Below are positions 1-64,000 of a stretch of DNA of 64,000 nucleotides, one piece after another. Positions within the stretch are counted from its first letter, which is position 1; each line of letters begins with the position of its first letter. A program made the translations under genes and the position numbers. The stretch lies in assembly GCF_007845645.1 (NCBI RefSeq), contig NZ_VCQV01000021.1, forward strand, positions 1 through 64,000, written 5' to 3'. This DNA is from Leekyejoonella antrihumi. GTDB taxonomy: Bacteria; Actinomycetota; Actinomycetes; Actinomycetales; Dermatophilaceae. The notes beneath the pieces were generated by a model that was not told the origin of the DNA, did no database searches, and was given only the letters and a program-made list of their open reading frames with translations.

Positions 1-639
1 GGAGAACCGCCCACCCGACGCGCCAGTCGGGCCACCAGCATGCGCTGGCCGACAAAACCACCCGCACACGGCCCCAACGGCACTCACAAGCAGTTACTGG
101 CCGCCACATGAAAGAGGGAGGCTAGCGGTCGAGTCCATGGCGCTCATGAAGGCGCATGCACCCACGGCCTACCGCGATGCAGCACCTCTCGGCAACTCTT
201 GCGGAGGCTGAATCCCATAGCTCCGTGCGCCGACGCCGGGACAACCGTGAGCATGCGTCGGCTGCGCCCACCCGGTGTCGTCGGCGACGCATACGGGCTT
301 CGAACTTCGGCGGCACGTCGAGGCTCGCTGTTGCTCGTCGGTGCAACAACGCCCGGCGATGCCCGGTGCCTTGGTTTCATAACGGAACGAGTCGCCATGA
401 CGTCGATGCCATCGAGACCCCAGACCCAAAGTTGTCACCGAGGTCGTCCCGCGAGGCGGCCCGTGCACCAACGCGCTTCGACGCAGGATCGCCTTCGGCA
501 GATTGACCGCGGACCGCGCCAGTGTCAGGGTCGATCCTCGAGGTGTCGACCACCCAATAGATCGGATCCCAATGATGAGCCAGGCTGCACAACGCGACTG
601 AAATCAGCAGGTCAGCGCCGAACTGTGCGTTTCCGGCCG
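1..639. other. No recognisable gene
   Basis: This stretch lies downstream of the peptide ABC operon and holds no ORF I can recognise. A minus-strand frame stays open from the operon's last stop codon down to about 377 (TTG start near 592), but its product matches no family I know and has no clear ribosome binding site. It may be decayed sequence. Confidence 0.5.
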
Positions 640-1704
640 CTACAGCGAGAGCGAAAACGGAAAGTGGCAGGCGATGAGGCGCCCATCGGGGAGCCCTCGC
701 AGTTCCGGCCGTTCCTCAATACAGCGGGCTTGCGCCACGGGGCAGCGAGGTGCGAACGGGCATCCTGGCGGTCGATTGATCGGATTCGGCACATCGCCGT
801 TGAGCACGATGCGCTCTCGGACTTGCAGGTCCGGCCCGACGGCCAGATCGGGAACGGCACCAAGGAGAGCCACCGTATAAGGGTGCGCGGGAGACGAGGA
901 CAGAAGTTCCGAACCCGCCAGCTCCATGACTTGCCCCAGATACATGACGGCAATGCGGTCGGCGACGTATCGAATAATGTCGAGGTTGTGGGAAATGAAC
1001 ACGTAGGTCAGTCCCATCTCCTCCTGCAGATCGCAGAGGAGGTTGATGACTTGCGCTTGAACCGAGACGTCAAGTGCCGACACGGGCTCGTCTGCCACGA
1101 TGACCTGCGGGTTCGACGCCAGCGCCCGGGCAATCCCGATGCGCTGCCGCTGGCCTCCGGAAAACTCGCGCGGGTAGCGGTCGAGATGCCGTGAGCTGAG
1201 CCCGACAACTTCGAAGAGTTCAGCCGCCCTTCGACGTGCCGCAGGTTTCTTCGCGAGTCTGTGGACGAGCATGGGTTCCATGACTGAGTCAACAACACGT
1301 CGCCGCGGATTGAGTGAGTCGTAGGGATCTTGAAAGACCATTTGGATGTGTTGCCGCAGGTGCCGCATCTGACGCCGTGACACCTTCGCGATGTCCCTGT
1401 CGTTAAAGAGCACCGAGCCCTCGGTAACGCTCTCGAGACCCATGATGCATCGGGCGAGTGTTGACTTGCCGCATCCTGACTCTCCGACCACTCCGAGTGT
1501 TTGACCCGCGGCGAGGTCGAAGCTGACATGGTCGACTGCTACGAGCCGTTGACGACGCGAGCCGGGCAGGGCGTTGCCGCCGACGGGGTAGGCCTTGACG
1601 AGGTCTTTGACGCTCAGGACCGGACGGCTGCCTTGTAGAGTGGTGACGGGACTCCCCTCTTTCGAGGTTGTGTCAGTTGCGTCGCTTCTGGGGTCAGTGT
1701 TCAC
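640..1704 (-). CDS. Oligopeptide/dipeptide ABC transporter ATPase, DppF-like
   Basis: This cytoplasmic ATPase would power peptide import together with the DppD-like ATPase and two permeases. It has a Walker A motif GESGCGKST, the ABC signature FSGGQRQRIGIARAL, a Walker B ending in VADEP, and a switch histidine in FISHNLD. The C-terminus carries the oligopeptide-ABC extension with a cysteine cluster (GCPFAPRCPVA and two further Cys), as is typical of the DppF/OppF family. A GTG start at 1704 is chosen because it overlaps the upstream stop codon as GTGA, giving a 354-residue protein; the longer upstream reading is only non-homologous sequence overlapping the previous gene. It is the last gene of the operon. 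The family is secure; the substrate is inferred from context. Confidence 0.9.
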   Translation of the reverse strand: MNTDPRSDATDTTSKEGSPVTTLQGSRPVLSVKDLVKAYPVGGNALPGSRRQRLVAVDHVSFDLAAGQTLGVVGESGCGKSTLARCIMGLESVTEGSVLFNDRDIAKVSRRQMRHLRQHIQMVFQDPYDSLNPRRRVVDSVMEPMLVHRLAKKPAARRRAAELFEVVGLSSRHLDRYPREFSGGQRQRIGIARALASNPQVIVADEPVSALDVSVQAQVINLLCDLQEEMGLTYVFISHNLDIIRYVADRIAVMYLGQVMELAGSELLSSSPAHPYTVALLGAVPDLAVGPDLQVRERIVLNGDVPNPINRPPGCPFAPRCPVAQARCIEERPELRGLPDGRLIACHFPFSLSL

Positions 1705-2786
1705 GCTGGCCCCTGATCGCGCTTGGCGGTGTCGTTCGGATCTGCCGGCTGCGCAGAGACCAGTACCCTTGCTCGCAATGACTCCCGGTCGGATCGCGGA
1801 AGCCAACACGCATCCGAGTGGTCGGGGTGTTTCGCCAGAGCAACGAGCGGGGGTTGCTCCACGCAGCGTTCGTGCACGAAGGCGCATCGATCGGCAAACG
1901 CGCAGCCGTCATGTGTTGTCAGTGGTGATGGTGGCACTCCGGGTATCGACACGAGTCGGACCGTGCGCCTCGTTGCGCCGCGTTTGGGGATCGAGCCGAG
2001 CAGCCCCCACGTGTAGGGGTGCTGCGGAGTTGCGAGGACGTCTTGAGTCGGGCCTTGCTCGACTATCCTGCCGCTGTACATGACCATCACCTTGTTGGCG
2101 GCCTGCGCGACGACACCGACATCGTGGGTGACGAAGATGACTGCGGATCCGTGGCGCGACTGGAGTTGTTGCATCAGGTCGAGGATTTGCGCTTGTGTTG
2201 TGACGTCGAGCGCGGTTGTCGGCTCATCCGCCAATAATATGGAGGGTTCGCAAGCGAGGGCCATGGCGATGACTGCCCGCTGGCGCATCCCTCCGGACAA
2301 CTCGTGCGGGTAGGCGTTGACGCGCACTTCGGGCGCGGGAATCCCGACCTCCTTGAGCAGTTCGATTGCCCGGCTATGGGCAGCCTTCTGTGAAGTGTTT
2401 TGGTGTGCTCGTAGTTGCTCCGCGATGTGCCACCCGACGGTGTAGACGGGGGTCAGTGCGGTCATGGCGTCTTGAAAGATCACCGCGATCTGGCCCCCGC
2501 GGATCTCCTGGAGCCGCTTTTCCGAGAGTGTCAGAAGATCTTCGCCGCCGAACCACACGTGGCCGGAGACAGTCAGATTTGGATCATGAGTCAGGCGAAG
2601 CAGGTTCATCAAGGTCATGGTCTTCCCTGACCCCGACTCTCCGACGATGCCGACAAAGTCTCCCGGGGCGACCGTGAACGAGACGTCCCGAACAATATTG
2701 GCCGTGCCTTCACGCGTCCGAACGCTCACGGTCAGCGCCTCAACGGTCAACAGTGCGTCACAATTGGTCTCTGGTGAATTAGGCAT
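1701..2786 (-). CDS. Oligopeptide/dipeptide ABC transporter ATPase, DppD-like
   Basis: This is the partner ATPase of the importer, 361 residues. Visible motifs are Walker [10 protein letters not shown]-loop region FQDAMTAL, signature [15 protein letters not shown], Walker [12 protein letters not shown] and the switch HDVGVV. The C-terminal cysteine-containing extension ([16 protein letters not shown]) is typical of DppD/OppD proteins. The start at 2786 is an ATG that overlaps the permease stop codon by 8 nt (ATGCCTAA); an ATG nine codons upstream exists but lies deeper in the permease gene. It overlaps the next ATPase gene by 4 nt (GTGA), so translation of the two is probably coupled. Confidence 0.9.
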
Positions 2787-3747
2787 GCCGTATCCTCGGG
2801 TCGAGCTTGGCATGGAGAATATCTACCAGTGCGTTCATCAGCACGACGAAGAACGCCGCGTAGATGGTCGTGCCCATGATCATGGACAGGTCGACATTTT
2901 CCAGTGCTTGGTAGGTGAGGAACCCGACGCCTGGTAGACCGAAGACGACTTCGGTCAGCAAGGCTGCCCCACCCACGAGCACTCCGAGGTCGAGCCCGAA
3001 CAGCGATATGACGGGGATAAGTGCGCAACGCAAGGCGTGTCGCAGGACGACGCGTCGTTCTGTAATTCCCTTGGCGCGTGCCGCTTGCACGAAGTCCTCG
3101 TTGAAGGCGGCGACCAGTTCGGCTCGTAGAACTCTCGAATAAATACCGACATACATCACCGCCATGGTCAACCACGGGAATAACAGGTGCAGCGCCCACT
3201 GAATCGGATCCTGCGTCAGAGGGGTATAGCCGAGCGGCGGCACCCAGGAGAAGGCGCTGTGGTGGAGCGTGCCCTGAGTGATCAGGTTCGCTACTTCTCC
3301 AAGCCAGAAGACCGGGATCGAGATTCCGAGCACGGCAAGCGTCATGATGATCGGATCGACGACTCGCCCCTTGTATAGGGCGGAAATCAGCCCGAGTGCA
3401 AATGAAGAGGCCACCGCTATGATCGCGCTGCCGATGACAAGTGACAAGGTGATAGGCGCGGCCTGAACGATCTGTGGGACCACCATCTCTCCGCGGTTGA
3501 CGAAGGAGTTGAGGTCGCGGGTGACGAAGAGGTGCTTCATCATCAGGAGGTACTGGACGGGCAACGGCTTGTCCAAACCGAACGAACTGCGCACCTGAGC
3601 CAGGGTTTGCGCCGAGGCGCCACGCCCAGCAATCCGAGCGGCTGGGTCAATGCCTGGAGTCGCGAAGAAGATCAGGAATGCGATCGCGCTGGTCGTGAAC
3701 AGCACGAGGACGGCCGAGCCGAGGCGTCGAAGAATGAATCCGATCAT
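2779..3747 (-). CDS. Peptide ABC transporter permease, DppB-like
   Basis: This integral membrane protein of 322 residues has the DppB/OppB layout: an N-terminal transmembrane helix starting MIGFILRRLGSAVLVL, the periplasmic stretch containing FGLDKPLPVQYL, and about five further helices. The EAA-type loop that contacts the ATPases reads AARAKGITERRVVLRHALR. The ATG start overlaps the stop codon of the preceding permease by one base (TGATG). In this operon the DppC-type gene comes before the DppB-type gene, the reverse of the common order. Confidence 0.9.
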   Translation of the reverse strand: MIGFILRRLGSAVLVLFTTSAIAFLIFFATPGIDPAARIAGRGASAQTLAQVRSSFGLDKPLPVQYLLMMKHLFVTRDLNSFVNRGEMVVPQIVQAAPITLSLVIGSAIIAVASSFALGLISALYKGRVVDPIIMTLAVLGISIPVFWLGEVANLITQGTLHHSAFSWVPPLGYTPLTQDPIQWALHLLFPWLTMAVMYVGIYSRVLRAELVAAFNEDFVQAARAKGITERRVVLRHALRCALIPVISLFGLDLGVLVGGAALLTEVVFGLPGVGFLTYQALENVDLSMIMGTTIYAAFFVVLMNALVDILHAKLDPRIRHA

Positions 3748-4784
3748 CAGGATCCCACTCGAACCTTTGATCCCGGGTCGAGCGCGTCGCGAAGTGAATC
3801 ACCAAGCAGGTTAAGTGCCACGCACGTCAACGCGATCATGACGCCGGGAGCGAGACTGACGAGGGGTCGCGTGTACAACAGGGGAAGCCCGTCGTTGATG
3901 ATCGTTCCCCAGGCCGCTCTCGGTGGCTGAACGCCGACGCCGAGGAACGACAGCGATGCAGCGATCAGAATGTTCAGCGCCATCATGATGGGGAAATAGA
4001 CGATCACGCTGGGCAGGACATTCGGCAACACGTCCCGCCTGATGATCCGCCAGTTGCTGGACCCGACTGATCTGGCGGCCTGGATGAACATGCGTTCTCG
4101 CAAGCTCTTGACCTGCGCACGAATTGGCCTGGCAACGTAGGGCACATAGATGACGGAGATGATCGCGATGGGCAGGGCCAGACTCCCCGATCCGATCGAG
4201 ATCGGCCCGATCGTCAGGGTGGACGTCAGGAGCACGATCGATAGGCAGATGGCCAACAGGTACACGGGGAATGCCCAGACGACATCGAACAGCCGGGACA
4301 GGATCCCGTCCACGAGGCCACCCATGTACCCCGCGATGATGCCCAGCGCTGTTGCGACAAAGCAGCAGATGGCCGCAGAGACCGATCCGATGAGTAGGCT
4401 GACTCGCCCGCCATAAAGCACTCTGGCCATGACGTCGCGGCCTTGCCCATCGGCCCCGAGGAAATAGCGCGAGTGCCACGTCGGGCCGATTGGGGTGACA
4501 CCCAACCCCGTCGCGCTCTGCTGCATCACGTCGACCTTCTTGCCGTCGACCACGATTGATCCTTGGACGTTGGACGTGAAGGGATTCGTGTGCGCGACAT
4601 GTGAGGCGTACAGCGGTGCCAGCAGGGACACAAGCACGATGATCACCAGGATGATCAATGCGACGAGCGCCGCTCGATTGGCGAGCACGTCTCTAGTGGC
4701 ATCCCTCCAGGGCCGAACTTCCCGGACAGTTTGCTCGGATTGCTCGCCAGCGGGGGGAACGGTCGTTCGTCGGGCGATCGTCAC
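3747..4784 (-). CDS. Peptide ABC transporter permease, DppC-like
   Basis: This 345-residue membrane protein is the second permease of the importer. It has an N-terminal cytoplasmic leader, a first helix (ALVALIILVIIVLVSLLAPL), the family motif FLGADGQGRDVMARVLYGGR, and the EAA loop QAARSVGSSNWRIIRRDVLP. It lies six bases downstream of the binding-protein gene and overlaps the next permease by one base. The order binding protein, DppC, DppB, DppD, DppF and the tight packing show one transcription unit. Confidence 0.9.
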   Translation of the reverse strand: MTIARRTTVPPAGEQSEQTVREVRPWRDATRDVLANRAALVALIILVIIVLVSLLAPLYASHVAHTNPFTSNVQGSIVVDGKKVDVMQQSATGLGVTPIGPTWHSRYFLGADGQGRDVMARVLYGGRVSLLIGSVSAAICCFVATALGIIAGYMGGLVDGILSRLFDVVWAFPVYLLAICLSIVLLTSTLTIGPISIGSGSLALPIAIISVIYVPYVARPIRAQVKSLRERMFIQAARSVGSSNWRIIRRDVLPNVLPSVIVYFPIMMALNILIAASLSFLGVGVQPPRAAWGTIINDGLPLLYTRPLVSLAPGVMIALTCVALNLLGDSLRDALDPGSKVRVGS

Positions 4785-4790
4785 CAGAGA

Positions 4791-6530
4791 TCACTTCACC
4801 CACAACTGGTCTTGGTTCATGAAGAACACGTTGCTGTAGACGTAGTTCCCAACCCGAGACGAGACAAAGTCGACCAGGTTTGGCGTAAATAGCGGGGCAA
4901 CCGGCGCGAGCTTCATGATGTCTTGATCGATCTGCCCCCACATCTTGTTTCCGGCGTCGGGATTGGTGCCCATCAAGGCCTCGGCCGTCTGCATCTTGGC
5001 GTCGATCGACTTATCACAGAAGCCGGCGATGTTGACGCTGGAGTCGCTGCCAGGGTGGAAGTCGCTGCATCCCAGGAGGACGTTCAGGAAGTCCGATGCT
5101 GCCGGGTAGTCCTCGTACCACTGAGTCAGCGAGATCTGCACCTTGTGCTTGGTGTTCTGAATATAGGTGAATTCGATGTTCTCTGACAGGGTCTTCAAAC
5201 TGGCCTTGTAGCCGATCTCGGTGAGCACGCTCTGCAGGTATTCGCCGATCGACTTGTTGACAGAGTCACTCTGGGAAACGATTGTGACCTGCTGCCCCTT
5301 CGTGCCGGACTCCTCGACGAGCTTCTTGGCCTTGGCCACGTCAGGAGCCTTCCAGGTGGTGCCCCCGCCCTTGGTGTACTGACAACTATCGGCGTGCCCT
5401 GGGAAATTGGGCGGAAGGATCGTGCACACAGGACTACCCACCTTGGTCCCTCCATATAGGCTCACCACGGCTGCGCGATCGATGGCCCAGTTGACGGCCT
5501 GGCGGGCCTTCACGTTGTTGAATGGCGGGATGTTCACATTCATAGGGACGTACCAGAACGCAAGCTGCGGGTTGATATGGACCTGCTTGGGATACTTGGT
5601 CCCAATCTCGTTTAGTCGGTCTGCCGGTGGCGGGTCGAACATCCAGTCCGCGCTGCCGTTCTCGACTGCTGAGACCTCGGCCTCCGCGTCCAGGGTGAAC
5701 TTGTAGATCATCTTGTCCGGGTACCCCTGAGGCTGCGCCGCGTGAGACCACTCGTGGAAATACGGATTGCGGACCATGACCAATTCGCTCGACGGGTCAT
5801 AGGAGACGAACTTATAGGGGCCCGTTGTGGGGATCGGTGTGTCGCCGGCGTCCTTCGCAGGGGCGCTCTTGGGCAGGATCACCGTGAATGGCACAGCCAG
5901 CTGGTACTTGAATTCTGGGTTCGGTGACGTCAGGTTGAACTGGACCTCGTTGGTCTTTGGGTTGACGACCACTCCCCCCTTGAGCGTGCACGTGGCAGGC
6001 GTCTTCAGGCACGCGTCCGCGCCGACGATCTGGGCATACCAGCTCCCAGCGGTAGGGCTCGATACCTTGAACAGGCGCTGGAATGTTGCCAGTACGTCGT
6101 CGACCGTGACGGGACTGCCGTTGGAGAACTTGATCCCTTTGCGGAGGGTGAACGTATAAGTCTTTCTGCTGTTGGTGACCTTCGGCATCGCGGTCGCGAG
6201 GTCGGGGACGACCTCTTCGGATGCGGCGCCGGAAACGCCCCGGCGGAACTTCAGCAGCCCGTCGTAGGTGTTCTGATAAAGCTGCCAGAACGTGTTGGTG
6301 TAGTTGATCTGGGGGTCAAGAGTCCCGCCACCACCGTTGGCAAGCATGGTCAGCGTTCCACCCTTGTGCTGGGCCTGGAAGGCTGATCCGCTTACGTTTG
6401 CTCCGGACGATGTCGAGCCGCTGCTTCCTGCTGTGGAACCAGTCGACGAGCAGGCCGCAAGAGCCATGGCCGCGGCCGTCAGAACTACTGAACTTGAGTA
6501 CAACCTGGTGCGATGCGCTACGCGACGCAT
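4791..6530 (-). CDS. Peptide-binding lipoprotein, SBP family 5 (DppA-like)
   Basis: This 579-residue protein would capture peptides outside the membrane and deliver them to the DppBC-like permeases. The start at 6530 is set by a strong ribosome binding site (GGAGGAATTGAC before ATG). The N-terminus is a lipoprotein signal: basic residues, a hydrophobic stretch and the lipobox LAAC with Cys27, followed by a Ser/Gly/Thr-rich linker. The mature part matches the SBP_bac_5 family (GGTLTMLANGGGGTLDPQ, then RKGIKFSNGSPVTVDDVLATF). Upstream, 67 bases away on the same strand, is a proline iminopeptidase gene, which suggests small, possibly proline-containing peptides as substrate. That substrate is an inference. 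Confidence 0.9.
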   Translation of the reverse strand: MRRVAHRTRLYSSSVVLTAAAMALAACSSTGSTAGSSGSTSSGANVSGSAFQAQHKGGTLTMLANGGGGTLDPQINYTNTFWQLYQNTYDGLLKFRRGVSGAASEEVVPDLATAMPKVTNSRKTYTFTLRKGIKFSNGSPVTVDDVLATFQRLFKVSSPTAGSWYAQIVGADACLKTPATCTLKGGVVVNPKTNEVQFNLTSPNPEFKYQLAVPFTVILPKSAPAKDAGDTPIPTTGPYKFVSYDPSSELVMVRNPYFHEWSHAAQPQGYPDKMIYKFTLDAEAEVSAVENGSADWMFDPPPADRLNEIGTKYPKQVHINPQLAFWYVPMNVNIPPFNNVKARQAVNWAIDRAAVVSLYGGTKVGSPVCTILPPNFPGHADSCQYTKGGGTTWKAPDVAKAKKLVEESGTKGQQVTIVSQSDSVNKSIGEYLQSVLTEIGYKASLKTLSENIEFTYIQNTKHKVQISLTQWYEDYPAASDFLNVLLGCSDFHPGSDSSVNIAGFCDKSIDAKMQTAEALMGTNPDAGNKMWGQIDQDIMKLAPVAPLFTPNLVDFVSSRVGNYVYSNVFFMNQDQLWVK

Positions 6531-6597
6531 GTCAATTCCTCCGTAGCAGTGCGGGACTGGAGAATGCGAGATCCTATGGATGGACTCATGTTTGGTG

Positions 6598-7518
6598 CTA
6601 CGCCGGTGCCATAGCCCGGTCCTGTGCGTCGAGGAAGTCACCCACGACGGCCAGGTAGCGTTCCTCTTCTTCGATGTGTGGCATGTGACTTGACTCTTCG
6701 AATACTTCCCAGCGCACGTCGGGAATGAGGTCGTCAAACGGCTGCATGGTTGCGGTCGTCGCCTCGTCGTATCGGCCGTTGATCAGCAGAGTAGGGACAT
6801 TGATCCGCGCGGCCCGATCGATGATGGTCCAATCCCTCAACGTGCCAATGACATGGAACTCACTTGGGCCGTTCATCGTGTGGTAGACGGTGGGATCTGC
6901 ATCCGTTGCGGCGTCGCTGGCCAAGACCTCCGGAGGGGTTGGGACGAGCCGGCACACGAAATGCTGGTTGTACACCTGGACGGCTGCCTTGTAGTCGGCA
7001 TGGTCGGTCGTGCCCTGAGCTTCGTGCTTGGCCAAGGTCTGCTGCACGTTATTCGGCAGCTGCGTACGAATCCGGGCCGTCTCCTTGATCCACAACTCGT
7101 CCGATGCCGGGGAATTGGCGAGGACAAGACTGCCTAGTCCGGTCGGCCGCCGCACTGCGTGCTCAGCGCCCAGCATGCCGCCCCAGGACTGCCCAAGTAG
7201 GTGGTACCGCTCCCCGATCCCGAGCTGGCCCAGCAAATTGTCCAACTCGTTCAGAAAGAGCTCGACAGTCCAGAAGTCCGCACCGCGCTCGGGCAGGTGG
7301 GTGGAGTTGCCGACGCCTAGCTGGTCGTAGTGGACCACCGGTCGACCGCGCTCAGCCAGTCTGGCGATCCGCAGCGTGTAGTTGTGCGCTGCGCCCGGGC
7401 CACCGTGGAGCACCACGAGGGGCGGCTTCGGAGAGTCCAATTCGCCGGTGACTCGGTACCACGTGCGCCACTCACCGAACGGAACGGTGCCCTCGGCACT
7501 CGGATCAGGGATCGGCAT
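6598..7518 (-). CDS. Proline iminopeptidase-type alpha/beta hydrolase
   Basis: This is a predicted cytoplasmic serine peptidase of family S33 that removes N-terminal proline or hydrolyses amino-acid amides. Visible features are the oxyanion motif HGGPGAAHNY, the nucleophile elbow GQSWGGML, an Asp in NGRYDEAT and a His in SSHMPHIEE, so the Ser-Asp-His triad is complete. The start at 7518 (306 residues, MPIPDPSAEG) is preceded by GGAGG at good spacing; 44 upstream in-frame codons are rejected because they cover the promoter and a palindrome. It is the first gene of the peptide-uptake operon, so imported peptides are probably cleaved by this enzyme. L-amino acid amidase is an alternative within the same family. 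Confidence 0.85.
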   Translation of the reverse strand: MPIPDPSAEGTVPFGEWRTWYRVTGELDSPKPPLVVLHGGPGAAHNYTLRIARLAERGRPVVHYDQLGVGNSTHLPERGADFWTVELFLNELDNLLGQLGIGERYHLLGQSWGGMLGAEHAVRRPTGLGSLVLANSPASDELWIKETARIRTQLPNNVQQTLAKHEAQGTTDHADYKAAVQVYNQHFVCRLVPTPPEVLASDAATDADPTVYHTMNGPSEFHVIGTLRDWTIIDRAARINVPTLLINGRYDEATTATMQPFDDLIPDVRWEVFEESSHMPHIEEEERYLAVVGDFLDAQDRAMAPA

Positions 7519-7591
7519 CCATGCCTCCGTCAGTTCGCCGGCGATCGCCGGCTCGATGTAGATCGAACACAAATTAGCGCCAAATGGTAAA

Positions 7592-7609
7592 TTGGATTGA
7601 CCTATCCAA
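7592..7609. promoter_or_regulatory. Inverted repeat, candidate GntR operator
   Basis: TTGGAT and ATCCAA form a perfect 6-bp inverted repeat with a 6-bp spacer. It sits in the 168-bp gap between the divergent iminopeptidase and GntR genes, where a self-regulating FadR-type repressor would be expected to bind. The assignment is positional. Confidence 0.45.
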
Positions 7610-7686
7610 CTGAATGATGCACGATCGTTATGAAAGACGATGCGTTTCACCGATCCCCTCGCGACACCGGACTTGGATGGTGATCA

Positions 7687-8592
7687 ATGAGCACCCCACG
7701 GCATGGACCGTCAGCGCACGCGTCTGCCGCTGACGACGGCGTGAAATCCGACTCGGGCAACCGCGTTGCTCAACTCTTAGAGAGCGTGCTCGACGACGCA
7801 GCGCCGACACCTACCCTCGCACCTGTGCGGCTCGCGACTGCGTCTGGTGAGGTGGCCGACCGGCTCGTGACGGCCATCGCGCTCGGCGAGTACTTGCCCG
7901 GACATCGACTTCCGTCCGAGCGGAAGCTCGCTGCAGCGATGGGGGTCAGCCGGCCCGCGGTGCGCGAGGCGCTCGCACGACTCGGCGGCTCTGGCATTGT
8001 CGAGATCCGCCGCGGTCGTTCTGGTGGAGCCTTCGTGCGAACCAGCTGGGGCGCGGCGTCGGCCGATGCTATTCGACATGCTCTGGTGCCTCGCTGGAAC
8101 GAGTTCGAGCAGCTCCTCGACCTGCGCTCGCTGATCGATGACATTGTCGGCCGAGTGGCTGCCGAACGCTCGACACCGACGCAGCAAAAGGAGATGGGAG
8201 CCGCGCTGAAGAAGTATCGCAACGCCGCCAACCCTGCCGAGGAACAGATCGCCGACGCTGCGTTCCACAGCGCCATTCTCGCGTCCACCGGCAACCCGCA
8301 ACTGTTTCAACTCAGTCGCAGCCTGCTCGCCGGCACGAGCCTCGCTATACCTTTTGAGCCCTGGCCACCTGAGCAGGGAGTAGACCGCGCGGGGTTTCTT
8401 CGAGCTCTTGCCGACCACGAGGCCATCTATGACGCGATCTGCAACCACGACGCCGAACAGGCGGGGCAACTGTCAAGACGGCACTTCGAGATCACCGCTG
8501 AGACATTCCGGGATGTCCTCGCGCGTGCTCAGTCTGACCCTCAAGAGGACCAACCCCAGAGGGACGTGTCGGCATCAGATCGGCCAGAGTGA
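7687..8592 (+). CDS. GntR family regulator, FadR/FCD subfamily
   Basis: This predicted transcription factor of 301 residues has an N-terminal winged helix (about residues 55-120; PSERKLAAAMGVSRPAVREA is the helix-turn-helix) and a C-terminal all-helical FCD ligand-binding domain (DLRSLIDDIVGRVAAER, then ADAAFHSAILASTGN and DHEAIYDAI). The first 45 residues are low-complexity. It is transcribed divergently from the peptidase/peptide-transporter operon, which is the likely target. The last codons lie inside a 28-bp tandem duplication, so the C-terminal tail has recently changed. Confidence 0.88.
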   Translation: MSTPRHGPSAHASAADDGVKSDSGNRVAQLLESVLDDAAPTPTLAPVRLATASGEVADRLVTAIALGEYLPGHRLPSERKLAAAMGVSRPAVREALARLGGSGIVEIRRGRSGGAFVRTSWGAASADAIRHALVPRWNEFEQLLDLRSLIDDIVGRVAAERSTPTQQKEMGAALKKYRNAANPAEEQIADAAFHSAILASTGNPQLFQLSRSLLAGTSLAIPFEPWPPEQGVDRAGFLRALADHEAIYDAICNHDAEQAGQLSRRHFEITAETFRDVLARAQSDPQEDQPQRDVSASDRPE

Positions 8593-8618
8593 CGTGTCGA
8601 CATCAGATCGGCAAGGGC
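8563..8618 (+). repeat. 28-bp imperfect tandem duplication at GntR 3' end
   Basis: Two adjacent 28-bp units, 8563-8590 and 8591-8618, both begin GACGTGTCG and share 24 of 28 bases. The stop codon of the GntR gene spans the junction, so the second unit would read as another copy of the tail if the stop were lost. Confidence 0.7.
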
Positions 8619-8766
8619 ACCGCGAGCGACACTCCGATTCTCAACTCACCGGGGCAGCGCCAGGAAGGAACGCACGCCCATACGTCTCTCGCATCCAAGT
8701 TCTACTCGACCAGGGATTCATATAGCCAAGGTGCCCCTGCGGACGCAGGGTCTCGGCAAAGTCGAT

Positions 8767-8945
8767 TCATGACGTAGCCAGGAGTTCGATGGGGCGGTTG
8801 CTGTTGCGGGTGTGATGTCCTAGGCCTGCGGCGATGTTCGACCAGCTGGCCAGCCGCAGCAGGCTGATAGCGGTGCAAGGTGGCCATGACCTGGAGGCCG
8901 GCACCGGTACGGAGCTGGTGACGGTCCTCGTCCGACCTGACCGAG
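8767..8945 (-). pseudogene. ISAs1-type transposase C-terminal fragment, frameshifted
   Basis: The minus strand encodes the end of a DDE transposase resembling the ISAs1 family, split across two frames. One frame reads DEDRHQLRTGAGLQVMATL and the next continues ISLLRLASWSNIAAGLGHH and ends at 8767 with IELLATS. Family members I recall run these two segments together (RTGNGPQVMATLRNLAISLLRLAG...NIAAALRHHAR). The catalytic domain is missing, so this is a relic. The region 8619-8766 before it holds nothing I recognise. The family name is from memory of the conserved tail. Confidence 0.6.
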
Positions 8946-9128
8946 ATGCTCGACGTCGGATACCTGTCAGTGTCGGCATGGGTACCGGAACACCCGAGGC
9001 GAGGCCATCGGAGGATCAACCGGTTGCCACCTTCAGCCAGCCAGACGGAAACGCCGCGACCTGCCTCCACGCCGAACGCGTCGTCACCCTGCGCCACCGC
9101 GAAACTCGTAGGCCGCCACGATTCTCGT

Positions 9129-9876
9129 TTAGGCGAGCCACTTCTCGAGGGCGCCGTGCACCTGCGGGTGGTTCAGCAGATCGAAGTGATCTGCCCGGCC
9201 CAAATGCAGCGTGTCGGCACCGGGGAACACGTCCGCCCCGCACCGTGCGCGACCGTACGCCGCCGACGGCGCCCGCACGAGCAGGTCGTCCACCACGTGG
9301 CCGACCGGGTGTCGCGGCGACGACGACAGCGTCGCCGCCACCAGTCGGTAGCGCGCGTGGGGCAACGGCGGGACCTCGCAGCCGAAACCCACCACGGGAT
9401 CCTCGGCGCCCCGCGACCGGCGGTCGAGGATCCGCCCAAACGGCGCCGTCTCGGGCAGCAGCGCGAGCCCACGGCCAGCTGCACTGACCCCCCTGGGCGA
9501 CCGGCGAGCCATGGTGCGGCGTACCCAAGGTGATCACATCACTCACCAGTGGTGCCCACGGGCGTTCAATCGAGGCAGCGGCCGCCGCCCGCATGATGAG
9601 CCCACCCATAGAGTGACCGACCAGCGTGATCCGACGCACCTCGACCGGCCACGATGCGACGAGGTCCTGGAGCAAAGCGGACAGCGCAATCCCGTTCTCA
9701 CGCACCGGCAGACAAGTATTGGCGAGTAGCACCACAGGTGTCCAACCCAGCCGGGTCAACGTGTCAAGGTACGTCGCGGCGTGCTCGCCGCCACGCTGCC
9801 AGTTCGTGTCATCCTCGCACGACCCGTGCAGCAGTACCGCAACCATGCCCGAGGCCTCGGGATGGGCCGCCGGTGT
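9129..9876 (-). pseudogene. Alpha/beta hydrolase, 5'-truncated and frameshifted
   Basis: The minus strand reads a lipase/PGAP1-like hydrolase core: MVAVLLHGSCEDDTNW, then the nucleophile elbow LVGHSMGGLIMRAAA and ITLGTPHHGSPVAQG. Around 9490-9500 the frame shifts; the other frame continues GVSAAGRGLALLPET and runs through PHARYRLVAATLSSSP and LGRADHFDLLNHPQVH to a stop at 9129, supplying the Asp and His region. The normal N-terminal part of such enzymes is absent: upstream sequence switches abruptly at about 9873 to a group II intron reverse transcriptase on the other strand. A two-lesion pseudogene is the best reading; a sequencing error could explain the frameshift but not the missing N-terminus. 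Confidence 0.7.
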
Positions 9877-10657
9877 TCCATCCCGACTCCTACGGGTATC
9901 GGCCCCGCCGGGGCGCGCTGGACGCGGTTCAGGCATGCCGGCGGCGCTGCTGGAAGTACAACTGGGTGATCGATCTTGATGTCCGGAAGTTCTTCGACAG
10001 CGTCCCGTGGGACCTGATCGTCAAAGCGGTGCAGGCACACACCACCGACGAAACTCGCTGGGTCGTGTTGTACGTGAAGCGGTGGCTGGCCGCTCCACTG
10101 CAACTGCCCGACGGGACCCTGCAAGATCGAGACCGCGGAACCCCGGAGGGGTCCGCAATCAGTCCCGTACTCGCTAACCTGTTCATGCACTACGCGTTCG
10201 ACGCCTGGCTGACTCGGGAATACTCGGGCGTCCAGTTCGAAAGATGCGCCGACGACGCCGTCGTGCACTGCGTCACCAAACGCCAGGCCGACCGCCTCGT
10301 AGTGGCGATCGCAGACAGGATGGGACAGCTCGGGCTGCAGTTACACCCGACCAAGACCAAGATCGTGTACTGCAAGGACAGCAACCGGCGCGACTCGTAT
10401 GAGCACACGTCGTTTACGTTCCTCGGGTTCACGTTCCGCCCACCGCGAGCACGGCGGAAGGACGGGATGAGGTTCACCGCGTTCCTCCCGGCGATCAGCA
10501 AGGAGGCCCTGAAGAAAATCAGCGCCGAGATTCGGTCCTCGCGACTACACCGCTGGGTCCGGTACAAGAAGTGGCGCACCTGGAAGAAAGCCATCCGAGT
10601 GCTCATGGAAGCTGCCGCAAAGCGGCCGCGGTACTTCGCGCACTGGGCCTGGGTGAA
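9873..10657 (+). pseudogene. Group II intron reverse transcriptase/maturase, truncated
   Basis: The plus strand encodes the central part of a group II intron reverse transcriptase, beginning abruptly at FHPDSYGYRPRRGALDAV (domain RT2) and continuing through DLDVRKFFDSVPWD, GTPEGSAISPVLANLF, the catalytic block FERCADDAVVHC, and SYEHTSFTFLGFTFRP. The N-terminal RT domains 0-1 are missing. Most of the maturase X domain is deleted: SSRLHRWVRYKKWRT jumps to a short RPRYFAHWAWV tail. The usual YADD is CADD here. The protein is therefore inactive in this copy. The reading frame is not closed by a stop at the end of homology but runs on into intron domain V. Confidence 0.8.
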
Positions 10658-10684
10658 CCGGCGGTCAGATGACCAGGACGACAA

Positions 10685-10760
10685 GAGCCGTATGACGGGG
10701 AGACTGTCACCTACGGATCTGTGGGAGCCCGGGGGTGCAATTCTCCCTGGCCACCCGACC
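10685..10760 (+). mobile_element. Group II intron 3' end: domain V and domain VI
   Basis: GAGCCGTATG at 10685 and CCTACGGATC ending near 10719 are the two arms of a group II intron domain V hairpin; the canonical arms are GAGCCGTATG and CGTACGGTTC. It is followed by a GC-rich hairpin typical of domain VI (GGGAGCCCGGGGGTGCAATT and its complement). Together with the truncated reverse transcriptase this marks a 5'-truncated intron of about 0.9 kb. The exact 3' exon boundary, about 10758-10765, is approximate. Confidence 0.7.
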
Positions 10761-11155
10761 GAATTTCGGACACTCCCTGACTTGTGGCGCGGATCGCGTG
10801 GTCCCTCCGTGTCCCGGTGACGGCTTGCGGACGATTCCTGCGGGGCGGGGGCCGCTATGACGTGGCGGGATCGCGCTGCGTCGTGCGGGTTCACCCGGGA
10901 TTCCGCTTGCGGATCACCTGGTGGCCGGGCAGCGACCGCGTAGGTCGGCACTTGGTGGATGTATCGCATCCGCGACCGAGCCAGAGGGGCTACGCACACG
11001 CAGTGAGCGCCTGGTGTGGCAACCCAACTGGGCGTTTGCGGTTCTTCTACTGAGAGACGTGCCTTCGTAGTGCGGTTCGGCTGCGCTGAGGGCAGTGCGG
11101 CAGGGCAGACATGGTGTGCCGCATCGGTCGTCGTATCCGGTCTGACGGTCGGTTC
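10761..11155. other. Unassigned sequence after the intron relic
   Basis: About 395 bases separate the intron relic from the adenosine-deaminase-like gene. Reading all frames, I see only short ORFs without family resemblance. In particular, the missing N-terminal half of the hydrolase is not found here, so the intron did not simply split that gene. Confidence 0.5.
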
Positions 11156-12262
11156 TCACTGCGTGCCAGCGGGTTGGCCTGTGCTGAGCCGGTTGGCGTC
11201 AACTACGGCATCCGATCGCTCGGTGCTCTGGGCAGGCTGGTTCTGCATAGCGGCGATGGTGGTGGCGAATTCGCTGCGCAGACGGTGTCTGTCGGTGTCG
11301 TCGAGCCAGGTCGCGTCGATGCTGTCTAGTGCGAGTTGCGCCGCAGCGTCAGTGGTCAGGTTCAGTTGTGTGCAGACGCTGGCGTAGGACTGTCCGATGT
11401 CGGTGCCGAACATGGGTGGGTCGTCGGTACAGATGACGATGGACAGGTTGGCTTGGCGCATGCGGTGCAGGTTGTCCCAGCGGGTCTGTTGCCGACTGCT
11501 AACACAGGTGTGCGAGCCGACGGTGAAGGGGATGTGCTCCCTCTGGCAGCGCTGTACGAGGCGGGCGTCGGCGAGCAGGTTGTAGCCATGATCGATGCGG
11601 CTGCAACCGAGTTTGTCGACGCAGTCGATGACATTACTCGGTGGTGCCTGGTCGAGCGTTTGATTGTCCTCGCAGGCATGGGCCGTGCAGTGCAGGCCGG
11701 CCTGTCGGGCCAGCCGGTACGCCTGGGTGAACTGCTCGGGTGGGCCGTGGTGTTCGGAGCCGTCCATGCCGATCCCAATCACTTCGTCGCGTCGGTGCGC
11801 GATGACCTCACGGACCATTCCTTCGGCGACCTGCGGGCCAAGCTCACGGTTGATGGAGGGGATGAGGCGGCCGTGCACGCCGTGGTCGGTTTCGGCCGCA
11901 CGGAGGCCCTCAATGTATCCGTCGATCATGGTGGGGTAGTCCACGCCTTGTCGCTGGTAGTCGGTGGGATTGAAGAAGAGTTCGGCGTAGCGCAGGTTCC
12001 CGCTGGTGGCGGCGCCACTAAGAGCTTCGTAGGCGACCCGCGCGAAGTCGGCTCGGGTGATCACGCACTCTGCGGCCAGCCGGACGACGCGCAGGAAGTC
12101 ATAGAAGTCATCGAAGGCATACAGCAGGTCGGGATCGGTGGTGGGCAATTGCACGTCATTGTTCTGGGCGAGTTCGATCATGGTGGCCGGGCGCATCGTG
12201 CCGGCGAGGTGGCAGTGGAGGTCGACCTTCGGCAGGTCGCGCAGGAAGGTGTCGTAGTTCAT
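11156..12262 (-). CDS. Adenosine deaminase-like metal-dependent deaminase
   Basis: This 368-residue enzyme belongs to the adenosine/adenine deaminase branch of the amidohydrolase superfamily and probably deaminates a purine or related compound in the cytoplasm. Metal ligands and catalytic residues are present: DLHCHLAG near the N-terminus, HACED (the family's usual HAGE, with the catalytic Glu kept and Gly replaced by Cys), a histidine in SRIDHGYN, and the Asp pair in CTDDPPMFGTDI. The ATG at 12262 is preceded by AGGAG. It lies 11 bases after a sodium-solute symporter gene, so the transporter probably brings in its substrate. The HACE and CTDD variants argue for a substrate other than plain adenosine, but that is inference. 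Confidence 0.8.
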   Translation of the reverse strand: MNYDTFLRDLPKVDLHCHLAGTMRPATMIELAQNNDVQLPTTDPDLLYAFDDFYDFLRVVRLAAECVITRADFARVAYEALSGAATSGNLRYAELFFNPTDYQRQGVDYPTMIDGYIEGLRAAETDHGVHGRLIPSINRELGPQVAEGMVREVIAHRRDEVIGIGMDGSEHHGPPEQFTQAYRLARQAGLHCTAHACEDNQTLDQAPPSNVIDCVDKLGCSRIDHGYNLLADARLVQRCQREHIPFTVGSHTCVSSRQQTRWDNLHRMRQANLSIVICTDDPPMFGTDIGQSYASVCTQLNLTTDAAAQLALDSIDATWLDDTDRHRLRSEFATTIAAMQNQPAQSTERSDAVVDANRLSTGQPAGTQ

Positions 12263-12273
12263 GGAGGTCGCTC

Positions 12274-13734
12274 CTAGGCGTTGGTGACCGGAAGGTCGGG
12301 ACGGTTGGGCACGGACACACTTGGGGCGGGCTCGCTTGTGGCAATGGGTGCCTGAGGGGTACGGCCGGGGGCAAGGTGGCTGAGCCCGAAGGTCAGGGCC
12401 AGGTTCACTCCAAGGGCGATCAATCCGATGTTGATTCCACCGAGCTGCGGGCTGGTGGCGTACAGGGCGAGAGCCAGCAGTACGCCCGTGACGATGCCTG
12501 TCCCGGCGGCGAAGGCGTGGACTTTGCGGGCGAAGAAGATGGCGATCCAGCCGGTAGCAAACTGGATACCGACGTAGCCACTGAGGTTGAGAACGGTCAG
12601 CATCAGAGCCGGGGTGAAGGTGGTCATCGCCGCCGCGGCCACGAGAAAGATTGCCACCGCAAGCACGGTCCAGCGGCGCTGGGAGTGCGCGGGAACATTC
12701 GGCACGAGGTTGCGGGTGACGATCGCTCCGATGTTCAGTGAGGTCGAGGCGAGCACCATGATCCCGGCCAGGCCAGCTCCCGCGGCGACCACGCCGACAA
12801 GCCACGGAGGCAGCAGGTCGTGGGCGATGTTGAGGAACACGCCATTCGGGTTCTTGGTATTCGGTAGCGCACTGACAGCGAAGAATGCCGCGAACACTGC
12901 GAAGGGATACATCAGCATGTACATCGGCATGAACACCGTCGACGACTTCACGGCGGCCTCGGACTTGGCAGGGAACACGTACGGCGAGACGGACGGCTGC
13001 AGGTAGAAGCCGAACCCTTGGTACACGATCGTGGTCATCGCGAAGGTCAGGGCGACGCCACCCATGTGTACGTGGGTGGGCGCGGCGGCCGTCGCGTGGG
13101 CGAACAGTGGCGATATGCCGTGCGCGGACATCACCGCGGCCACCCCGACGACCACGATCCCTAGCAACATGAACGCGTCCTTGACGAACGCGACGAACGC
13201 GGACCCGCGTACGCCGGCGATCGCGATGTAGAGGAAGGCGATCGACGCAGCGATCAGGACCGCGCCGATCGGGCTGATCGGTACGCCCAGCCCCTGGAGC
13301 ACGACCTCCAGGCCGATGAACTGGAATTGTCCCCATGGGACTAGCGCGATGATCGAACCGATTGCGATGACCAGTTCGAACTTGCGGCTACCGAAGTGCC
13401 GGCCGAATACCTCGGGCACGGTCAGGGCGTCGTATCGCTTGGCGGCTCGCCAGACCAGCGGGGCAAGGAAGTAGCCGATCGGGTAGGCCAGCAGGATGTA
13501 TCCCAGGAACCACAGCCCATAGCTCGCTCCGCCACCGTAGATGCCGCCCGGGAAGCCGAGCATGGTGCCGATGCTGTAGACCTCGCCCACCGCGAGGAAG
13601 AACAGCAAGAACGGTGGGAACGACCGCCCGGCGACGAGGAACTGCTTGATGTCCATGCGCCGGACGCCGACTCGCGCGAGGATGGCCACCCCGATGGACA
13701 GGGCCATGATCAAGGCGAATACCAGAGCGGTCAT
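12274..13734 (-). CDS. Sodium:solute symporter (SSS family)
   Basis: This 486-residue membrane protein has the many hydrophobic helices of an SSS-family transporter and its typical motifs: FLVAGRSFPPFLLFF, a GYILLAYPIGYFL helix, RYDALTVPEVFGRHFG and a long glycine-rich middle. The short Pro/Ala-rich tail is cytoplasmic. The ATG overlaps the stop codon of the small DUF3311 gene by 4 nt (ATGA), as is common for DUF3311/SSS pairs in actinobacteria. Context with the deaminase downstream suggests uptake of a nucleobase, nucleoside or related nitrogen compound. Confidence 0.88.
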   Translation of the reverse strand: MTALVFALIMALSIGVAILARVGVRRMDIKQFLVAGRSFPPFLLFFLAVGEVYSIGTMLGFPGGIYGGGASYGLWFLGYILLAYPIGYFLAPLVWRAAKRYDALTVPEVFGRHFGSRKFELVIAIGSIIALVPWGQFQFIGLEVVLQGLGVPISPIGAVLIAASIAFLYIAIAGVRGSAFVAFVKDAFMLLGIVVVGVAAVMSAHGISPLFAHATAAAPTHVHMGGVALTFAMTTIVYQGFGFYLQPSVSPYVFPAKSEAAVKSSTVFMPMYMLMYPFAVFAAFFAVSALPNTKNPNGVFLNIAHDLLPPWLVGVVAAGAGLAGIMVLASTSLNIGAIVTRNLVPNVPAHSQRRWTVLAVAIFLVAAAAMTTFTPALMLTVLNLSGYVGIQFATGWIAIFFARKVHAFAAGTGIVTGVLLALALYATSPQLGGINIGLIALGVNLALTFGLSHLAPGRTPQAPIATSEPAPSVSVPNRPDLPVTNA

Positions 13735-13955
13735 GACTGGGCCCCGTCTGGGGTGAGGTAGTGGCGGCGGTCAAACCCGAACCAGCTGATTCCCAGGCAC
13801 ACCGATGTCAGTGGGAACCAGGCGAACATCCAGAAGAACAGGAACGGGATACCGAACACCGTCACCTGGGTATTGGCGATGAATGGGGGGACGACGACGA
13901 TTGCGATCACGGGGATACCCAGACCGATCACGAGACTCCATCGACTGCGCAGCAT
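13731..13955 (-). CDS. DUF3311 small membrane protein
   Basis: This 74-residue protein has two transmembrane helices (SLVIGLGIPVIAIVVVPPFI and FLFFWMFAWFPLTSVCLGIS). Proteins of this type usually sit immediately before an SSS symporter, as here, and probably act as a small accessory subunit. The family name rests on size, topology and position. It starts 9 bases after the TetR stop codon and overlaps the symporter gene by 4 nt. Confidence 0.75.
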   Translation of the reverse strand: MLRSRWSLVIGLGIPVIAIVVVPPFIANTQVTVFGIPFLFFWMFAWFPLTSVCLGISWFGFDRRHYLTPDGAQS

Positions 13956-13964
13956 GACGATCTC

Positions 13965-14606
13965 CTACTCTTCGGCTGTATCGTGCGCCCGACCGGCGCA
14001 CGAGGTCTTCGGTGTCGCCGCGGCGTTCCGCCGGTGCAGGTCTGCCAGCAGGGTGGTCATGGCCCACTCGACCGCATCGGCGACTTCGTCGCCGGACATG
14101 TCTTGTTCCTCACGCATCGTCGCCCAGGCCAGCACGTTGTCCAGGTATCCCAGGACGGCCTCCGCGCGACGTGCCTCCGCTGGTGGCAGGTGACGCGTCG
14201 CGTCGGCGATGGCCTGACTGTTTACCTCAAGGATGTGTCGGCGGAACCCCACTCGCACGCTGCGGCCCAGGCGAGACAACGCGATCGCGTACGCGAGATT
14301 TGGCTGCCGATCGAAGCGATGGCACACCTCGCGGAAGACCGCGGGTAGTTCGTTCAGTGAGGCCGGGTGCACGTAGCTGAACACGTTGTCGTTGATCCAC
14401 TCGCCCGCGGCGGCGAGCAGATCGACCCGCGTGGGGAAGTGGCGGTACACGGTGCGTTCGGACACCCCAGCCCGCTCAGCCACCGCCGCAATCGCCACCT
14501 CTTCGGCCTGTTCCTCAGCCAAACAATCGGCGAACGCCTTCAAGATTCTCTGTCGCGTCTGCTCCGCGTACTCCTCGCGAAGGTCACGTCGCTTATCTGC
14601 ACTCAT
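13965..14606 (-). CDS. TetR family transcriptional regulator
   Basis: This 213-residue regulator has a clear TetR N-terminal DNA-binding domain (TRQRILKAFADCLAEE, then VAERAGVSERTVYRHFPTRVDLLAAA) and an all-helical ligand-binding C-terminus. It is the first gene of the operon with DUF3311, the symporter and the deaminase-like enzyme, so it probably represses its own operon until the imported compound or a product binds it. No good Shine-Dalgarno sequence precedes the ATG; a palindrome lies there instead. Confidence 0.88.
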   Translation of the reverse strand: MSADKRRDLREEYAEQTRQRILKAFADCLAEEQAEEVAIAAVAERAGVSERTVYRHFPTRVDLLAAAGEWINDNVFSYVHPASLNELPAVFREVCHRFDRQPNLAYAIALSRLGRSVRVGFRRHILEVNSQAIADATRHLPPAEARRAEAVLGYLDNVLAWATMREEQDMSGDEVADAVEWAMTTLLADLHRRNAAATPKTSCAGRAHDTAEE

Positions 14607-14615
14607 GTCAGAACT

Positions 14616-14625
14616 ATGACGTCAT
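14616..14625. promoter_or_regulatory. Palindrome ATGACGTCAT, candidate TetR operator
   Basis: A perfect 10-bp palindrome lies 9 bases upstream of the TetR start codon, where bound repressor would block initiation of the whole operon. Flanking TGTCA copies at about 14606 and 14636 may extend the site. The region 14626-14901 upstream has no gene I can recognise. Confidence 0.45.
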
Positions 14626-14901
14626 GGCAGACTGGTGTCAATGGTTGGTGTCGCGCAACCTCGTCGGAACCATGATGGCGACCCTGGAACAGACGTGTGT
14701 CCACCCGCGACGCGGAGGGCGAGGCCGGAGCTACGGCATCGTGTCAGTCCGCACGGGATCGTCGTCGTACCAACGGTATCCGGACCACACACGACCGCCC
14801 GCCATCGAGCGTCCGCGTACGCCCACTCGTGACCGTCCACCCGGCAGGCGACGCCTGATGACGCAACGAGGCATAGTTATGCAGAGGCTACCTAGGCGAG
14901 C

Positions 14902-15195
14902 GTGACACCAGAGAATTCACCGACACGTGACGTCGGGATTCACAGACATGGCCAAACTGGCGAGTTGGGCGCACTGACTCGTGCCGCACTGGCTGGGCTT
15001 GCCTTATACGCAGCAGCCATTTCGTGCTCAGGGTCGCCTCGCCCAACGGTGCGGGGCGAGGATTTCGGCGACGTCAAGCTGGCGGGCGGCCTCGGGATGC
15101 TGATGGGTTGGTTCTTGGCGACCCGGTACGGGTCCGCCGACTCTTGCCCGGCGTTCCCTTGCCTCCGACATCGCTCTCCTCCGACTTGGGCGTAG
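14902..15195 (+). pseudogene. Prepilin peptidase (A24) fragment
   Basis: A 97-codon plus-strand ORF contains ALTRAALAGLALYAAA followed by GEDFGDVKLAGGLGMLMGWF, which matches the second catalytic aspartate block (GxGDxKL) of type IV prepilin peptidases and the helix before it. The first catalytic Asp region and most membrane helices are missing, and downstream sequence loses resemblance. No pilus genes are nearby. This is probably a decayed remnant; the family call rests on one motif. Confidence 0.5.
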
Positions 15196-15197
15196 AG

Positions 15198-16430
15198 CTA
15201 CTCTCCGTCGATCAGCTCTAGAGCGTTGGCGACGACGTGGCCGTCGTGGATCACGGTCCGATCGAATGAGCGGTCCATGACGGCGGCTGCCACAGACTCG
15301 CCCTCGACGATGAGCAGCTCGGCCGGGTCACCGACCGCGAGCCCCGGACGGTCTTCGATCGACGTCAACCGGGGCACTGCCGGATCCAGCACCGTCGCTC
15401 CACCCCACGTCGCGACCGCGAGGCAGTGCTCCAGCAGCTCTGCCCGGCGGTACTTGTTGGTGAACGCCAGCTGCCAGGTGCGGTCCAGCATGTCGGCGTT
15501 GCCGTACGGGGACCAGTAGTCACGTTGGCCGTCCTCACCCAGCCCGACGCGCACGCCCGCCTCGGTGAGGTCAACGAGCGGCAGCGCCGTGTCGACGGAT
15601 GGTGCGACCGTGGCCATCGAGATGTCCAGCTCGGCGAAGTCCTCGATCAGCCGTCGCGTGGTCGGCTCGGACACCCCACCGAGCGGGTAGCCGTGCGAGA
15701 TGGTGACCCGGCCCTGCATGCCCAGGGCGCGGGTGCGTTCCAGGATGAGATCCACGCTGAACACGCCGAGCTCGCCCGGTTCGTGCAGGTGGATATCCAC
15801 CGGGACCTGGTGTTTCTCGGCCAGGCCGAAGACGATGTCAAGATGCCGCACCGGGTCGCGATCCAGCTGGCACGGGTCGATGCCTCCCATGACCTGTGCA
15901 CCCGAGCGCAGGGCCTCCTCGAAGAGTGGAACGGTGCCCCCTTCCCGCAGTAGCCCGGCCTGCGGGAACGCCATCACCGTCACATCACAGCGATCGGCGT
16001 GCACCTGCTTCGCGTGCAGCACACCCTCGAACTTCTCAAGCTTGCAGTCCACGTCGATCTGCGCATAGGAGCGCACCCGCGTCGTTCCGCGCGCCACCAT
16101 CAGCCCAAGAGTGTGCGCCGCACGGTCAGCAACCGACATACCTGCGTCCCGCCAGTGCTCCCGGTCATCCATCACCATGTTCCAGATGCCGCCCTCGGCG
16201 GTATGCGGCCGGAACGGCAGCCCGAGCCGGGTGGAGTCCAGATGCACGTGCACGTCGGAGAACGATGGCACCAGCAGTCTCCCGCGCCCGTCGACCACCA
16301 GGAGGTGCTGCTGTGCCCTGGGGTCGTGCGGAACGATCGCGTCGATCCGTCCTGCGCTCAGGGTGACATCGGCGGGTGCGCCGCCCCAAGGGCGGACATT
16401 CCGCAACGTCGTTGCAGTATCGGTCATCAT
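15198..16430 (-). CDS. Cytosine deaminase-like amidohydrolase
   Basis: This 410-residue enzyme belongs to the cytosine deaminase/isopentenylguanine-type branch of metal-dependent amidohydrolases. It shows the beta-strand-1 metal motif DVHVHLDST, a further metal/substrate region PVDIHLHEPGE, a histidine in ISHGYPLG, and the catalytic Asp block GEDGQRDYWSPYGNADML (in cytosine deaminases usually GSDGIRDPWSPYGNGDML). Two adjacent ATG codons start it at 16430, behind a GAGG. It is the last gene of a four-gene operon, 38 bases after the GntR stop codon. It probably deaminates or hydrolyses a cyclic nitrogen compound; cytosine itself is not proven and SED replacing GSD hints at another substrate. 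Confidence 0.8.
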   Translation of the reverse strand: MMTDTATTLRNVRPWGGAPADVTLSAGRIDAIVPHDPRAQQHLLVVDGRGRLLVPSFSDVHVHLDSTRLGLPFRPHTAEGGIWNMVMDDREHWRDAGMSVADRAAHTLGLMVARGTTRVRSYAQIDVDCKLEKFEGVLHAKQVHADRCDVTVMAFPQAGLLREGGTVPLFEEALRSGAQVMGGIDPCQLDRDPVRHLDIVFGLAEKHQVPVDIHLHEPGELGVFSVDLILERTRALGMQGRVTISHGYPLGGVSEPTTRRLIEDFAELDISMATVAPSVDTALPLVDLTEAGVRVGLGEDGQRDYWSPYGNADMLDRTWQLAFTNKYRRAELLEHCLAVATWGGATVLDPAVPRLTSIEDRPGLAVGDPAELLIVEGESVAAAVMDRSFDRTVIHDGHVVANALELIDGE

Positions 16431-16468
16431 CAGGCCTCAATTGGTAGATCGTACGCGGTCAGAGCGGG

Positions 16469-17140
16469 TCAGGCGGGTGGGAGAACCTCGGCGAGCGCGG
16501 CCAGCGACGGCGCGCGCCCGTGCTCGATGTGGGCGAAGGCGACAGCGCCCGCGAGCTCCGGATTGCCTTGCAGGATCGCGTCGTACAGGCGAACGTGCTC
16601 CGTGTATTCGACCTGTGGGTCGCGGTCTGCGGTGAGAGCAAGAAGCCAGCGGATCCGTCCGAGCAGTGGAGCCATGGTCGCGATCAGCAGGTCGTTGCCG
16701 CTCATCTCGATCACCGCGGCGTGAAAGTCGGTGTTGGCCAGCTGGATCGCTGCGGGGTCATGCGCTGTGGTGGCTGTCCCTGCCTCCGCCAGGACCTCGC
16801 TCAGCCGGGTGGAGGCGCGCCCTTCGGCGATGGCTGCCGCGGCCTGTCGTGCTGCGAGCACCTCGAGGCTCAGGCGCAGGTCGAAGAGCTCCGCGACGTC
16901 CTTGAGGGTGAGCTGGCTGACGACCGCACCCCGGTTCGGGTAGGTGACGATGTAGCCCTCGTTCTCCAGGCGCCGCAATGCTTCTCGGATGGGGATGCGC
17001 GACATCTGCAGTGCCTCGGACAGGTCCCGCTCGCGCAGCCGGCTGCCCGGCTGGTGGTCGCCGCGGATGATGCCTTCGCGGATGCGCAGGTAGGCTTGTC
17101 GCGCGAGTGAGAGCGTCTCGTCAAGAGCCGAGGTCAACAC
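16469..17140 (-). CDS. GntR family regulator, FCD subfamily
   Basis: This 223-residue regulator has an N-terminal winged helix (LRERDLSEALQMSRIPIREA, then LENEGYIVTYPNRGAVVSQL) and a C-terminal FCD domain with the metal or ligand residues of that group (DLRLSLEVLAARQAA, NTDFHAAVIEMSGN, EYTEHVRLYDAI). The GTG at 17140, with AAGGGA upstream, is chosen; it lies 20 bases inside the end of the preceding cyclodeaminase-family gene. Being embedded in the operon, it probably controls the operon and the divergent DUF3100 gene through the TTGGTATAC-like sites between them. Confidence 0.85.
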   Translation of the reverse strand: MLTSALDETLSLARQAYLRIREGIIRGDHQPGSRLRERDLSEALQMSRIPIREALRRLENEGYIVTYPNRGAVVSQLTLKDVAELFDLRLSLEVLAARQAAAAIAEGRASTRLSEVLAEAGTATTAHDPAAIQLANTDFHAAVIEMSGNDLLIATMAPLLGRIRWLLALTADRDPQVEYTEHVRLYDAILQGNPELAGAVAFAHIEHGRAPSLAALAEVLPPA

Positions 17141-18107
17141 TGATTCCCTTTCCGGCGGCACGGGCCTGCTCCAGCAGGAGCCGGCCGACGGCGAGGTCCT
17201 GGATGCCCAGGCCCACCGACTTGAAGAGCGTAATGTCATCGCGGTCACGTCGCCCGGGAAGCATCCCGGCGACGACCGCACCGATCTCACCGCGCAGACC
17301 GTCGAGCGAGAGCGCGCCCTCAGTGATGGGGATCAGGATGTCGCCGGACTTCTCCCGCGCCGTCGGTAGGTGGTCGACGAAGACACCGGCCCTGGCCATG
17401 CCCGCGGTGTCGATCTCCCGTTCCTCGGGGCGGGGACGGGCCCCGACAGCGTTCACATGCAAACCGGGACGAAAGGACGCGCCGGTGACAACGGGAGTGC
17501 GCGCCGGAGTCAGGGTGCAGACCACGTCGGCGGACTCGACCACGGCATCGGGCGACTCGAGCTGCTTGACCTCCAGGCCGTGATGTCGCACCGCGTCCTG
17601 GAACCGCCTCGCAGTCTGGTCACTGCGGGTCCAGAACGTCACCCGTTCGAGCGGGAGCACCTCTCGAAGTGCTGCGACGTGCTCCACTCCGAGCGCACCC
17701 GCACCCACCAGCCCAAGCGTGCTGCTGTCTGTGCGAGCCAGATGCTTGGTGGCCACAGCGGTGGCTGCCGCGGTGCGCATCCTGGTCGGGATCGCCCCGT
17801 CGAGCATCGCCAGAACCTCGCCGGTCTCGCTAGAGACCAGGACGATGCTGGACCGCTGCGTCGGCAGGCCGGCTGCCGCGTTGGCGGGCACGTCCGCGAG
17901 AAGCTTGACCGAGGCGAGGCAGTCATTGCCGCTGAGCGCCGCCATCGGCAGGAACCCCGCGCCGTCGTCACCGATGCGCATCAGGGCAGGACCCGGCTGG
18001 ACCGCACTGCCGCGTGCGAGGTCACCCATCGCCCGCTCGACCGCATTTACAGCGGCGGCCATGTCGACAAGGCCTACCAGGTCCGAGCGGCGCAGAATGA
18101 GGGTCAT
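17121..18107 (-). CDS. Ornithine cyclodeaminase/mu-crystallin family protein
   Basis: This 328-residue protein belongs to the NAD(P)-dependent family that includes ornithine cyclodeaminase, ketimine reductase and related imine or amino-acid dehydrogenases. The Rossmann motif GLVGAGALGVEH is clear, as are the family's conserved TRMRTAAATAVATKHL segment and the NAVGARPRPEEREID region. Its ATG overlaps the upstream amidohydrolase stop by 4 nt, so the two proteins are made together. It probably acts on an amino acid, cyclic imine or ketimine produced by the neighbouring hydrolases. The family is firm but the reaction is not assignable from sequence. Confidence 0.85.
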   Translation of the reverse strand: MTLILRRSDLVGLVDMAAAVNAVERAMGDLARGSAVQPGPALMRIGDDGAGFLPMAALSGNDCLASVKLLADVPANAAAGLPTQRSSIVLVSSETGEVLAMLDGAIPTRMRTAAATAVATKHLARTDSSTLGLVGAGALGVEHVAALREVLPLERVTFWTRSDQTARRFQDAVRHHGLEVKQLESPDAVVESADVVCTLTPARTPVVTGASFRPGLHVNAVGARPRPEEREIDTAGMARAGVFVDHLPTAREKSGDILIPITEGALSLDGLRGEIGAVVAGMLPGRRDRDDITLFKSVGLGIQDLAVGRLLLEQARAAGKGISVDLGS

Positions 18108-19612
18108 CGCAGTCTCCTCTCGACCGAGGCGAGCTCCCGATCCTGCTGCAGGGGGAACGCAGGGAACGTCGACGGGAAGAGCTCGGCCTCGCTGCGATGC
18201 CTGACATCGCGGGAGGGGTACGCCGCTCGCATCCGCGCGAAGAGCTCCTGCCCCTGGGCGCGCAGGGCATTCGTGTCGATGCCGGGCAGGGCCCCGTCGC
18301 GCACGACCGTCCGGCCGGCCACCACCGAGTGGGTCACCTGACGGGCAGTTCCAGATAGCAGCAGGGTGCGGATCGGGTCATCGAGCGCGCCGTCACGAAT
18401 GTCGTTCAAGGAGAGGGCGATCAGGTCGGCCTGTGCACCAGGCTCCAACCGGCCGAGGTCGTCTCGCTTCAGCGCCGCGGCACCGCCGAGGGTGGCCGCG
18501 TCGAGGTAGTGCTCCGCGGGGGCTGCGTCGCGACGACCGTCGACCCACTTCGCGAGATGGACGCCGATATCCATGCCGCGGACCAGGTCCGGTGGGAACG
18601 AGTCGGTGCCGAGTGCGAGATTGACTCCGGCTGCACGGTATCGACCGAACGACTCCAGCACGTTGCCGTAGCGGAACGACGTGAGCGGGCAGTGGATCAC
18701 GCTCACCCCGGCCGCCGCCAGCCGTGACACGTCATGCCCAGGTTCGACGTCCGGGAGCAGGGAGCTCTGGTCGGTGAAGATCGCGTGCGGCACCAGCAGC
18801 CGGTCGTTCAGCAGCCCGGTGTGCTCGATCAGGTCGAGTGGGGTCATGCCGTGCCATCGCGTGATCAGCTCGCGCTCGAGCCGCCCCTGCATGGCATGCA
18901 ACCGCACCAGGGCGCCCCGCTCGGCCGACACCTGGGCCGTCGCACGCATCAGGTCAGCGTCCAGGGTCTCGATGCGACACGGCAGCAGCACACCGTTGAC
19001 CAGCGGATCCGCCTGTGTCGCACACCAGTCGAGAAACCGGATCGCGTCGCGCAGGCCCGCCTGCCCACGGGAGGGGTCACGGTAGATGTCGCGGGTCCCG
19101 TTGTCATCCACGACGTTGACGCCCGAGCGGTAGGACGGTCCGAGATAGCCGCGCAAGCCGACCCGGCGAGACGCCTCAGCCATCGCGATCAGGTCGTCGA
19201 AGCTCTCGGCCCACTCGCTGTGCACCTCTGACGCAATGGGCATGTAGGTGGTCACCCCGTGCAGGGCAAGCTGCGCGAGGGCATAGTCGCGGATCGCCAG
19301 ACGCTCCCGCGCAGAGAAGACCTGCCGGGCGCGCGCGGCATACTCGCGCGACCAGACGAGCCCGTCGGCAAGCGAGTCGCCCTGCCAGGAGTCGAGCATC
19401 AGGTGGTCGATGTCTGTCAGGGCGTCCAGGTCGATGAAGCCGGGCAGGACCAGAGACTCACCGAGGTCGAAGTGCTCGTCCACCGGACCCGGGAAGGACC
19501 GGCCCACGAAGATCAGCCGATCTCCCTCCCAGACGACCTCACCGTCGGTGAGCAGCGCATGGTGCCCATCGATGTGCGCAAGCACGTATCGCGCGGCTAC
19601 TCGAGATCGCAT
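18104..19612 (-). CDS. Amidohydrolase, atypical chlorohydrolase/deaminase-like
   Basis: This 502-residue protein is an amidohydrolase of the methylthioadenosine/SAH-deaminase and chlorohydrolase group. It starts with a small beta-sandwich segment, then LVLPGFIDLDALTDIDH where the metal-binding HxH would be expected (usual form GFIDxHxH). Later motifs are kept: a histidine in VRLHAMQG, one in LVPHAIFTDQ, and the Asp in ALGTDSFPPD. The loss of HxH is shared, as far as I recall, by a small subgroup. The ATG at 19612 has AGGAG 8 bases before it. It is the first gene of the four-gene operon. Confidence 0.8.
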   Translation of the reverse strand: MRSRVAARYVLAHIDGHHALLTDGEVVWEGDRLIFVGRSFPGPVDEHFDLGESLVLPGFIDLDALTDIDHLMLDSWQGDSLADGLVWSREYAARARQVFSARERLAIRDYALAQLALHGVTTYMPIASEVHSEWAESFDDLIAMAEASRRVGLRGYLGPSYRSGVNVVDDNGTRDIYRDPSRGQAGLRDAIRFLDWCATQADPLVNGVLLPCRIETLDADLMRATAQVSAERGALVRLHAMQGRLERELITRWHGMTPLDLIEHTGLLNDRLLVPHAIFTDQSSLLPDVEPGHDVSRLAAAGVSVIHCPLTSFRYGNVLESFGRYRAAGVNLALGTDSFPPDLVRGMDIGVHLAKWVDGRRDAAPAEHYLDAATLGGAAALKRDDLGRLEPGAQADLIALSLNDIRDGALDDPIRTLLLSGTARQVTHSVVAGRTVVRDGALPGIDTNALRAQGQELFARMRAAYPSRDVRHRSEAELFPSTFPAFPLQQDRELASVERRLR

Positions 19613-19656
19613 GGAGCACTCCTGAAACTTGGGGACATCGCCAAGTATAACCACAT

Positions 19657-19763
19657 TTGGTATTCCAACACTGGAGTCGACTTCTTCGTGAACGACCAAT
19701 TGACTGACTATTAGGGGTTTACTCGCCGCGCCCCGACCGCTAACTTCTCTTTTTGTATACCAA
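19657..19763. promoter_or_regulatory. Two related candidate GntR operators
   Basis: TTGGTATTCCAA at 19657-19668 and TTGTATACCAA at 19753-19763 share the same core in opposite orientation and resemble GntR/FCD-family operators such as TTGTATACAA. They lie in the 173-bp gap between the amidohydrolase operon and the DUF3100 gene; the second is 22 bases before the DUF3100 start codon. The likely binder is the GntR protein encoded at 16469-17140. Confidence 0.5.
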
Positions 19764-19785
19764 CTACTTTGGACAAGGACGTGCC

Positions 19786-21132
19786 ATGATCGACTCGCAA
19801 ACCGTCGCCGAGGTGCAGACCCCGACCCGAACCTCGACCAGCGCTGATTGGGTCACCGCTGTTGTCCTCTCCACTGCGATCTCGATCGCAGCTGTGCTCA
19901 TCGGTGAGCACTCCTTCCATCTGGGCACCGCAGTGATCGTGCTTGTGCCGATCATCTGGGCCGTGCTCATCGGCGGACTCATCGGTGTCCAACGAATCCG
20001 GCCGATCACCCCGGGCACCCGTGGGGTGGCGACGCTGCTCATCGAGGTCGGCATCATCCTCTTCCTGGCGCGCCTGGGCACCGGCATCGGGCCCTCACTC
20101 GCGGACATGGGCGAGATCGGACCCGCCATCATGCTGCAGGAGCTCGGCCACATTTTCGGCACCGTGATCCTCGCGCTGCCGGTCGCCGTCGGCATCGGCC
20201 TCGGGCGCGCGGCGGTCGGGGCCTGCTGGTCGATCGACCGCGAGTCCTTCCTGGCCTACGCGATCGAGCGCTTCGGCCTGAGGTCACCGGAATACCGCGG
20301 GGTGTTCTCCGTGTGGCTGCTGGGCACCCTCTTCGGTGCCGCATTCATCTCGCTGATCGCCGGGATCCTCGGCGGAATGGACATCTTCGACCCGCGGGCA
20401 CTGGCACTCGGCCTCGGTCTGGGGTCCGGATCCATGATGCTCGGCGGGGTCGGCGCGCTGTCGGTCATCTACCCCCAGCACAAGGCCGAGATCATCGCTC
20501 TCGCGGCCCTGTCCAACCTGGTGACCAACATCGTCGGCTTCTACGCCGGAGTCTTCATCTCCCTCCCGATGTGCCGCCGGCTCTACACTTTCTGGGCCCG
20601 CGTGTTCGGAAAGGCCGATAACGGCACAGACGCGACCGCAGCACGCGGCACCACAACCGGCGAGGCCATCACCTCAGTGGAAAAGGATCCAGCGCCGGCC
20701 ATGACCTGGCGCGTGGGAGTCCTGGTCTACGCCATCACCGCAGTCTGCGACCTCACCATCAACTGGGTCGGCACCAAAGCACTCCACTGGGACGACCTGA
20801 CCGGAATCGCCATACTGCTCGCCCTGACCTACATCTCGATCACCGTCTCGCAGAAGTTCCCGATGCTGCCCTCCAGCGTCGTCGTGCTAGCCCTCGCCAC
20901 CATCGTGTCGGCGCCGTTCTTCCCGGTCGCACATCTGGTGGTGACCAGCATGAGCGGACTTGACGTGATCATGACCGGCCTCGCCGTCATCGCCCTCATC
21001 GGCCTCACACTCGGCCGGGACGTTGCCGCGCTCAAGTCCCTCAGCTGGAAGGTCGTCATCGTCGCGCTCATCACCTACACCGCATCCTTCGTGGCCGCCG
21101 CGACAATCTCACAGTTCACGCTGCACCTGTGA
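19786..21132 (+). CDS. DUF3100 family membrane transporter-like protein
   Basis: This 448-residue protein has about ten hydrophobic helices in two halves separated by a polar loop near residues 275-310 (EKDPAPAMTWRVGVL follows it). Its glycine-rich helix LALGLGLGSGSMMLGGVGAL and the segment LSNLVTNIVGFYAGVFISLP resemble DUF3100 proteins, which are of unknown function and look like secondary carriers. The ATG at 19786 is preceded by AAGGA; an in-frame TTG eleven codons upstream lies inside the operator and is rejected. Divergence from the amidohydrolase operon with shared operators suggests it imports that pathway's substrate or exports a product. Confidence 0.75.
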   Translation: MIDSQTVAEVQTPTRTSTSADWVTAVVLSTAISIAAVLIGEHSFHLGTAVIVLVPIIWAVLIGGLIGVQRIRPITPGTRGVATLLIEVGIILFLARLGTGIGPSLADMGEIGPAIMLQELGHIFGTVILALPVAVGIGLGRAAVGACWSIDRESFLAYAIERFGLRSPEYRGVFSVWLLGTLFGAAFISLIAGILGGMDIFDPRALALGLGLGSGSMMLGGVGALSVIYPQHKAEIIALAALSNLVTNIVGFYAGVFISLPMCRRLYTFWARVFGKADNGTDATAARGTTTGEAITSVEKDPAPAMTWRVGVLVYAITAVCDLTINWVGTKALHWDDLTGIAILLALTYISITVSQKFPMLPSSVVVLALATIVSAPFFPVAHLVVTSMSGLDVIMTGLAVIALIGLTLGRDVAALKSLSWKVVIVALITYTASFVAAATISQFTLHL

Positions 21133-21150
21133 CCGCCCGACGGCATCGGC

Positions 21151-21437
21151 ATGTTCTGCCTTCGCGGTGCTCTACCGCTCTCACGCATGTGTCCACAAGA
21201 CGGGGGTCTGGCCCTTGCACTTACCTTCGTTGGACTCGCAGCACTGATCGTCGTCTGCCTGCATTCAATTGGCAATACACCGGTCGGCGCCGGCGTCGAG
21301 TGGCAGCGCCCTGTCGGCGACCGCCTACGCGACCCACGGGTGGAACGGCGTATGCCTGTTGGGCGCAGCATTTCCGAGCGTCGGGCTGCTCGTCTGGTTC
21401 CTCGAGATGCTGCGCCGGCGGGTGCTACGGTCACGAC
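21151..21437 (+). pseudogene. Major facilitator transporter C-terminal remnant
   Basis: Two short frames resemble the end of an MFS permease. One holds a hydrophobic helix (GLALALTFVGLAALIVVCLH). The other, starting in frame about 100 bases later, reads SGSALSATAYATHGWNGVCL and then LGAAFPSVGLLVWFLEMLRRR, like the last two helices of such permeases. No single frame covers both. Decay product is the best reading, with modest confidence in the family. Confidence 0.4.
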
Positions 21438-21701
21438 GTGACCGTCATGATCGACCCGCCGTCCTGGCCGGCGCATGACCGCGTGTGGTCACATCTGGTC
21501 AGCGACACCTCCTACACCGAGCTGCACCGGTTGGCCGAGCAGGCCGGACTCTCCCCGCGACTGTTCGACGGCGACCACTACGACGTCCCGCAGGAGCGGT
21601 ACGCCCGGGCGGTCGCGGCGGGCGCGGTCGAGGTGGACGGGCATGAGCTCATTCGACGGCTCATCGACAGCGGTCTGCGCATCCGCAAGAAGCAGCGGTA
21701 G
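21438..21701 (+). CDS. DUF4031 domain protein
   Basis: This small 87-residue cytoplasmic protein reads VTVMIDPPSWPAHDRVWSHL and later PRLFDGDHYDVPQERY and LIRRLIDSGLRIRKKQR. Those are the conserved blocks of DUF4031, a family of unknown function widespread in actinobacteria. The start is a GTG at 21438, immediately before the conserved MIDPP motif; an ATG three codons later is possible. It heads a small cluster with the SRPBCC and HIT genes. Confidence 0.8.
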   Translation: MTVMIDPPSWPAHDRVWSHLVSDTSYTELHRLAEQAGLSPRLFDGDHYDVPQERYARAVAAGAVEVDGHELIRRLIDSGLRIRKKQR

Positions 21702-21758
21702 GCGCCGCGCCGCCGACCACCGACGATCCATCCGACCCCACCCCACAGGAGACGCTGT

Positions 21759-22217
21759 ATGCCGCAGGACCTGCAGGCCTCGATCGACATCGACGCACCG
21801 CCGTCCGACGTGTGGAGCGTCGTCCACGACCTGACCCGGATGCCCGAATGGAGCCCGCAGTGCCGCCGGGTGCTTGCCCGCGGTCCGATCCGGCAGGGGT
21901 CCAGGATGATCAACCTCAACCGCGCCGGCTGGAAGGTGTGGCCCACGCGCAGCGTCGTGACCGACTTCGACGAGGGCCGCACGGTCGGGTTCCGAGTCGC
22001 CGACAACAACACCCGGTGGGTGTTCGACCTGGAGGGGCTCGATGACGGTGCGCGCACCCGCCTGATCGAGCGCCGGGACGTCAGCGACGGGACCACCGCT
22101 ATCTCCAGGCGGCTGATCGACACGTTCCTCGGTGGTGAGCAGGAGTTCGAGAAGGACCTGCTCTCGGGCATCCGGCAGACCCTGGCGGGCATCAAGCAGA
22201 CCGTTGAGAGCACCTGA
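21759..22217 (+). CDS. SRPBCC family (polyketide cyclase/START-like) protein
   Basis: This 152-residue protein has the helix-grip pattern of the SRPBCC superfamily: an N-terminal strand (LQASIDIDAPPSDVWSVVHD), PEWSPQCRRV, a central run of strands and a long C-terminal helix (FEKDLLSGIRQTLAGIKQTV). Such proteins bind hydrophobic ligands in the cytoplasm. AGGAG lies 10 bases before the ATG. The ligand cannot be told from sequence. Confidence 0.8.
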   Translation: MPQDLQASIDIDAPPSDVWSVVHDLTRMPEWSPQCRRVLARGPIRQGSRMINLNRAGWKVWPTRSVVTDFDEGRTVGFRVADNNTRWVFDLEGLDDGARTRLIERRDVSDGTTAISRRLIDTFLGGEQEFEKDLLSGIRQTLAGIKQTVEST

Positions 22218-22230
22218 CAGGGCGCGTTCC

Positions 22231-22647
22231 GTGTGCATCTTCTGCGACATCGTGGAGCATCGGGTCGACGCGAACATCGTCCGTGCGACGTCGACCACGG
22301 TCACGTTCCTGGATCGCCGGCCGGTCTTCAAGGGGCATGTCCTCGTCGTTCCGCGCATCCATGTTGTCACCCTGCCGGACCTGCCGGCGGACGCCGTGGG
22401 GGCATTCTTCCGGGATGTCCAAGCCGCCTCCGACGTGCTGCCTCAGGCATGCGACGCGCAGGGCAGCTTCGTTGCCATCAACAATGTCGTGTCTCAGAGC
22501 GTGGCGCACCTGCACTGTCACGTGGTCCCCCGCACCAAGGGTGACGGTCTACGCGGCTTCTTCTGGCCACGAACGCGCTACGCTGTGGGCGAGGCCGACG
22601 CATACGCCTCGCGGATTGCCGCCGCCTTCGGCGCGCGCGGCTGGTAG
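22231..22647 (+). CDS. HIT family hydrolase
   Basis: This 138-residue protein is a histidine-triad nucleotide hydrolase or transferase. It begins with the zinc-type CIFC motif, has the conserved FKGHVLVVPRIHVVTLPDL block and ends with the triad HLHCHVVPR that holds the catalytic histidine. The GTG at 22231 puts the usual CIFC motif right at the N-terminus; an in-frame TTG at 22204 overlapping the SRPBCC gene is an alternative. It likely hydrolyses adenylated phosphoramidates or similar nucleotides. Confidence 0.85.
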   Translation: MCIFCDIVEHRVDANIVRATSTTVTFLDRRPVFKGHVLVVPRIHVVTLPDLPADAVGAFFRDVQAASDVLPQACDAQGSFVAINNVVSQSVAHLHCHVVPRTKGDGLRGFFWPRTRYAVGEADAYASRIAAAFGARGW

Positions 22648-22812
22648 CACACGCCCCTGCACGCGCGAATCATGAGCGTTCCCAAGTGTTCTCATCTGGT
22701 GATCAGCAACTTCCCAGGCCACCGCCCTAGCGTGGTGACTGGTGGACCAGGAACGGTCCGCGACGACGGACGGCCATACGGCTACCGCCGCCAGGTTGAT
22801 CGGAAGCAGGCC

Positions 22813-23682
22813 ATGATGGAAGGCACACTCCGCCCCGGCAGCATCGTCGTAGGCGTCGACACCTCCCAGGCGTCGATGATCGCTCTCGACTGGGCGACGA
22901 CCCTGGCGCAGCAGACCCGCGCGCCGATGCACCTCATTCACGGATTCAGTCCCGACCGCCCCGACTGGGCATTCGGGATGGGCGCCGACGACGACCACTT
23001 CCACCGCGCCGGAGAGCGCGTCCTGAATCGAGCTCGCAACAGGATCCAGCTCCGGGACAGGATGATCCAGGTCAGCACCGGCCTCACGGGCAGCTATCCC
23101 GCGGCTGCGATGGTCCGGGCGAGTGCGCTGGCCAGCATGGTCGTCGTCGGCTCGCACGGCGACAGCCTGCTGCACATCTCGTCGATCGGTGAGACCGCGC
23201 ATCAGATCGCCGGGCACGCTGCCTGTCCGGTGGCCGTGGTCCGCACGGACTTGAACCTGGAGAACGAATACCGGCGCATTCTCGTCGGTGTCGACCGGTC
23301 CGAGCTGTCCGGAAAGGCACTCGGATGGGCCTTCAGTCAGGCCGAACGCATCAACGCCGAGGTACTCGCCATCCACGCGTGGCAGCCGCGCGACGCCCAA
23401 GACCCCGGCCTCGGCTCCGCCGAGTGGCCGTCCTACGCCGATGCATGCCGGGAGATGATCGAGTCCAAGATCGCCGACCAGCGCGCTCAGCACCCCGGAG
23501 TCAAGGTGATGACCGAGGTCTTCCAGGGCAATCCGACCCGCGCACTTGTCACCGAGTCACACGCCAGCGACCTGGTGGTCCTGGGCGCCCGCGGCGACGG
23601 AGGCTTCGATGGACTGCACCTGGGCCGCGTTGCCCGCGATGCGCTCAGCCACTCCACCTGCCCCGTCGTGGTCATGCACTAG
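22813..23682 (+). CDS. Tandem universal stress protein
   Basis: This 289-residue protein carries two UspA domains in tandem. The first begins SIVVGVDTSQASMIALDWA and ends with VVVGSHGDS plus CPVAVVRTDL; the second begins RILVGVDRSELSGKALGWA and ends VVLGARGDGG plus CPVVVMH. The G-2x-G-9x-G type ATP-binding pattern is partly kept in both. ATG 22813 is chosen because homology starts right after it; 47 upstream in-frame codons are non-conserved. Its stop codon overlaps the stop of the convergent oligopeptidase gene (shared CTAG). Confidence 0.88.
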   Translation: MMEGTLRPGSIVVGVDTSQASMIALDWATTLAQQTRAPMHLIHGFSPDRPDWAFGMGADDDHFHRAGERVLNRARNRIQLRDRMIQVSTGLTGSYPAAAMVRASALASMVVVGSHGDSLLHISSIGETAHQIAGHAACPVAVVRTDLNLENEYRRILVGVDRSELSGKALGWAFSQAERINAEVLAIHAWQPRDAQDPGLGSAEWPSYADACREMIESKIADQRAQHPGVKVMTEVFQGNPTRALVTESHASDLVVLGARGDGGFDGLHLGRVARDALSHSTCPVVVMH

Positions 23683-25808
23683 ATCTGCAACAGCTCCGTC
23701 GCGCCGATCTGGTCCAGCAGGAACGCCGACTCCTCCGACACCTGCCTCCAGGTGTCGTACCGCCCGCTCTTGCCACCGTGACCGGCGATCATCTCGATCT
23801 TGAACAGGATCGGGCGCTGCGCCTGGTCGCTGGTCACGGTGCTCCGCAGCACCTGCACCCACTTCGCCGGTTCGGTGAACATCACCCGGGTGTCGTTGAG
23901 GCTGGTCGTCGCCAGCACCGCCGGATACGCGGTGGACCGCACGTTCTCATACGGCGTGTACGACTTCATGTAGGCATACACGTCAGGGTCGGCCAAGGGG
24001 TTTCCCCACTCCTCCCACTCGGCCACGGTCAGTGGCATCGACGGGTCCAGGATCGTTGTCAGGGCATCCACGAACGGCACGGCCGCATGGACCGCGCGAA
24101 AGAGCTCGGGTGCCAGGTTGACAGCGGCGCCGATCAGCAACCCTCCAGCCGAACCACCCTCTGCAGCAAGACGATCCGATGCCACCCAGCCGGAGTCCAC
24201 GAGGTATCTGCCAGCAGCGACGAAATCCGTGAACGTGTTCTTCTTGGCGAGCATCTTGCCGCTGTCGTACCAGCTGCGTCCCATCTCTCCGCCACCTCGG
24301 ATGTGCGCGACTGCGCACACCACACCACGGTCGAGCATCGACAGTCGGCGAGCCGAGAAGTAGGGGTCCATGCTGATCTCGTAGGACCCGTACCCATAGA
24401 GGAAACCCGCGTTCGTGCCGTCCTTCGACACGTCACGGTGCCGCACCAGCGAGACCGGCACCGCGACGCCGTCCTCGGCGGCGACCCAGACCCGTTCCTC
24501 GATGTACTGCTTCTGGTCATAGCCCGGGACCGTCCGCTGCTTCAGCAGGGTCAGCTTGCCGCCGGTCACCTCGAGGTCGTAGACCGAACGCGGTGTCAAG
24601 TAGGACTCGAGGACCAACTGAACTGCATCGGTGTCGTAGGCCGGGTTGTCCCCCACCGCGACGGTGCAGGTCTCCCCGTCCAGACCCGTCCCCGACGGAC
24701 GCCCGAATCCGGCCGGGAGCTTCGGGATGATCCGCACCGTCGGGAGACCGTTGCTGCGCATCGAGATCACCAGACAGGTGGAGAACGCCTGGACCCCGAG
24801 GATGCGCTCCCCCTCGGCGCCGGTCAGCAGTGGCGTCCAGTGCGCCCTCGCCGGCCGAGACAGTGGCGCGGTGGCCACGTCGAAGTCCGCCCGGTCTCCG
24901 TTGTGCACGATGAGGATCTGCTCACCATCCACGTCCGCTGCATAGTCCAGGCCATCCACCCGCGGCTGGACCGAGCGCAGCTCACCGGTCGGGTCGGACA
25001 GATCGAGCAACCAGGTCTCCCCCACGGTTGCCGACCGCGCCCCGACCAGGAGCCAGCGCTCATCACTGGACATCTCGATGCCGACGTTGAACAACTCATC
25101 GTCTTCCTGGAGCACGAGGTCGTCGTCCTCCGCCGGCGCACCGATGCGGTGTCTCCAGACCTGATGCTGTCGCCACGCGTCATCAGCACGCGTGTAGAAG
25201 ACATACTCTCCATCCCGTGACCACACCAGGCCGTAGCCCAGCCCGGTGAGCGCCTCGTCGACCATCGCGCCGGTGGACAGGTCACGCGCCTGTAAGGCGT
25301 AACGCTCATCACCGCGGACGTCGTAGAGCACCGCCATACGCGTGGAGTCGTGGCTGATCTCCAGGCCACCGAGCTGGTAGAACTCGCTCCCCTGCGCCTC
25401 ATGATTGACATCGAGCAGGACCTGCTCACCGATGATCTCGGACTCGGGGTCCGGCACCGGTCGCTGTTCGCCCTTGACGTAGGGCGCCCGGCAGTGGCAT
25501 GGGTACTGGGCGCCCTCCGTGGTCCGCGAGTAGTACCACCACGGGCCGATCCGCACGGGCACCGTGAGGTCGGTCTCCTGGGTGTGCGAGCGCAGCTCGG
25601 AGAACAGCCTGTCGGCGACCGGCTTCAGTGGCTCCAGCCACGACTCGGCGTAGGCATTCTCCGCCTCGAGGTGGGAGATGACCTGTGGATCCTGCGGATC
25701 GGCAAGCCACGTATAGGGATCGGAAAAGCGGTCTCCGTGGTGCTCGCGCACGTGGTCGGTCTGCTTTGCCCTGGGCGGCTGGATGGGATGCTGGTTCTGC
25801 AGGCTCAC
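23679..25808 (-). CDS. ptrB: Oligopeptidase B (S9A serine peptidase)
   Basis: This 709-residue cytoplasmic peptidase cleaves short peptides after basic residues. It has an N-terminal beta-propeller (about residues 60-420) and a C-terminal alpha/beta hydrolase domain. Catalytic parts are visible: the nucleophile in AEGGSAGGLLIGA, the Asp in TTSLNDTRVMF and the His in MIAGHGGKSGRYD. The stretch GVVCAVAHIRGGGEMGRSWY is diagnostic of the prolyl-oligopeptidase/OpdB group. The GTG at 25808 (SLQNQHPIQPP) is chosen; another in-frame GTG lies 9 bases upstream, inside a palindrome. It follows the sugar ABC permease gene by 47 bases on the same strand and may be read with it. Confidence 0.88.
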   Translation of the reverse strand: MSLQNQHPIQPPRAKQTDHVREHHGDRFSDPYTWLADPQDPQVISHLEAENAYAESWLEPLKPVADRLFSELRSHTQETDLTVPVRIGPWWYYSRTTEGAQYPCHCRAPYVKGEQRPVPDPESEIIGEQVLLDVNHEAQGSEFYQLGGLEISHDSTRMAVLYDVRGDERYALQARDLSTGAMVDEALTGLGYGLVWSRDGEYVFYTRADDAWRQHQVWRHRIGAPAEDDDLVLQEDDELFNVGIEMSSDERWLLVGARSATVGETWLLDLSDPTGELRSVQPRVDGLDYAADVDGEQILIVHNGDRADFDVATAPLSRPARAHWTPLLTGAEGERILGVQAFSTCLVISMRSNGLPTVRIIPKLPAGFGRPSGTGLDGETCTVAVGDNPAYDTDAVQLVLESYLTPRSVYDLEVTGGKLTLLKQRTVPGYDQKQYIEERVWVAAEDGVAVPVSLVRHRDVSKDGTNAGFLYGYGSYEISMDPYFSARRLSMLDRGVVCAVAHIRGGGEMGRSWYDSGKMLAKKNTFTDFVAAGRYLVDSGWVASDRLAAEGGSAGGLLIGAAVNLAPELFRAVHAAVPFVDALTTILDPSMPLTVAEWEEWGNPLADPDVYAYMKSYTPYENVRSTAYPAVLATTSLNDTRVMFTEPAKWVQVLRSTVTSDQAQRPILFKIEMIAGHGGKSGRYDTWRQVSEESAFLLDQIGATELLQI

Positions 25809-25812
25809 CCAT

Positions 25813-25828
25813 GCCACGCTAGCGTGGC
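25813..25828. promoter_or_regulatory. 16-bp perfect palindrome at ptrB start
   Basis: GCCACGCTAGCGTGGC is a perfect palindrome ending 5 bases before the chosen GTG of the oligopeptidase gene. It would fit an operator or a small hairpin controlling ptrB translation. What binds it is unknown. Confidence 0.4.
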
Positions 25829-25855
25829 GCGCCCGCCGGCAGGTCAGAGCCCCGC

Positions 25856-26719
25856 CTACTCGTTGATCCCGGTCTGCTCGACGCCCGCGATGATCCAGCG
25901 CTGGAGGAACAGGAACATCAGCAGCAACGGGATCATCGACACGATCGCCGCCATGAACATTCCATGCAGGTTCACCGACTGCGCTGTGACATACGTGGAC
26001 AGGACGATCTGCACGGTCCAGGAGGACTGGTCCTGGCCGATGACCAGTGGCCACAGGAACGCGTTCCAGCTGCCGATGAAGGTGATCGTGCCGATGGCCG
26101 CCACGAACGCCCACGAGTTCGGCACCACGATCAGCCAGAACGTCCGCCACACCCCCGCTCCGTCGATCTGAGCAGCCTCCTCCAGCTCGCGCGGGAAGCC
26201 GAGGAAGAACTGCCTGAAGAGGAAGGTGGCCAGCGCCTGGAAGATCCCGGGAATGATCAGGCCACGCAGCGTCGAGACCCAGCCCAGGGACGAGACCATC
26301 ACGAAGGAGGGCACGAAGGTGACCGCGGCGGGGATCAGCAGGGTCGCCAGCACCAGGTAGAACACGGCGTTCGCGTACCGCACCGTGCTGCGCGCCAGAC
26401 CGTATCCCGCCATCCCCGAGATGACCAGGACCGCGACGGTCTGGGTGACCGAGATGACCAGTGAGTTGATCAGGCCTCTGGCGAGGGGCACCGACGGGTC
26501 GTCGAAGGCCTGCTTCAGGTTGCCCCACGCGGGGTGCGCCGGAAACCAGGTCCAGCCGTCGATGCGGGTGATCTGCGTCTCGGTGGACAGTGCGTTGCGC
26601 AGCAGCAGGTAGAACGGCACGAGGAACAGCAGCACGAGCACGAGCAGCACCGCATATCGCAGCGCCCGGCCGCCCTTGATCGGGTGTCGGCCGGCTCGGG
26701 ACACGGTGGCGCTGCCCAT
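25856..26719 (-). CDS. Sugar ABC transporter permease, MalG-like (CUT1)
   Basis: This 287-residue membrane protein is the second permease of a CUT1-type carbohydrate importer. It has six hydrophobic helices, the TETQITRIDGWTWFPAHPA region typical after helix 1, and the EAA loop EELEEAAQIDGAGVWRTFWL (first residue shared with RE). Its ATG overlaps the stop codon of the MalF-like gene by one base (TGATG). No ATPase gene follows, so the system probably borrows a shared MsiK-type ATPase, as many actinobacterial CUT1 systems do. Confidence 0.88.
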   Translation of the reverse strand: MGSATVSRAGRHPIKGGRALRYAVLLVLVLLFLVPFYLLLRNALSTETQITRIDGWTWFPAHPAWGNLKQAFDDPSVPLARGLINSLVISVTQTVAVLVISGMAGYGLARSTVRYANAVFYLVLATLLIPAAVTFVPSFVMVSSLGWVSTLRGLIIPGIFQALATFLFRQFFLGFPRELEEAAQIDGAGVWRTFWLIVVPNSWAFVAAIGTITFIGSWNAFLWPLVIGQDQSSWTVQIVLSTYVTAQSVNLHGMFMAAIVSMIPLLLMFLFLQRWIIAGVEQTGINE

Positions 26720-27645
26720 CACGCGTCCTTGCGTCCGAGGCCGGTGAGCTTCCCCTGCACCAGCGCGAAGACCGCGATGATCAGGGTCAGGATGACCGCG
26801 CCTGCGCCGCCGTGGCCGAAGTCCTGCACGCTGCCGAGCGCCGTGTAGAAGAGATAGACCAGTGGCGGGCGCGCGTAGGGCGGATAGCCGCCCGGCGTCA
26901 CCATGATGTTGTAGAACTCGTCGAATGCCTGGAACGCATTGACCAGCAGCAGCATCAGGACCGCGGTGGAGGTGGCGCGCAGCATGGGGAACGTGATGTG
27001 CCGGAACGACTTCCACCCGACTGCTCCGTCGATCGCCGCGGCCTCGTAGAGATGCCGCGGAATCCGCGCGAGCGCAGCCAGGAAGAGTACCATGAAGAAT
27101 CCGACCTGCAGCCACAGCCGCACCGTGACGATGACCAGCCAGTACCACGGCGGGTGGACCACCGACAGCCAGGCGATCGGTGCGTGGCCGAACCAGCCGA
27201 GCACCGTGTTGATCAGCCCGGAGCTCACACCGGAGAACATCGAGTCGCGCCAGATCATCGAGGCGACCACGTAGGAGCAGGCAGTGGGCAAGAAGAAGAC
27301 CGAGCGGAAGAAGCTCCGGAACCGCTGCACGCTGCCCACGAGCACCGCCAGCCCGAGAGATGTCACGAAGGTGATGGGCACGATGAACGCCGCGAAGACG
27401 ACGAACGTGAGCAGGCTCGACCGGAATGCCGGATCGCTCAGCATGTCCCGGTAGTTGGCCAACCCGACGAAGTGCGTCGGGGTCACCGTGTTGTGCGCAT
27501 CGAAGAAGCTCAACCAGACGCTCCAGGCGATCGGGACCACGATGAAGACCAGCAACCCGATGAAGAACGGGCCGACGAAGACCCAGAACCACAGGTGCGG
27601 GCTCTGCGTCCAGCGGCGCCGTGGCACAGCGATATCGCCCGCCAT
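26719..27645 (-). CDS. Sugar ABC transporter permease, MalF-like (CUT1)
   Basis: This 308-residue membrane protein has six helices beginning WFWVFVGPFFIGLLVFIVVP and the EAA loop LYEAAAIDGAVGWKSFRHIT. The sequence FFDAHNTVTPTHFVGLANYR after helix 1 is characteristic of MalF-type permeases (usual GLxNY). It lies 17 bases after the binding-protein gene and overlaps the MalG-like gene. The transported sugar cannot be read from the sequence. Confidence 0.88.
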   Translation of the reverse strand: MAGDIAVPRRRWTQSPHLWFWVFVGPFFIGLLVFIVVPIAWSVWLSFFDAHNTVTPTHFVGLANYRDMLSDPAFRSSLLTFVVFAAFIVPITFVTSLGLAVLVGSVQRFRSFFRSVFFLPTACSYVVASMIWRDSMFSGVSSGLINTVLGWFGHAPIAWLSVVHPPWYWLVIVTVRLWLQVGFFMVLFLAALARIPRHLYEAAAIDGAVGWKSFRHITFPMLRATSTAVLMLLLVNAFQAFDEFYNIMVTPGGYPPYARPPLVYLFYTALGSVQDFGHGGAGAVILTLIIAVFALVQGKLTGLGRKDA

Positions 27646-27662
27646 GGACTTCGCGCCCCCGC

Positions 27663-28949
27663 TCAGGAGACCGTGAAACGCTGAAGCTCGCTCTCGACGG
27701 TGCCCTGGACACCGGTCAGCGTCGATCTGGGGTCCGCGCCGGCCCGGATGATCTTGTCGACGGCGTCATTGAATGCCGACGACGACGTCGGCGTCCACAT
27801 CAGGGGCGTCTGCGGGTGGCCGTAGGAGTCGAGGTAGCGGGCGGCCTTCGCGGCCTCCCCGGTCTTGAGCTTGCTCGCCCGGGCGATCAGGCTCTTGCGG
27901 GCCGGCACGTGGAAGCCGTAGCTCTGGGCGAAGTCCAACTGGTCGGAGGTCTGATCCACCCAGAGCCACTTGGCGAAGTCCTTCGCGGCGGTCACATCAT
28001 GGGCCCGTGCGCTCACACACGACGCGTAGGCGCCGACCGGTACCGACGGCGGGCCGCCCTTGATGCCGGGGAACGGCAGCACCCCGAAGTCGTCACCGAG
28101 TGCCTTCTGCACCTGGGGAAGGACCCACAGGCCGGTCCACTGGATCGCGGTGAGGCCCTGAATGAACGCGCTCGGGTCCGACCAGTCGGCGGGCGCACCG
28201 AGCAGCAGGTGCCCCGACGTGAACAGGGCGTGCAGTTGGCTCAATGCACCGATGACCTCGGCATTGTTGAAGTCCGGTTTGTCCTGCGCCGACAGGTAGT
28301 CGTGTCCGCTGGACCACAGCACCGGGCCCCCCACGACGCCCGCACCGCCATCATTGCCGAGGAAGAGACCCTTCACCTTGCCGACCGTCAGCTTCTTGGC
28401 GGCGCTCAGCAGCTCGTCCAGGGTCTTGGGTGGCTGCACCCCGGCCTTCTTCAGCATGCTCTTGCGGTAGAGGAACAGCTGCATGTCGACGACCTGCGGG
28501 ATCCCGTAGAGCGTGCCCTGGTAAGTCATCCGGTCCAGCAGCGACGAGGTGAAGTCGGATCTCGCCGTCCCGAGCAGATCCGTGACGTCAACCACCTGCT
28601 TGCCGGTGATCATGTCGATGGTCGGCCCGTTGCCGTATTCGAAGACGTCCGGGCCCGAGGACGTGAGCAGCGCCGCTGCAGCCTTCTGGTCGTAGTTGCC
28701 GGGGATCCACTGGACGGACACCTTGGCCTTCTTGTAGGCGGCGGCGTAGCGCTCGACCGCCTGCTGGGTGCCCGTCTCGCCGTACTGGTGGTACCACTGC
28801 GAGATCGTCCCGGCGCTGCTGCTGCCGCTCGCACTGCGACCGGTGTTGCCGCCGCATGCGGCCAACGCCGCCGCGGCAACTCCTGCACCGCCAAGACCCA
28901 GCACCTGACGGCGGGTCGGTCGCACCGATGGGATCGGACGCTGGGCCAT
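27663..28949 (-). CDS. Sugar ABC transporter binding lipoprotein (SBP family 1)
   Basis: This 428-residue extracellular protein binds the sugar for the CUT1 importer. The N-terminus combines a twin-arginine motif (TRRQVLGLGG) with a lipobox LAAC at Cys32, so it is probably exported folded by the Tat system and anchored as a lipoprotein. The mature part follows the family pattern: ISQWYHQYGETGTQQAVERY, GPDVFEYGNGP, and YGIPQVVDMQLFLYRKSML. GGAGGCTCATC before the ATG is a strong ribosome binding site. It is the first gene of the operon; the 125 bases before it towards dnaE should hold the promoter. Confidence 0.88.
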   Translation of the reverse strand: MAQRPIPSVRPTRRQVLGLGGAGVAAAALAACGGNTGRSASGSSSAGTISQWYHQYGETGTQQAVERYAAAYKKAKVSVQWIPGNYDQKAAAALLTSSGPDVFEYGNGPTIDMITGKQVVDVTDLLGTARSDFTSSLLDRMTYQGTLYGIPQVVDMQLFLYRKSMLKKAGVQPPKTLDELLSAAKKLTVGKVKGLFLGNDGGAGVVGGPVLWSSGHDYLSAQDKPDFNNAEVIGALSQLHALFTSGHLLLGAPADWSDPSAFIQGLTAIQWTGLWVLPQVQKALGDDFGVLPFPGIKGGPPSVPVGAYASCVSARAHDVTAAKDFAKWLWVDQTSDQLDFAQSYGFHVPARKSLIARASKLKTGEAAKAARYLDSYGHPQTPLMWTPTSSSAFNDAVDKIIRAGADPRSTLTGVQGTVESELQRFTVS

Positions 28950-29074
28950 GATGAGCCTCCTCCAAGAAACAACACGTCTGCGCAGCGTAGGTGGCCCGGC
29001 GGTGCCACGGTGGGATCTGGCCCGTACCGCCGTGGTTGTGTCCTGTCGATGGCAGCGACGCCACGACCGCTCGG

Positions 29075-32000
29075 TCAGACGAGGCAGGAGGGTCCGAGCA
29101 ATGCCTTCAGGTCACCGAACAGTGCCGGAGACGCGGTGACGCGCAGGGTGTCATCGAGCCGCACCGTGACGATGCGGCCGGGTTGGGTGAGCTTCAGGTG
29201 CACCTCGGTGGCTCCCGGATGCTCGCCCAGTACGCCACGCAGCCTGGTCGCCAGGCCGTTGTTGGCGCGAGCCAGGGGCATGCTGAGGACGACGGGGCCA
29301 CGCACGTCTGCCTTGAACTCGGGCAGCGTCAGCTCGAGCGCGGACAGCTGGACGCTGTCGTCTCGAGCCATCACCCGGCCCTTCACCACGCAGACGACGT
29401 CCTGGCTCAGCATGGTGGAGACCGTGAGATACATCTTGGAGAAGAACATCACCTCGACGGACCCTTCCAGGTCCTCGATGGTGGCGATGGCCCACAGCTC
29501 GCCCCGCTTGTTGCGCTTGAGCTGCAGTCCGGTGATCAGGCCGGCAATCGTGACTACCGCACCGTCCTTCGGGCCGTCCTCACCGTGCAGCCGTGCGACG
29601 GAGACATCCGCGTACTGCGCCAGGATGTGCTCGATGCCGAACAACGGGTGGTCGGAGACGTAGAGCCCGAGCATGTCGCGCTCGAAAGCCAGCTTGGTCT
29701 GCTTGTCCCACTCCAGCTCCGGGATGGCCGGCAGCGCCGCCAGCTCGATGCCTGCCTCGTCACCGAACCCGGCGAACAGCGAATCCTGGCCCTGCTCCTT
29801 CTTCTTGGCCTCCTCCGACAGGGAGTCCACATAGGTCTCGTGCACGTGCACCAGACCTTGCCGCGGGTGTCCCAGGTCGTCGAATGCCCCCGCCTTGACA
29901 AGTGACTCGACGGTGCGCTTGTTGCAGACCGAGGAGCCCCCCTTGCGCAGGAAGTCCTCGAACGAGGTGAACTTGCCCTCCCGCTCCCGGGCCTGCACGA
30001 TCGCATCGACGACGTTGCTGCCCACGTTGCGGACCGCGCCGAGGCCGAAGCGGATGTCCTCGCCGATCGCGGTGAAGTCGTCCTGCGACTCGTTGACGTC
30101 CGGCGGCAGCACCTTGATGCCCAGTTTGCGGGTGTCCGCGAGGTAGATCGCCAACTTGTCCTTGGAGTCCTCCACGGATGTGAGGAGCGCGGCGCCGTAC
30201 TCGGCCGGGTAGTTCGCCTTGAGGTAGGCGGTCCACACCGAGACCAGGCCGTACCCGGCAGTGTGCGACTTGTTGAAGGCGTACTGGCCGAAGGGGAGCA
30301 TCGTCTCCCACATCTTGTCGGCCGCACCCTTCGAGAACCCGTTCGTCGCCATACCCTCCTTGAAGGCCGGCTCGAGCTCGTCGAGGATCTCCTTCTTCTT
30401 CTTACCCATGGCCTTGCGCAGCGTGTCCGCTCCGCCCAGCGTGAACCCGGCGAGCTGGCGGGCGATCGCCATCAGCTGCTCCTGGTAGACGAGCAGGTGA
30501 TACGTGGTGCCGAGGATCGGCTCCAGGGCCTCCTTGAGCTCGGGGTGGATCGGCGTGAGGTCCTGACGGCCGTTCTTGCGTTCCGCGTAGTTGATGTGCG
30601 CGTTGGCCGCCATGGGGCCTGGGCGGTAGAGCGCGAGCACGGCGGCAATGTCCTCGAACCGGGTCGGCCGCATCAGCTTGAGCAGATTGCGCATCGGGCC
30701 GCCGTCGAGCTGGAACACGCCAAGGGTGTCGCCGCGCGCCATGAGCTCGTAGGTCTTGGGGTCGTCCAGCGGGATCGTCTGGGTCGAGATGTCGACGCCG
30801 CGGTTGGCCTTGATGAGCTTGATCGCGTGGTCGAGGATGCCGAGGTTGCGCAACCCCAGGAAGTCCATCTTGATCAGGCCCATGGCCTCGCACTGCGGGT
30901 AGGCGAAGCCAGCGATGATCATGCCGTCCTTGTCGCGGCGATGCATCGGCAGCACGTCGAGCAGCGGCTCGGACGACAGGATGAATGCGCAGGCGTGCAC
31001 GCCGGTGCCGCGGGTCAGCCCCTCGAGGCCGAGCCCGGTGTCGACCACCTTCTTGACGTCGGGCTCCTGCTCGTACAGCGACCGGAAGTCCACCCCCTCG
31101 CTGTAGCGCTCGTGCTCCGGGTTGAACAGCTGCTTCAGCGGCACGCCCTTGCCCATGACGTCCGGGGGCATGGCCTTGGTGATCCGCTCACCGAGGCTGA
31201 ACGGGTAGCCCAGGATGCGGTTCGCGTCCTTGACCGCGGCCTTCGCCTTGATCGTGCCGAACGTGTTGACCTGCGCGGTGTACTCGTCGCCGTACTTGTC
31301 GGTGACGTAGTCGATGATCTTGTCACGCTGCCGGTCGTCGAAGTCGAGATCGATATCCGGCGGGCTGATCCGCTCGGGGTTGAGGAACCGCTCGAAGAGC
31401 AGGTCGTGCTCGATCGGGTCCAGCTCGGTGATCCTGGTGAGGTAGGCGACGATGGAACCGGTGGCCGACCCACGGCCCGGACCGACGGACACCCCCACTT
31501 CACGGGCATGCTGGCAGATGTCGGCAACGACCAGGAAGTAGGACGAGAAGCCCATCGGTTCGATGATCTTCATCTCGGTCTCGATCCGGTCGAGGACCTC
31601 CTGGCTCGGCGAACCGTCGTAGCGCGAGCGGAGACCCTCCTGGATCTTCTCCCGCAGGAAGCTCTCCGGCGTGTGACCCTGCGGGACATCGAACTTGGGC
31701 ATCCGGTCGACCTCGGCGAAGACGTCGTCGTAGTCCCCGATCATCTCCGCGACCCGGATCGTGTTGTCGCACGCCTCCGGGAGCTCCCGGAAGAGCTCGC
31801 GCATCTCCTGGGCGGACTTGATGTAGTAGCCGGACCCGTTGAATCGGAAGCGGTTCGGGTCGTCCTTGTTCTTGCCCACCCCGATGCACAGCAGGTTGTC
31901 GTGGGCGTCCGCCTGGTCCTGCGTGACGTAGTGACTGTCGTTCGTGGCCAGCAACGGGATGTGCAGATCCCGGGCGATCCGCAGCAGGTTCTCCCGCACG

Positions 32001-32674
32001 GTGCGCTCGATGTCCAGGCCGTGGTCCATCAGCTCCAGGAAGTAGTTCTCCTTGCCGAAGATGTCCTGGTATGCCGCGGCCGCCGCGAGCGCCTCGTCGT
32101 ACTGCCCGAGACGCAACCGCGTCTGTACCTCTCCCGACGGGCACCCGGTGGTCGCAATGATGCCCCTGCCGTGCTGCGCCAGCAGCTCCCGGTCCATCCG
32201 CGGCTTCATGTAGTAGCCCTCGAAGCTGGCGAGCGACGAGAGCCGGAACAGGTTGCGCAGCCCCTCGGCGTTCTGCGCCCACATCGTCATGTGGGTGTAT
32301 CGACCACCGCCCGAGACGTCCTTGCCGCCTTCACCATCGACGATGCTGCCGCGACCGCGGTCGGGGGCCCAGAAGACCTGCTTGCGTCGCTTGCGGCCAT
32401 CGGGCTCCGGCGCGACATACGCCTCGATGCCGATGATCGGCTTGACCGACGACTTGCTCGCCCGCTGGAAGAACTCATAGGCACCGAACATGTTGCCGTG
32501 ATCGGACATCGCCACGGCCGACATGCCGAGCCGCTCCACCTCGGTGAACAAGGCACCGTTCTTCGCGGCACCGTCGAGCATGGAGTACTCGGTGTGCACG
32601 TGCAGATGGACGAAGTTGTTGTCCTTGCCCGCGCTGCCGGTGGGCTGGGAGGGCTCCTGGGTTACGTTCGACAT
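29075..32674 (-). CDS. dnaE: DNA polymerase III alpha subunit
   Basis: This 1199-residue protein is the replicative DNA polymerase. It begins with the PHP domain (HLHVHTEYSMLDGAAKNG), then the polymerase core with the catalytic acidic motif PPDIDLDFDD near residue 440 and GRGSATGSIVAYLTRIT before it. The tail carries the helix-hairpin-helix region and an OB-fold (GAVVTIAGLITGLQLKRNKR). Length and domain order match actinobacterial DnaE1. A Gly-Lys-rich insertion about 100 residues in (RGSIVDGEGGKDVSGGGRY) is common in the group. It follows the rluD gene by 57 bases on the same strand. Confidence 0.95.
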   Translation of the reverse strand: MSNVTQEPSQPTGSAGKDNNFVHLHVHTEYSMLDGAAKNGALFTEVERLGMSAVAMSDHGNMFGAYEFFQRASKSSVKPIIGIEAYVAPEPDGRKRRKQVFWAPDRGRGSIVDGEGGKDVSGGGRYTHMTMWAQNAEGLRNLFRLSSLASFEGYYMKPRMDRELLAQHGRGIIATTGCPSGEVQTRLRLGQYDEALAAAAAYQDIFGKENYFLELMDHGLDIERTVRENLLRIARDLHIPLLATNDSHYVTQDQADAHDNLLCIGVGKNKDDPNRFRFNGSGYYIKSAQEMRELFRELPEACDNTIRVAEMIGDYDDVFAEVDRMPKFDVPQGHTPESFLREKIQEGLRSRYDGSPSQEVLDRIETEMKIIEPMGFSSYFLVVADICQHAREVGVSVGPGRGSATGSIVAYLTRITELDPIEHDLLFERFLNPERISPPDIDLDFDDRQRDKIIDYVTDKYGDEYTAQVNTFGTIKAKAAVKDANRILGYPFSLGERITKAMPPDVMGKGVPLKQLFNPEHERYSEGVDFRSLYEQEPDVKKVVDTGLGLEGLTRGTGVHACAFILSSEPLLDVLPMHRRDKDGMIIAGFAYPQCEAMGLIKMDFLGLRNLGILDHAIKLIKANRGVDISTQTIPLDDPKTYELMARGDTLGVFQLDGGPMRNLLKLMRPTRFEDIAAVLALYRPGPMAANAHINYAERKNGRQDLTPIHPELKEALEPILGTTYHLLVYQEQLMAIARQLAGFTLGGADTLRKAMGKKKKEILDELEPAFKEGMATNGFSKGAADKMWETMLPFGQYAFNKSHTAGYGLVSVWTAYLKANYPAEYGAALLTSVEDSKDKLAIYLADTRKLGIKVLPPDVNESQDDFTAIGEDIRFGLGAVRNVGSNVVDAIVQAREREGKFTSFEDFLRKGGSSVCNKRTVESLVKAGAFDDLGHPRQGLVHVHETYVDSLSEEAKKKEQGQDSLFAGFGDEAGIELAALPAIPELEWDKQTKLAFERDMLGLYVSDHPLFGIEHILAQYADVSVARLHGEDGPKDGAVVTIAGLITGLQLKRNKRGELWAIATIEDLEGSVEVMFFSKMYLTVSTMLSQDVVCVVKGRVMARDDSVQLSALELTLPEFKADVRGPVVLSMPLARANNGLATRLRGVLGEHPGATEVHLKLTQPGRIVTVRLDDTLRVTASPALFGDLKALLGPSCLV

Positions 32675-32731
32675 CGCCTGTGAGTCTAAGCCCGACCGGT
32701 GACAGCGTGCGCCCGGCCAAGCCCTCCCGGG

Positions 32732-33664
32732 TCAGAGCTCGCGCACGCGCTCCAGGGCGACCTGCAGGTCCGCGGGATAGTCGCTGCGGTAGGTCACCCA
32801 CTCGCCCGATCCGGGATGCGTGAAGCCGAGCTCGACGGCGTGCAACCACTGCCGCACCAGACCGAGCCGCTTGGCCACGCTGGGGTCGGAGCCGTACAGC
32901 GGGTCACCGACGCACGGATGGTGCAGCGCGCAGAAGTGCACCCGGATCTGGTGGGTCCTGCCGGTCTCCAGGTGAATAGTGAGCAAGGAGGTCGAGCGGA
33001 AAGCTTCCAGCAGCTCGTAGTGGGTGACACTGGGGCGACCGTCCTTGGTCACGGCGAACTTGTAGTCGTGACCTGGGTGTCGCCCGATCGGCGCCTCGAT
33101 CGTCCCGACGATGGGGTCGGGCAGGCCATGCACCAGGGCGTGATAGGTCTTGTCGACGGTGCGGTCACGAAAGGCCTGTTTGAGAACCGTGTAGGCGCGC
33201 TCGCTCTTCGCGACCACCATCAGTCCGCTGGTGCCGACATCCAGGCGCTGCACGATGCCCTGGCGTTCGGGTGCGCCGGACGTCGAGATGCGGTAGCCGG
33301 CGCCGGCGAGGCCGCTGACGACGTCGGGCCCGTTCCAGCCCACACTGGGGTGCGCGGCGACCCCGGCGGGCTTGTCGACGACAACCAGCTCCGAGTCCTC
33401 ATGCATCACCCGCAGACCCTCGACCAGCGCCGGTCTGACCTCGGCAACGCGCGGACCGACGCGTTCGGGCATCTGCACCTCGAGCCACTGACCGGCACTC
33501 ACCCGATCGGACTTGCGCGCCGCGACGTGGTCGATGGTCACCGCTCCCGCACCGGCCAGCTCGGCAGCCCGAGTCCGGGAGAATCCGAGCAGTCGGGCAA
33601 TCGCCGCATCGACCCGCTCTCCCTCGAGCCCGCCGGGAATTGCCAGAGCCTTGACGTCACTCAT
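32732..33664 (-). CDS. 23S rRNA pseudouridine synthase, RluD family
   Basis: This 310-residue enzyme isomerises uridines to pseudouridine in rRNA. It has an N-terminal S4 RNA-binding domain ([20 protein letters not shown]) and the RluA/RluD catalytic domain with the active-site Asp in [19 protein letters not shown]; the [12 protein letters not shown] motif is also clear. The ATG at 33664 overlaps the lspA stop codon by 8 nt (ATGAGTGA), which fixes the start. The lspA-rluD pair is conserved widely. Confidence 0.92.
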
Positions 33665-34256
33665 CGTCGGGCCCGTCCGCACCACGGGACACGAGGGACT
33701 GACGCGTGCCGTCGAGACCGATACCAAGCAGCGCGAGCAACGCAATGAGGCAGGCCGCCGTCACGACACACATGTCGGCCACGTTGAAGATCGGCCAGTG
33801 CGGCAGCTCGAGGAAGTCGACGACATGGCCGCGTCCGCCGCCCGGCGCGCGGAAGAACCTGTCGGTGAGGTTGCCCAGCGCGCCGCCGATCAGGAGGCCG
33901 AGGGCGCAGGCCCACGGCCTACTGTGCAACCGGCGCGCGACGACGATGGTCGCGATGATCACCGCCGACGCAATGATGGTCAGCACCCAGGTCGCATTCG
34001 TGGCGATCGAGAACGCCGCGCCCGCATTGCGGGTCAGATGAAGGCGCAGCACCGACCCGATCAGGTTCTTGGGCCGCATCGGGTCGAGGCTGGATGCTGC
34101 CCACGCCTTCGTCAGCTGGTCCGCCACATAGCCGACCGTGGCGATGATCACCAGGAGCAGGATGGGCCGACGGGTGCTCGGCTCCGACCGCTCGGTGTCC
34201 TCGGGAGGGGGTCCGCCGCTCAGTGTCGTTCCTGCTTTTGTTTGCAGGTCAGGCAC
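33657..34256 (-). CDS. lspA: Lipoprotein signal peptidase II
   Basis: This membrane aspartyl peptidase removes lipoprotein signal peptides. Four helices are visible ([20 protein letters not shown] is the first) and both catalytic aspartate motifs are intact: [13 protein letters not shown] and [10 protein letters not shown]. The start is uncertain because the frame overlaps the end of the TraR/DksA gene: GTG 34256 (199 residues) is used here, an ATG-like codon at 34319 is further upstream, and a CTG overlapping the DksA stop (CTGA) with AGGA before it is also possible. The N-terminal 35 residues are non-conserved either way. Confidence 0.85.
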
Positions 34257-34819
34257 AACGTCGCTCGAGGAAACGCCTGCAGCCGCATCTTGCCGATGGG
34301 GTTGCCGCAGTTTTCGCACGTGCCGTAGGTCCCGTCCTCTATCCGCTCGAGCGCATGCTTCGACTGAAGAAGCAGATCACGCGAGTTCTGGGCGAGCGTG
34401 AACTCATGCTCACGCTCGAAAGTCTTGGTGCCGACATCCGCCTGGTCATCACCGGCACCATCACCACTATCGGTCATCAGACCCAGAATGTCCGACTCGA
34501 TTCCGGTCAGCTCCGAGGTGAGCCTGGTCACGTCCTGCTCCAGCTCGTCGCGCACGGTCCCCAGCTCCTTGGCGGTCCAGGGAGACTCGTCCTCGCGGAC
34601 CACCAGCTGATCCGCCCCGTCCGTGCCGCGCCGGGGGGCCGCAGTCTTCTTGCGTGTCGTGCTCACTTTGCCTGCCGCTGCCTTCGTCGTCGTGGCGGTG
34701 GCGACCTTCTTGGCCGCCCGTTCAACCTTCTTGGATGCGGCCCGCTTCGTCGCTGCCCCGCGAGACGCCGTGGCCTTCTTGCCCGATGTGCTGGCGGCTG
34801 GCTTTTTCTTGGCAGGCAT
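34220..34819 (-). CDS. TraR/DksA-type zinc finger protein
   Basis: This 199-residue protein has a Lys/Ala-rich basic N-terminus of about 65 residues resembling histone-like tails (repeated KKAT, KRAA and KAAAGK), then a coiled-coil region (WTAKELGTVRDELEQDVTRL) and a C4 zinc finger CENCGNP...CLTC near the C-terminus, as in the DksA/TraR family that acts in the RNA polymerase secondary channel. Actinobacterial versions are often found next to lspA. The acidic tip residues of true DksA are not obvious, so a ppGpp role should not be assumed. Confidence 0.85.
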   Translation of the reverse strand: MPAKKKPAASTSGKKATASRGAATKRAASKKVERAAKKVATATTTKAAAGKVSTTRKKTAAPRRGTDGADQLVVREDESPWTAKELGTVRDELEQDVTRLTSELTGIESDILGLMTDSGDGAGDDQADVGTKTFEREHEFTLAQNSRDLLLQSKHALERIEDGTYGTCENCGNPIGKMRLQAFPRATLCLTCKQKQERH

Positions 34820-34916
34820 CAGGTCCCTCCTCGCACATCCGACCGTCAGCGACGGTGCATCGCCTCACGGGGAACTCCTCGTGACTGGCTGAGGATATGG
34901 GACTCGGGCTGTGGAA

Positions 34917-34944
34917 ACAATGTGAACCGCCAGATCACTTTCAA
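34917..34944 (-). promoter_or_regulatory. Possible promoter of the traR/dksA gene
   Basis: On the minus strand TTGAAA (34939-34944) is separated by 16 bases from CATTGT (34917-34922), a fair match to a housekeeping promoter about 100 bases before the start codon. Confidence 0.3.
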
Positions 34945-34960
34945 CGGGATGTTACCGAGT

Positions 34961-35007
34961 GGGCCGGTCCATGCGACGCCCGGTCAGAGCGCCCCACGAA
35001 CCGGCCC
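34961..35007 (-). terminator. Possible terminator after divIVA
   Basis: GGGCCGGT (34961-34968) and ACCGGCCC (35000-35007) are perfect complements 31 bases apart, just past the divIVA stop. No T-run follows, which is usual for actinobacteria, but the loop is long. Confidence 0.3.
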
Positions 35008-35025
35008 GGCGACGGCCCGCCCGAA

Positions 35026-36018
35026 TCAGCCCTGCTGCGGCTTCGCCGGACCGTTGGCGGGGTCGATCGCCATCTGGTCGAGCTGCTGCAGCTGGCCCTG
35101 GATGTAGCCCTTGAGCTTGGTGCGGTAGTCCCTTTCGAAGGCCCGCAGCTGCTCAATGTCCTTCGTGATCTTGTCTCGCTCGGCGTTCAGCTCACCCAGA
35201 ACCTTGGTCTTGCGGTCCTCGGCGTCCTTGACCATGGTCGTGGACTTGTCATTGGCATTCTTGACCAGCTCGTCATGCCTGCTCTGGCCCCTGCCGACGA
35301 GCTCGTCGTGCCGGCTTTGGCCATCGCTCATCAGCTGGTCGCGCTTGGCGTTCGCCTCACCGACCACCTTCTCGTGGTGCGCCTTCGCTTCGGCGATGAG
35401 CCGGTCACGGGTGGTCTCGCCTTCCTTGACATGCTCATCGTGCAGACGCTGAGCCAGCTCGATGACACCGGCCGCGCCGGCGCCACCTGCGACGGCCCCG
35501 CCCGCGGCAACGGCAGCGGTCCCTGCGTGGGATCCCCCGTCGCCAGCGGTCTTGCCGGCCGCACTGGCCCGCTCCGCCGCTGCCTTCTGCTCCTGCTCGG
35601 CCTTGGCGATCTGCGCCTGAAGCTCCTGCAGGCGTGCCTGGGCCTGCTTGGTCTGGCTCTCGACCTCGCCCTGCTCCTGCTTGGCCGCGGCAAGCTGCTC
35701 CTGAGTCGCCGACAACTCCTTGCTGCTGGCTCCCTTGTCGGCGGCGGCACCCACCGGCGCCACCGCCGGCACGCTCGCCGCACTCGCGCCGGAACCCGAG
35801 GCCTTCGAGTCGGCTTCGGCGCGACCGGGGAGTCCCTTGGAACGCCGACAGTCTTCGAGCTTGCCGGTCAGGTCCTCGTTCTCGGCGTTCAGCCGGCGTA
35901 GCTCTACGACAATCTCGTCAAGAAAATCATCCACCTGGATCTCGTCGTAGCCACTACGACCGAATCCCTTGGGCTTGGTGAACTCCCTCTTCACTACGTC
36001 TTCAGGCATCAACGCCAT
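35026..36018 (-). CDS. divIVA: DivIVA/Wag31 polar growth protein
   Basis: This 330-residue coiled-coil protein marks poles and septa and directs wall synthesis in actinobacteria. The N-terminal membrane-binding block MALMPEDVVKREFTKPKGFG and GYDEIQVDDFLDEIVVEL is typical. A long Ala/Gln/Glu coiled coil follows, then a Gly/Ala-rich linker (about residues 165-190) and a second coiled coil containing two adjacent copies of GQSRHDELV. It is monocistronic or last in the sepF-yggT-divIVA run. The two-repeat segment and the Gly/Ala linker make it longer than mycobacterial Wag31. Confidence 0.9.
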   Translation of the reverse strand: MALMPEDVVKREFTKPKGFGRSGYDEIQVDDFLDEIVVELRRLNAENEDLTGKLEDCRRSKGLPGRAEADSKASGSGASAASVPAVAPVGAAADKGASSKELSATQEQLAAAKQEQGEVESQTKQAQARLQELQAQIAKAEQEQKAAAERASAAGKTAGDGGSHAGTAAVAAGGAVAGGAGAAGVIELAQRLHDEHVKEGETTRDRLIAEAKAHHEKVVGEANAKRDQLMSDGQSRHDELVGRGQSRHDELVKNANDKSTTMVKDAEDRKTKVLGELNAERDKITKDIEQLRAFERDYRTKLKGYIQGQLQQLDQMAIDPANGPAKPQQG

Positions 36019-36109
36019 CTGTTCACCTCAGGTGCACATAGTTGTCGTAGAGCGCTCACACTGGAGTTCAGCGGGGCGGCACTGCCGACAGTCGGATAAA
36101 GGTCGCTGC

Positions 36110-36388
36110 TCACTTTAGAATATTGAGCAGCAAAGAGACAGCCAGCAGCAGGACAAGGAACCCTACGTCGATGCCGACGCTGCCGATCCGGAGCGGCGGA
36201 ATGACCCGTCGCAGCAGTTTGAGTGGTGGGTCCGTGACGGTGTACACGACCTCCGCAACCACGAGAACCGGGCCCTTGGGCTTCCACTCCCGGGCAAAAA
36301 CCTGCACCCAGTCAAGAACCAGCCGCCCGATCAGCACGACAAAGAAGAGATAGAGCACCAACGAGACGATCGCCAGGACGCCAGACAT
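36110..36388 (-). CDS. YggT family membrane protein
   Basis: This 92-residue protein has two hydrophobic helices (LAIVSLVLYLFFVVLIGRLV and a C-terminal FLVLLLAVSLLLNILK) around the conserved TVTDPPLKLLRRVIPPLRIG segment typical of YggT/YlmG. Such proteins are linked to division or envelope function. It sits between sepF and divIVA, the conserved position of ylmG. Confidence 0.9.
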   Translation of the reverse strand: MSGVLAIVSLVLYLFFVVLIGRLVLDWVQVFAREWKPKGPVLVVAEVVYTVTDPPLKLLRRVIPPLRIGSVGIDVGFLVLLLAVSLLLNILK

Positions 36389-36447
36389 GTATCAATTGTG
36401 GGGCACTACACAGCGGCTTTGTCCACCGGCCTCGGACCCAACAGCAA

Positions 36448-36963
36448 TCAGCTCTGGTTGAACAGGCCGCGGCCCGTCCCACGCTTCGCGTCCGCCCCGC
36501 TGGTGGCGACCTCGACCCCAGCCGGTGACAGCAAAAAGACCTTGCTGGTGACACGCTCGATCGTGCCGTGCAGACCGAAGACCAGACCGGCAGCGAAGTC
36601 CACCAGACGCTTGGCGTCGTTGTCATCCATGTCCGACAGGTTCATGATGACCGGCACACCGTCTCGGAAGCTCTCGCCGATCTCCTTGGCCTCGTTGTAG
36701 GTCCTCGGGTGAATCGTGTTGATGCGGCTCATGGCCCCCGCCTCGTGAGTTGACACGGCATGTGTGACAGGACCCTTGTGCAGCTGGGTCACCGGCGCGG
36801 GCTCGCGGTCGACATCGTCCTCGGCGTAACCGGTGTCGCGCCCAGTGCCGTAGCCGCCGTGCTGCCCGTCGTAGGTGGTGTTGTCGTCGTCGTAACCGTC
36901 GTCGTAACTGTCGACCTCGGCCAGGCCCAGGTACTCCATTGTCTTGCGCAGCGTGCCAGCCAT
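36448..36963 (-). CDS. sepF: Cell division protein SepF
   Basis: This 171-residue protein anchors FtsZ to the membrane. The N-terminal amphipathic membrane helix ([16 protein letters not shown]) leads into an acidic Tyr/Asp-rich linker, followed by the SepF core ([56 protein letters not shown]). The ATG at 36963, with AAGGAG 8 bases before it, sets the membrane helix at the N-terminus; 14 upstream in-frame codons are rejected. Confidence 0.93.
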
Positions 36964-37031
36964 GTGTCGAGCTCCTTGCAGTGCGGCCTTTGCGGGGCCG
37001 TGCACGTCCTTGTCGTGGGTCGTCGTCGACG

Positions 37032-37745
37032 CTACCGCTGCGGAGGCCTGGAACCGAGGATTGCGCTTCCGACACGCAGGTGTGTCGCGCCCGCGAGCAC
37101 GGCATCCTCGAGGTCACCACTCATGCCGGCCGAGATCCATGTGGCGAGAGGATGATTGACACGGACCTCGTTGGCGATGCGGCGGAGCCGCTCGAACGCC
37201 TCGCGGGCGTTCCCGCCGAGCGGGGCTACTGCCATGACGCCCTGCAGCCTCAGGTGCTCGGCTCGGCCCGCTGCTGCCGCGAGGTCGGACAGCTCAGCCG
37301 GGGCTGCGCCACCGCGGCCGGTGTCATCGCCGGCCAGGTCGACCTGCAGGAGCACCGTGCACTCGCGGCCCGCGGCCGCTGCAGCGCGGTCCAGGGCTCG
37401 AACGACCTTGGTTCTGTCGACCGACTGCACGACATCGGCGTACCCGACGACGTGCGCCGCCTTGTTGGACTGGAGCTGACCGATGAAGTGCACTGTCAGG
37501 TCGCGGCGCGCGGCGCTCGGCAGCTCGGCGATCTTCGCCGACGCCTCCTGGTGCCGGTTCTCGCCGATGTCGGTCACTCCCAGTGCATGTAGTCGCAGCA
37601 CGTCGGCGGCCGGGAAGAACTTCGTCACCACGATGAGCCGCACCTCCTCGCGCGTCCGGCCGGCCTGCTCACACGCCGCGGCGATACGCTCCTCGACGCG
37701 CTGCAGCCCGTGCGCGAGCGCCCTCGTGCGATCGTCGTCAGGCAC
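37032..37745 (-). CDS. PLP homeostasis protein, YggS/YlmE family
   Basis: This 237-residue pyridoxal-phosphate-binding barrel protein maintains vitamin B6 and amino-acid balance and has no known catalytic turnover. The PLP lysine is in [14 protein letters not shown], and the phosphate-binding end is recognisable in [22 protein letters not shown] (first 20 residues of the motif). The [11 protein letters not shown] motif also fits. It overlaps the pgeF gene by 8 nt and precedes sepF, the same order as in Streptomyces and Bacillus. Confidence 0.9.
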
Positions 37746-38478
37746 GTGCCGTCCTCAGCACGATGACACCGGCCTGCCGCCCGGCTTGCTGGTCCTCCCG
37801 GTAGGAGAACAGGTCGTGCGACTCCCGGGTGCACCCGGGCACCCAGGTGACCTCGACGCCGCGTTCGTGCAGCTGCTGAACGACCCCCGCCGCCACGTCG
37901 ATCGCCGGCGTGCCGGTCCAGCTGACTGCACGCGCGGACGGCGACACCTGCTGCGCTGCGTCCCGCATCTGCGCCGGCACCTCGTAGCAGCGGCCGCACA
38001 CCGACGGCCCGACGGCGGCGACCAGCCTCCGACCACCGAGCTGCCTCATCCGGTCGATCGCGACGTTCACGATCCGGCCGGTCATTCCCGGCCGCCCGGC
38101 GTGGACTGCGGCCACCACGCCGGCGTCGACGTCCGCGAGGAGCACCGGGGTGCAGTCCGCCACCAGCACGACCAGCGCGAGGTCCACGGACGTGGTGACC
38201 GTGCCGTCACAGGCCCCCGGGTCCGGCATGGCCGACGTCACGATCTGCACGTCCCGGCCATGCACCTGGTTCATCAGCACCAGTCGCTCGCGTGGAACAC
38301 CGATCGCGGTCGCCAGTCGGCCACGGTTCTCCTCGACCAGCACCGGATCGTCCCCGACGTTGCCGCCGAGGTTCAAGCTGGTCATCGCCCCGCTGCTGAC
38401 TCCACCCAGGCGGTCCGTGAACACGCGATCGACGCGCAGGCCACCGGTTCCGGTCAGGTGGTCCTGCCACCAGAGCAT
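37738..38478 (-). CDS. pgeF: Multicopper/purine nucleosidase-like protein PgeF (YlmD/YfiH)
   Basis: This 246-residue protein belongs to the YfiH/LACC1 family, which acts on purine nucleosides and on mis-made peptidoglycan precursors. Its zinc-ligand set is visible: His in VLMNQVHGRDV, Cys in GPSVCGRCYEV and His in VAAVHAGRPGMTG (the family's usual HAGWRG has become HAGRPG). It starts 6 bases after ftsZ and overlaps the yggS gene. The conserved place behind ftsZ supports a link to wall quality control. Confidence 0.88.
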   Translation of the reverse strand: MLWWQDHLTGTGGLRVDRVFTDRLGGVSSGAMTSLNLGGNVGDDPVLVEENRGRLATAIGVPRERLVLMNQVHGRDVQIVTSAMPDPGACDGTVTTSVDLALVVLVADCTPVLLADVDAGVVAAVHAGRPGMTGRIVNVAIDRMRQLGGRRLVAAVGPSVCGRCYEVPAQMRDAAQQVSPSARAVSWTGTPAIDVAAGVVQQLHERGVEVTWVPGCTRESHDLFSYREDQQAGRQAGVIVLRTARA

Positions 38479-38484
38479 CGAGGC

Positions 38485-39834
38485 CTACTTCAGGAAGTCG
38501 GGCACGTCCAGGTCGTCCTCGCCGTCGTCGACGGGGACCTCGCGCGGCGGGCGCACGGTCGGCTCCTGTCGCACCTGGCCCGGCGCTGCGGCCGGGCGTC
38601 CACCGGCGGCGTCGGGGTCGCGCTGTGCGCCCTGCCCGCCACCGGGCTGGGCCGTCGTAGGACGAGGCCCGCGGTCGGCGCTGGGCCCACCCTGCTGACC
38701 ACTGCCCTGCTGACCCGCCTGGGGCTGCTGCGCCGGCGCCTGCCGACCCGCCTGGAGCGCTGCTGCGGGCGCGCCTGCGCCCTGACCGCCGTTGCCGGAC
38801 GGTTGCTGCTGGGCCCCGTTGCCACCTGCGGTGGACGGCCTGCCCTGGATCTGGCCGAGGGCGCGGTCGTCGGTGCGCTTCTGCGGCGTCCCACTGTCGA
38901 ACCCGGCGGCGATGACCGTCACGCGGACCTCGTCTCCGAGGGCGTCGTCGATCACGGCACCGAAGATGATGTTGGCCTCCGGGTGCGCCGCCTCCTGGAC
39001 CAGTCGAGCCGCCTCATTGATCTCGAAGAGCCCGAGATCGCTGCCGCCCTGGACCGACAGCAGCACCCCCTGCGCGCCGTCGATCGTCGCCTCCAGCAAC
39101 GGAGAGTTGATCGCGAACTCCGCTGCCTGCACGGCCCGGTCCTCGCCACGCGCCGAGCCGATGCCCATGAGAGCCGAACCGGCCCCCTGCATGACCGACT
39201 TCACGTCGGCGAAGTCGAGGTTGATCAGGCCGGGGGTCGTGATCAGGTCGGTGATGCCCTGGACACCGGAGAGGAGCACCTGGTCGGCGCTGCGGAAGGC
39301 GTCGAGCATGGACACGTTGCGGTCGCTGATCGACAGCAGTCGGTCGTTCGGGATCACGATCAGCGTGTCAACCTCCTCGCGCAGGCCGTTGATGCCCAGG
39401 TCGGCCTGGTTCGCCCGGCGCCTTCCCTCGAAGGTGAAGGGGCGCGTCACCACGCCGATCGTCAGCGCGCCTAGACTCTTGGCGATCTTGGCGACGACGG
39501 GTGCGCCGCCGGTCCCGGTGCCACCACCCTCGCCCGCCGTGACGAACACCATGTCTGCGCCCTTGAGGACGTCCTCGATGTCCTCGGCGTGGTCTTCGGC
39601 CGCCTTCTTGCCGACCGCCGGGTCCGCGCCGGCGCCAAGCCCCCGGGTCAGGTCACGACCGACCTCAAGTTTCACATCAGCGTCACACATGAGCAGCGCC
39701 TGGGCGTCGGTGTTGATGGCGATGAACTCGACACCCTTGAGACCGACCTCGATCATCCGGTTGATGGCGTTGACACCACCACCGCCGATACCGACGACCT
39801 TGATGACGGCGAGGTAGTTTTGCGGACTTGCCAC
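38485..39834 (-). CDS. ftsZ: Cell division GTPase FtsZ
   Basis: This 449-residue tubulin homologue forms the division ring. The GTP-binding motifs are [20 protein letters not shown] and the signature [17 protein letters not shown]; the T7 loop reads [13 protein letters not shown] long Gln/Gly/Pro/Ala-rich linker of about 120 residues leads to a C-terminal peptide [10 protein letters not shown] that binds SepF and other partners. The GTG at 39834 ([11 protein letters not shown]) with an AAAGG about 10 bases upstream is chosen; 37 upstream in-frame codons are non-conserved and cover the regulatory gap. The gene before it on this strand is murC, not ftsQ. Confidence 0.95.
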
Positions 39835-39936
39835 GAGAATGGGGCCTTTCCAGCGAAGTGAACTAATCAGACATCGGCTCTGCTTGACCCGATCGCTCCT
39901 CAGCATGATCGCATCGGCGCGGCGGCGCGAACCGAC

Positions 39937-39956
39937 ACACCGCAATCGTGCGGTGT
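39937..39956 (-). terminator. Hairpin in the murC-ftsZ gap
   Basis: ACACCGCA and TGCGGTGT form a perfect 8-bp stem with a 4-base loop in the 210-bp gap between murC and ftsZ. It could end the long dcw transcript partially, so that ftsZ is driven mostly by its own promoter. A TAAGAT on the minus strand nearby (about 39990) could be a -10 element. No T-run follows the stem. Confidence 0.4.
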
Positions 39957-40044
39957 CACCCCTGCAAAGGATCGGGTCCGTCGCATCTTATGCGCCAGAC
40001 GGCTCACGTGCGAGTATCAACCTCTAGTTGACCGTGACCACCGC

Positions 40045-41481
40045 TCAGCGCAACGCCAGGCGTTCGAGAATGATGGGGCCCAGCTGGGTGATGTCACCCG
40101 CGCCAACGGTCAGCACCAGGTCGCCGCGTTGCGCCACGGCCAGCACCGCCGCGACTGCCGCGGCGCCGTCGGGCACGAAATCCACCTGACAGCCGGTGAC
40201 CCGGTCGCTGATCAACCGGCCGCTGACTCCCGCGACCGGTTCCTCGCGCGCGCCATAGACATCCATGACGAGGGCGACGTCGGCCAGCGAGAGCGCCCGC
40301 GCCAGACCGTCCGCCGCATTGCGGGTGCGGGAGTACAGATGCGGCTGGAACAGCACGATCAGTCGGCCGCCGTCTCGCAATGCGAGACCGGTGCGGATCA
40401 CGGCCTCCAGCTTGCCGGGGTTGTGAGCGTAGTCGTCGACGACTCGCACCCCCGCGGCCTCACCGCGCGGCTCGAACCGCCGGCTGGTGCCGGCAAACTG
40501 TCCCAGCCCCGCGAGCACCCGCTCGGCCTCCAGACCGAGACCCTCGGTGAGGGCAAGGAGCACACCGGCCGCGTTCAGGAGGTTGTGCAGGCCCGGCACG
40601 GCCAGTCGCAACGCGAGAGTGCGACCGTCTGGCATCCGCAGCGTGGCGTGCCAGTCCAGTCCGGTGCCTCGTTCGGCGACGATCCGCAGGTCGGCGTCGC
40701 TCGCATGTCCGTAGGTCAGCGCCCGCCGGCCGCCTTCCTGCACCGCCTCGGCGAGGGCCGCACTGCCGGGGTCGTCCGCGCAGGCGACCAGAAGACCACC
40801 GGGGCGGATCGTCTCCGCGAACGTGGCGTAGGCCGAATGCATCGTGGCGCTCGTGCCGTAGAAGTCGAGGTGGTCGTCCTTGATGTTCGTGACCAGAGCG
40901 ATCTGCGGGTGATACACCACGAACGACCCATCGCTCTCATCTGCCTCGACCACAAACGAACGCCCGTGCCCCACAGCCGAGTTGGCGCCGATGCCGGCGA
41001 TCGGCGCACCAATAGCGAACGATGGGTCGGCCGCGCAGGCACGCAGCGCGATCACCGTCATGGCGCTCGTCGTGGTCTTGCCGTTGGTGCCCGCCACCGC
41101 AATGCCGTCGGCGTCGGCCATCACCATCGCGAGCGCCTGCGCCCGGTGGAGCACCGCAAGGCCACGCCGCCGCACCTCGGCCAGCTCGGGATTGTCCTCG
41201 TGAATGGCCGAGGACACGACGACGAGGACGTCGTCTCGCAGCTGTGCGGCCGTCTGCGCCGTGTAGCCGACAGTCACCGTGGCACCGGCGGCCCGCAGGT
41301 CCTCCAGGACTGCCACCTCGACGTTGTCGGACCCACTCACCAGCACGCCGCGGGCCAGCAGCAGCCTGGCAACACCCGACATTCCCGAACCACCGATGGC
41401 GATCAGGTGCACCGCAGGCACCCGATCGAGCGAGGGCAGCGCCGCGGCGAAGTCGAACCGGTCATTGACACCGTCGGTCAT
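40045..41481 (-). CDS. murC: UDP-N-acetylmuramate-L-alanine ligase
   Basis: This 478-residue cytoplasmic ligase adds L-alanine to UDP-MurNAc. The N-terminal Rossmann motif VHLIAIGGSGMSGVARLLL, the ATP loop GIAVAGTNGKTTTSAMTV, VVEADESDGSF and the C-terminal VVDDYAHNPGKLEAVI all fit MurC. ATG 41481 overlaps the murG stop by 4 nt (ATGA), fixing the start. The gene ends 210 bases before ftsZ; in most actinobacteria ftsQ would lie here. Confidence 0.94.
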   Translation of the reverse strand: MTDGVNDRFDFAAALPSLDRVPAVHLIAIGGSGMSGVARLLLARGVLVSGSDNVEVAVLEDLRAAGATVTVGYTAQTAAQLRDDVLVVVSSAIHEDNPELAEVRRRGLAVLHRAQALAMVMADADGIAVAGTNGKTTTSAMTVIALRACAADPSFAIGAPIAGIGANSAVGHGRSFVVEADESDGSFVVYHPQIALVTNIKDDHLDFYGTSATMHSAYATFAETIRPGGLLVACADDPGSAALAEAVQEGGRRALTYGHASDADLRIVAERGTGLDWHATLRMPDGRTLALRLAVPGLHNLLNAAGVLLALTEGLGLEAERVLAGLGQFAGTSRRFEPRGEAAGVRVVDDYAHNPGKLEAVIRTGLALRDGGRLIVLFQPHLYSRTRNAADGLARALSLADVALVMDVYGAREEPVAGVSGRLISDRVTGCQVDFVPDGAAAVAAVLAVAQRGDLVLTVGAGDITQLGPIILERLALR

Positions 41482-42608
41482 CGGCTCGGGTTCCTTGCAG
41501 GTGACAGCTCCGCAGCACGATCGATCATGGCGACCAACGCCTTGTCCGCGTCCTGGTGACCCAGCCCGCGCGTGGCATCGCACATCCGCTGCAGTCGTGC
41601 GCGATCCAGGGCGAGCGGAATGATCTCGCGCTGGACCCACTGCGCGGTGAAGTCCGCGTTGTCGACCATCAGCGCGCCGCCGACTCGCACGACGCCCTCC
41701 GCGTTGAGTCGCTGCTCACCGTTGCCGATCGGCAGCGGCACGAAGACCGCGGGCAGTCCGATCGCCGCCGTCTCGCACACCATCCCCGCTCCGGCTCGGG
41801 TGACCACAAGATCCGCCACCGCGTAGCAGAGCTCCATCCGCTCGGCGTACGGACGCACGACGTAGGGCGCCTCCCCCGTCGCAGACGTGCCGGGATCGAA
41901 CTCCTTGCCGCGACCGGTGATGTGCAGCACCTGCACACCTGCGGCGCGGACCGCGCTCACGCTCTGCGCGAACGCGTCGTTGATCCGCTGGGCGCCGCTC
42001 GAGCCTCCGGTCACCAGCACCGTCGGGTAGCCGTCCGCAAGACCGAGCCGGGACAGCGCCTCGACGCGAAGAGCGGCCCGATCCATCGTGGTGATCTCGG
42101 TGCGCAGTGGCAGGCCGACGACCTGCGCATGCGCGAGCTTGGTGGCGTCGAACGTGGTCGCGACATGCGTGGTGAACCGCGCACCGAGTCGGCTGGCGAG
42201 ACCGGCGCGAGCATTCCCCTCATGCACCACGATCGGCAGGTGTCGGCGACGGGCCGCGAGGTAGGCGGGTGGGCTGACGTAACCGCCGAATCCCACCACC
42301 ACGTCGGCCCGGACGTCGTCGATGAGGTGCCCCGTCTGGGAGATCGCCGCTACCAGGGCGGCCGGGAACCTTGCTGCGGCCGCATTCGGCCGTCTCGGGA
42401 AGGCCACCTTCGGGATGAGTCGCAGGTCATATCCCCGTGCGGGCACGAGGGTCTCCTCGAGGCCTCCGCGCGTGCCGAGCACGGTGATCCGCACGGCGCC
42501 GTCCTGGTCACGAAGCGCATCGGCCGTGGCCAGAAGCGGTGCGATGTGCCCCGTGGTGCCTCCGCCCGCCAGCAGGATCGACCGCGGGTGACGGGAGGTC
42601 AGGCTCAA
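41478..42608 (-). CDS. murG: Lipid II synthase MurG
   Basis: This 376-residue membrane-associated glycosyltransferase adds GlcNAc to lipid I. The N-terminal loop SILLAGGGTTGHIAPLLATA, the acceptor-side VVVHEGNARAGLASRLGA and the C-terminal VTRAGAGMVCETAAIGLPAV plus nucleotide-binding PIGNGEQRLNAEGV all match. A TTG start at 42608 is proposed because it overlaps the ftsW stop codon as TTGA and AAAGG lies 8 bases upstream; no ATG lies between the ftsW stop and the conserved LLAGGG. Confidence 0.93.
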   Translation of the reverse strand: MSLTSRHPRSILLAGGGTTGHIAPLLATADALRDQDGAVRITVLGTRGGLEETLVPARGYDLRLIPKVAFPRRPNAAAARFPAALVAAISQTGHLIDDVRADVVVGFGGYVSPPAYLAARRRHLPIVVHEGNARAGLASRLGARFTTHVATTFDATKLAHAQVVGLPLRTEITTMDRAALRVEALSRLGLADGYPTVLVTGGSSGAQRINDAFAQSVSAVRAAGVQVLHITGRGKEFDPGTSATGEAPYVVRPYAERMELCYAVADLVVTRAGAGMVCETAAIGLPAVFVPLPIGNGEQRLNAEGVVRVGGALMVDNADFTAQWVQREIIPLALDRARLQRMCDATRGLGHQDADKALVAMIDRAAELSPARNPSR

Positions 42609-43843
42609 CGGGAGGCCTTTCGGGTCGGCAGGACTGCCATCGTCCGTCGAATCAGGCTGGGACGGGCGGCAAGGGCCGCCTTGCACTCGGGCTCATTGCG
42701 TGCGAAGGCTATGAGTATCCCCAACGCCAACAGCGTCGTCACCAGCGCCGATCCGCCCGAGGACACCAGGGGCAGCGGCACACCGATGATTGGCAGCAGA
42801 CCGATGACCGAGCCGATGTTGATCATCGCCTGGGCGAGGATCCACACCATGATGCCGGCGGTGGTCAGGCGCACGAACATGTTGCTGCTGTTCACGATCA
42901 TGCGGTAGCAGGCATACCCCAGCGCGAGGTAGAGGGCCAGCACGACCAGGGTTCCCGGCAGTCCGAGCTCCTCACCGATGATCGCGAAGATGAAGTCGTT
43001 GTGTGCCTCCGGCAACCATGACCACTTCTCACGGCTCGCGCCCAGTCCGACACCCCACCACCCGCCATCGGCCATGGCATACAGGCCATGCACCTTCTGG
43101 TAGCAACCCGTGGTGTTGGCGTTGATGCAGGTGCCGAGCCAGGCGTCGATGCGGCCGGTGCGGTTGCCGCTGGTCACCACGGCAGCCATCACCCCGGCGA
43201 AAGCCAACAGCCCGAAACCGGCGAACACCCGCATCCGCACGCCGGCGACGAAGAACATGGCCGCCGCGATGGTTAACAACACCATGGTGGTGCCGAGGTC
43301 GTGGCCGAGCAGCACGAGCCCGAACAACAGTCCGAGCAGTGGCGCCAGCGGCAGCAGGACGTGGCGCAGCTGGCCCAGCAGCGCCCGCTTGTGGGCAAGG
43401 ACCATCCCAGCCACGAGGACGACCGCGAGCTTGCCGAGCTCGGAGGGCTGGAACGTGAACCCGCCGACACCGATCCAGTTGCGGTTACCGTTCACGGTGC
43501 GGCCGAGCCCGGTGAACACCATCAGCTCAAGGAGGATCGCCACAGCGAAGGTGGGTAGGGCCAGAATTTTCCAGATGCGCACGGGCACTCGGCTGGCGAT
43601 CATTGCCCCGATCACCCCCAGCACGGCGAACATCGCCTGGCTCTTGAAGACCGTGAAGGATGAGCCGCTGTCCACGTAGGACGTGACGCTCGATGCGGAC
43701 AGCACCATGATCAGGCCGAACAGCAGCAGCATCGTGCTCGACCCGAGGAGCAGGTAGTACGGGGCGATCGGCGACTCGAGCCGTTCACGAACGTCCTGCA
43801 GGTGCCACCGTTCGTCGGTGCGGGACGTGCTCGCCGCGGTCAC
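42605..43843 (-). CDS. ftsW: Peptidoglycan polymerase FtsW
   Basis: This 412-residue SEDS-family membrane glycosyltransferase polymerises lipid II at the septum. About ten helices are visible, with RTVNGNRNWIGVGGFTFQPSE covering the catalytic loop (starting residues shared with GRT), the AHNDFIFAIIGEELGLPG motif and PLPLVSSGGSALVTTLLALG near the end. The start is a GTG at 43843 that overlaps the murD stop (GTGA). Confidence 0.94.
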   Translation of the reverse strand: MTAASTSRTDERWHLQDVRERLESPIAPYYLLLGSSTMLLLFGLIMVLSASSVTSYVDSGSSFTVFKSQAMFAVLGVIGAMIASRVPVRIWKILALPTFAVAILLELMVFTGLGRTVNGNRNWIGVGGFTFQPSELGKLAVVLVAGMVLAHKRALLGQLRHVLLPLAPLLGLLFGLVLLGHDLGTTMVLLTIAAAMFFVAGVRMRVFAGFGLLAFAGVMAAVVTSGNRTGRIDAWLGTCINANTTGCYQKVHGLYAMADGGWWGVGLGASREKWSWLPEAHNDFIFAIIGEELGLPGTLVVLALYLALGYACYRMIVNSSNMFVRLTTAGIMVWILAQAMINIGSVIGLLPIIGVPLPLVSSGGSALVTTLLALGILIAFARNEPECKAALAARPSLIRRTMAVLPTRKASR

Positions 43844-45354
43844 GCGTCGCCGTCCGCGGTCATCTCGCGCACGGCCTGCGCAAACGCGTCGCCGCGGGCG
43901 CCGTAGCTGTCGAACATGTCAAGGGAGGCCGCGGCGGGTGCCAGAAGAACGACGTCTCCTGGCTGCGCCAGGGCCGCCGCTGCCTGCACCGCTTCCCGCA
44001 TGGCTCCAGTCTCGGTGCTGTCGATGTCGACCAGCGGGATATCGGGCGCGTGTCGCCTTAGTGCCGTGGCGATCTCGGCTCGATCCACGCCGACCAGGAC
44101 CGCACCGCGCAGTCGCCCGACGACCGCGGCCACCAGCGGGTCAACGTCGGCGCCCTTGAGCTGGCCGCCGGCTATCCAGACGACGTGGTCATACGCGCTC
44201 AGCGACGCCTGCGCGGCCGGCGCATTCGTCGCCTTCGAGTCGTCGACCCAGCGAATCTGGTTGTGGGTCAGCACTGTCGCGGCCCGATGCGGCTGCGGCA
44301 CGTAGGCCCGCAAGCCATCACGGACCGCCGACGGCGCGACGCCGTAGGCACGTGCCAGGGCGGCGGCGGCGAGCGCGTCGGCGACGTAGTGCGCCGCGGG
44401 ATCGGCGCCGCCGTGCCCCGTGAGGTCGGCGACCTGGGCCAGCTCTGCCGCGCTGCTCGAGCGGTTCTCGACGAAGGCGCGATCGGCCAGCACACCATCG
44501 ACCAGCCCGAGCATCGAGGGCGCGGGAATGCCGAGCGTGAAGCCGATGGCGCGCGCTCCCTCGACGACCTCGGCGTCCTCGACCAGATGCTCGGTCGTGG
44601 GGTCATCGACGTTGTAGATGCAGGCGATCTGAGTCCGCTGGTAGATCTTGCCCTTCATCCGCCGGTACTCGTCGTACGAGCCGTGCCAGTCGAGGTGGTC
44701 GGGCGCCACGTTGAGGCAGCAAGACGCATACGCCGAGATGCTGCGGGACCAGTGCAGCTGGAAGGTCGACAGCTCGACGGCCAGCACGTCGTAGGGCTCG
44801 GGGTGCAGCACGGCCTCCAGCAGCGGCCGACCCACGTTGCCCGCCGCCACTGCACGCAACCCGGCAGCGCGCAGGATGCTCTCGAGCATGGTGACCGCGG
44901 TGGTCTTGCCGTTCGTGCCGGTGATCGTGAGCCACGGCGCCGCGCCGGCGCGGGCGCGCATCCGCCAGGCCAGCTCCACCTCGCCCCAGACGGGCACGCC
45001 GGCGGCCGTGGCGGCGACCATGAACGGGTGGCGCGGCGGTATGCCGGGCGAGGTCACCACGAGGTGAGTCCCCTCCGGCGGCGTGCGCTGGTGCTCTTCA
45101 CCGAAGTGAACCTGTGCCCCCAGCACCTCCAGAACCTTGGCCCGTTCGAGGGCTGCAGGTGTGCGGTCCCGTGCCAGAACGGTCACGTCGGATCCGCGCT
45201 CGAGCAGGGCATCGGCAGCAGCGAACCCGCTGAGCCCCAGGCCCATCACGACGATCGACAGTCCGGACCAGTCCGCACCCTCATGGGTCAGGTCACGCGC
45301 ACCCTCGAGCGGTTCGTACGCCGGGTCCACAGCCCACAACCCCCCGCTTGTCAT
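43840..45354 (-). CDS. murD: UDP-MurNAc-L-Ala-D-Glu ligase
   Basis: This 504-residue ligase adds D-glutamate. The N-terminal GLSIVVMGLGLSGFAAADAL, the ATP loop WLTITGTNGKTTAVTMLESI and the conserved AVELSTFQLHW, NVAPDHLDWHGSYDEY and WVDDSKATNAPAA blocks fit MurD. Two starts are possible. The ATG at 45354 (MTSGGLWAVDPAYEPLEGAR) is used here and leaves a 61-bp gap after mraY that holds a hairpin. A TTG at 45426 would overlap mraY by 11 bases but would add 24 codons through the hairpin. Confidence 0.9.
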   Translation of the reverse strand: MTSGGLWAVDPAYEPLEGARDLTHEGADWSGLSIVVMGLGLSGFAAADALLERGSDVTVLARDRTPAALERAKVLEVLGAQVHFGEEHQRTPPEGTHLVVTSPGIPPRHPFMVAATAAGVPVWGEVELAWRMRARAGAAPWLTITGTNGKTTAVTMLESILRAAGLRAVAAGNVGRPLLEAVLHPEPYDVLAVELSTFQLHWSRSISAYASCCLNVAPDHLDWHGSYDEYRRMKGKIYQRTQIACIYNVDDPTTEHLVEDAEVVEGARAIGFTLGIPAPSMLGLVDGVLADRAFVENRSSSAAELAQVADLTGHGGADPAAHYVADALAAAALARAYGVAPSAVRDGLRAYVPQPHRAATVLTHNQIRWVDDSKATNAPAAQASLSAYDHVVWIAGGQLKGADVDPLVAAVVGRLRGAVLVGVDRAEIATALRRHAPDIPLVDIDSTETGAMREAVQAAAALAQPGDVVLLAPAAASLDMFDSYGARGDAFAQAVREMTADGDA

Positions 45355-45362
45355 TTCGGGGC

Positions 45363-45409
45363 CCCCGCGAAGTATCGGAGCGAGTTTGCGAGCGGAGAAC
45401 TTCGTGGGG
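45363..45409 (-). repeat. Long hairpin between mraY and murD
   Basis: CCCCGCGAAGT (45363-45373) and ACTTCGTGGGG (45399-45409) pair over 11 bp with one mismatch that is G-U compatible on the transcript. The loop contains a second near-repeat (GGAGCGAG and GCGAGCGGAG). Every other dcw pair here is coupled by a 4-nt overlap, so this insertion stands out. It resembles a dispersed REP-like element; a second copy was not noticed in the window. Confidence 0.5.
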
Positions 45410-45415
45410 TTGCTG

Positions 45416-46495
45416 TCATACTCCAACGACCCACTCGGCGTAGAACAGCCCGAGGCCGAGGGCCACGCACAGACCGGCGATGATCCAAAAACGGATCACC
45501 ACGGTGATCTCATTCCAGCCGACCATCTCGAAGTGGTGGTGCAGCGGGGCCATGCGGAAGATGCGCTTGCGCCGTAGCTTGAACGAGCCGACCTGCAGGA
45601 TCACCGACACGGTCTCCAGCACGAACAGGCCGGCGAGGATCACCACCAGCAGCTCGGTCCGCGTCGTGATGGCCAGTCCGGCAAGGGCCCCACCCAGAGC
45701 CAGCGAGCCGGTGTCACCCATGAAGATCTTCGCGGGTGTCGCGTTCCACCACAAGAATCCGAAGCAGGCGGCCATCACGCACGCCGCGACCACTGCGAGG
45801 TCGAGCGGGTCACGCACCTGGTAGCACTTGTTGCTGAAGTGGTACTCGCAGTTCTGGTTGTACTGCCAGATGCTGATCAGCGTGTAGGCGCCGAACACCA
45901 TGACGCAGGCGCCGGTGGCCAGCCCGTCCAGGCCGTCTGTCAGGTTCACCCCGTTGCTGGTGCCGGCAATCATGAGGTTCGCCCAGAGCACGAAGAGCAG
46001 CACACCGACGGCAGTGCCGGCGAAGGCGAGATTGACCCAAGTGTCACGCACGAAGGAGATGCTGAAGCTTGCCGGGCGGCGCCCCCCGCTGTCCGGAAAC
46101 TTGGTTGCCAGGATGGCGAACACCACGGCGACCGCGGTCTGTCCGATCAGCTTCTGGTATGACCGCAGGCCCAGCGAACGCTGCCGGGAGATCTTGATCC
46201 AGTCGTCGGCGAACCCCACGAGCCCCAACCCGACCATGAGGAAGAGGACGAGTATTCCGGACACGGTCGGAGCCGACCAGGTCACCAGATGCGCCAGTGT
46301 GTACCCGAGGACGCTCGCCACGATGATGATCGCCCCGCCCATGGTCGGGGTGCCTCGTTTGGTGTGGTGGGTCGTCGGCCCGTCATCACGCACGAACTGG
46401 CCATAGCTCTTGCGGACGAGGAACGTGATGAAGACGCGGGTGCCGAACAACCCCGTGGCCAGTGCGACGAGGGCGCCGATCAGCACAACCTTCAC
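45416..46495 (-). CDS. mraY: Phospho-MurNAc-pentapeptide transferase
   Basis: This 359-residue membrane enzyme makes lipid I. Ten helices are expected, with the conserved [40 protein letters not shown] and [15 protein letters not shown] motifs, and the [13 protein letters not shown] loop near the end. Its start overlaps murF by 4 nt (ATGA). Confidence 0.95.
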
Positions 46496-47877
46496 GACGC
46501 CACCTCCCCGCCGGCCTCGGTAACCAGACGGTCGCCAAGGTACCGCAGCCCGGAGTCACGGCTCGACTTGAGCAGGACCACGTCTCCCGGGCGGAGCCGG
46601 TCGGCCAGTAGGTCGTGCGCGGCGGCGACGTCGGCCACCTGCTCGACGTGCACCGCACTACCGGCCGCTCCTGAGGCAATGCCCCGGGCACCGTCACCGA
46701 CGACGATCAGCTGCCGCACGCCGAGCTCCGCGACGATCCGGCCCACCTCCTGATGCGCCTCGGCGGACATCTGCCCGAGCTCGCGCATCTCGCCGAGCAC
46801 GGCGATCGTGCGACGGCCCGCGCCCATCTGCCCGAGGGCGCGCAGCGCGGCCGCCATCGACTGCGGGTTCGCGTTGTACGCGTCGTTGACCAGGGTGACG
46901 TCATTCGGGAGCCGGTGCACCTCCATACGCCACCGGCTGACGGCCCGGGCGGACGCCAACCGGTCGACGATCAGGTCCATCGGCAGCTCGAGCGCCCGCG
47001 CGGCCGCGATGACGGCAAGGGCATTACCCACCTGATGCGCGCCGTGCAACTGGAGGCGCACCGCGGCGCGCTCCGCCCGGCCGACGACCGTGAAGGAGGG
47101 TCGGCCGACCTCGTCCAGACGCACCTCGATCGCCCGCAGGTCCGCGTCTGCCCCGATCCCGACACGCACCACCCGCGCCGCGGTCTCGGCGGCCATCGCG
47201 GCGACCCGGGCGTCGTCCACGTTCAAGATCGCGACCCCGCCCTGAGGCAGCGCGCGAACGAGCTCGGCCTTGGTGCGAGCAATGGCCTCGACCGAACCGA
47301 ACTCCCCCACGTGCGCGGCGCCCACGTTGAGCACCACCCCGATCTGCGGGGGCGCGATTCGCGTGAGGTAGGCGATGTGCCCGACACCGGAGGCACCCAT
47401 CTCGGCGACCAGATACCGGGTGGAGCCGGTCACTCGGCATACCGTGAGCGGGACTCCGACCTCGGAGTTCAGCGAACCGATCGGCGAGATCGTCTCCCCG
47501 TGACCTTCCAGGACGTGGCCGAGCATGTCCTTGGTCGACGTCTTTCCCGAGCTGCCGGTGATGCCGATGATCTGCAGATCCGAGCAGCGATCGACGACGC
47601 CGCGGGCAAGCTGCGCGAACGCCTCCTGGACGTCCGGGACCACGACGGTGGGCATCTCGGCAACGGGTCGCAGCCCGAGGGTGGCGACGGCGCCCGCCTG
47701 CGCGGCGGAGGAGGCGTACTGATGACCGTCGGCGTGCTCACCGATGCGGGCGACGTACAGGCTTCCCGGCTGCGCCTCGCGGGAGTCGCTCACGACCGGG
47801 CCGTCGACCAGCACGTCAGGTCCATGGAGCGCGCCGCCGGTGAGTTCGGCGATCGTGGTGAGCTGCAGCGGGATCAT
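46492..47877 (-). CDS. murF: UDP-MurNAc-tripeptide-D-Ala-D-Ala ligase
   Basis: This 461-residue ligase adds the D-Ala-D-Ala dipeptide. The ATP loop is [18 protein letters not shown], followed by [32 protein letters not shown] and [22 protein letters not shown] 47877 overlaps the ftsI stop by 4 nt (ATGA). A longer in-frame reading upstream belongs to the ftsI gene in another frame and is rejected. Confidence 0.94.
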
Positions 47878-49889
47878 TTCTTCTTCGAGGCCGATGGATC
47901 GAACGTGAAGGGGTAGGGCGCGGGCTTGGTGGTGCTCGGCGGCACGTGACCCTCGTGCAGCGCGTAGGACATGATCTGCGAGAACACCGGGCCGGCGACG
48001 TTGCCGCCGTAGATGCTGCCTCGTGTCGGGTCCTGCACCGTGATCGCCACGATGTACTGCGGGTGATTCGCCGGTGCGAAGCCGATGAAGGACGCCGTCG
48101 TGCCGTTGTACCGCCCCAGCTGGGGGTCGTATCGGTTTGCGGTGCCTGTCTTCCCGGCGACGTTGTAGCCGTCGACGGCGGCCATGGGGGCCGTGCCCTT
48201 GGCCGTCACGACGCCCTCCATCATCCGGGTCACCTTCGCCGCGACCGCGGGCGACACGACGCGCACGGCCTTGCGGCTGTCCGTCGGCGTCGTCCACCCA
48301 CCGGCAGCGTCGCCGATCCCGGAGACCAGCTTGATCGGCTCGCGCACTCCGCCATTGGCGATGGTCTGAAAGACCGCGGCCTGCTGGATCGCGGTGACCG
48401 CGTAGCCCTGCCCGTACAGGACGGTATAGCGCTGCGTCCCACTCCACTTCGAGGGCTGGCTGAGGATCCCACCGGACTCCCCGGGGAAGCCCACCCCGGA
48501 GAGTCGGTCCAGGCCGAACTTGCGCATGTAGCTGTAGAGGGTGTCTGGCGAGATGCGCGAACCTGCCAGCATGGTGCCCATGTTGGAGGACTCGCCGAGA
48601 ACACCGGCGAGAGTGAGGTTTTCAGTGCCGTGCGGTTCCGAGTCATGGAAGGTCGTGCCCGCCCTGGTCAGCGTGGGCGGCACGACGACGTGCGTCAGCG
48701 GCGTCGCCTTCTGCTGCTGCAGCAGCGCGGACATGGTGACGATCTTGCCGGTCGAGCCCGGCGCGTACACCTCGGCGAACGGCCGCGACTGAAGATAGTT
48801 GGGGGCACTCGCCATGTCGTTGTTGTCGAAGCTGGGGTAGGACGCCACGGCCTTCAGATTGCCCTGCAGGTCCATGACCACCGCATCCGCGGACACCGCC
48901 TTGTACTTCTTCACGGCCGCCGCCATCGCGTTCTGGGCGTACCACTGCAGGTCGTTGTCGATGGTGAGCTTGATGTTCTTGCCGTTCACCGCCGGGGTGT
49001 CGCTGTTGTCTCCGGAGGCAATCACGGTGCCGTCCGGAGCCTGCTCGTAGGTGTGCACGCCCGGCTTGCCGTTGAGCGCCGTGTTCTCCATCTGCTCGAT
49101 TCCGCCGCCGCCGGTCCCATCGGCACTTACCCAGCCGACGAGCGGGGCCACGCTGGTGCCCTGCGGATATTCCCGCTGGCTGGTCTTGACGCCGAAGATC
49201 CCGGGGATCCCCAGGGCCGCGATCTTGCTCCACTGCGCCGGTGCGATGTCCTTGATCACGTAGGTGAAGCGCGAGTTGATCTTGCTGGCCGCCTCCAGCG
49301 GCGCCAGCAGATCCGCCGGCTTGGCGCCGACGATCTGGGCGATGTCCTGGGCGGCACCGGCCAGCCCGACCTTCTCCTGCTTGCCATTGACGAGCTTGGT
49401 GTAGTCGCGCGTCAGGGTGGCGTCTGCCGTCACCGTGCGCCGCTCGACGCTGTCCGCGAGGACAACACCCCCGGAGGAAACGATCTGACCCCGCAGGGCC
49501 GGCACCGTGACGTGCGCCAGTCGGCTGTCCAGGGCCTGCTTGGACATCGACGCCGACTCGATGCCCTGCACGCGAAAGAGCTGTGCCACGAACAGGGTGA
49601 AGATGAACAGGCTCACAATGAAAAGGACGCGGCCTCGACGCCCCGGGTTGCCGATGCCGAGCTGCACCGGACGCCGTGGCCCACGCGGCGCACCGTTGCC
49701 GGGCCTGCCCGCCGGCTTCCGCGGTGCGGATCTTTTGGCGTCCGACCCCGCGATGCTACGCGCCCGGTGGGTGCGCGACCCGCTACCGGCCGATGCGCTC
49801 GACGACTTCCTGGTCGGCCTCTGCCCGGTCGTCCTGGGAGCCGAGGACACACGACGCCCTGGTGTTGCGGGTCGGCGGGGCTGGGTCAC
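47874..49889 (-). CDS. ftsI: Septal transpeptidase FtsI (PBP3)
   Basis: This 671-residue class B penicillin-binding protein crosslinks septal wall. A basic N-terminal tail of about 75 residues precedes one helix (RVLFIVSLFIFTLFVAQLFR), then the dimerisation domain and the transpeptidase domain with Ser379 in PGSTGKIVTM, a GESSNMGTM block (SxN) and the KTG motif in VAGKTGTANRY. The start is GTG 49889 with GAGGTG just upstream, 3 bases after ftsL. No PASTA domain is seen. Confidence 0.93.
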   Translation of the reverse strand: MTQPRRPATPGRRVSSAPRTTGQRPTRKSSSASAGSGSRTHRARSIAGSDAKRSAPRKPAGRPGNGAPRGPRRPVQLGIGNPGRRGRVLFIVSLFIFTLFVAQLFRVQGIESASMSKQALDSRLAHVTVPALRGQIVSSGGVVLADSVERRTVTADATLTRDYTKLVNGKQEKVGLAGAAQDIAQIVGAKPADLLAPLEAASKINSRFTYVIKDIAPAQWSKIAALGIPGIFGVKTSQREYPQGTSVAPLVGWVSADGTGGGGIEQMENTALNGKPGVHTYEQAPDGTVIASGDNSDTPAVNGKNIKLTIDNDLQWYAQNAMAAAVKKYKAVSADAVVMDLQGNLKAVASYPSFDNNDMASAPNYLQSRPFAEVYAPGSTGKIVTMSALLQQQKATPLTHVVVPPTLTRAGTTFHDSEPHGTENLTLAGVLGESSNMGTMLAGSRISPDTLYSYMRKFGLDRLSGVGFPGESGGILSQPSKWSGTQRYTVLYGQGYAVTAIQQAAVFQTIANGGVREPIKLVSGIGDAAGGWTTPTDSRKAVRVVSPAVAAKVTRMMEGVVTAKGTAPMAAVDGYNVAGKTGTANRYDPQLGRYNGTTASFIGFAPANHPQYIVAITVQDPTRGSIYGGNVAGPVFSQIMSYALHEGHVPPSTTKPAPYPFTFDPSASKKK

Positions 49890-49892
49890 AGG

Positions 49893-50597
49893 TCACCTCG
49901 ATGTCTTCTTCGGGTTGGTCTTCGGGTTCTGGCTCGACCTGGACTTGTCGGAAGCGCCCTTGGCCGATGGCTTGCTCGTCGTCTTCGGAGTTGAGGTGGT
50001 GCCTGACTTGCTCTTTGCCTTGCTGTCCTTCGCCGTGCTGTGGGCCGCACCGTCCGTCGACGGCTTCTTCGCGGGCTTCGGCTTGACCGCCACGAGGCCG
50101 GCGGAGGCCGCCGCCTGAGCGGCTCCCGCCGCCTGCGAAGCGGGTGTCGTCGGAAGCGTTCCCACCGTAAACGGTCCAGCCTGCGAGGAGTCCTTCGCCA
50201 CGCCGAGCACCTTGCCATCCGACTTGCGGACGTACCGAATCTTGCTCGCCGGACGAAGTCCGAGGGACTGCGCCTTGAGCGCGAGCTGCTGCGGGGCGCT
50301 CACGTTGTCCAGGTCCGATTGCAGCTCCTGCTGGGTGTCCGACAGGGTGTTGGACTGCGCCTGCAGCCGGTCCATCGTGAAGGACTGCTGGGCCCGCACA
50401 GTGTTGAGCAGGAGCAGCACGACCAGACCGCTGACGAGCAGCAGCAGACAGGCCACCACGAAACCGACCCCTTCGGTCGCGTGGGTGTCGGCCGGCTGCA
50501 CGACGCGCAGGCGAGGGGTCGCCTGCTGGGCCTTCGGATGCGTCGTGGACGGGCGCGCCGGACGCGTCCGCTGTCGAACCGCGGTCTGCTGGCTCAT
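49893..50597 (-). CDS. ftsL: FtsL-like division protein
   Basis: This 234-residue bitopic protein has a basic cytoplasmic tail, one helix ([20 protein letters not shown]) at residues 43-65, then a coiled-coil stretch ([20 protein letters not shown]) and a long Lys/Ser/Thr/Pro-rich extracellular tail of about 90 residues. Position between rsmH and ftsI and topology mark it as FtsL, which scaffolds FtsW-FtsI with FtsB and FtsQ. Its ATG overlaps the rsmH stop by 4 nt. The long low-complexity tail is unusual; sequence identity alone would not name it. Confidence 0.85.
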
Positions 50598-51580
50598 GAT
50601 GTCGATCCCTTCGTCGAGCGAACTCGGGTGGCGGCGCGCAGCCGGGCGGATGCTGCACGCGGGTTGTCGAGGGTCTCCTGCGCGGTCGGGGCCTGCCCGC
50701 CGCGGACGAGAAGCTTCAGGTAGGGGGCCTGCTCAGGCAGTTCGACCGGCAGCCCCGGGGGCGCCGAGCTGGTGGCGCCGGCGGCGAGGACACGCTTGGC
50801 GATGCGGTCCTCCAGTGAGTGATAGGACAGCACCGCGACCCGACCACCGACGCACAGGTGGTCGATCGCACGAGGAAGCGCGGCACGCCACGAGTCGAGC
50901 TCTCCGTTGACCTCGATGCGCAGGGCTTGGAAGGTGCGCTTGGCCGGGTGGCCGCTGCTGCGCTGTGACGCGGCGGGTATGCAGTCCCGCAGCAGCTCGA
51001 CGAGCCGCCCCGATGTCGACCACGGCGTCTCCTCCCGCTCTCGCACGACGGCGCGGGCGATACGTCGAGCGAACCGCTCCTCGCCGTACTCCCGCAGGAT
51101 CCGTTCGAGCTCGGCCACCGGGTAGGTGTTGAGGACGTCGGCCGCGGTGCGGCCGCTCCCCTGGTCCATCCGCATGTCCAGTGGTGCGTCCTTGCTGTAG
51201 GCGAAACCCCGGTCGGCTTCATCCAGCTGCAACGAGGAGACCCCGAGATCGAAGAGCACCGCGTCGACCTCATGCACGCCCTGCTCGTCGAGCCGGTCGA
51301 ACGCCTCGTCGTAGACGGCATGCACCGGACGGAACCGATCGGCATACCCGCCCAGTCGCTCGCCGGCCAGCGTCAACGCCTCGCCATCCCTGTCGACGCC
51401 GTACGCGGTCGCCTCGGGGCATCGGTTCAAGATCGCCTCGGTGTGCCCGCCCATTCCGAGCGTGCCATCCACGAAGACCGCGCCGGGTCGCTCGAGCGCC
51501 GGCGCCAGGAGCTCGACGATCCGTTCGCGAAGCACCGGGGTGTGCCGCAGTTCGGCAGACCCTCGGCTCGAGCTCATGAA
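50594..51580 (-). CDS. rsmH: 16S rRNA m4C1402 methyltransferase RsmH
   Basis: This 328-residue enzyme methylates 16S rRNA. The SAM-binding motif [16 protein letters not shown] and acidic DRDGEAL are clear, followed by [34 protein letters not shown] and [17 protein letters not shown] 51580 has AAAGGTGA just upstream and is preferred over an ATG-like codon 19 codons earlier. It lies 188 bases after mraZ. Confidence 0.94.
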
Positions 51581-51709
51581 GTCACCTTTACGGAGCAGTC
51601 GTGCGGCGGCGGGCGGATGAAGAGTTTGCGATTCCATTGCAGGAGAGGTTGAGTCCCGGGAGACTGTTCTGACTCTAGGTCCCCAGCCGCTCTCTCGCCG
51701 GACGACGCT

Positions 51710-51732
51710 CCGACACCGGGGAAGTGTGTCGG
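51710..51732 (-). terminator. Hairpin in the mraZ-rsmH gap
   Basis: CCGACAC (51710-51716) and GTGTCGG (51726-51732) form a perfect 7-bp stem with a 9-base loop in the 188-bp gap, the largest in the upstream dcw run. It could be an attenuator or a processing site. Confidence 0.35.
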
Positions 51733-51768
51733 CCCGTTGTGCGCGACGAAGCGGATGGAGGCCAAGTG

Positions 51769-52203
51769 TCAGAAGAGCCCGCCAGGGATCACCTCCTCAC
51801 CCTGCTCGGCGAAGTCGTCCTCGGTGGCGGCCAGGAAGTCGTTCCACGAGGTGGTGTCCCACACCTCGATGCGATTCCCGGTCCCGATGACGGTGCACTC
51901 GCGCTCCAGCCCGGCATACTCACGAAGCACGGATGGCACCGTGACCCGTCCCTGCTTGTCCGGGATCTCGTCGGACGCCGCCGACAGCAGCACCCGCTGG
52001 AAGTTGCGCACTGCCCGGTTGGTCACCGGCGTGTTGTTCAGCTCGACCGCAAGACGTTCGAACTCGACCAGCGGAAAGACATAAAGGCACCGTTCCTGCC
52101 CTCGGGTGATGACCAGCCCACTGGCGAGCTTGTCGCGAAACTTGGCCGGCAGGAACAGCCGACCCTTGTCGTCCAGGCGTGGATGGTGAGTCCCCAAGAA
52201 CAT
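51769..52203 (-). CDS. mraZ: Transcriptional regulator MraZ
   Basis: This 144-residue protein is the AbrB-fold repressor that heads the dcw cluster. Its two repeats are visible: [20 protein letters not shown] and [20 protein letters not shown], each with the conserved DxxGR and P motifs. The start at 52203 follows a strong GGGAGGTG; nine upstream codons are rejected. It probably represses its own promoter through the box array 40 bases upstream. Confidence 0.94.
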
Positions 52204-52243
52204 CGGTTGCACCTCCCGCCCTGACCACAATTGCTCCGTCGTT

Positions 52244-52279
52244 CACCAGCGCGCACCACTTTACTCCACTTCTCACCAC
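52244..52279 (-). promoter_or_regulatory. MraZ box array (four repeats, 10-bp period)
   Basis: On the minus strand, reading toward mraZ, GTGGTG, GTGGAG, GTGGTG and CTGGTG start exactly 10 bp apart (plus-strand positions 52274, 52264, 52254, 52244), each separated by 4 bases. MraZ proteins are known to bind arrays of short G-rich direct repeats with one-helical-turn spacing just before mraZ. Position and periodicity make this the likely autoregulatory site. Confidence 0.75.
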
Positions 52280-52590
52280 ATGTCGCCTCATCTTTGCCCG
52301 ACAGCCCACGCAACCCGGCAAAGTTGCTGGTCAGAGTCGTGGAGCGGGGTGGAGGATCGTCGCTCGGCCCACCTCCGCAATCCCGTGTTCCGCACCGGTA
52401 GCGCCGACGCCGGCCCCGCCCGGCCGGCATCGAGCGCCGCGATCGGCGCCCCGAACGCCGTGCCGTGGGGCGAAGTGGAGCAGCCGAGGGAGAAATGGTC
52501 CCGCCGCGAGCACCTGGTGCCTACTCTGGATAGGCACCGTCCCGGTGGGTTCATGACCTGCTCCGACATCCGATCAGGCAGGATCGAGGC
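52280..52590. other. Divergent promoter region between mraZ and moxR
   Basis: This 311-bp gap separates the minus-strand dcw cluster from the plus-strand MoxR operon. Apart from the MraZ boxes at its edge, I see no gene or long repeat. It must contain promoters for both directions. Confidence 0.5.
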
Positions 52591-53598
52591 ATGCACTCAT
52601 TTGCAGGCGAGAGACCGGGTCCGAGTTCGCAGCTGCCGCCGATCGGGCTGGATGAGGTTCGAGAGGTAGCCGCGGCCATCCACCAGGGCGTCTCCTGCGT
52701 CATCGAGGGCAAGCCGGAGGTCATCCGTACCGCGGTGATCGTGCTGCTTGCCCAGGGCCATCTGCTTATCGAGGACGTTCCCGGTGTGGGCAAGACCATG
52801 CTCGCCAAGGCACTCTCCCGCTCCATCGACTGCCGGATGCGACGAGTGCAGTTCACCCCGGACCTGCTACCCAGTGACATCACGGGGGTCAGTGTCTTCA
52901 ACCAGGACTCGCACGGCTTCGAGTTCCGTCGCGGTGCGATCTTCGCGAACATCGTCGTCGGTGACGAGATCAACCGCGCCTCCCCCAAGACGCAGTCCGC
53001 ACTGCTGGAGTGCATGCAGGAGAGCCAGGTCACGGTGGACGGGACCACCTACGAGCTCGACCAGCCGTTCATGGTGATGGCGACCCAGAACCCGATCGAG
53101 ATGGAAGGCACCTTCCCGTTGCCCGAGGCGCAGCGCGACCGGTTCATGGCACGCATCTCGATGGGATACCCGACCCCCCGCTCCGAGATCGCGATGCTGG
53201 AGACCCACGGGCAGGGGCATCCGCTGGATGACCTGCAACCGGTCACCGACGCCGCGACCATCCGCAGGCTGGCCGAGCGTGTCTCGACGCTCTATGCCAG
53301 CCCGGCTCTGCGGCAATACATCGTCGACCTCGTCACGACAACGCGAAGCTCCCCCGCGCTCCGCTTGGGTGCGTCTCCTCGCGCCGCCCTCCAGCTCCTG
53401 CGTGCCTCTCAGGCACTGGCGGCCCTGGAGGGCCGAGACCACGTCATACCCGAGGACGTTCAGCAGCTGGTCGGCCCCGTTCTGGCGCATCGCGTCATCC
53501 TGAGCAGCGACGTTCAGCACCTCCACCGCCGCACCGAGGACGTGCTCGGCGAGCTCGTCGCGCACCTGCGGGTACCCACTGCCTCGCGCTCCCAATGA
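52591..53598 (+). CDS. MoxR family AAA ATPase
   Basis: This 335-residue AAA+ ATPase probably acts as a chaperone with the DUF58/VWA protein encoded next. Walker A HLLIEDVPGVGKTMLAKALS, Walker B NIVVGDEINRASPKTQSALL and the sensor ATQNPIEMEGTFPLPEAQRD are typical MoxR. It overlaps the DUF58 gene by 4 nt (ATGA). Adjacent to the dcw cluster in many actinobacteria, this three-gene unit has an unclear envelope-related role. Confidence 0.9.
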   Translation: MHSFAGERPGPSSQLPPIGLDEVREVAAAIHQGVSCVIEGKPEVIRTAVIVLLAQGHLLIEDVPGVGKTMLAKALSRSIDCRMRRVQFTPDLLPSDITGVSVFNQDSHGFEFRRGAIFANIVVGDEINRASPKTQSALLECMQESQVTVDGTTYELDQPFMVMATQNPIEMEGTFPLPEAQRDRFMARISMGYPTPRSEIAMLETHGQGHPLDDLQPVTDAATIRRLAERVSTLYASPALRQYIVDLVTTTRSSPALRLGASPRAALQLLRASQALAALEGRDHVIPEDVQQLVGPVLAHRVILSSDVQHLHRRTEDVLGELVAHLRVPTASRSQ

Positions 53599-54857
53599 TT
53601 CGTCACCGCAACAGCTCCCTCACCCAGCGTGGCCTGGTCTTCATCTCCGGCGGCGGGACCTTGGCCATCGGCGGTATCGTGCTCGGCTACGTCGACATCG
53701 CGCGGGTCGGGATGCTGCTCGTGGTGCTGCCCCTGCTCACGTTGCTGCTCAGTCGGCGTCGCTCCCCCGACGTGGAGGTCACCCGCGTCGTCGAACCCGC
53801 CACCCTCCTACCCGACCAGCGCGCCCAGGTCAGCGTGACGTTCCGCAACCCAGGGCGCCGTGCCACCAGGCTGTGCCTCGCGGAGGAGCGGATCGACTAC
53901 GTTCTCGGTGACCGGCCACGCTTCATCCTTCCCGCCCTCTACCCCGGTGCGGCGCGCCGACTGACGTATGTCGTGCGCAGCCACGTGCGCGGGCGACACC
54001 ATCTCGGCCCCATCCGGTTGCGCGAGACCGACCCGTTCGGCCTGACGACGGCGGCCCGTGAGATCCGACAGGTCGACGAGGTCCTCGTGCTTCCACGGGT
54101 CGTGCCACTCGGGGCGACCAAGCCACCGGGGTCGGGAGTGGGCAGTGAGGGCGAGGTCCCGCAGATGATTGCGCTGCACGGCGCCGAAGACGTCAGCATC
54201 CGCGCCTACCACGACGGTGACGACCTGCGGAAGGTCCACTGGCCGGCCACCGCGCACCGCGGTGAGCTGATGGTCCGCCAGGAGGAGCAGCCCGCGCGGC
54301 GATCGGCCGTGCTGCTGCTGGACAGTCGGGCCTCAGGGCACCAGGGCAGCGGCACCCGCAGCTCATTCGAGTGGGCAGTCAGCGCCGCCGCCTCGATCGC
54401 CGTCCGACTCGACGAGCTGCAGTACTCCACCCACCTGGCCACCGTGGAGACCCTGTCAGCCGAGCTGATCGACGCCGCCGCGCCGGCCGGGGACATCGTC
54501 CGATGGCTCGCGGTCGCGGGTCCCGATGAGGACCTTCAACACGAAGTCCTGGTGAACCACACGGCGGAGGTCGTCCGACTCGGTGCCATCGTCGTTGCCG
54601 TTCTGACCGACCTCGATGACGGCCGTGCGGCCCAGCTCGCCGGGCTGCGACAGGCCGGGGCGGCCGGGATCGCGCTCATCCTCGACACCCACAGCTTTAC
54701 GCACCCGAATGCCGAGACCAGCCTCGCCGCGGATGGGCTCCGCGGTCAGCTGGCCGGCGCCGGATGGCGAGTCGTCATCGTTCGCGGCGACACGGGAATC
54801 TTGGCGGCCTGGGCGACCGTGAGCAGCCGCAGCCTGCTCCGAATGGGCGCCCTATGA
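53595..54857 (+). CDS. DUF58 domain membrane protein
   Basis: This 420-residue protein has two N-terminal helices (GLVFISGGGTLAIGGIVLGY and ARVGMLLVVLPLLTLLLSRR) and a DUF58 region with GDDLRKVHWPATAHRGELMV followed by a VWA-like fold (AVLLLDSRASGHQGSG). It is the usual partner of MoxR ATPases. ATGA overlaps link it with both neighbours. Confidence 0.88.
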   Translation: MIRHRNSSLTQRGLVFISGGGTLAIGGIVLGYVDIARVGMLLVVLPLLTLLLSRRRSPDVEVTRVVEPATLLPDQRAQVSVTFRNPGRRATRLCLAEERIDYVLGDRPRFILPALYPGAARRLTYVVRSHVRGRHHLGPIRLRETDPFGLTTAAREIRQVDEVLVLPRVVPLGATKPPGSGVGSEGEVPQMIALHGAEDVSIRAYHDGDDLRKVHWPATAHRGELMVRQEEQPARRSAVLLLDSRASGHQGSGTRSSFEWAVSAAASIAVRLDELQYSTHLATVETLSAELIDAAAPAGDIVRWLAVAGPDEDLQHEVLVNHTAEVVRLGAIVVAVLTDLDDGRAAQLAGLRQAGAAGIALILDTHSFTHPNAETSLAADGLRGQLAGAGWRVVIVRGDTGILAAWATVSSRSLLRMGAL

Positions 54858-57142
54858 CTCGCGCGCGCGTCACCGAGGGGTTGCTCGCGGCACTTGGCAC
54901 CCTTGCCGCGGCCTGGCCGCTCACCACGCTGCTGACCGGCGAGCACTGGTTGTGGAGACTGATCCTGTTGGTCCTGCTGGTCAGCGGCCTGGGCATGGCC
55001 GCCCGCGCGACCGGCACCGCCCGGGGGGTCGTGGTCCTCACTCAGGTCACCGGGCTCCTGCTTGTCGTCTTCCTGCTGGACCTGGAGCAGCACCTCGGCA
55101 TGCACGCGCTCGCCCAACAGATCGCGGGCCTCATCGAGGATGCCAACCACACCCTCGTGACCTATACGGCCCCCGCGCCGGTCACTCCAGGGCTCGAGTT
55201 CGTCCTGTCTCTCATCGTGCCGACTCTCGCCATTGCGGTGGACCTGCTGGCCGTGACCTTCCGCCGGCCCGCGGCGGCCGGGATACCGCTGCTTGGCGTG
55301 TTCATGCTGTCGGCCTCGAATGCGGCCACCGGCCTCAACCCCGCATACTTCGTTGCCGTCGCCGTCATCTGGCTGTCCATGGTGGCCCACGGAAGCAGCC
55401 GGCAGATGCTCAGCTGGGCCTCCACCCGCGCCCGACCGTCGACACCGATGACCTTCGAGAACCGGTTCAACATCTCGGGGCATGCCGCGCTGGCCCGGGG
55501 GCTCGGGGTCGCCAGCCTGGTGCTGGCCCTGGTCCTACCCGCCGCGTTGCCGAGCTCCACGCCGCACTTCTTCGCCAACGGCCTGAGTCGCTCCACCGAC
55601 TCGGGTGGATCTGGGCCGGGGTCGATGTTCGGCAGCGAGGCGGACATCGCCAAGGACCTGCGGGCCCAGGGCACTGCTCCCGTGCTGGTGTTTCGGACCA
55701 ACGACGCCAGCCCTCCACCACTGCGCGTCCTGGCTACGAGCAGGTATACCGGCGGCCAGTGGAACCTGCGGCCGCCGTCGACCCATCTGGTCCGGGGTCG
55801 TGACAACACGAAACTGCAGACCGATGGCACCGCCACGACGGCAGCAAGCCAGACCTACTCCCTGCAGGTGAGCAGCAGCACGATCGGCGCGCCCCAGTTT
55901 GCGGCGCCCTTCCCCGTTCGAACCGCGAACCTCGGGTCCGTACCGTGGAGGTTCGACGGCTCCACCGGACAGATCGTGCCCTCCGGACCGGCGAGTTCCT
56001 ACTCGCTCACCTACGAGCGCCTGGGCGACGACGACCAGCCAAGCGGCAGCGGCGGGCGACCGAACGCGGCCGATGAGCTGGCTTTGCCCACGGAGGCCCG
56101 CGCGCGCGTCGTGGCTCTGGCCGAGAAGATCGGCGGACGGACGTCGTTCGACTCCGCGATCGCGATCCAGGACTATCTGCGGTCGGGGTCGTTCACCTAC
56201 TCGCTGTCCTTGGCGCCTCGGCGGAAGGCCTCCGACGGGCGGCCTCTGGACCCCCTGAGCAACTTCCTGGTCACCCGCAAGGGCTACTGCATCCAGTTCG
56301 CGACAGCCATGATCATGCTCGCCCGCGCAGATGGCATCCCGGCACGGCTGGCCGTCGGGTTCCTCCCCGGCCAGCAGGACTCGTCCGGTGCGTATCACGT
56401 CGTGAAGTCGGATGCCCACGCCTGGCCGGAGCTGTGGTTTCCCGGTATGGGATGGACCCGGTTCGAACCAACACCGGGAGCGCGATCCGGCGCCCCCCCG
56501 TTGTACGCGATCCCCACACAGCCGGATCAAGCCTTGTCATCGCCGAGCCCCAGCGCGTCGGCCCCGACGCCGAGCAGGCGTGCTCCCGTGCTGCCCGCTG
56601 CACCGACCTCCCACGCGACAACGGACAGCGGGCTCGGCGTGTGGTCCACCGTCGGCATCGGGGTGCTCGTCGCGCTGGTGATACTGCTGCTCCTGCTGAT
56701 CCTTCCAGGCTTGGCATGGGCTCGTCGGCACAGGATCGTCAGCGGATCCGCCGGCCGAACGAACCGGCTGGAGGCGGAGTGGACGGTCCTGCAGTCCCGA
56801 CTCGACGACCTCGGGATCGCCGCGCCGGACGATCGCTCCCCGCGTGCTCTTGAGGACTACTATCGCCGCCGTGGTGAGCTGGGGTCGCCACGCGACGATG
56901 ATGCCCTGCACCGCGCGGCCCGGACGCTCGAGCGGGCCCGTTACGCGCCACCAGGCGATCGGCCACAGTCGTTGGCAAAGGACTCTCAGGAGGTCCTGCG
57001 CCAGGTTCGCGCGGGCGTCCCCTCCGGTCAACGGGTGAAGGCCTGGTTGCTGCCGGCCACCGGACGCCGCGCCGTCAGCGGCGCCCTCCGGGCGGTCGCC
57101 GCCCTGCCGACCCGGCTACTTCGCCGCCGTCGTCCGGAGTAA
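54854..57142 (+). CDS. Transglutaminase-like membrane protein (DUF3488)
   Basis: This 762-residue protein starts with six or so helices (DUF3488), has a large extracellular part containing a transglutaminase-fold domain, and ends with another helix (VGIGVLVALVILLLLLILPG) and a cytoplasmic tail. The catalytic Cys479 is in RKGYCIQFATAMIMLARA and His522 in SDAHAWPELWFPGMGW; the third residue is the Glu of RFEPTP where many members have Asp. The ATG overlaps the DUF58 stop (ATGA); a longer frame upstream is rejected. It could cleave or crosslink wall or surface peptides; the substrate is unknown. Confidence 0.87.
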   Translation: MTRARVTEGLLAALGTLAAAWPLTTLLTGEHWLWRLILLVLLVSGLGMAARATGTARGVVVLTQVTGLLLVVFLLDLEQHLGMHALAQQIAGLIEDANHTLVTYTAPAPVTPGLEFVLSLIVPTLAIAVDLLAVTFRRPAAAGIPLLGVFMLSASNAATGLNPAYFVAVAVIWLSMVAHGSSRQMLSWASTRARPSTPMTFENRFNISGHAALARGLGVASLVLALVLPAALPSSTPHFFANGLSRSTDSGGSGPGSMFGSEADIAKDLRAQGTAPVLVFRTNDASPPPLRVLATSRYTGGQWNLRPPSTHLVRGRDNTKLQTDGTATTAASQTYSLQVSSSTIGAPQFAAPFPVRTANLGSVPWRFDGSTGQIVPSGPASSYSLTYERLGDDDQPSGSGGRPNAADELALPTEARARVVALAEKIGGRTSFDSAIAIQDYLRSGSFTYSLSLAPRRKASDGRPLDPLSNFLVTRKGYCIQFATAMIMLARADGIPARLAVGFLPGQQDSSGAYHVVKSDAHAWPELWFPGMGWTRFEPTPGARSGAPPLYAIPTQPDQALSSPSPSASAPTPSRRAPVLPAAPTSHATTDSGLGVWSTVGIGVLVALVILLLLLILPGLAWARRHRIVSGSAGRTNRLEAEWTVLQSRLDDLGIAAPDDRSPRALEDYYRRRGELGSPRDDDALHRAARTLERARYAPPGDRPQSLAKDSQEVLRQVRAGVPSGQRVKAWLLPATGRRAVSGALRAVAALPTRLLRRRRPE

Positions 57143-57175
57143 CGGTCTCGGGTTGCCGCTGGTCCACGCCTCGTC

Positions 57176-57261
57176 GAGATCGCAACACTCGGCCCTAAAA
57201 CGCCTCGGAAGGGCTGGGAATTGCGATCTGGATGGCGGGTGGCGCCGAAAACTGCGATCTC
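57176..57261. repeat. Intergenic inverted-repeat element with GAGATCGCA ends
   Basis: GAGATCGCA (57176-57184) and its exact complement TGCGATCTC (57253-57261) bracket an 86-bp segment that also contains a third copy, TGCGATCT, at 57222. Between them are GGCCCTAAAACGCC and GGCGCCGAAAA, also related in inverted order. It has the look of a dispersed intergenic element of actinobacteria. The stretch 57143-57344 otherwise holds nothing coding. Confidence 0.5.
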
Positions 57262-57344
57262 AGTGCGGTAACGAGGGGCCCGCGGCTACCGGCGCGGACT
57301 CCGAACCGTCAGTCGAGAACCCTTGTTCTCAAGAGTTTGGACCG

Positions 57345-58001
57345 TCATGGCGAGCGCTGTGCAACAAAATATCCCGGAACTGAGTTCGTGGTCGCCTCAG
57401 TAGCTGAGGTGGCAGAACAACCCGAGGTACTGCACGTCGCCGCTGCTGGGGAGGTCGTTGGTCGAGCCAGCGGGCGGTGCAGGTTCTGGTAGTTCGACCA
57501 CGCTCGCAGTTCGGTGAGAAACCTCAGACAGTCTGCGTGACTCGGGTGGTTGTAGTTCGACGGAGAGGTCGGAGTCGGCGGCCCTCCCCGGGCGAACCCG
57601 TTGGCGTCGCGCCGGACCGGGGTCGGCCCGGCGACCTGCTGACCGCCAGATCCTCGGTAGGTGACCATGCGGGAGGTGAATCGGGCGTCCGTCGTGAGGG
57701 TGATGACCATGCTGGCCGGCGAGATCTCATAGGACGTGCCGTCGGATGCGGTGACCAGCCAGTCGCTCGAAGTCCACACCACGTCGTCCACTTCGACGGA
57801 CTCACCGTTGGCCGGTGTCAGGCCTCGGTAGTAGGTGCGCCCCGCCGATGTCCGGCAATGGGAGAAGTGAGCAGCGGTGGTTCTGCCCAGAGCAAGTGCA
57901 ACGTCAGTGAACTTGCAACCGGACGCACCACCGACGGTGGCCGTCTTGGCCTGCGCATTCTTGGACGCCTGCGGCGTCACGCGGCGGGGCACTCGGTCCA
58001 C
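57345..58001 (-). CDS. Hypothetical protein, possibly a frameshifted fragment
   Basis: This minus-strand ORF of 218 codons contains SAGRTYYRGLTPANGESVEV and VTASDGTSYEISPASMVITL, a beta-rich pattern like extracellular domains of actinobacterial secreted or kinase-linked proteins. It lacks a signal peptide, so an N-terminal part may be lost. Toward the end the ORF frame becomes Thr/Ser/Ala-rich, while another frame reads PEPAPPAGSTNDLPSSGDVQ then YLGLFCHLSY and stops at 57399, which looks more natural. A frameshift between about 57500 and 57600 is likely. I do not recognise a family. Confidence 0.35.
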   Translation of the reverse strand: MDRVPRRVTPQASKNAQAKTATVGGASGCKFTDVALALGRTTAAHFSHCRTSAGRTYYRGLTPANGESVEVDDVVWTSSDWLVTASDGTSYEISPASMVITLTTDARFTSRMVTYRGSGGQQVAGPTPVRRDANGFARGGPPTPTSPSNYNHPSHADCLRFLTELRAWSNYQNLHRPLARPTTSPAAATCSTSGCSATSATEATTNSVPGYFVAQRSP

Positions 58002-58042
58002 TAAACCGATGTCTGGACCAGCAGCGCTGTGCTACCCAAGAC

Positions 58043-58085
58043 GATGCAGGCCAGACCCTGACAAAGTGGGTCTGACCTGCATCGA
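58043..58085 (-). terminator. Strong terminator hairpin after the sigma factor gene
   Basis: CGATGCAGGCCAGACCC (58043-58059) and GGGTCTGACCTGCATCG (58069-58085) form a 17-bp stem with a single G-U pair and a 9-base loop, 23 bases past the sigma factor stop codon. No T-run follows, common in actinobacteria. It is the best terminator in the window. Confidence 0.7.
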
Positions 58086-58107
58086 TGCCGACTTTCGGCG
58101 AGACTGC

Positions 58108-59691
58108 TCAGTCGAGGTAGTCGCGCAGCACCTGCGAGCGGGACGGGTGACGCAGCTTGCTCATCGTCTTGGACTCGATCTGCCGGATCCGCTCACGGGT
58201 CACGCCGTAGACCTTGCCGATCTCATCCAGCGTCTTCGGCTGCCCGTCGGTCAGGCCGAACCGCATGGACACAACCCCGGCCTCCCGCTCGGACAGCGTG
58301 TCGAGCACGGAGTGCAACTGCTCCTGCAGCAAGGTGAAGGACACGGCGTCAGCAGGCACCACGGCCTCCGAGTCCTCGATCAGGTCACCGAACTCGCTGT
58401 CGCCGTCCTCACCGAGCGGCGTGTGCAAAGAGATCGGCTCGCGACCGTACTTCTGGACCTCGACGACCTTCTCCGGGGTCATGTCAAGCTCCTTGGCGAG
58501 CTCCTCCGGGCTGGGCTCACGGCCCAGGTCCTGCAGCATCTGACGCTGCACCCGCGCGAGCTTGTTGATGACCTCGACCATGTGGACGGGGATGCGGATC
58601 GTGCGTGCCTGGTCGGCCATCGCGCGCGTGATGGCCTGGCGGATCCACCAGGTGGCGTAGGTCGAGAACTTGTAACCCTTGGTGTAGTCGAACTTCTCGA
58701 CCGCACGGATCAGACCCAGGTTGCCCTCCTGAATCAGGTCGAGGAAGAGCATGCCGCGGCCGGTGTAACGCTTTGCCAGCGACACGACCAGCCGCAGGTT
58801 CGCCTCAAGCAGGTGGTTCTTGGCGCGCTTGCCGTCCTGCGAGATCCACCACAGCTCGCGCTTGAACTTCATGTCGATCTTCTCGCCGGAGTTCAGCTGC
58901 TCCTCCGCGAAGAGCCCCGCCTCGATGCGCTTGGCCAGCTCGACCTCCTGCTCGGCATTCAGCAGGGCAACCTTGCCGATCTGCTTCAAGTAGTCCTTGA
59001 CCGGGTCCGCGGTCGCGCCCGCCGTGACCACCTGCTGAGCGGGAGCGTCGTCGTCCTTGTCCTGCCGGATGACGAAGCCACCGGTCTCGGACTCCTCCTC
59101 CGCCTCGCCCGCCTTGGTTGGCGACTCGTCGGACTCATCGTCCTCGTGGTCCTCGTCGGCGACCTCGACGTCGGCAGCCTGCTTGCGCCCGCCGCGCTTC
59201 GCGGTCTTCTTGGCCGGGCGACGGGGTGCCGACCCACCTTCCGCGGCCGCAGCGTCGGCCGCTGCACGGGTCGTGGTCTTCTTGGCCATCGCCTTCTTGG
59301 CAGCGGCCTTCTTTGCCGGTGCCTTCTCGACGGCCGACTCATCATTCTGGTCGGCCGACTTCTTGGCCGCGGCCTTCGTCGTCGTGGGCTTCTTGGTCGC
59401 GCTCTTGCTCGTGGTGTTACGGGTGGCCGATGAGCGGGCGGTCGTGGAGGCAACCGCTCGCTGCGCCGTTTCCGGGTCCAACGTGATCATCACTCCCTGC
59501 TCCTCGAGCGCACGCAGCACCGTCTTCATCCGCTTCGGCGCGATCTGCGCGCTCTCCAGAGCGGACTTCAATACGGAACTGTCGACGGAGCCGTTCGCAT
59601 GCCCGTTCGCGAGCAGATCTTTCAGCACGGGATGGCTGAACTCTGCCGGGAGGACGGGCACAGAGGGGGGGTTCGACACGGACGTCACCAA
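58108..59691 (-). CDS. rpoD: Principal RNA polymerase sigma factor (SigA/HrdB/RpoD)
   Basis: This 527-residue protein is the housekeeping sigma-70 factor. A short N-terminal region 1.1-like part is followed by a Lys/Ala/Thr-rich and acidic stretch of about 150 residues, as in HrdB. Region 1.2 reads [20 protein letters not shown]; region 2 contains [20 protein letters not shown] and [20 protein letters not shown]; region 4 ends with [20 protein letters not shown], and the protein ends VLRDYLD. It stands alone with its own terminator. Confidence 0.95.
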
Positions 59692-59829
59692 CTACCTTCC
59701 AAAGCTGTCGGATCGCGGTGTCGGGCACACCACGACATTGCCGCCATGGGGTGACGGCTACCGAGGTTGGGGCTTTCTGCAACGCGCCGGGCGAGGGGGT
59801 CCACTCTCATCGGCGGGTGCGGTGCCTCC

Positions 59830-59861
59830 ATTATAAAACGATCCAGCGGGCGATTCATTCC
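59830..59861 (-). promoter_or_regulatory. Candidate promoter of the sigma factor gene
   Basis: On the minus strand a perfect TATAAT (59830-59835) lies about 140 bases before the start codon. Overlapping it, GGAAT (59857-59861) and GTT (59837-59839) are 17 bases apart, resembling an extracytoplasmic-function sigma promoter (GGAAC-N16/17-GTT). Streptomyces hrdB is known to be driven by an ECF-type sigma factor. Which element is used is open. Confidence 0.4.
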
Positions 59862-59914
59862 ATCAGGTCCACCTAAGTGCCCTTCGGCACAGCGGTCTAG
59901 GCCCGTTCGTGCGC

Positions 59915-60304
59915 TCAGTCTCGTTGCGAGACGTCCGGTTTGACCGCCAGCACCGGGCACGCGGCATCGAGCAGAATCCGTTGCGCCTGGGCCCCCAGGA
60001 TCAGCTTGCCTACGGGTGTGCGCCGACGCAGCCCGATCACCAGAAGGTCTGCGTCGTGCTCCACCGCGACGGCCAGAATCGTGTCAACCGAGTCCTTGCC
60101 GTCCTCGACACCCTGGGTCTGGAAGCGAACGTCACCGCCCGCAAGCTCGGCGGCACGGGCCTCCAACTCGCTCGGGTCGTTGCGCTCGTGTCGGGACAGG
60201 TCGACGACCACCAGATCGCCTTGTCGTGCCCTCGCCTCCTGCACTGCGCGCTCGAGTGCTGCGTTCCCCTCAGGAGTTGGGACGTATCCCACGACAATCG
60301 TCAA
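59915..60304 (-). CDS. Universal stress protein, single domain
   Basis: This 129-residue UspA protein reads LTIVVGYVPTPEGNAALERA and ends with LLVIGLRRRTPVGKLILGAQ and CPVLAVKPD, keeping the G-2x-G-9x-G type nucleotide site in part. A TTG start at 60304 is proposed because GAGGAGG lies 6 bases upstream and homology begins there; an earlier ATG-like codon would add 26 unrelated residues. Confidence 0.85.
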   Translation of the reverse strand: MTIVVGYVPTPEGNAALERAVQEARARQGDLVVVDLSRHERNDPSELEARAAELAGGDVRFQTQGVEDGKDSVDTILAVAVEHDADLLVIGLRRRTPVGKLILGAQAQRILLDAACPVLAVKPDVSQRD

Positions 60305-60357
60305 CTCGGACCTCCTCGTCCTCACGCACCGCCGACCGCGGGCCCTATCCGTCGAAA

Positions 60358-61581
60358 CTACCCGACCCGCCCGGTGGAGCACGGGCCCAGGTCCGCCAGA
60401 GCGTCTCGCACGATCCTGGAGACCTCCTCGGTCTCGATCAGAAAGCCGTCGTGCCCGTGCGTCGAGTGCATCATGCGCACCCGTCCCCGCCCGTGGGCGG
60501 CAACGATCTGCTGCGACAGCTCCGGTGGAAACAGTCGGTCGCTGTCGACGGCCGCGACCCGCAGCAGACCCTGGTAGCCGCCGAGGACGTCGGCAAGGCT
60601 GCCGCGGCCCCGCGCGATGTCGTGCGTGGACATGGCACGGGTCAGGTGCACGTAGGCGCCCGCGTCGAACCGGCCCACCAGCTTGCCGGCCTGGTGGTCC
60701 AGATAGCTCTCGACCGCGAACCGTCCGTCGCCGAGCGGGTCCTCGCCGGGCTGTTCCCGCCCGCCGAACCGGTCATTCAGCTCGTCCGCGCTGCGGTAGG
60801 TCGTATGCGCGATCCGCCGCGCGAGGCCGAGACCGGTCGTCGGTCGCCGGTCGCCCCCGTAGTAGTCGCCGCCGCAGAAATCCGGGTCGGAAGCGATCGC
60901 CAAGGTCTGGGCCTGACCCCAGGCGATCTGGTCGGCCGTCGCGTAGGCCGTGGTCGCCAGGGCCAGTGCACCCCTCGTGCGTTCCGGGTGCGACGCCACC
61001 CACTCCAGCGTCCGCATTCCACCCATCGAGCCGCCGAGCACCAGATGCCACGCCTCGATACCGAGGACGTCGGCGATCGCGGCCTCCGCGGCAACCTGGT
61101 CACGGATGCCGGTGCGCGGGAACCTGGAGCCCCACGCCTGTCCGTCCGGTGCAGCCGAACCCGGACCGGTGGTGCCGCGGCACCCGCCGAGCACGTTGAC
61201 GGCGACGACAAAGAGTTCCTGGGTGTCCAGCGGGCAGCCCGGACCGATCAGGTCCGGCCACCACCCGTCGGTGGGCTGGCCGGGGCCGGCCGAGCCGACC
61301 ACGTGCGAGTCGCCGGTCAGCGCATGCTCCACCAGGACCGCGTTGCTTGCGTCCGCGGCAAGTCGTCCCCACGTCTGGAAGGTCACCACCAGCTCGGGCA
61401 GGACCGCACCGCTTTCGAGCAAGAAGTCGGTGAACCGCACGGCGCGTGCCGCCGGATTGGCATCGGTGGGTGGCGCAACCCAGGTGTAGTCGGTGCGCCG
61501 AGCGACCTGGCGACGAGCAGGCGGCTCAGGGGCCTGCGGGCAGGTCGGCCACGATCGTGGACGGTGGTGGGTCACAGTCAT
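60358..61581 (-). CDS. metX: Homoserine O-acetyltransferase MetX
   Basis: This 407-residue alpha/beta hydrolase-fold enzyme acetylates homoserine for methionine synthesis. Key features are LVEHALTGDSHVVG, the nucleophile in LVLGGSMGGMRTLEWV, the catalytic Asp in AVDSDRLFPPE and His in STHGHDGFLIE. The first 30 residues are non-conserved; GGGAG precedes the ATG at 61581. A SAM-IV riboswitch lies immediately upstream, so expression falls when S-adenosylmethionine is plentiful. The usual partner metY is not in the window. Confidence 0.92.
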   Translation of the reverse strand: MTVTHHRPRSWPTCPQAPEPPARRQVARRTDYTWVAPPTDANPAARAVRFTDFLLESGAVLPELVVTFQTWGRLAADASNAVLVEHALTGDSHVVGSAGPGQPTDGWWPDLIGPGCPLDTQELFVVAVNVLGGCRGTTGPGSAAPDGQAWGSRFPRTGIRDQVAAEAAIADVLGIEAWHLVLGGSMGGMRTLEWVASHPERTRGALALATTAYATADQIAWGQAQTLAIASDPDFCGGDYYGGDRRPTTGLGLARRIAHTTYRSADELNDRFGGREQPGEDPLGDGRFAVESYLDHQAGKLVGRFDAGAYVHLTRAMSTHDIARGRGSLADVLGGYQGLLRVAAVDSDRLFPPELSQQIVAAHGRGRVRMMHSTHGHDGFLIETEEVSRIVRDALADLGPCSTGRVG

Positions 61582-61627
61582 GACGGCTCCCGATCAGGGG
61601 GCCGATGTGGGACGGCCCCGCGCTTGT

Positions 61628-61735
61628 CATCTCAGTCTCGAAATGACCTTGTCCTCACCCGGGGCACCCCACCGCGGTGGAGGGTTGCCGCCCAGCAAGC
61701 CGGGGCTTTTCGCTGGGACTCTTGACCAACTCGAG
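61628..61735 (-). ncRNA. SAM-IV riboswitch
   Basis: On the minus strand the leader of metX contains the SAM-IV core: CCAGCGAAAAGCCCCGGCTT, GCTGGGCGGCAACCCTCC, then ACCGCGGTGGGGTGCCCCGG and GTGAGGACAAGGTC, flanked by a GGTCAAGAG/GACC closing pair. The GGCAACCCTCC-N-CGGTGGGGTGCCCCGGGTG segment is the recognisable signature of this actinobacterial class. Between it and the start codon, GGGGCCG and CGGCCCC (61598-61619) form a 7-bp stem that could be part of the expression platform. Exact ends are approximate. Confidence 0.85.
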
Positions 61736-61759
61736 GTTACCATTTGGACACCCATCTCT

Positions 61760-62794
61760 CTATGCAGGATGCCGGTCCTCTCGCGGAGTGGGACGTACAC
61801 AGTGCTCGAACGCCTGGTGGACCATCTGGGCGAGCCGGTAACCGGGGTCGATCTCCAGTGCCTGCTCGGCGGCGGTCCGTCCAAGGGCACCCCCACCGCC
61901 GAGCCAGCCGACCGCCGCCAGCACTGTGAGCACCGGCGCTCTGAGGTCACGTGGGGTGCTTCGGGCGCAGGCGGCCAACCGGCTTGCCACTCCCCCAGTG
62001 TCATCGCAGAAGAAGTCCGCCGGATGCTCCCTCGCTCCGGGTGATCGGCCGAGCGCCACCACCAGGTCCGGCAGCCTGTCGGCCGCTGCGACGGTGGGAA
62101 ACTCCTGGGGCAGCAGCCACGACAGCACGCCATCGCGGACCGCGATCCGCTGGAGCCCGCTGGTGGCATCGGCAAGATCGGCGATCGAGAGCTGCGAACC
62201 GCCGGAGAAGTCCTCGTGCACCAGGTGACGCACCGCGACGCCCACCTGCGTCAGCGACGGCCCGGCACCCCGGCGAATGGCCCGGGCGACCTGGTCCAGC
62301 AGGGTCGGATCGGTCGGCACCAAGAGGGCCTCGACATCCGCTCGGCTGTCCATCGGTGCGATGCCACGCAGCACTGCCTCGGCCACGGCCGGGTTCTTGC
62401 TCACATCCGGCACGGCCGTCCACTCGCGAGGGCACCCGCCGCACGCGCACTGGAGGGCCCGCCAGTTTCCCACGCCATCCAGCAGGGCGGTGTGGCTCAC
62501 TCGGATGCCCAGTGCGCTCAAGGATCGGCGTGCTGCACGCAGGAGTGGCTCGGGATCGGGACCGTCATCGATCCCGAAGAGCTGCGCACTGTCGTGACCC
62601 TCGCGAGCGAACAACGCTGCCACCTGCCGCGCCTCTCGGTCAGTCGCACCCGGTGGTGGGATGTCCTGACGGGCGGTCATCCCCAGTTCTCGACCGATCT
62701 GGCCGACGACGACCACGGAACGATGCGGGTAGAAGCCGAGACTGTAGGGGAGGTAGGCGGCCATCTGGCCGACGCTGCGAATGACAATCGACAT
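61760..62794 (-). CDS. DUF4192 family protein
   Basis: This 344-residue protein begins MSIVIRSVGQMAAYLPYSLG then FYPHRSVVVVGQ, the conserved opening of the actinobacterial DUF4192 family, and contains the typical WLGGGGALGRTAAEQALEID near the end. The function of the family is unknown. ATG 62794 gives this opening; 25 upstream codons are rejected. It ends 20-30 bases before the metX riboswitch, so metX is probably a separate unit. Confidence 0.82.
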   Translation of the reverse strand: MSIVIRSVGQMAAYLPYSLGFYPHRSVVVVGQIGRELGMTARQDIPPPGATDREARQVAALFAREGHDSAQLFGIDDGPDPEPLLRAARRSLSALGIRVSHTALLDGVGNWRALQCACGGCPREWTAVPDVSKNPAVAEAVLRGIAPMDSRADVEALLVPTDPTLLDQVARAIRRGAGPSLTQVGVAVRHLVHEDFSGGSQLSIADLADATSGLQRIAVRDGVLSWLLPQEFPTVAAADRLPDLVVALGRSPGAREHPADFFCDDTGGVASRLAACARSTPRDLRAPVLTVLAAVGWLGGGGALGRTAAEQALEIDPGYRLAQMVHQAFEHCVRPTPREDRHPA

Positions 62795-62899
62795 ACCAGA
62801 GAATCTGGCAGTCTCAGCGGCGCCCGCGGGTGCCCATGAGCTCAGGTGTGCACGGGCCGACCGGACCAACGGGGGTGTGGACTCGCTCGGGGACTTCTG

Positions 62900-63574
62900 T
62901 CAGGTCCGTGGCGGGAACTCTCGTCTGGCGTCCTTGCCGATCTTGTTCAGCAGATACGCATCCAGACCCGCGCCGACCACGCCCCCTGCCAGCGGCACCC
63001 CCCGACCCAGGTTGGGGAGCATTCGTCCGCTGACCTGGCCGACCAGACGAAAGCCCACCGCCTTGTTGACCACCATGAGCGCCGGGGCCGGAAGCCGCTG
63101 CGAGGCCAGGCTCGCGAGCCGGCCGGTGCTGACCACCCCCGCCTTCTGCATGACCGCGCCGGCGTCCGCGTCGACCAGTGTCAGCAGGACCGCCGTGCGC
63201 AGCGAGGGGTTGGACAGCTGATAACCGCGAACGGCGGCGATCGCGCCGACCATCCGGGTCGCCACCAGGTAGAACTCCAGCACGTTCGCGGGCAACGCCG
63301 CCGGCATCGTGACGAATCCGCCCAACCCGGTGACGAAACCGCCCACCGCCGCGAGCTTGCGATGGGCGGTCACAATGGCGTCGATGGCCTCCTCGGGCAT
63401 CGGGTGGGCACGCAGCGCGTCGTCGGCGATCTGCTGCGCCGAGGAGAAGCCGGCCCCGCCGTCGAGACCGACGTCGAGCAGCCGCTGCGCCACCGCATGC
63501 GCGCTACCGGCGAAGGGTCCGTCCTCGAGTCGAGCCGGCGACTTTCCGTTGGTTTCCTTCTTGCGTCCAAGCAT
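62900..63574 (-). CDS. EcsC family protein
   Basis: This 224-residue protein reads [20 protein letters not shown] and [20 protein letters not shown], and later [20 protein letters not shown] and [20 protein letters not shown], the pattern of EcsC-family proteins, which have a Gly/Ala-rich membrane-associated core. The function is unknown. The ATG at 63574 gives a basic start ([10 protein letters not shown]); 37 upstream codons are non-conserved. Confidence 0.78.
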
Positions 63575-63683
63575 GCTGCCATCCTGCCAGCCAGGCCGTG
63601 CCCGGTTGCGGGACGACCGCGACGGGTCGCTCCTCGGTGACCACCCCGTGCCCGCGTCATCGACACGGCGTAACGTCAGCGAC

Positions 63684-64000
63684 ATGTCTGCACAACTTGA
63701 CTCGAACCCATCATTCGCCGACTACGCGCACCCGGAACGGCTGGTCTCGACTCAGTGGCTCGCCGATCAGCTTTCGGCGGGGTTACCCGATCTGGTAGTA
63801 CTCGAGTCGGACGAGGACGTGCTGCTGTACGACTCCGGTCACATCCCGGGGTCCTTCAAGCTCGACTGGCACCTCGACCTGAACGACCCCGTGACCCGTG
63901 ACTACGTGGATGCCGCAGGATTCGCCAAGGTGATGTCAGAGCGCGGCATCGGCCGTGACACGACCGTTGTGATCTACGGCGACAAGAGCAACTGGTGGGC
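63684..64000 (+). CDS. sseA: Thiosulfate/mercaptopyruvate sulfurtransferase, 5' part
   Basis: The window ends inside this plus-strand gene. The visible 105 residues begin [20 protein letters not shown] and contain [20 protein letters not shown] and [14 protein letters not shown], which is the first, non-catalytic rhodanese domain of the tandem sulfurtransferases common in actinobacteria. The catalytic Cys of the second domain lies beyond the window. Confidence 0.85.

Follow-up and report, generated by a model that had tools for sequence, protein, structure and literature searches.

In the 64,000-nucleotide stretch of DNA analysed here (the window), the intergenic region between mraZ and a divergent moxR-type gene contains a direct array of four MraZ-type boxes and, beyond it, two pairs of such boxes in the opposite orientation. 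The best overall explanation, which we consider likely, is a multi-part MraZ operator, possibly bridged or looped, that would repress the dcw cluster and maybe co-control the divergent envelope genes. The array itself is very probably the operator through which MraZ represses its own synthesis. The four plus-strand boxes are present exactly as the earlier note on this DNA had claimed, with starts 10 bp apart. Read on the minus strand, in the sense of mraZ, the array is GTGGTG-agaa-GTGGAG-taaa-GTGGTG-cgcg-CTGGTG and ends 40 bp from the mraZ ATG (52203). Box 1, GTGGTG (plus-strand CACCAC, 52274-52279), is kept in its position in relatives; box 2, GTGGAG (CTCCAC, 52264-52269), which is directly followed by TA, and box 3, GTGGTG (CACCAC, 52254-52259), were assigned from sequence and conservation, and the degenerate box 4, CTGGTG (CACCAG, 52244-52249), from its sequence. 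Three of the four boxes match GTGGNG and box 4 has one mismatch, so that the array offers at least three direct repeats with a GTG-containing core at intervals of about 10 bp (three strict and one degenerate, period 10 bp). The position of box 4 is variable among 105 related loci (GTGG.G in 27,.TGG.G in 9, ..GG.G in 30 and other sequences in 39). A possible weak fifth box, ACGGAG (52234-52239, minus strand), lies in register with the array, and the two G of its GG are partly kept, in 80/105 and 66/105 loci.

The array precedes mraZ, at the start of the dcw cluster, in which Pfam identifies MraZ, rsmH and a PBP. The 144-aa product of mraZ (51769-52203, minus strand), the first dcw gene and the likely repressor, matches PF02381 with 126.7 bits in two stretches, in agreement with the two SpoVT/AbrB-like domains of the MraZ family. 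Four distinct MraZ sequences from the PDB match it (best E 4e-20), and among named relatives Flexivirga caeni has the most similar MraZ (88% identity). The next dcw gene, rsmH (mraW), was found at 50594-51637 on the minus strand (PF01795, 349 bits), where the start given is that of the ORF as listed and the true start may be further in. On the other side, a moxR-type AAA ATPase gene (52591-53598, plus strand; Pfam AAA_3) heads a divergent moxR-DUF58-transglutaminase run, which continues with a DUF58 gene (53595-54857) and a TgpA_N/Transglut_core gene (54764-57142), both identified by Pfam. The mraZ-rsmH junction (51657-51780, minus strand) matches the Rfam mraW leader RNA (RF01746; 43.2 bits, E 6e-7) below the gathering score of 50, which is passed in 2 of the 11 relatives searched (L034 and L050); this match would represent a second, RNA-level layer of dcw control. 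In an Actinoplanes locus (L066, 1566-1739) we observed a match to the c-di-AMP riboswitch (67.8 bits) upstream of mraZ.

Between boxes 2 and 3 lies a putative -10 element of the mraZ/dcw promoter, TAAAGT (52258-52263, minus strand), assigned from sequence and conservation; the T of TA and the T at the sixth position are conserved in relatives. A putative -35 element, GCGACA (52281-52286, minus strand), is found just upstream of box 1; it is weak in the window itself, many relatives having TTG(A/C) here, and the position reads TTG in 41/59 loci sampled across the class. A consensus scan of 52180-52620 found no promoter reaching the threshold of 9 of 12 positions, and the promoter assignment therefore rests on conservation in relatives. 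Beside either inverted pair, no conserved -10 was seen in the near-relative loci. To judge from the sequence, the array sets in on the upstream side of the putative -10 and extends across it.

Conservation was followed in a near and a class-wide set of relatives. The near set consisted of 110 mraZ loci (L003-L112), from which five with duplicate upstream regions were removed to leave 105, window included; these fall into 94 k-mer clusters. For the class-wide set 148 genomes were searched, with MraZ found in at least 131; upstream stretches were fetched from 60 of these, picked to spread across 24 families, and one locus with an incomplete upstream region (L165) was dropped, leaving 59. The core made up of box 2, TA and box 3 is kept in 103/105 near loci, window included, and the TA after box 2 in 58/59 class-wide loci; strict triples were found in 81/105 and 39/59 and strict four-box arrays in 27/105 and 23/59 loci, respectively, where all exact figures are somewhat inflated because each array was placed where the core pattern matched best. 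The alignment of mraZ upstream regions thus showed the boxes to be well conserved, and not poorly, as the earlier note had named as grounds for abandoning its reading. Its suggestion that four boxes indicate specially tight autorepression is not supported: box 4 is degenerate in the window, strict four-box arrays are common in both sets, and four repeats are described in the available part of a paper on Burkholderia cenocepacia (PMC7761207). Autorepression as such is plausible by homology.

One genus (family f17) has lost mraZ. None of its ten genomes has MraZ among the matches listed, rsmH is present in all ten, and neither direct nor inverted pairs were found in the approximately 2.6 kb around the rsmH start in any of them. 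A relic, GTGGACTAAAGTGACGCGAAG, in 8/10 of these genomes retains the -10 but not the boxes. In the five genomes searched for moxR, this gene is divergent, about 1.2 kb from rsmH and without pairs. The core is kept with mraZ and absent without it in this genus, which counts as one evolutionary event. Three further genomes (G037, G473 and G528) were considered as a second mraZ-less lineage and rejected: rsmH is missing there as well, and the absence is probably an assembly gap. Taken together, the identity of the boxes as MraZ-type, as proposed earlier, is well supported, as they lie upstream of a two-domain MraZ gene and over a promoter-like -10, are conserved, and are absent in the genus without mraZ.

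The earlier note missed the two opposite-orientation box pairs in the mraZ-moxR intergenic region, which we identified by pattern match and conservation. The proximal pair, GTGGAG-cggg-GTGGAG (52339-52354, plus strand), is located 75 bp upstream of the array start. The distal pair, GTGGGG-cgaa-GTGGAG (52465-52480, plus strand), follows 126 bp beyond the proximal one; it is 201 bp away from the array, on its upstream side, and precedes the moxR start codon by 111 bp. Both share with the array the box sequence, the 10-bp period and a spacer bias (cgaa, gaaa, caaa), and we regard them with good confidence as candidate MraZ sites. Between the distal pair and moxR there is also a perfect 8-bp inverted repeat, GGTGCCTA-N7-TAGGCACC (52516-52538).

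Among the 104 near loci with 400 bp of upstream sequence we found 118 inverted pairs, distributed over 78 loci, and 16 matches to the backward-read control; direct pairs outside the array amounted to two, in 2 of the 104 loci, with no match to the corresponding control. A strict inverted pair is absent in 26/104 loci. The proximal pair is found 75-79 bp from the array in 40/104 loci (in 49 at 60-102 bp), and a distal pair (distance to the array above 150 bp) in 59/104. When five genera were aligned, the conserved blocks were both inverted pairs, a TGACC-GC motif and the array, the rest being poorly aligned. Class-wide, an inverted pair is present in 22/59 loci from 10/24 families (37/59 are without a strict pair) and a direct pair outside the array in 7/59 loci, several of which extend the array directly; the controls for inverted and direct pairs gave 4 and 2 loci. 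A tandem arrangement was observed in Ornithinimicrobium tianjinense (L064), where four inverted pairs 23-24 bp apart (offsets of 295, 272, 249 and 225 bp) lie upstream of mraZ in addition to a proximal pair.

Within the window, the pattern GTGGNGN4GTGGNG has four matches, all of them in the mraZ-moxR intergenic region, compared with a mean of 0.55 and a maximum of 3 in 100 shuffles. Over the whole genome the pair pattern shows no enrichment (47 matches versus 59 for the backward-read control); among these 47, the overlap of two pairs into a triple is found in the mraZ-moxR region only. A relaxed four-box pattern gave three matches, of which the sole one without mismatch is the array and the other two hit it with an offset of one box. 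The tighter pattern GTGG[AG]GN4GTGGAG retains 3 of the 47 pair matches, two of them in the mraZ-moxR intergenic region and the third (C54:94731) inside a 554-aa ORF. On these counts, a genome-wide MraZ regulon acting via such boxes is not supported in this organism.

From genus to genus the distal pair is displaced by multiples of about 10.6 bp. Its spacings to the proximal pair form classes near 104-105, 114, 125-129, 135-138, 146-148, 169, 178-180 and 202 bp. With one locus per cluster this spacing gave R=0.83 at 10.7 bp (n=30, p=0.00005, the floor of the simulation), and with one locus per mraZ group R=0.83 at 10.85 bp (n=11, p=0.0009), in a Monte Carlo test that allowed any period from 9.5 to 12 bp. 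The spacing between distal pair and array gave R=0.58 at 10.6 bp with looser de-duplication (n=50, p=0.00005, again the simulation floor) and p=0.02 with one locus per mraZ group (n=22). A held-out set of 29 class-wide inverted pairs, from which two loci identical to the first set were excluded, agreed only weakly with the phase of that first set: for periods of 10.5, 10.6 and 10.7 bp the mean cosine was 0.28 (p=0.016), 0.23 (p=0.03) and 0.10 (p=0.20), respectively. The phasing is thus strong among near relatives and marginal in the class-wide set.

We infer MraZ binding, repression, bridging and an effect on moxR from the DNA sequence, and the following mechanism is proposed on this basis. 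The array at 52244-52279 would be the primary MraZ operator, on which a ring-shaped MraZ oligomer might touch three or four boxes, meeting one box with each turn of the helix. In the simplest reading the ring would then cover the core promoter of mraZ-rsmH-ftsL-ftsI, block RNA polymerase and limit the synthesis of MraZ itself. Two inverted pairs, 75 and 201 bp upstream, would extend this operator toward the divergent moxR operon. Because the pair spacings change between genera in near-whole helical turns, we propose that MraZ bound to the array is in contact with, or bridged to, MraZ bound to the inverted pairs, giving a small loop or shared nucleoprotein complex. Such a complex could tighten repression and may couple the dcw promoter with the divergent cell-envelope promoter. 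For the physical bridging or looping itself our expectation is tentative and lies clearly on the lower side, and an effect of the inverted pairs on the divergent gene has, in our estimate, about an even chance.

A plain autorepressor is quite possible as well, if somewhat short of an even chance: here the array alone would matter for mraZ, the inverted pairs would be an independent operator of moxR (or murT), and their spacing would be set by the geometry of the divergent promoter and not by contact between bound complexes. The pairs do stand in sense orientation for the divergent gene. Strict inverted pairs are present in 68/78 loci with a divergent moxR within 800 bp versus 10/27 others (11/27 if L026 is counted, which has a short upstream region, was scored as lacking a pair and has one at 77 bp); this enrichment favours a role toward the divergent gene. 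In Micromonospora okii (L108), the divergent gene encodes a MurT-like ligase and is followed by a glutamine amidotransferase domain gene. This account is weakened by seven genomes in which moxR lies away from mraZ: none of their eight moxR loci has gene-facing pairs, and an inverted pair is found beside mraZ in six of them (L065, L068, L091, L098, L108 and L200, not L066). With unlinked moxR loci devoid of pairs, moxR as an independent MraZ target is not supported. The proximal pair, moreover, is fixed relative to the array, at 75-79 bp in the 40 loci mentioned, whereas the distal pair lies anywhere between 36 and 301 bp from the estimated start of moxR, and the phasing would be left unexplained. 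Since the occurrence of the inverted pairs goes with mraZ and not with moxR, and the spacing between proximal pair and array is maintained, we conclude that the inverted pairs belong to the mraZ control region; they may act on any envelope operon that happens to lie divergent to it.

It is improbable that the inverted pairs are bound by a different G-rich-binding factor working with MraZ, for example one that also reads the motif TGACCTGC. The window has a degenerate copy of this conserved motif, TGACCAGC (52326-52333, minus strand), between the array and the proximal inverted pair. At least 7/8 matches to TGACCTGC are found in 80/105 loci, in 68 of which the motif lies 55-56 bp upstream of the array, a constancy that would suit such a factor; a control interval reached 7/8 in 5/104 loci. 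A longer form, TGACCTGCGNAAAC, is dispersed, which would suit it too: the window's genome has 12 copies versus 0 for the backward control, a contrast that codon-like content may inflate, and order-wide 71/119 genomes have at least one copy, with 44 copies in one genome. Several copies of TGACCTGCGNAAAC are part of terminator-like hairpins (L252, L256, L267, L282, L285 and L288), others are not, and one copy (L278) is located upstream of a gene whose product, as we take it, begins like CarD. The composite of motif and inverted pair was found in 5/296 genomes across the phylum, so that its distant, phylum-level spread is thin. We rejected TGACCTGC as a second promoter, as its logo is without -10-like conservation at the right distance, and as an mraZ-specific site, given the dispersed TGACCTGCGNAAAC copies and their terminator-like hairpins. 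What speaks against the other factor is that the inverted pairs share box sequence, period and spacer bias with the array and are absent along with it where mraZ is absent. Chance or the composition of a G-rich strand, conserved by shared descent, would agree with the lack of genome-wide pair enrichment and with relatives that are not independent, but is very improbable in view of blocks conserved amid unaligned sequence in five genera, four pattern matches reached in none of the 100 window shuffles, and 118 inverted pairs against 16 backward controls on the same strand, in a set whose 105 loci form 94 k-mer clusters.

Taken furthest, the multi-part MraZ operator would mean that in many Actinomycetes a bridged, looped MraZ complex represses the dcw cluster together with the divergent envelope operon, moxR-DUF58-transglutaminase or, in Micromonospora, murT-gatD. 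We hold this extension to be rather unlikely; if it were true, division and wall genes would share one switch, and if the array alone works, an ordinary autorepressor operator would be left. MraZ, which forms a ring-shaped oligomer, is one of the most conserved bacterial regulators. An array with phased inverted pairs provides a concrete, testable geometry for the bridging of DNA by the ring, and through this layout the division cluster may be linked to the wall genes next to it.

In the open-licence papers searched, we found none on inverted or phased MraZ boxes. Distant auxiliary operators in helical phase are familiar from loop-forming repressors of the AraC or LacI type. The region resembles these in having phased auxiliary operators at a distance, a likeness that here is one of sequence layout, and MraZ belongs, to our knowledge, to an unrelated family. 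Escherichia coli MraZ is reportedly an autorepressor of mraZ and the dcw cluster that binds direct repeats (Eraso et al. 2014); its repeat sequence and the position of the repeats in the promoter differ from the window, and inverted pairs are not known to us in that system.

For Mollicutes, the available part of one paper describes MraZ as the dcw regulator, with sites that are direct repeats of AAAGTG[T/G] (PMC8475190). Both systems have, ahead of mraZ, direct repeats built on a GTG core, but the Mollicutes sites are AT-rich, and Mycoplasma genitalium is presented there with a single direct-repeat site and without mention of inverted phased pairs. Mollicutes MraZ is an octameric toroid according to the part available of another paper (PMC7761207), which also covers the closest counterpart of the array. 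The dcw promoter of B. cenocepacia has four MraZ repeats that recur every 10 bp, each of seven nucleotides and followed by a spacer of three, and its MraZ binds a dcw-promoter fragment in gel shifts (PMC7761207). Number of repeats, period and promoter are thus alike. In B. cenocepacia and E. coli, however, the repeats are placed 3' of the -10, overlapping the start site (PMC7761207), whereas the array in the window starts 5' of its putative -10 and straddles it, and inverted pairs, of which the window has two, are not mentioned in that part of the paper. With four-repeat MraZ sites already published (PMC7761207), the four boxes as first described are ordinary; the new part, as judged against the open-licence papers searched, is the multi-operator layout, in which an array and phased inverted pairs form a variation on the known MraZ operators.
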